Source of the DNA: Chloroflexota bacterium
GTDB lineage: Bacteria; Chloroflexota; Anaerolineae; Promineifilales; Promineifilaceae
Length of the DNA: 8,887 bases
Direction of reading: 5' to 3'
Assembly (NCBI GenBank): GCA_008501785.1
Contig: QQUD01000202.1
Coordinates: 1 to 8,887 of the forward strand
The notes below the pieces were generated by a model. It saw only the letters and a program-made list of their open reading frames with translations, was not told the DNA's origin and made no database searches. Positions 1 through 8,887 of the stretch are shown here, piece after piece. How positions within the stretch are numbered: position 1 is the stretch's first letter; every line of letters begins with the position of its first letter. The translations under genes were made by a program, and so were the position numbers.

Positions 1-909
1 AAATTCGGGCCGACCTCGTAAAAAGTCAGAGATTGACATGGCACGTTTTCCGGCAAGCTGGATTTTGTGGAGCTGCAAACGGCCGTTTCCCGTTTCCACA
101 ACGGCCGTTTCCCCATCACCACATACCAACCCGACCAAACCATCTCCAGCTGTCGCCCCAACAGGACGTGCCTCAATGATTTTCAGCCCTTTACCCTGCC
201 AGGTTGTCGTCGCACCCGGCCATGGCGTCATGGCGCGAATACGGCGGTCTAAGGCATTGGCTGATTCTTGCCAGTCTAAACGGCCGTCTTCCTTACTAAT
301 CATCGGTGCATACGTTGATTGTTCGTCGTTTTGCGGGATGGGGGTGAGACGGCCGTTTACAATCTCATCCAAATACCGCCCCATCATCTCTGCACCTAAG
401 TCGGCTAACTTGTCGTGAAGGGTAACGGCCGTTTCATCATCTACAATCGCAACCGATTCCTTCACATACATGGGACCTGTATCCAGTCCCACATCCATCT
501 TCATCAATGTAATGCCCGTTTCGGCATCACCAGCCAAAATCGCATGTTGAATCGGGGAAGCACCGCGCCAGCGCGGCAGCAGCGAAGCATGCACATTAAG
601 ACAGCCCAGCGGCGGTAAATCGAGCACATGGGGACGTAAAATTTGCCCAAATGCAGCTACGATAATCAAATCTGGCTGCCACTCTCGCAAAGGGGTTGCC
701 GATTCTTCTTTTCGCAGCGATTTTGGTTGAAACAGAGGAATATCGGCATCTAGGGCAACTTGTTTGATGGGAGACGGCCGTAACTGTCGGCCACGCCCCG
801 CTGGTCTATCTGGCTGCGTCACCACACCAACCACATTTTGTGTTTCAATTACCTTTTTTAGACTGGGCACAGCAAAATCTGGCGTACCCATAAACACAAT
901 TCGACTCAT
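1..909 (-). CDS. fmt: Methionyl-tRNA formyltransferase, C-terminus cut by window edge
   Basis: Formylates Met-tRNAfMet with 10-formyl-tetrahydrofolate for translation initiation in the cytoplasm. The 303 visible codons start MSRIVFMGTPDFAVPSL, the family's usual N-terminus. The formyl-transferase Rossmann-type domain (about residues 1-185) carries the signature NVHASLLPRWRG with N105 and H107, and GLDTG with D143; these match the catalytic Asn/His/Asp triad of the family. The C-terminal tRNA-binding domain follows (about 205-300, with TPWPGA) and ends at FLRGRPEF, so only a few residues are missing compared with the roughly 310-residue norm. The ATG at 909 gives the canonical start. There is no clear SD before it, and a TAGAAT box lies only 6 bases upstream, so a leaderless transcript is possible. 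The gene holds six copies of the octamer ACGGCCGT. Its upstream neighbour is divergent. Confidence 0.96.
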   Translation of the reverse strand, partial: MSRIVFMGTPDFAVPSLKKVIETQNVVGVVTQPDRPAGRGRQLRPSPIKQVALDADIPLFQPKSLRKEESATPLREWQPDLIIVAAFGQILRPHVLDLPPLGCLNVHASLLPRWRGASPIQHAILAGDAETGITLMKMDVGLDTGPMYVKESVAIVDDETAVTLHDKLADLGAEMMGRYLDEIVNGRLTPIPQNDEQSTYAPMISKEDGRLDWQESANALDRRIRAMTPWPGATTTWQGKGLKIIEARPVGATAGDGLVGLVCGDGETAVVETGNGRLQLHKIQLAGKRAMSISDFLRGRPEF

Positions 910-915
910 GTGGGC

Positions 916-943
916 ATTCTAACCTTAAAATTTGCGTTTGCAA
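916..943 (-). promoter_or_regulatory. Candidate fmt promoter (leaderless)
   Basis: On the minus strand TTGCAA (943-938), a 16-bp spacer and TAGAAT (921-916) resemble a sigma-70 promoter. Transcription would begin at or next to the fmt ATG at 909. No AGGAGG-like site lies in the usual SD window, which fits a leaderless message. The -35 box is only a partial consensus match, so this is tentative. Confidence 0.35.
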
Positions 944-948
944 ACTTA

Positions 949-977
949 TTGACGGATTAGCCTCAGGACTTTACAAT
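949..977 (+). promoter_or_regulatory. Sigma-70 promoter of the DUF4870-like gene
   Basis: TTGACG (949-954), a 17-bp spacer and TACAAT (972-977) closely match the -35/-10 consensus. The start point would be near 984, leaving a leader of about 125 nt before the ATG at 1109. The -10 box is embedded in the inverted repeat TTACAA-TG-TTGTAA. Confidence 0.7.
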
Positions 978-984
978 GTTGTAA
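971..984. promoter_or_regulatory. Candidate operator, inverted repeat over the -10 box
   Basis: TTACAA-TG-TTGTAA is a perfect 6+6 inverted repeat that covers the -10 hexamer and the expected start point of the promoter at 949-977. A dimeric repressor bound here would block transcription. No regulator gene in the window points to it, so the function is inferred from position and symmetry only. Confidence 0.4.
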
Positions 985-1108
985 GTTGGCCAATCTGGTA
1001 AATAATATTACTATAAAATGTTATCGGTGGATTGGCCTAAGGCTTTTTTCAGCATACAATAATGTTTGCCCATTTCAGAAAAAGCCAAACATAAAAATTG
1101 GAGGCACA

Positions 1109-1531
1109 ATGACTGAAGAATTTGACAGCTTTGATGATTCTAACATGAATGACGATCAAGAGGACAAGTTCGAAGAATCTCTTCCCGTTGAAGAGATGAG
1201 CAGTGGCTTTGATGAAGATATTACGGACGATGACAAGTTGTGGGCATTTTTAGCCTATGTGTTCACACCGATAGTTCCAATTATTCTCATGTTGATGGAA
1301 GATAAGAAGGAACGGCCGTTTCTCAAAGCTCACAATGCACAGGCATTGGCCTGGGGACTTATTAACCTGGTTGGCGGCACGATTTTGAGTACCGTCCTGT
1401 TTTTCTGTTTTGGTTTACCCTCCATTCTCATTTGGGGTGTAGGCGTTTATTGGGGATGGCAGGCATATCAGGGAGAATATGTTACAATACCCGTTATTAC
1501 GGATTTCGTAAAAGGACAAGGATGGGCCTAA
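1109..1531 (+). CDS. DUF4870/Tic20-like small membrane protein
   Basis: A 140-residue integral membrane protein of unknown function. About 45 N-terminal residues are very acidic and probably disordered. They are followed by DDKLWAFLAYVFTPIVPI, then a short loop MEDKKERPFLKAHNAQALAW and two more hydrophobic stretches (about residues 90-127). The pattern of a first helix, a charged loop with a conserved His in KAHN, and a hydrophobic pair is that of DUF4870 (Tic20-like) proteins. I recognise the family by pattern, not by search. The ATG at 1109 is chosen because GGAGG (1100-1104) precedes it by 4 bases. An upstream in-frame ATG at 986 has no SD and would add a non-conserved tail. The gene is monocistronic, with a promoter at 949-977 and a terminator at 1650-1680. 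One ACGGCCGT octamer lies inside, read as E-R-P-F. Confidence 0.85.
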   Translation: MTEEFDSFDDSNMNDDQEDKFEESLPVEEMSSGFDEDITDDDKLWAFLAYVFTPIVPIILMLMEDKKERPFLKAHNAQALAWGLINLVGGTILSTVLFFCFGLPSILIWGVGVYWGWQAYQGEYVTIPVITDFVKGQGWA

Positions 1532-1586
1532 TATAGATTGGCAAGAAGCTTTTTCATACACATGACAAAGTCTGACAATCTGTTTA

Positions 1587-1607
1587 AGTATTGCGCAGCG
1601 CAATACT
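1587..1607. repeat. Perfect 10-bp inverted repeat downstream of the DUF4870-like gene
   Basis: AGTATTGCGC (1587-1596) and GCGCAATACT (1598-1607) are perfect reverse complements around a single central A. In RNA this could form an 8-bp hairpin with a 5-nt loop. No T-run follows, so it is not a standard terminator. It may be an RNA 3'-end stabiliser or a DNA-binding site. Confidence 0.55.
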
Positions 1608-1649
1608 AGCCCGTCTTGACCCCAAGGTTCTTCACTAGCTTAAACGGAG

Positions 1650-1680
1650 GAGCGCATCAATTGGATGCGCTCTTTCGTTT
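1650..1680 (+). terminator. Rho-independent terminator of the DUF4870-like gene
   Basis: GAGCGCATC (1650-1658), loop AATTG, and GATGCGCTC (1664-1672) form a perfect 9-bp stem followed by TTTCGTTTTAT. Upstream AAACG (1642-1646) can also pair with CGTTT (1676-1680) and extend the stem. It lies about 120 bases after the stop codon of the gene at 1109-1531. Confidence 0.8.
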
Positions 1681-1684
1681 TATA

Positions 1685-1713
1685 TTGACACCCTGCTCAA
1701 TCAAATTTACAAT
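1685..1713 (+). promoter_or_regulatory. Near-consensus sigma-70 promoter of the DUF4013-like gene
   Basis: TTGACA (1685-1690), a 17-bp spacer and TACAAT (1708-1713) make an almost perfect promoter. The start point would be near 1720, giving a leader of about 80 nt. That leader contains the palindrome GCGAATATTCGC (1747-1758), a possible operator or hairpin. Confidence 0.8.
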
Positions 1714-1801
1714 CAATTTTGGATTGCATCAAGCAAAAATTATAGTGCGAATATTCGCGGGGTAGTCACAAGTATTCATTATTCAACAGGAGGAATTTAT
1801 T

Positions 1802-1954
1802 ATGGATATTTCAAAAGCATTTAGTTATGTATTCAAAGACGAACAATGGGCCGGTAAAATCGGTATTGGCGCACTCATTTCCCTTTTATCATTCTTAATT
1901 ATCCCAATCCCGCTGCTATCAGGATGGATGGTTGGCATCACCCGTAATGTATAA
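1802..1954 (+). pseudogene. DUF4013-like membrane protein, 5' part before a frameshift
   Basis: This reads MDISKAFSYVFKDEQW and continues through one hydrophobic helix to WMVGITRNV, then stops at TAA 1952-1954 (50 residues). It is the typical N-terminus of DUF4013 proteins, in which the helix ending in RNV is directly followed by a G-E-E-x-P-x-P-x-W-x-D segment. That segment is found here in another frame at 1954-1989 (INGEEHPMPGWEDL). The reading frame therefore shifts between 1949 and 1956: two extra bases (TA in GTATAATT) or one missing base explain it. A strong SD AGGAGG (1788-1793) stands 8 bases before the ATG, and the promoter at 1685-1713 is intact, so the lesion is recent, a sequencing error, or tolerated. 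Confidence 0.75.
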
Positions 1955-1974
1955 TTAATGGGGAAGAACACCCC

Positions 1975-2526
1975 ATGCCAGGTTGGGAAGATTTAGGCAC
2001 ACTGTTTCGAGATGGGCTTTCTATAATTGCGGCTTCATTCGTTTACTCACTGCCTTTTTTGTTGCTTGTCTGCATTGGCACTGTAGCAACAGCTGGTTTC
2101 GGCAGCTTAACCGAAATGAGCGAGGAAGCAGCAGCAGCGGGCATCTTTGCCACCTTTGGGCTAACTTTTTGCCTCAGTGCTATCTTCATACTTGCATTAT
2201 TCTTCATCAGTCCGGCGATTGTCATTCAATATGTACGTACCGACGAATTAGCGGCTTGCTTCCGCTTTAGCGAAATCATTGATATCGTCCGCGAAAATGC
2301 AGGGGACATTGCCATTGCTGCATTTACCCCATTTTTAGCAAGCATTGTCATCAGTTCAGTGCTTGGTATATTCGCCATGATCCCCATCATTGGCTGGTGC
2401 GGTGGTCCGATCATTGGCATCGCCGTTGGCCCCTATCTCTCAGCTATCGTTGGTCATTTGTACGGTCAAATTGCTGCCAAAATTGACGGTGAAAAATCAC
2501 CAGATGACATCGCTTTTGATCTGTAA
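1975..2526 (+). CDS. DUF4013-like membrane protein, 3' part after the frameshift
   Basis: A hydrophobic, multi-helix protein segment of 183 residues starting at MPGWEDLGTLFRDGLSII, plus an upstream in-frame extension INGEEHP that has no start codon. Hydrophobic stretches lie at about residues 15-45, 53-86 and 113-165, with GWCGGPIIGIAVGPYLSAIVGH near the end. This matches the body of DUF4013 membrane proteins of unknown function, roughly 230-240 residues when joined to the 50 codons at 1802-1954. If the frameshift is real, this part could be made only by reinitiation at the ATG at 1975, which has a weak GGGGAAG (1960-1966) 8 bases upstream. It is followed by a 12-bp hairpin and a terminator (2631-2672). 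Function unknown. Confidence 0.75.
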   Translation: MPGWEDLGTLFRDGLSIIAASFVYSLPFLLLVCIGTVATAGFGSLTEMSEEAAAAGIFATFGLTFCLSAIFILALFFISPAIVIQYVRTDELAACFRFSEIIDIVRENAGDIAIAAFTPFLASIVISSVLGIFAMIPIIGWCGGPIIGIAVGPYLSAIVGHLYGQIAAKIDGEKSPDDIAFDL

Positions 2527-2558
2527 GCAGACTCGAAGCGTTTGACAGTCAAAAATAA

Positions 2559-2595
2559 TTTCCCTGGACAGGCCCTTAAGATTTGTCCAGGGAAA
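2559..2595. repeat. 12-bp perfect inverted repeat after the DUF4013-like gene
   Basis: TTTCCCTGGACA (2559-2570) and TGTCCAGGGAAA (2584-2595) are exact reverse complements with a 13-nt loop. An outer AAATAAT / ATTATTT pair (2553-2559, 2601-2607) can extend it. No U-run follows directly, so it is more likely an mRNA 3'-end hairpin than the main terminator. Confidence 0.6.
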
Positions 2596-2630
2596 GTGGC
2601 ATTATTTGGCACCATTTTTCATTGATTTAG

Positions 2631-2672
2631 CATTTCATTTACAGGTATTGTAGGTGAAATGTTTTTTATTTT
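2631..2672 (+). terminator. Rho-independent terminator of the DUF4013-like gene
   Basis: CATTTCATTTACA (2631-2643) pairs with TGTAGGTGAAATG (2649-2661) over 13 positions, two of them G-U, with loop GGTAT. The run TTTTTTATTTT (2662-2672) follows immediately. The stem is AT-rich but long, and the T-tract is strong. Confidence 0.7.
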
Positions 2673-2823
2673 GCCAATACCTTCGCCAATTTCAAAAAAT
2701 AAGGATGTCATTCCTGCGGAGGCAGGAATCTATCTTCATGGTACATGAGTGGATTCCTGCCTCCGCGGGAATGACACTTACGAATTTTTGCTAAAATTCA
2801 TTTTGGCGAAGGTATTGTTTTGC
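2669..2823. mobile_element. MITE-like element with REP-like core (143 bp plus 6-bp target duplication)
   Basis: Terminal inverted repeats CAATACCTTCGCCAA (2675-2689) and TTGGCGAAGGTATTG (2803-2817) are exact 15-mers. The direct repeat TTTTGC flanks them on both sides (2669-2674 and 2818-2823), as expected for a target-site duplication. Inside are two 25-bp arms in opposite orientation (2706-2730 and 2752-2776) that differ at one position. Each arm is itself a palindrome of the type ATTCCTGC-GGAG-GCAGGAAT. The centre holds TCATG-GTA-CATGA. There is no room for a transposase, so it would move in trans. It sits between the terminator of the DUF4013-like gene and the SD of the next gene, so it replaces or supplies that gene's upstream region. 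The core resembles the widespread ATTCC...GGAAT repeats (dRS3/REP type). Confidence 0.72.
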
Positions 2824-2836
2824 AGGAATGGTTTAT

Positions 2837-3196
2837 ATGTTAGGAAATATCGTTTACCTGTTGGGCGTGGCTCTGTTGTTTACACATGAACTGGATGCGA
2901 TAAAGCATCATGAGTGGCGCCTTTTTGGTTTTCTGAATCCTTTAGGTGACAAGATGGCCTATTGGGTTTTTACGCTGGCCCATGTGCCTTTGTTTTTCTT
3001 GTTTTTGTGGATGATGGCCTATCCCCGGCTTAATTTTGAAATCGCTGTTGATCTGTTTCTGATCATTCACGTTGGTCTGCATTACCTGTTTCGCAACCAT
3101 CCAAAGTATGAATTTAGCGACTGGTTTTCGCATGGCATTATTGGTGCGGCAGGCATCATGGGAGCAATTCATTTGTTATTGCTAACGTTGGCCTGA
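2837..3196 (+). CDS. Small four-helix membrane protein, DUF6713-like
   Basis: A 119-residue hydrophobic protein with about four membrane helices (roughly residues 3-16, 39-61, 68-82 and 98-118). The segment FTHELDAIKHHEWRLF near the N-terminus and IHVGLHYLFRNHPKYEF in the second half carry several conserved-looking His, Glu and Asp residues at helix ends, as in proteins annotated DUF6713. The family name is from memory and should be confirmed. The ATG at 2837 is preferred because AGGA (2824-2827) is 9 bases away; the ATG at 2828 abuts that SD. The gene begins only 14 bases after the TSD of the MITE-like element, and no clear promoter is visible between them, so expression may depend on the element or on read-through. 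Function unknown. Confidence 0.75.
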   Translation: MLGNIVYLLGVALLFTHELDAIKHHEWRLFGFLNPLGDKMAYWVFTLAHVPLFFLFLWMMAYPRLNFEIAVDLFLIIHVGLHYLFRNHPKYEFSDWFSHGIIGAAGIMGAIHLLLLTLA

Positions 3197-3229
3197 CAAA
3201 AATTTTTTGCAGCGCTGGTTTATTATTAA

Positions 3230-3272
3230 GCTGATGCGCCCGTTTTCCAAAAGCGCGTATCAGCGTTTGTTT
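3230..3272 (+). terminator. Terminator-like hairpin after the DUF6713-like gene
   Basis: GCTGAT-GCGC (3230-3239) pairs with GCGC-GT-ATCAGC (3253-3264), leaving a 2-nt bulge, and is followed by GTTTGTTT. It lies 34 bases after the stop codon. The short T-tract makes it a moderate candidate. Confidence 0.5.
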
Positions 3273-3287
3273 CATACAAAAGCATCG

Positions 3288-3335
3288 CCCCAAAATACAA
3301 TTCGTCTCTCATACATGACGCTTGTGGGGTTTTTT
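3288..3335 (+). terminator. Second terminator-like hairpin
   Basis: CCCC (3288-3291) and ACAA (3297-3300) pair with TTGT-GGGG (3322-3329) around a 21-nt loop, and six T residues (3330-3335) follow. The stem has a 5-nt bulge, so this is tentative. It could be a backup to the hairpin at 3230-3272. Confidence 0.4.
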
Positions 3336-3339
3336 AGAG

Positions 3340-3465
3340 ATGCCTGGTTTTCGCTCAAAACTTTGGCTTCGCAATAAGGAGACTGGTGAGTTTGGAGGCA
3401 TTTATGAATGGGACACCGAAGAAGATGCACACAATGCGGACTCAACTGTGCTAATCCGTATTTAA
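3340..3465 (+). pseudogene. Remnant of a YdhR-like (dimeric alpha-beta barrel) monooxygenase gene
   Basis: A 41-codon open stretch reads MPGFRSKLWLRNKETGEF, then GGIYEWDTEEDAHNADST, ending at TAA. The string PGF-x-SK-x-WL-x-x-x-x-x-T-x-x-x-GG-x-Y-x-WD is the central hallmark of YdhR-type / antibiotic-biosynthesis-monooxygenase-like proteins of about 100 residues. The first half of such a protein and its C-terminal strand are absent: the frame is closed upstream by TGA at 3316-3318, and after the match the sequence ends at once. A T-rich terminator-like hairpin lies where the missing N-terminal part would be. No SD or promoter supports the ATG at 3340. I read it as a decayed fragment; a real 41-residue protein is less likely. 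Confidence 0.5.
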
Positions 3466-3491
3466 ATTCATCAACTCAAGGAATATGAAGA

Positions 3492-3527
3492 GGAGCCTGT
3501 CTTCAAATAGTGGGGAAGACAGGCTCC
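3492..3527 (-). terminator. Strong 13-bp hairpin ending the sigma operon
   Basis: GGAGCCTGTCTTC (3492-3504) and GAAGACAGGCTCC (3515-3527) are perfect reverse complements with a 10-nt loop. On the minus strand the hairpin follows the last gene of the sigma operon by about 30 bases and leads into the moderately T-rich TCTTCATATTCCTTG. It is the only plausible terminator for that operon in the window. Confidence 0.7.
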
Positions 3528-3558
3528 GTGTAGAGGGGAGGGAAGAGGAAGTTTTAGC

Positions 3559-4617
3559 TTATTCTTCAGTAATTGTTAGTTCATCGTCGGGTAGGGTGTC
3601 GAGAACGGCCGTTATCTTATCATCATCCGGTTCCACAATCGTAGCCATCGGATATTCTCGTGTACCAAACTTGGTCAGAGCCACGCCACCCAAGCCAACG
3701 CACATGGCAAAGAACGCTACAATGCCTTCGCCATAAATAAATGGAATCGCGCCAAGCAAACCGAATATAAAGGTCAACACCATTGTGCCAATGGCTGCGG
3801 TTGCGGGTTGGCTTAATTGCATGCCAAACTTTGTTGTCAAATATTCACCAGCCATACGGCCTACAACAAACCATCCAAACATAGCCCCACCAAACAAACC
3901 CAATGCTAATGCAATCATGATCGGGAAGCCAAGAATCCCAATGCAGACAAAGGTGAGTATGATTGAAATCGGAACCAGCAGAACAATCAAAAATGGAACC
4001 GCTAGGCCGGTCAGGAACCCAACCGTGCCGCTGACTGCGGGTTTGGCATTCACTGTGTCTTGAACTCGCTGCATTTGCTGCGGGAATATTGAAGCTGCGA
4101 CAAAAGCAAAGATACCAAACAATAGCGTTTGACCAATTGCTTGAGCCAAATTTAGCCAGAAATAATTACCGCTATCTATGGGTGGTGTCGTCGTTTCTGT
4201 ACCAACTGTGTCCGGAATTTCGTTGAGTAAATTGCTGACAAAGGGAGGTAAATTCTCAGCAACACCTGATATATTGACGCAGTTGACATGTGAATCAGAT
4301 GTACCGGTGAGTTCGCCATTCATGACGACACAATCGCCACGAATAACGGCCGTATCCGCCAAATCCAAATCCCCATTCATCACGACCAAATCGCCGCGAA
4401 TCGTACCAGAAATGACAGCATGGCCATTCCAGACAACCACATCCCCTTCAATCTCACCACCTTCTTCAACTTCTAAATCATCGTCAAAGATAGTGACATC
4501 ACCAGGAATCGAGTCATCGCTACCGACAACCCGGTCTGCCAAAGGGTCCGCCAACACAACACCAGTTGGCACCAGTATGGCAAGTAAAATAAATAAAATC
4601 GTAAGTGTTCGTTTCAT
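3559..4617 (-). CDS. Secreted/membrane protein with bactofilin-like beta-helix repeat, third gene of the sigma operon
   Basis: A 352-residue protein with a clear signal peptide (MKRTLTILFILLAILV...VLA, about 23 residues). An exported acidic region with repeated turns follows: IEGDVVVWNG at 56, IRGDLVVMNG at 73 and IRGDCVVMNG at 92. This resembles the short parallel beta-helix rungs of polymer-forming (bactofilin-like) proteins. After a Pro/Thr-rich linker (about 120-150) come several membrane helices (about 152-176, 196-225, 229-253 and 266-310). The C-terminal tail is acidic. The ATG at 4617 is chosen because it begins the signal peptide and has GGGAG (4630-4626) 8 bases upstream; longer in-frame starts would bury the signal peptide and overlap the anti-sigma gene more. 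It lies 4 bases after the anti-sigma stop and is probably co-transcribed. Likely an envelope protein; exact role unknown. Confidence 0.82.
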   Translation of the reverse strand: MKRTLTILFILLAILVPTGVVLADPLADRVVGSDDSIPGDVTIFDDDLEVEEGGEIEGDVVVWNGHAVISGTIRGDLVVMNGDLDLADTAVIRGDCVVMNGELTGTSDSHVNCVNISGVAENLPPFVSNLLNEIPDTVGTETTTPPIDSGNYFWLNLAQAIGQTLLFGIFAFVAASIFPQQMQRVQDTVNAKPAVSGTVGFLTGLAVPFLIVLLVPISIILTFVCIGILGFPIMIALALGLFGGAMFGWFVVGRMAGEYLTTKFGMQLSQPATAAIGTMVLTFIFGLLGAIPFIYGEGIVAFFAMCVGLGGVALTKFGTREYPMATIVEPDDDKITAVLDTLPDDELTITEE

Positions 4618-4621
4618 CAGC

Positions 4622-5188
4622 CTAGCTCCCATTCGAAATTTGATCACCCTGGCCCACAAGCTGTCGAAGAACCCCACTCCAGACAAAAACCACGCCAACC
4701 ATCACCAGCAGCAACCCTAAAACAAATGGCTGCTGCGCTACAAATTCACCAATACTCGTAAACAACGCCTGCACAACGGCTCCAGCAACCTGCATACTGT
4801 TGTAAACAACTTGCCCAAATCCACCGAGCAGCGCCGGTTCATTTAATACGGTTCCCAGGCGGTTTATCACCACCAGGCCCAGCAAAATAGGCAGCACACC
4901 GCTCATCAACAGTAGCACGTACACCACACTAATCACTCGAATTCTAGCTCGGTGATTAGGCAGTCGTGCTACTGTGCGGGCGGTGAAATCAGCCGCTGGT
5001 TGCAGCATCGGCGTACTGCGAAACAGTGTATCCACCGTTTGCAACGCCTGCCATTCCCGCATCATTACCGGACGTGTCTGCAAGTGAGATTCCAATTCAG
5101 CATGATCTTCTGCTGAAAGCTCACCATCGAGCGCGTCCATCATCAATTCATAAATTCTATCTTCTTGCTCCATCTGCATGTACCCCAT
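4622..5188 (-). CDS. Anti-sigma-factor-like membrane protein without zinc ligands
   Basis: Lies directly after an ECF sigma gene and has the matching layout: a cytoplasmic N-terminal helical domain (about residues 6-82) with YELMMDALDGELSAEDHAEL, then membrane helices at about 84-108 and 153-175. The N-terminal part aligns by eye with the anti-sigma (ZAS) fold. At the place where H-x-x-x-C-x-x-C binds zinc it reads H35-L-Q-T-R-P-V-M, and the whole 188-residue protein contains no cysteine. It would therefore bind its sigma without zinc. An amphipathic, Gly/Ala/Val-rich stretch (117-150) between the helices probably lies outside or along the membrane. Start choice is uncertain: the ATG at 5173 (MEQEDR) has GGGG 9 bases upstream and is the best alternative to 5188. 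Role inferred from position and layout. Confidence 0.8.
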   Translation of the reverse strand: MGYMQMEQEDRIYELMMDALDGELSAEDHAELESHLQTRPVMMREWQALQTVDTLFRSTPMLQPAADFTARTVARLPNHRARIRVISVVYVLLLMSGVLPILLGLVVINRLGTVLNEPALLGGFGQVVYNSMQVAGAVVQALFTSIGEFVAQQPFVLGLLLVMVGVVFVWSGVLRQLVGQGDQISNGS

Positions 5189-5233
5189 CAGGATTAGATG
5201 TTTTGTTTCCTATAACGTTTTATTCCAATTGCT

Positions 5234-5258
5234 GTGGCCGGTCTCCTGACCGAGCCAC
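5234..5258. repeat. Hairpin between sigma and anti-sigma genes
   Basis: GTGGC-CGGTC (5234-5243), loop TCCT, GACCG-A-GCCAC (5248-5258) form a 10-bp stem with one bulged base. On the transcribed minus strand the loop reads AGGA. It lies in the 85-base gap between the two genes and has no T-run, so it may set the ratio of sigma to anti-sigma by pausing, processing or translation control; a dispersed repeat is the alternative. Confidence 0.5.
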
Positions 5259-5273
5259 CTGAGTGCATTCTCA

Positions 5274-5858
5274 TTAACTCGCCACCGCATTTTCATACGA
5301 TGGGTTCAAATTCATGGCCATGCCAACTTCTGCCAATTGTTTACGTGCGCGGAATAATCTTGATTTAATCGCGCTCACGGTCGTATCCATCATTTCTGCA
5401 ATTTCTTCGTATGACAATTCATGCCAATAGCGCAAAACCACAGCTTGCCGATAATCTGCCGGTAATTCTTGCAGCAGCGTCTGCACCATATCTTGCTGTT
5501 CACCTTCAAGCGTTTTTGCTTCCGGGCCTTTGCGTCTGTCGGACATCAAAGCCGGGTGCGGTGCTAAAGGTTCATCAATCGATAGCAAAATTGCGCGACG
5601 CTTCCGAATCTGGTCAATACAATAATTTGATGTAATTGAAAGCAGCCAGGTACTAAACTTATGATTCGGATTGTAGCTATCTAGCCGCGTATAAGCGCGA
5701 ATAAATGCTTCCTGCGCTGCTTCTTCAGCTTCACCAGAGTTGTTCAGCATTCGGTATGCCAGATTGTAAACCGGCGATTGGTATGCCTGTATTATTTTTC
5801 CGAAGGCTTCTTTATCGCCTTCCCTCGCTTGTTCTAGCCAAACCTGTTCTTCGTTCAA
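5274..5858 (-). CDS. ECF-type RNA polymerase sigma factor (RpoE/SigW-like)
   Basis: A 194-residue alternative sigma factor. Region 2 (about residues 12-85) contains YQSPVYNLAYRMLNNSGEAEEAAQEAFIRAY and FSTWLLSITSNYCIDQIRKR, the -10-recognising part. Region 4 (about 120-175) reads LPADYRQAVVLRYWHELSYEEIA, then TVSAIKSRLFRARKQL, the -35-binding helix-turn-helix. There is no region 1 or 3, as usual in ECF factors. The start is a TTG at 5858: AGGAG (5872-5868) stands 9 bases before it, the protein then begins at the conserved LNEEQVWLEQA, and the ECF promoter at 5910-5885 would put the transcript start near 5878. Longer in-frame readings up to 6074 would cross that promoter. It is followed by its probable anti-sigma factor, so it most likely controls an envelope-stress response and its own synthesis. 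Confidence 0.93.
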   Translation of the reverse strand: MNEEQVWLEQAREGDKEAFGKIIQAYQSPVYNLAYRMLNNSGEAEEAAQEAFIRAYTRLDSYNPNHKFSTWLLSITSNYCIDQIRKRRAILLSIDEPLAPHPALMSDRRKGPEAKTLEGEQQDMVQTLLQELPADYRQAVVLRYWHELSYEEIAEMMDTTVSAIKSRLFRARKQLAEVGMAMNLNPSYENAVAS

Positions 5859-5884
5859 CTTATTAATCTCCTGACAACCCTTAT

Positions 5885-5910
5885 TACGCAGTTTAGCAGG
5901 AAAAGTTTCA
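5885..5910 (-). promoter_or_regulatory. ECF-type autoregulatory promoter
   Basis: On the minus strand TGAAAC (5910-5905), exactly 16 bp, then CGTA (5888-5885). This equals the established SigW-type ECF promoter TGAAAC-N16-CGTA. The start would be near 5878, giving a leader of about 20 nt that contains the AGGAG site of the sigma gene. Position and match imply the sigma factor activates its own operon. Confidence 0.72.
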
Positions 5911-5966
5911 GTTGCACGCAAAGTTGGTGAAATCGACGGTTTGTGGGATGATCGATTTCGAGAATT

Positions 5967-5976
5967 CACACGTGTG
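5967..5976. promoter_or_regulatory. Candidate operator palindrome between divergent promoters
   Basis: CACACGTGTG is a perfect 10-bp palindrome 6 bases upstream of the -35 box of the thrS promoter and about 60 bases from the ECF promoter. Overlapping GTCAC (5976-5980) and GTGAC (5993-5997) also flank that -35 box. A regulator site is plausible but unproven. Confidence 0.3.
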
Positions 5977-5982
5977 TCACCC

Positions 5983-6010
5983 TTGACATTACGTGACCCT
6001 ATTTTATAAT
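5983..6010 (+). promoter_or_regulatory. Consensus sigma-70 promoter of the thrS leader
   Basis: TTGACA (5983-5988), a 16-bp spacer and TATAAT (6005-6010) are both perfect hexamers. Transcription would begin near 6017, about 390 bases before the thrS ATG, which matches the length of a T-box leader. Confidence 0.85.
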
Positions 6011-6016
6011 GGATTC

Positions 6017-6383
6017 CACTTAACATGGTCATATACCCTAATACGTAGAGTGGGACATGTAGTTGCACAATCACTTCAAGAGAGTATTCGGCCTAGTGTT
6101 CTTTAGTCAAGCATTGATAAATCAAGTTGATTCGGAACACTTGAGCTGTAAGCCAATACAAGTTAACTGTGCAGCAATACCCCCCACGAGTGACGTTCTG
6201 AACGGTGATAGCAAACCACGCGTTTGCTATTTTGGGGCAGACTGTTGGTCTGCCCTCTTTTTAAGAAAGTTCGGGTGGCTCCGTTAACGGCCGTAACGAA
6301 GAGTAACCTCAAACAGGTTATCGAATTTGGGTGGAACCGCGGTGCCATCGCCCCAAAATGTGGGTGATGGCATTTTTTATTTT
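6017..6383 (+). promoter_or_regulatory. T-box riboswitch leader (threonine) upstream of thrS
   Basis: The leader senses uncharged tRNA-Thr and lets transcription continue into thrS. Stem I is suggested by AATCACTT pairing with AAG(T)TGATT and by the AGAGAG motif near 6082. The candidate specifier region GGAACACTT (6134-6142) contains the Thr codons ACA (6137-6139) and ACT (6139-6141). Further hairpins are ATAGCAAAC/GTTTGCTAT (6208-6230), GGGCAGAC/GTCTGCCC (6235-6255) and TAACCT/AGGTTA (6304-6320). The diagnostic T-box GGGTGGAACCGCGG lies at 6329-6342. In the antiterminator TTTGGG (6326-6331) pairs with CCCAAA (6352-6357) and GCG (6339-6341) with CGC (6349-6351), leaving the 7-nt bulge TGGAACC, whose TGGA binds the tRNA 3' end. 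The competing terminator overlaps it. Confidence 0.92.
6344..6383 (+). terminator. T-box-controlled intrinsic terminator
   Basis: GCCATCGCCC (6344-6353) pairs with GGGTGATGGC (6362-6371) over 10 positions including one G-U, with an 8-nt loop, followed by ATTTTTTATTTT. Its 5' arm shares bases 6349-6357 with the antiterminator, so the two are mutually exclusive. Confidence 0.9.
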
Positions 6384-6403
6384 AAAAGGTATCTGGAGGC
6401 ACT

Positions 6404-8233
6404 ATGTCAGAGGAAAATAATATCCCGTACGAGCAATCCAACTTGTACAAAATTCGGCACTCCGCCGCGCATGTGATGGCAGAGGCTGTGCTTGAATTTT
6501 ATCCTGAAGCGAAATTGGCGATTGGTCCGCCGATTGAAGATGGTTTTTACTATGATTTCGATCTGGGAAAAGACGAAAATGGCAAGCCACTCACCTTTTC
6601 GCCAGAAGAAATCGAAAATATCGAAAAGACGATGAAACAACTGCTCAAGAAAAATGCAAAATTTGAGCAGTCCACCATGACTGTTGAAGAAGCACTCGAT
6701 TTCTTCAAAGATCAGCCATTCAAACTGGAGTTGATCGCAAATCTGGCAGAAGGTAAATTAGACGAAAACGGCAACCCGACCAGCGAACCTGTGTCTGATG
6801 TTGGCATTTACAAACATCGTGAATTTGTAGACCTATGTCGGGGGCCGCACGTTGCATTTACCAAAAAGGTAAAAGCAAATGCCGTCAAGCTGCTGCGCAC
6901 CGGTGGCGCATACTGGCGTGGAGATGAAAACAAGCCGCAGCTACAGCGCATTTATGGCACAGCCTGGAACAATCGCATCGAGCTAGATGAATATATGAAG
7001 CTGCTTGAAGAAGCCAAAGCTCGCGATCATCGTCGCCTGGGCAAACAGCTTAGCTTGTTCCATATTTCGCAGTTGGTTGGGTCTGGTTTGCCGCTGTGGC
7101 TGCCAAAGGGGACCATTTTACGTGAAACGTTGGAAGGCTTTTTACGACAGGCACAGGTTGAGCGTGGTTATTTGCCGGTTATTACACCACATATTGGCAA
7201 GCTGGACCTGTACATCAAAAGTGGGCACTATCCTTATTACAAAGATAGTCAGTACACGCCGATTGATGTCGATGATGAAAAGTTCATGCTGCGGCCGATG
7301 AACTGTCCGCACCACATTGAGATTTACAAAAGCGAACCGCGCAGCTATCGTGATTTGCCACTGCGACTGGCCGAATTCGGCACGGTTTATCGCTACGAGC
7401 AAAGTGGTGAGCTTAATGGCCTGACGCGCGTCCGTGGCTTCACGGTAGATGATTCGCATCTGTTTGTGACGCCAGACCAGCTAGAAGAAGAGTTTATTGG
7501 CGTCGTCAGCCTGATTCAACATGTATTCGAGACAATGGGTTTCTCAGACTTCCGCGCACGACTTGGAGTCAATGATCCGAACAGCGACAAATACGCTGGT
7601 GCGCCGGAAATGTGGGAAAAAGGCATTGCGGCAATTAAAAAAGCGGCTGACAAAGTGGGCATGAATTACACGATTGAAGAAGGTGAAGCAGCTTTCTACG
7701 GACCCAAACTGGACTTCATTTTCCGTGATGTGTTGAAGCGGGAATGGCAGTTGGGTACGGTGCAGGTAGACTTTTTGCTGCCAGAGCGGTTTGAGTTGGA
7801 GTATACGGCCGTTGACAGTCAAAAATACCAACCCGTCATGATCCACCGCGCCCCGTTCGGCAGCATGGAACGGTTTGTCGGTATCCTGATTGAGCATTTC
7901 AACGGCGCGTTCCCGCTGTGGCTGGCTCCGGTGCAGGTAATGATGATTCCAATTGCAGACCGACACATTGCGTATGCAAACGAGGTTGCGACCAAACTGC
8001 GATCTGCTGGTATACGAGTTGAAGTTGACTCCGCTGGTGAACGAATGAACAAGAAGATTCGCAATGCGCAGTTGCAGAAGATTCCGTACATGTTGGTGGT
8101 TGGGGATAAGGAAGCGGAGGAAACGGCCGTTGCCGTTCGCACTCGTGAAAATGAAAATCGGGGCGCTGTTTCTGTCGCCGATTTCATCACCAACACGACC
8201 ACCTTGATCACAACCAAATCGATGGAGCTTTGA
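6404..8233 (+). CDS. thrS: Threonyl-tRNA synthetase (copy 1, T-box controlled, no TGS domain)
   Basis: Charges tRNA-Thr with threonine and clears mischarged Ser-tRNA-Thr. The 609 residues begin directly with the editing domain: HSAAH (H19, H23) and CRGPH (C145, H149) form its active site. The N-terminal TGS domain of about 60 residues seen in the E. coli enzyme is absent. The class II catalytic core (about 210-500) shows MNCPHH with C301, motif 2 near YRYEQSGELNGLTRVRGF, VDDSH with H352, and motif 3 MIHRAPFGSMERF with H481; C301, H352 and H481 are the three zinc ligands. The anticodon-binding domain starts at FPLWLAPVQVMMIPI (about 503). GGAGG (6395-6399) stands 4 bases before the ATG. It is transcribed through the T-box leader and ended by the terminator at 8267-8298. 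Two ACGGCCGT octamers lie inside, both read T-A-V. A second copy follows. Confidence 0.97.
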   Translation: MSEENNIPYEQSNLYKIRHSAAHVMAEAVLEFYPEAKLAIGPPIEDGFYYDFDLGKDENGKPLTFSPEEIENIEKTMKQLLKKNAKFEQSTMTVEEALDFFKDQPFKLELIANLAEGKLDENGNPTSEPVSDVGIYKHREFVDLCRGPHVAFTKKVKANAVKLLRTGGAYWRGDENKPQLQRIYGTAWNNRIELDEYMKLLEEAKARDHRRLGKQLSLFHISQLVGSGLPLWLPKGTILRETLEGFLRQAQVERGYLPVITPHIGKLDLYIKSGHYPYYKDSQYTPIDVDDEKFMLRPMNCPHHIEIYKSEPRSYRDLPLRLAEFGTVYRYEQSGELNGLTRVRGFTVDDSHLFVTPDQLEEEFIGVVSLIQHVFETMGFSDFRARLGVNDPNSDKYAGAPEMWEKGIAAIKKAADKVGMNYTIEEGEAAFYGPKLDFIFRDVLKREWQLGTVQVDFLLPERFELEYTAVDSQKYQPVMIHRAPFGSMERFVGILIEHFNGAFPLWLAPVQVMMIPIADRHIAYANEVATKLRSAGIRVEVDSAGERMNKKIRNAQLQKIPYMLVVGDKEAEETAVAVRTRENENRGAVSVADFITNTTTLITTKSMEL

Positions 8234-8266
8234 GTGGCGTTTTAGTAAAAAGCAAGCAAGTAATTT

Positions 8267-8298
8267 AAAAAAAGCCGCTCAGATGAGCGGCTTTTTTG
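8267..8298. terminator. Strong (bidirectional) terminator after thrS copy 1
   Basis: GCCGCTC (8274-8280), loop AGAT and GAGCGGC (8285-8291) form a 7-bp GC stem. It is extended by AAAAAA (8268-8273) pairing with TTTTTT (8292-8297), and is symmetrical enough to work in both directions. It separates the two thrS genes, so copy 2 is not simply co-transcribed at full level. Confidence 0.9.
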
Positions 8299-8310
8299 TT
8301 CCTCGTAAAC

Positions 8311-8360
8311 GGAGTCGAGGCTTTAGCCGGGTCAAACCACCCGGCTAAAGCCTCAACTCC
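8311..8360. repeat. 50-bp palindrome upstream of the second thrS
   Basis: GAGGCTTTAGCCGGGT (8317-8332), loop CAAACC and ACCCGGCTAAAGCCTC (8339-8354) are perfect 16-bp arms. GGAGT / ACTCC (8311-8315, 8356-8360) extend them across one mismatch. The hairpin lies 29 bases before the ATG of the second thrS and takes up nearly all of the space after the terminator. It has no T-run. It may be a REP-type dispersed repeat or a leader hairpin. Confidence 0.7.
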
Positions 8361-8389
8361 GACGATGAGAATAGATTTTGGAGGTTACG

Positions 8390-8887
8390 ATGTTAAATCA
8401 AAATGATGTAGCTTATGAAGATTCAAAATTGTATCGAATTCGGCACACGGCTGCGCATGTGTTGGCGCAGGCGGTGCTTGAGCTGTATCCAAATACCAAG
8501 TTGGGCATTGGGCCGCCCATTGAAAATGGCTTTTACTATGATTTCGACTTAGGAGTTGATGGATATGGCAATCGTCGCACGTTTTCGCCAGATGATTTAG
8601 TGAAGCTGGAAAAACGAATGCGCCAAATTGCAACAGGCAATCATGCTTTGCACTATCGAGAAGTAAGTGCAGAGGAAGCCCAAGCCATTTTTCACGATCA
8701 GCCATACAAATTGGAACTAATCGAGGGTTTGACGAAAGGTAATGTGGATGAATATGGTAATAAATCTGTGGAACCGGTAGTGATTAGCACGTATAAACAC
8801 GATGCGTTTGAAGATTTGTGCCGGGGACCGCATGTGGCGCACACGGGCCAAATCCCAGTGTCCGGATTGAAGCTGATGAGTGTTGCT
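8390..8887 (+). CDS. thrS2: Second threonyl-tRNA synthetase (copy 2), cut by window edge
   Basis: The 166 visible codons encode a paralogue of the preceding gene. By hand alignment without gaps 40 of the first 60 residues are identical (for example IGPPIENGFYYDFDLG). The editing-site residues H19, H23 (HTAAH), C144 and H148 (CRGPH) are all kept, and again no TGS domain precedes them. The catalytic and anticodon domains lie beyond the window, so it is not known whether it is intact. The ATG at 8390 has GGAGG (8380-8384) 5 bases upstream. Unlike copy 1 it has no T-box: the 156-base gap holds only a terminator and a large palindrome, and no clear promoter. It may be a constitutive backup, a stress or inhibitor-resistant isoform, or a specialised paralogue; the sequence seen does not decide. 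The symbol marks only the second copy. Confidence 0.93.
   Translation, partial: MLNQNDVAYEDSKLYRIRHTAAHVLAQAVLELYPNTKLGIGPPIENGFYYDFDLGVDGYGNRRTFSPDDLVKLEKRMRQIATGNHALHYREVSAEEAQAIFHDQPYKLELIEGLTKGNVDEYGNKSVEPVVISTYKHDAFEDLCRGPHVAHTGQIPVSGLKLMSVA

What the first reader, a model, noticed from the sequence alone, without database searches (positions are those of the whole stretch)
79..8130. Hyper-abundant palindromic octamer ACGGCCGT, a HIP1-like signal
ACGGCCGT occurs 12 times: 79, 101, 280, 349, 425, 774, 1312, 3605, 4346, 6287, 7805 and 8123. About 0.14 are expected in 8.9 kb for an 8-mer at equal base use. Several copies extend to AACGGCCGTT. It lies in fmt (6), the DUF4870-like gene, the beta-helix gene (2), thrS (2) and the T-box leader (1). 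It is read in all three frames: T-A-V six times, N/D-G-R three times, x-R-P twice, and once non-coding. Protein sequence or codon bias therefore does not explain it. Cyanobacterial HIP1 (GCGATCGC) behaves in the same way. Possible roles are methylation, repair, chromosome organisation or DNA uptake. None can be chosen from here.
Basis: partly seen in the sequence, partly recalled or inferred. Interest (0 to 1): 0.78.

Follow-up and report, generated by a model that had tools for sequence, protein, structure and literature searches.

The report
Genome-wide palindrome marking Chloroflexota DNA repair
A group of uncultured bacteria carries the same eight-letter DNA palindrome thousands of times per genome, like the HIP1 sites long known in cyanobacteria, and the DNA around the copies bears a strand-lopsided mutation pattern suggesting that they are places where the cell cuts or trims its own DNA.

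Summary
In detail: 12 exact ACGGCCGT in 8,887 bases, about 0.1 expected, in all three frames and once non-coding. It is genome-wide. In one order of Anaerolineae (Chloroflexota), 27 of 56 genomes hold 991-2,102 copies per Mb. Related lineages use other palindromes: TCGGCCGA, GCGGCCGC or TGCCGGCA. Sites are rarely lost between close relatives (33 of 34 kept at 85% identity; control octamers 137 of 371), and they rewrite proteins (T-A-V 3.65x expected).

Intact octamers lie, on average, at the centre of a dyad-symmetric GC-skew gradient reaching about 300 bp; all four variants show it, control sites do not. Recent substitutions show the same strand bias. Second, no C-methyltransferase family is universal, while one HIP-rich subclade has lost the MutL endonuclease motifs without having MutH.

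Best reading: a HIP-type site at which strands are nicked or broken and trimmed 5'->3' (Chi-like or mismatch-repair nick site). Nuclease and modification are unidentified. Cyanobacterial HIP1 shows a weaker skew of the same sign.

The parts
79..86 (.). ACGGCCGT copy, in fmt (- strand, cut by the window end), frame x-G-R
101..108 (.). ACGGCCGT copy, in fmt, frame T-A-V
280..287 (.). ACGGCCGT copy, in fmt, frame x-G-R; identical octamer at the aligned place in G001
349..356 (.). ACGGCCGT copy, in fmt, frame x-G-R; not kept in G001
425..432 (.). ACGGCCGT copy, in fmt, frame T-A-V; GCGGCCGT in G001
774..781 (.). ACGGCCGT copy, in fmt, frame x-R-P; identical in G001
1312..1319 (.).
3605..3612 (.).
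4346..4353 (.). ACGGCCGT copy, same gene, frame T-A-V
6287..6294 (.). ACGGCCGT copy, non-coding, inside the T-box leader; identical at the aligned place in G001, G002 and G005
7805..7812 (.). ACGGCCGT copy, in thrS, frame T-A-V; not kept in any of the 8 relatives aligned there
8123..8130 (.). ACGGCCGT copy, in thrS, frame T-A-V; not kept in any of the 8 relatives aligned there
6050..6358 (+). T-box leader of thrS (RF00230, E 1.7e-10, below gathering score; 5' edge cut by the stretch searched) holding the only non-coding copy
6404..8233 (+). thrS (609 aa), used to find the relatives

Best explanation
ACGGCCGT is a highly iterated palindrome (HIP) of one order of Anaerolineae: a genome-wide, bidirectional DNA-processing site. 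I infer that an unidentified protein recognises the intact octamer and that a strand is nicked or broken (or end-processing is redirected) there. 5'->3' strand removal then leaves single-stranded the strand whose 3' end lies at the site. Damage or refilling leaves a bias on that strand (fewer C and A, more G) that fades over about 300 bp. The most likely use is Chi-like: marking self DNA and directing repair or recombination, in both directions because the site is a palindrome. Shown: genome-wide abundance, clade restriction, switching to other palindromes, site conservation, spread at the expense of protein sequence, the skew gradient, and a matching asymmetry of recent substitutions. Inferred: the cut, the resection direction, the protein, and the benefit.
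For: Skew at third codon positions, 5' side of the site on each strand: +0.61 at 3-4 bp, 0.38 at 9-14, 0.31 at 21-30, 0.17 at 41-60, 0.10 at 201-300, 0.04 at 601-1000. Pooled over 9-60 bp: 0.211+-0.007 (1,427 sites); the same sites shifted by 1.5-3 kb: -0.008 to +0.015. It is positive in each of the 23 ACGGCCGT genomes with at least 8 sites (0.10-0.57), and in TCGGCCGA (0.32, 0.26), GCGGCCGC (0.30) and TGCCGGCA (0.21) genomes; the window's own 12 sites give 0.40+-0.09 (all). Beyond the first few bases it is not seen at GCCGGC, TGGCCA or two one-off octamers, nor at E. coli GATC. Recent substitutions within 100 bp: C>N+A>N 469/2473 against G>N+T>N 625/4386, OR 1.41, p 4e-7, carried mostly by A>G against T>C (OR 1.87); beyond 300 bp OR 1.00. 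The direction matches strand asymmetry at resected human meiotic breaks (C>N and A>N; PMC7615360 section 4). Dense sites on virus-like contigs (to 3.7 per kb) with almost no gradient suggest that the octamer is useful to foreign DNA and that the gradient builds up later on the chromosome. In the subclade nearest the window MutL has lost both metal motifs in all 11 genomes where it was read, and no MutH exists in the order, as if another nuclease makes the nick.
Against: No nuclease, binding protein or modification was identified. Third-position divergence within genes does not rise near sites (O/E 0.96-1.05): a biased spectrum but no mutation hotspot. C>T, C>G and C>A are each in the expected direction but not individually significant. 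MutL loss is one event on the tree; 14 of the 27 rich genomes keep both motifs, 2 were not seen, and genomes with intact MutL have the skew too (G323 0.21, G253 0.25, G143 0.24). Known Chi sites are not palindromes (recalled). Genomes with only the CGGCCG hexamer enriched (G214, G331, G077, G298) show no clear skew, so enrichment and processing can be uncoupled. Cyanobacterial HIP1 shows only a weak skew (9-60 bp 0.051+-0.013), and one of four shifted controls (9-200 bp) reached 0.026+-0.008 against 0.041+-0.008 at the sites.
Confidence: 0.4

Rival explanations
1. HIP is the strand-discrimination nick site of mismatch repair: an unknown MutH-like nickase cuts the new strand at HIP and MutS/MutL-directed excision runs from there.
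For: About one site per 480-1,010 bp in the rich genomes, the spacing Elhai argued for. In the subclade nearest the window MutL lacks DQHA(X)2E(X)4E and the C-terminal CPHGRP-type motif in all 11 genomes read, all HIP-rich; the other 38 MutLs read keep both. In MutH-less bacteria that nicking activity sits in MutL (PMC2965676, abstract and passages). 5'->3' excision from a nick gives the skew polarity seen.
Against: No MutH family member in 56 genomes. 14 of 27 HIP-rich genomes keep the MutL motifs and still have sites. HIP-poor G316, G311 and G312 have an intact MutL_C as well. Divergence is not lower near sites. It does not explain why some virus-like contigs carry more sites than hosts.
Confidence: 0.2
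2. HIP is the methylated target of an orphan methyltransferase, and methyl-directed repair ratchets sequences toward it (Elhai's model for HIP1).
For: Elhai found at least one putative matching methyltransferase in all cyanobacterial genomes with such sequences. Deviations here concentrate at positions 1 and 8, as for HIP1. GGCC contains the G-meC step that the model needs.
Against: No m5C family (PF00145) member in 7 of the 15 genomes above 900 sites/Mb that were tested. The N4/N6 family (PF01555) has nothing better than E 1e-9 in HIP-rich G001, G006, G008 and G320. The D12 family is present in HIP-poor G316, G311 and G312 and not found in HIP-rich G308 and G321. The A/T flank is not explained, because CGGCCG already has G-C. 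MAG gaps could hide single genes, but rpoB is missed in only 5 of 56. Specificities and other methyltransferase families were not tested.
Confidence: 0.13
3. HIP is a DNA-uptake or recombination-preference signal: incoming HIP-bearing DNA is preferred, so HIP spreads by biased transformation.
For: It explains drive at the expense of proteins (T-A-V 3.65x, 316 of 328 coded by the motif), rare loss and depletion of one-offs at positions 2-3.
Against: Known uptake sequences are not palindromic (recalled). Competence genes were not examined. It does not by itself give a 300-bp skew.
Confidence: 0.12
4. HIP is the binding site of an abundant nucleoid or partition protein with an extended footprint (GG..A-ACGGCCGT-T..CC).
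For: Flank preferences around -4/-3 and +3/+4 and at -1/+1, in coding and in the 83 non-coding copies. Copies closer than 20 bp are rare (5 against 28 expected).
Against: A footprint is not expected to reach 200-300 bp, nor to change the substitution spectrum to 100 bp. Virus-like contigs carry the octamer with almost no gradient.
Confidence: 0.1

Closest known systems
Cyanobacterial HIP1 (GCGATCGC) and alternative HIPs (TCGATCGA, GGGATCCC, GGCGCC)
   Same: GC-rich palindrome at about 500-2,500 per Mb; same hexamer core with a different flank pair in relatives; loss or replacement in single lineages; deviations at the outer bases. HIP1 in 850 kb of cyanobacterial plasmids has a weak skew of the same sign.
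   Different: Different sequence and phylum; no universal C-methyltransferase found; the skew is about four times stronger here.
Chi sites of RecBCD/AddAB (E. coli GCTGGTGG, B. subtilis AGCGG; named in PMC5101192 passages)
   Same: Short over-represented signal; single strand lies 5' of the site with its 3' end at the site (polarity of Chi recalled).
   Different: Palindromic, hence without orientation; recognition by an AddAB/RecBCD-type enzyme not tested.
E. coli Dam/MutH GATC mismatch-repair system
   Same: Frequent palindrome plus, in the subclade nearest the window, a MutL without its endonuclease motifs (that E. coli MutL lacks them is recalled).
   Different: No MutH in 56 genomes; no skew at E. 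coli GATC over 9-60 bp (434 sites).
DNA uptake sequences (DUS/USS)
   Same: Thousands of copies spread into coding sequence (general knowledge of DUS, recalled).
   Different: Palindrome; no competence link examined.

Membership tests
Highly iterated palindromes (HIPs, sensu Elhai 2015) | Palindrome that is by far the most over-represented oligomer, about 500-2,500 per Mb | tested here: met
   (over-representation ranked among palindromes in relatives, among all 8-mers in the window)
Highly iterated palindromes (HIPs, sensu Elhai 2015) | Relatives with a replaced palindrome where the usual one is low | tested here: met
   TCGGCCGA in G307 and G104, GCGGCCGC in G191, TGCCGGCA in G315
Highly iterated palindromes (HIPs, sensu Elhai 2015) | One-base deviations concentrated at first and last position | tested here: met
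   position 1/8 variants 1.2-3.9x expected, positions 2-3 0.5-0.8x, position 4 0.7-1.05x
Highly iterated palindromes (HIPs, sensu Elhai 2015) | A methyltransferase able to methylate the site is encoded | tested here: inconclusive
   Neither C-methylating Pfam family searched is universal among rich genomes; specificities of those present not tested; genomes are MAGs
HIP1 | Sequence GCGATCGC in a cyanobacterium | tested here: not met
   Sequence and phylum differ
Chi site | Protects DNA from, and switches, a RecBCD/AddAB-type nuclease | not testable with these tools
   needs biochemistry; skew polarity and viral abundance are only indirect hints
Chi site | Non-palindromic and orientation-biased (recalled) | tested here: not met
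   the site is a perfect palindrome
Dam/MutH-type mismatch-repair nick site | MutH homologue present | tested here: not met
   0 of 56 genomes, E. coli control positive
Dam/MutH-type mismatch-repair nick site | MutL lacking its own endonuclease motif | tested here: inconclusive
   true for 11 of 49 MutLs read, all in one HIP-rich subclade or its kin; 14 other HIP-rich genomes keep it
DNA uptake sequence | Preferential uptake by natural competence | not tested
   -

The most novel reading that the evidence does not exclude
Chloroflexota HIPs and cyanobacterial HIP1 are convergent or shared forms of one undescribed system: a palindromic, bidirectional self-DNA mark at which a site-specific nuclease opens a strand for 5'->3' resection. 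It guides recombination or mismatch repair genome-wide, can change its target octamer between lineages, is borrowed by mobile elements, and in one subclade has made MutL's own endonuclease dispensable.
Probability: 0.25. Interest if true: 0.95.

Novelty: new variant of a known kind. Interest (0 to 1): 0.82.

Why it matters
HIP1 has been an unexplained feature of cyanobacterial genomes for about three decades (recalled). A second phylum with a different palindrome, four octamer variants and at least one clear loss gives comparative power. The skew gradient is a sequence footprint that can be measured in any genome without wet work; it points to strand processing and can separate processed sites from merely abundant ones. 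The listings of my paper searches (open-licence PMC only, ranked lists cut at 10-30 papers) showed neither a HIP in Chloroflexota nor a skew around HIP1; Elhai 2015 does not contain the word 'Chloroflex'.

Tried and rejected
Chance or composition: rejected (reversed-pattern control). Codon or amino-acid preference: rejected, proteins follow the motif. Vsr/very-short-patch repair as the driver: Vsr in 8 of 56 genomes only. C5-methyltransferase as universal partner: rejected for PF00145, not supported for PF01555. D12 methyltransferase: wrong distribution. Inverted-repeat or hairpin flanks: of positions 1-15, -k and +k are clearly complementary beyond composition only at k=1 (z 6.1; next k=10, z 2.3). 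Locally raised or lowered mutation rate near sites: not seen once compared within genes, so the lower raw rate near sites is gene-level. A first substitution polarisation on 7 kb was too small; it was redone with 15 overlapping triplets, mostly from two loci. CRISPR arrays for host-virus linking: none found in the stretches held. Literature leads PMC12772301 and PMC4687349 gave nothing on this motif (passages only).

Dropped before counts: leave out loci that overlap others; one search prints only genomes with at least 8 sites (of the rich ones G322, G321 and G008 are not shown, and no stretch of G320 was sampled); the tree has 50 of 56 genomes (rpoB unseen in 5, G008's fragment not fetched); MutL was read in all 49 genomes with a hit, 7 of 56 had none; of four cyanobacterial plasmids fetched, the 50 kb of Gloeothece PCC 7822 were left out of the skew test because HIP1 is not among its frequent palindromes. 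Searches contain partly overlapping stretches; searches use reduced sets. One search pools 26 genomes, some closely related.

Controls that are not flat: GGCC has a small positive skew (0.13 at 5-8 bp, 0.09 at 9-14; it includes the HIP sites); GCCGGC sites more than 300 bp from HIP turn to -0.09 at 201-400 bp; one-off TCGGCCGT shows 0.35+-0.17 at 3-4 bp and 0.16+-0.10 at 9-14 bp, then nothing clear (40 sites); E. coli GATC shows 0.34 at 3-4 bp, then nothing beyond 8 bp.


Full report
1. The observation. The window holds ACGGCCGT at exactly the 12 positions listed; 200 dinucleotide-preserving shuffles give a mean of 0.09 and never more than 1. Against an order-2 Markov model it heads the 8-mer list of the window (12 against 0.13), 12 of 13 CGGCCG lie inside it, and only two single-mismatch versions occur. 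The non-coding copy lies in a T-box leader (RF00230, E 1.7e-10, below the curated score).

2. Where it comes from. The window's thrS matches MAGs titled Anaerolineae or Chloroflexi bacterium; the best full-length match is 86% (L001, genome G001), a partial one 88% (L008). No genome is held for the window itself. In 10 relatives the octamer occurs 6,777-15,176 times per genome, against 46-392 for the reversed pattern. In 298 genomes drawn from the class, 10 exceed 300 sites per Mb, and all ten are in the order-level list. Within the order (56 genomes), 27 have 991-2,102 per Mb, three have 421-514, and 26 have fewer than 200. The order's name is not told by the tools.

3. Variants and phylogeny. 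Samples of a few to 20 kb show other palindromes in relatives: TCGGCCGA in G307 and G104, GCGGCCGC in G191, TGCCGGCA in G315 (3,665 genome-wide as the control column), and a CGGCCG hexamer with mixed flanks in G161, G289, G331-333 and G214. On an rpoB tree of 50 genomes the 23 ACGGCCGT-rich rows lie in one group of 32 (support 98), which also holds one clear loss (G316), a poor subclade of seven and the intermediate G310; the four switched genomes lie in another group of 12 (support 89) (quick method, midpoint root, some long branches). Flank switching on a fixed core is what HIP1/TCGATCGA does in cyanobacteria.

4. Maintenance and spread. Between relatives the octamer is kept better than octamers of the same base composition: G003 to G007 (95% identity) 42/42 against 422/577; G003 to G004 (85.5%) 33/34 against 137/371; G009 to G004 (87%) 36/37 against 181/415; G001 to G002 (81%) 25/31 against 123/430; G003 to G306 (76%) 7/17 against 36/249. 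In thrS itself the window's two copies are not shared with the eight relatives aligned there, while the leader copy is shared with three. One-base deviants are enriched only at positions 1/8 and depleted at 2 and 3; copies closer than 20 bp are rare (5 against 28 expected). Density is 1.41 per kb in coding and 1.07 per kb in non-coding DNA; frames 361 (T-A-V), 314 (x-G-R), 145 (x-R-P). With one genome for each of 14 lineages, T-A-V is 3.65 times its dipeptide expectation and 316 of 328 are coded by the octamer; in poor genomes 0.92 times and 13 of 40. In the TCGGCCGA genomes it is S-A-E and S-A-D instead (3.87 and 1.97 times; 67 of 75 coded by that octamer). The DNA site therefore shapes protein sequence, not the reverse.

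5. The skew gradient (new). Averaged around intact sites, the strand running 5'->3' into the site is G-rich and C-poor, symmetrically on both strands. At third codon positions the GC skew is +0.61 at 3-4 bp, 0.38 at 9-14, 0.31 at 21-30, 0.17 at 41-60, 0.14 at 81-120, 0.10 at 201-300, 0.04 at 601-1000. Pooled over 9-60 bp it is 0.211+-0.007 in 1,427 sites; sites shifted by 1.5-3 kb give -0.008 to +0.015; one genome per lineage gives 0.214; all 23 ACGGCCGT genomes with at least 8 sites are positive; the three alternative octamers show it too; the window's own 12 sites give 0.40+-0.09. Beyond the first bases it is not seen at GCCGGC, TGGCCA or the one-off octamers TCGGCCGT and ACGGCCGA, nor at E. 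coli GATC; departures of the controls are listed under Tried and rejected. Hexamer-only genomes are near zero (G214 0.007, G331 0.045+-0.041, G077 0.006, G298 -0.031), with exceptions (G161 0.085+-0.016, G289 0.043+-0.026, G332 0.146+-0.057 from 19 sites). Composition 21-30 bp out is about G 0.39, C 0.21, A 0.18, T 0.22, against near equality at 601-1000 bp (worked out): G rises, C and A fall, T hardly changes.

6. It is an ongoing process. Polarised substitutions from 15 overlapping triplets show, within 100 bp, C>N+A>N 469/2473 against G>N+T>N 625/4386 (OR 1.41, p 4e-7); 101-300 bp OR 1.14; beyond 300 bp OR 1.00. Most of it is A>G against T>C (OR 1.87, p 1.5e-6); C>T, C>G and C>A point the same way (OR 1.13, 1.21, 1.57) without reaching significance. 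Triplets share loci, so p values are optimistic. Divergence itself does not depend on distance once compared within genes. The sense of the asymmetry is that reported for resected DNA at human meiotic breaks (PMC7615360, section 4 read; the exposed strand lies left of the break on the forward strand). By that analogy the exposed strand here is the one whose 3' end lies at the site, as left by 5'->3' resection from a cut at the octamer. This is inference.

7. Machinery. PF00145 (C5-methyltransferase) is absent from 7 of the 15 genomes above 900 sites per Mb that were searched: G001, G006, G008, G009, G177, G204, G224 (34 genomes searched in all). PF01555 is present in 52 of 56 genomes but has nothing better than E 1e-9 in HIP-rich G001, G006, G008 and G320. 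D12-type enzymes occur in 45 of 56, including HIP-poor G316, G311 and G312, and are not found in HIP-rich G308 and G321. Vsr: 8 of 56. MutH: 0 of 56, E. coli control positive. MutL_C: 49 of 56. I read all 49: the metal motif DQHA(X)2E(X)4E and the C-terminal CPHGRP-type motif are both present in 38 and both changed or missing in 11: G001, G002, G004, G006, G007, G009, G306, G317, G318, G320, G321. Ten of these are in one rpoB group of 11 (98 support), whose eleventh member, G003, had no MutL_C hit; G320 is not on the tree. That group holds the genomes with the best full-length thrS matches to the window. Of the 27 HIP-rich genomes, 11 have the changed MutL, 14 the intact one, and 2 (G003, G008) were not seen. 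In bacteria without MutH the nicking activity normally sits in this MutL domain (PMC2965676, abstract and passages); that MutH-bearing bacteria lack the motif is recalled. One event on the tree cannot prove a link.

8. Mobile DNA. Their skew is 0.17 at 3-8 bp, 0.071+-0.025 at 9-30 and about 0 beyond (all 16 pooled). The scan selects for density. Of 20 proteins scanned from four pieces, hits in L260 include an anti-repressor, an endolysin-type domain, ParA and FtsK, and in L248 a DnaC-like loader and a weak replication initiator; L297 gave only a weak regulator and unknowns, L256 nothing. So at least two look like phages or phage-plasmids; hosts are not known. Mobile DNA thus can carry the octamer almost without the gradient.

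9. Cyanobacteria. In 850 kb of plasmids from three cyanobacteria, 554 HIP1 sites give a skew of 0.051+-0.013 at 9-60 bp and 0.041+-0.008 at 9-200 bp; GATC more than 300 bp from HIP1 gives about 0. Three shifted controls (9-200 bp) give 0.003-0.005, but one gives 0.026+-0.008, so this is suggestive only.

10. Verdict. This is a HIP by the sequence criteria of Elhai 2015, with no methyltransferase demonstrated; it is not HIP1. The best-supported mechanism is strand processing at the intact octamer. Chi-like self-marking is favoured over a mismatch-repair nick site mainly because some mobile elements carry the octamer in excess; I hold this at 0.4. What is shown and what is inferred is marked above.

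Noticed in passing
MutL loci L199-L247: MutL has lost both metal-binding motifs of its endonuclease domain in the subclade nearest the window (11 changed of 49 read), with no MutH anywhere in the order.
   Followed up: partly
G315 (L087, L123, L149, L150): This genome has swapped to TGCCGGCA (3,665 copies, 14 ACGGCCGT), a palindrome with a different core, and keeps the skew gradient (24 sites).
   Followed up: partly
G161, G289, G331-333, G214: CGGCCG is enriched about 4-9 fold with mixed flanks and with little or no skew in most: abundance of the core without the processing footprint.
   Followed up: partly
L260, L297, L256, L248 (IMG/VR contigs): Virus-like contig pieces carry ACGGCCGT at 3.0-3.7 per kb, more than the average of any host genome.
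   Followed up: partly
window 6404-8233 and 8378-8887: Two thrS-like genes in tandem behind one T-box leader; the second is diverged. Adjacent weaker thrS matches also appear in relatives.
   Followed up: no
G009, G004, G003, G253, G319: 19-27 PF01555 methyltransferase matches per genome, a large restriction-modification load.
   Followed up: no
pooled HIP-rich loci (26 genomes): Palindromes such as ACCGCGGT (0 seen, 16.5 expected) and ACAGCTGT (1 of 10.9) are strongly avoided.
   Followed up: no
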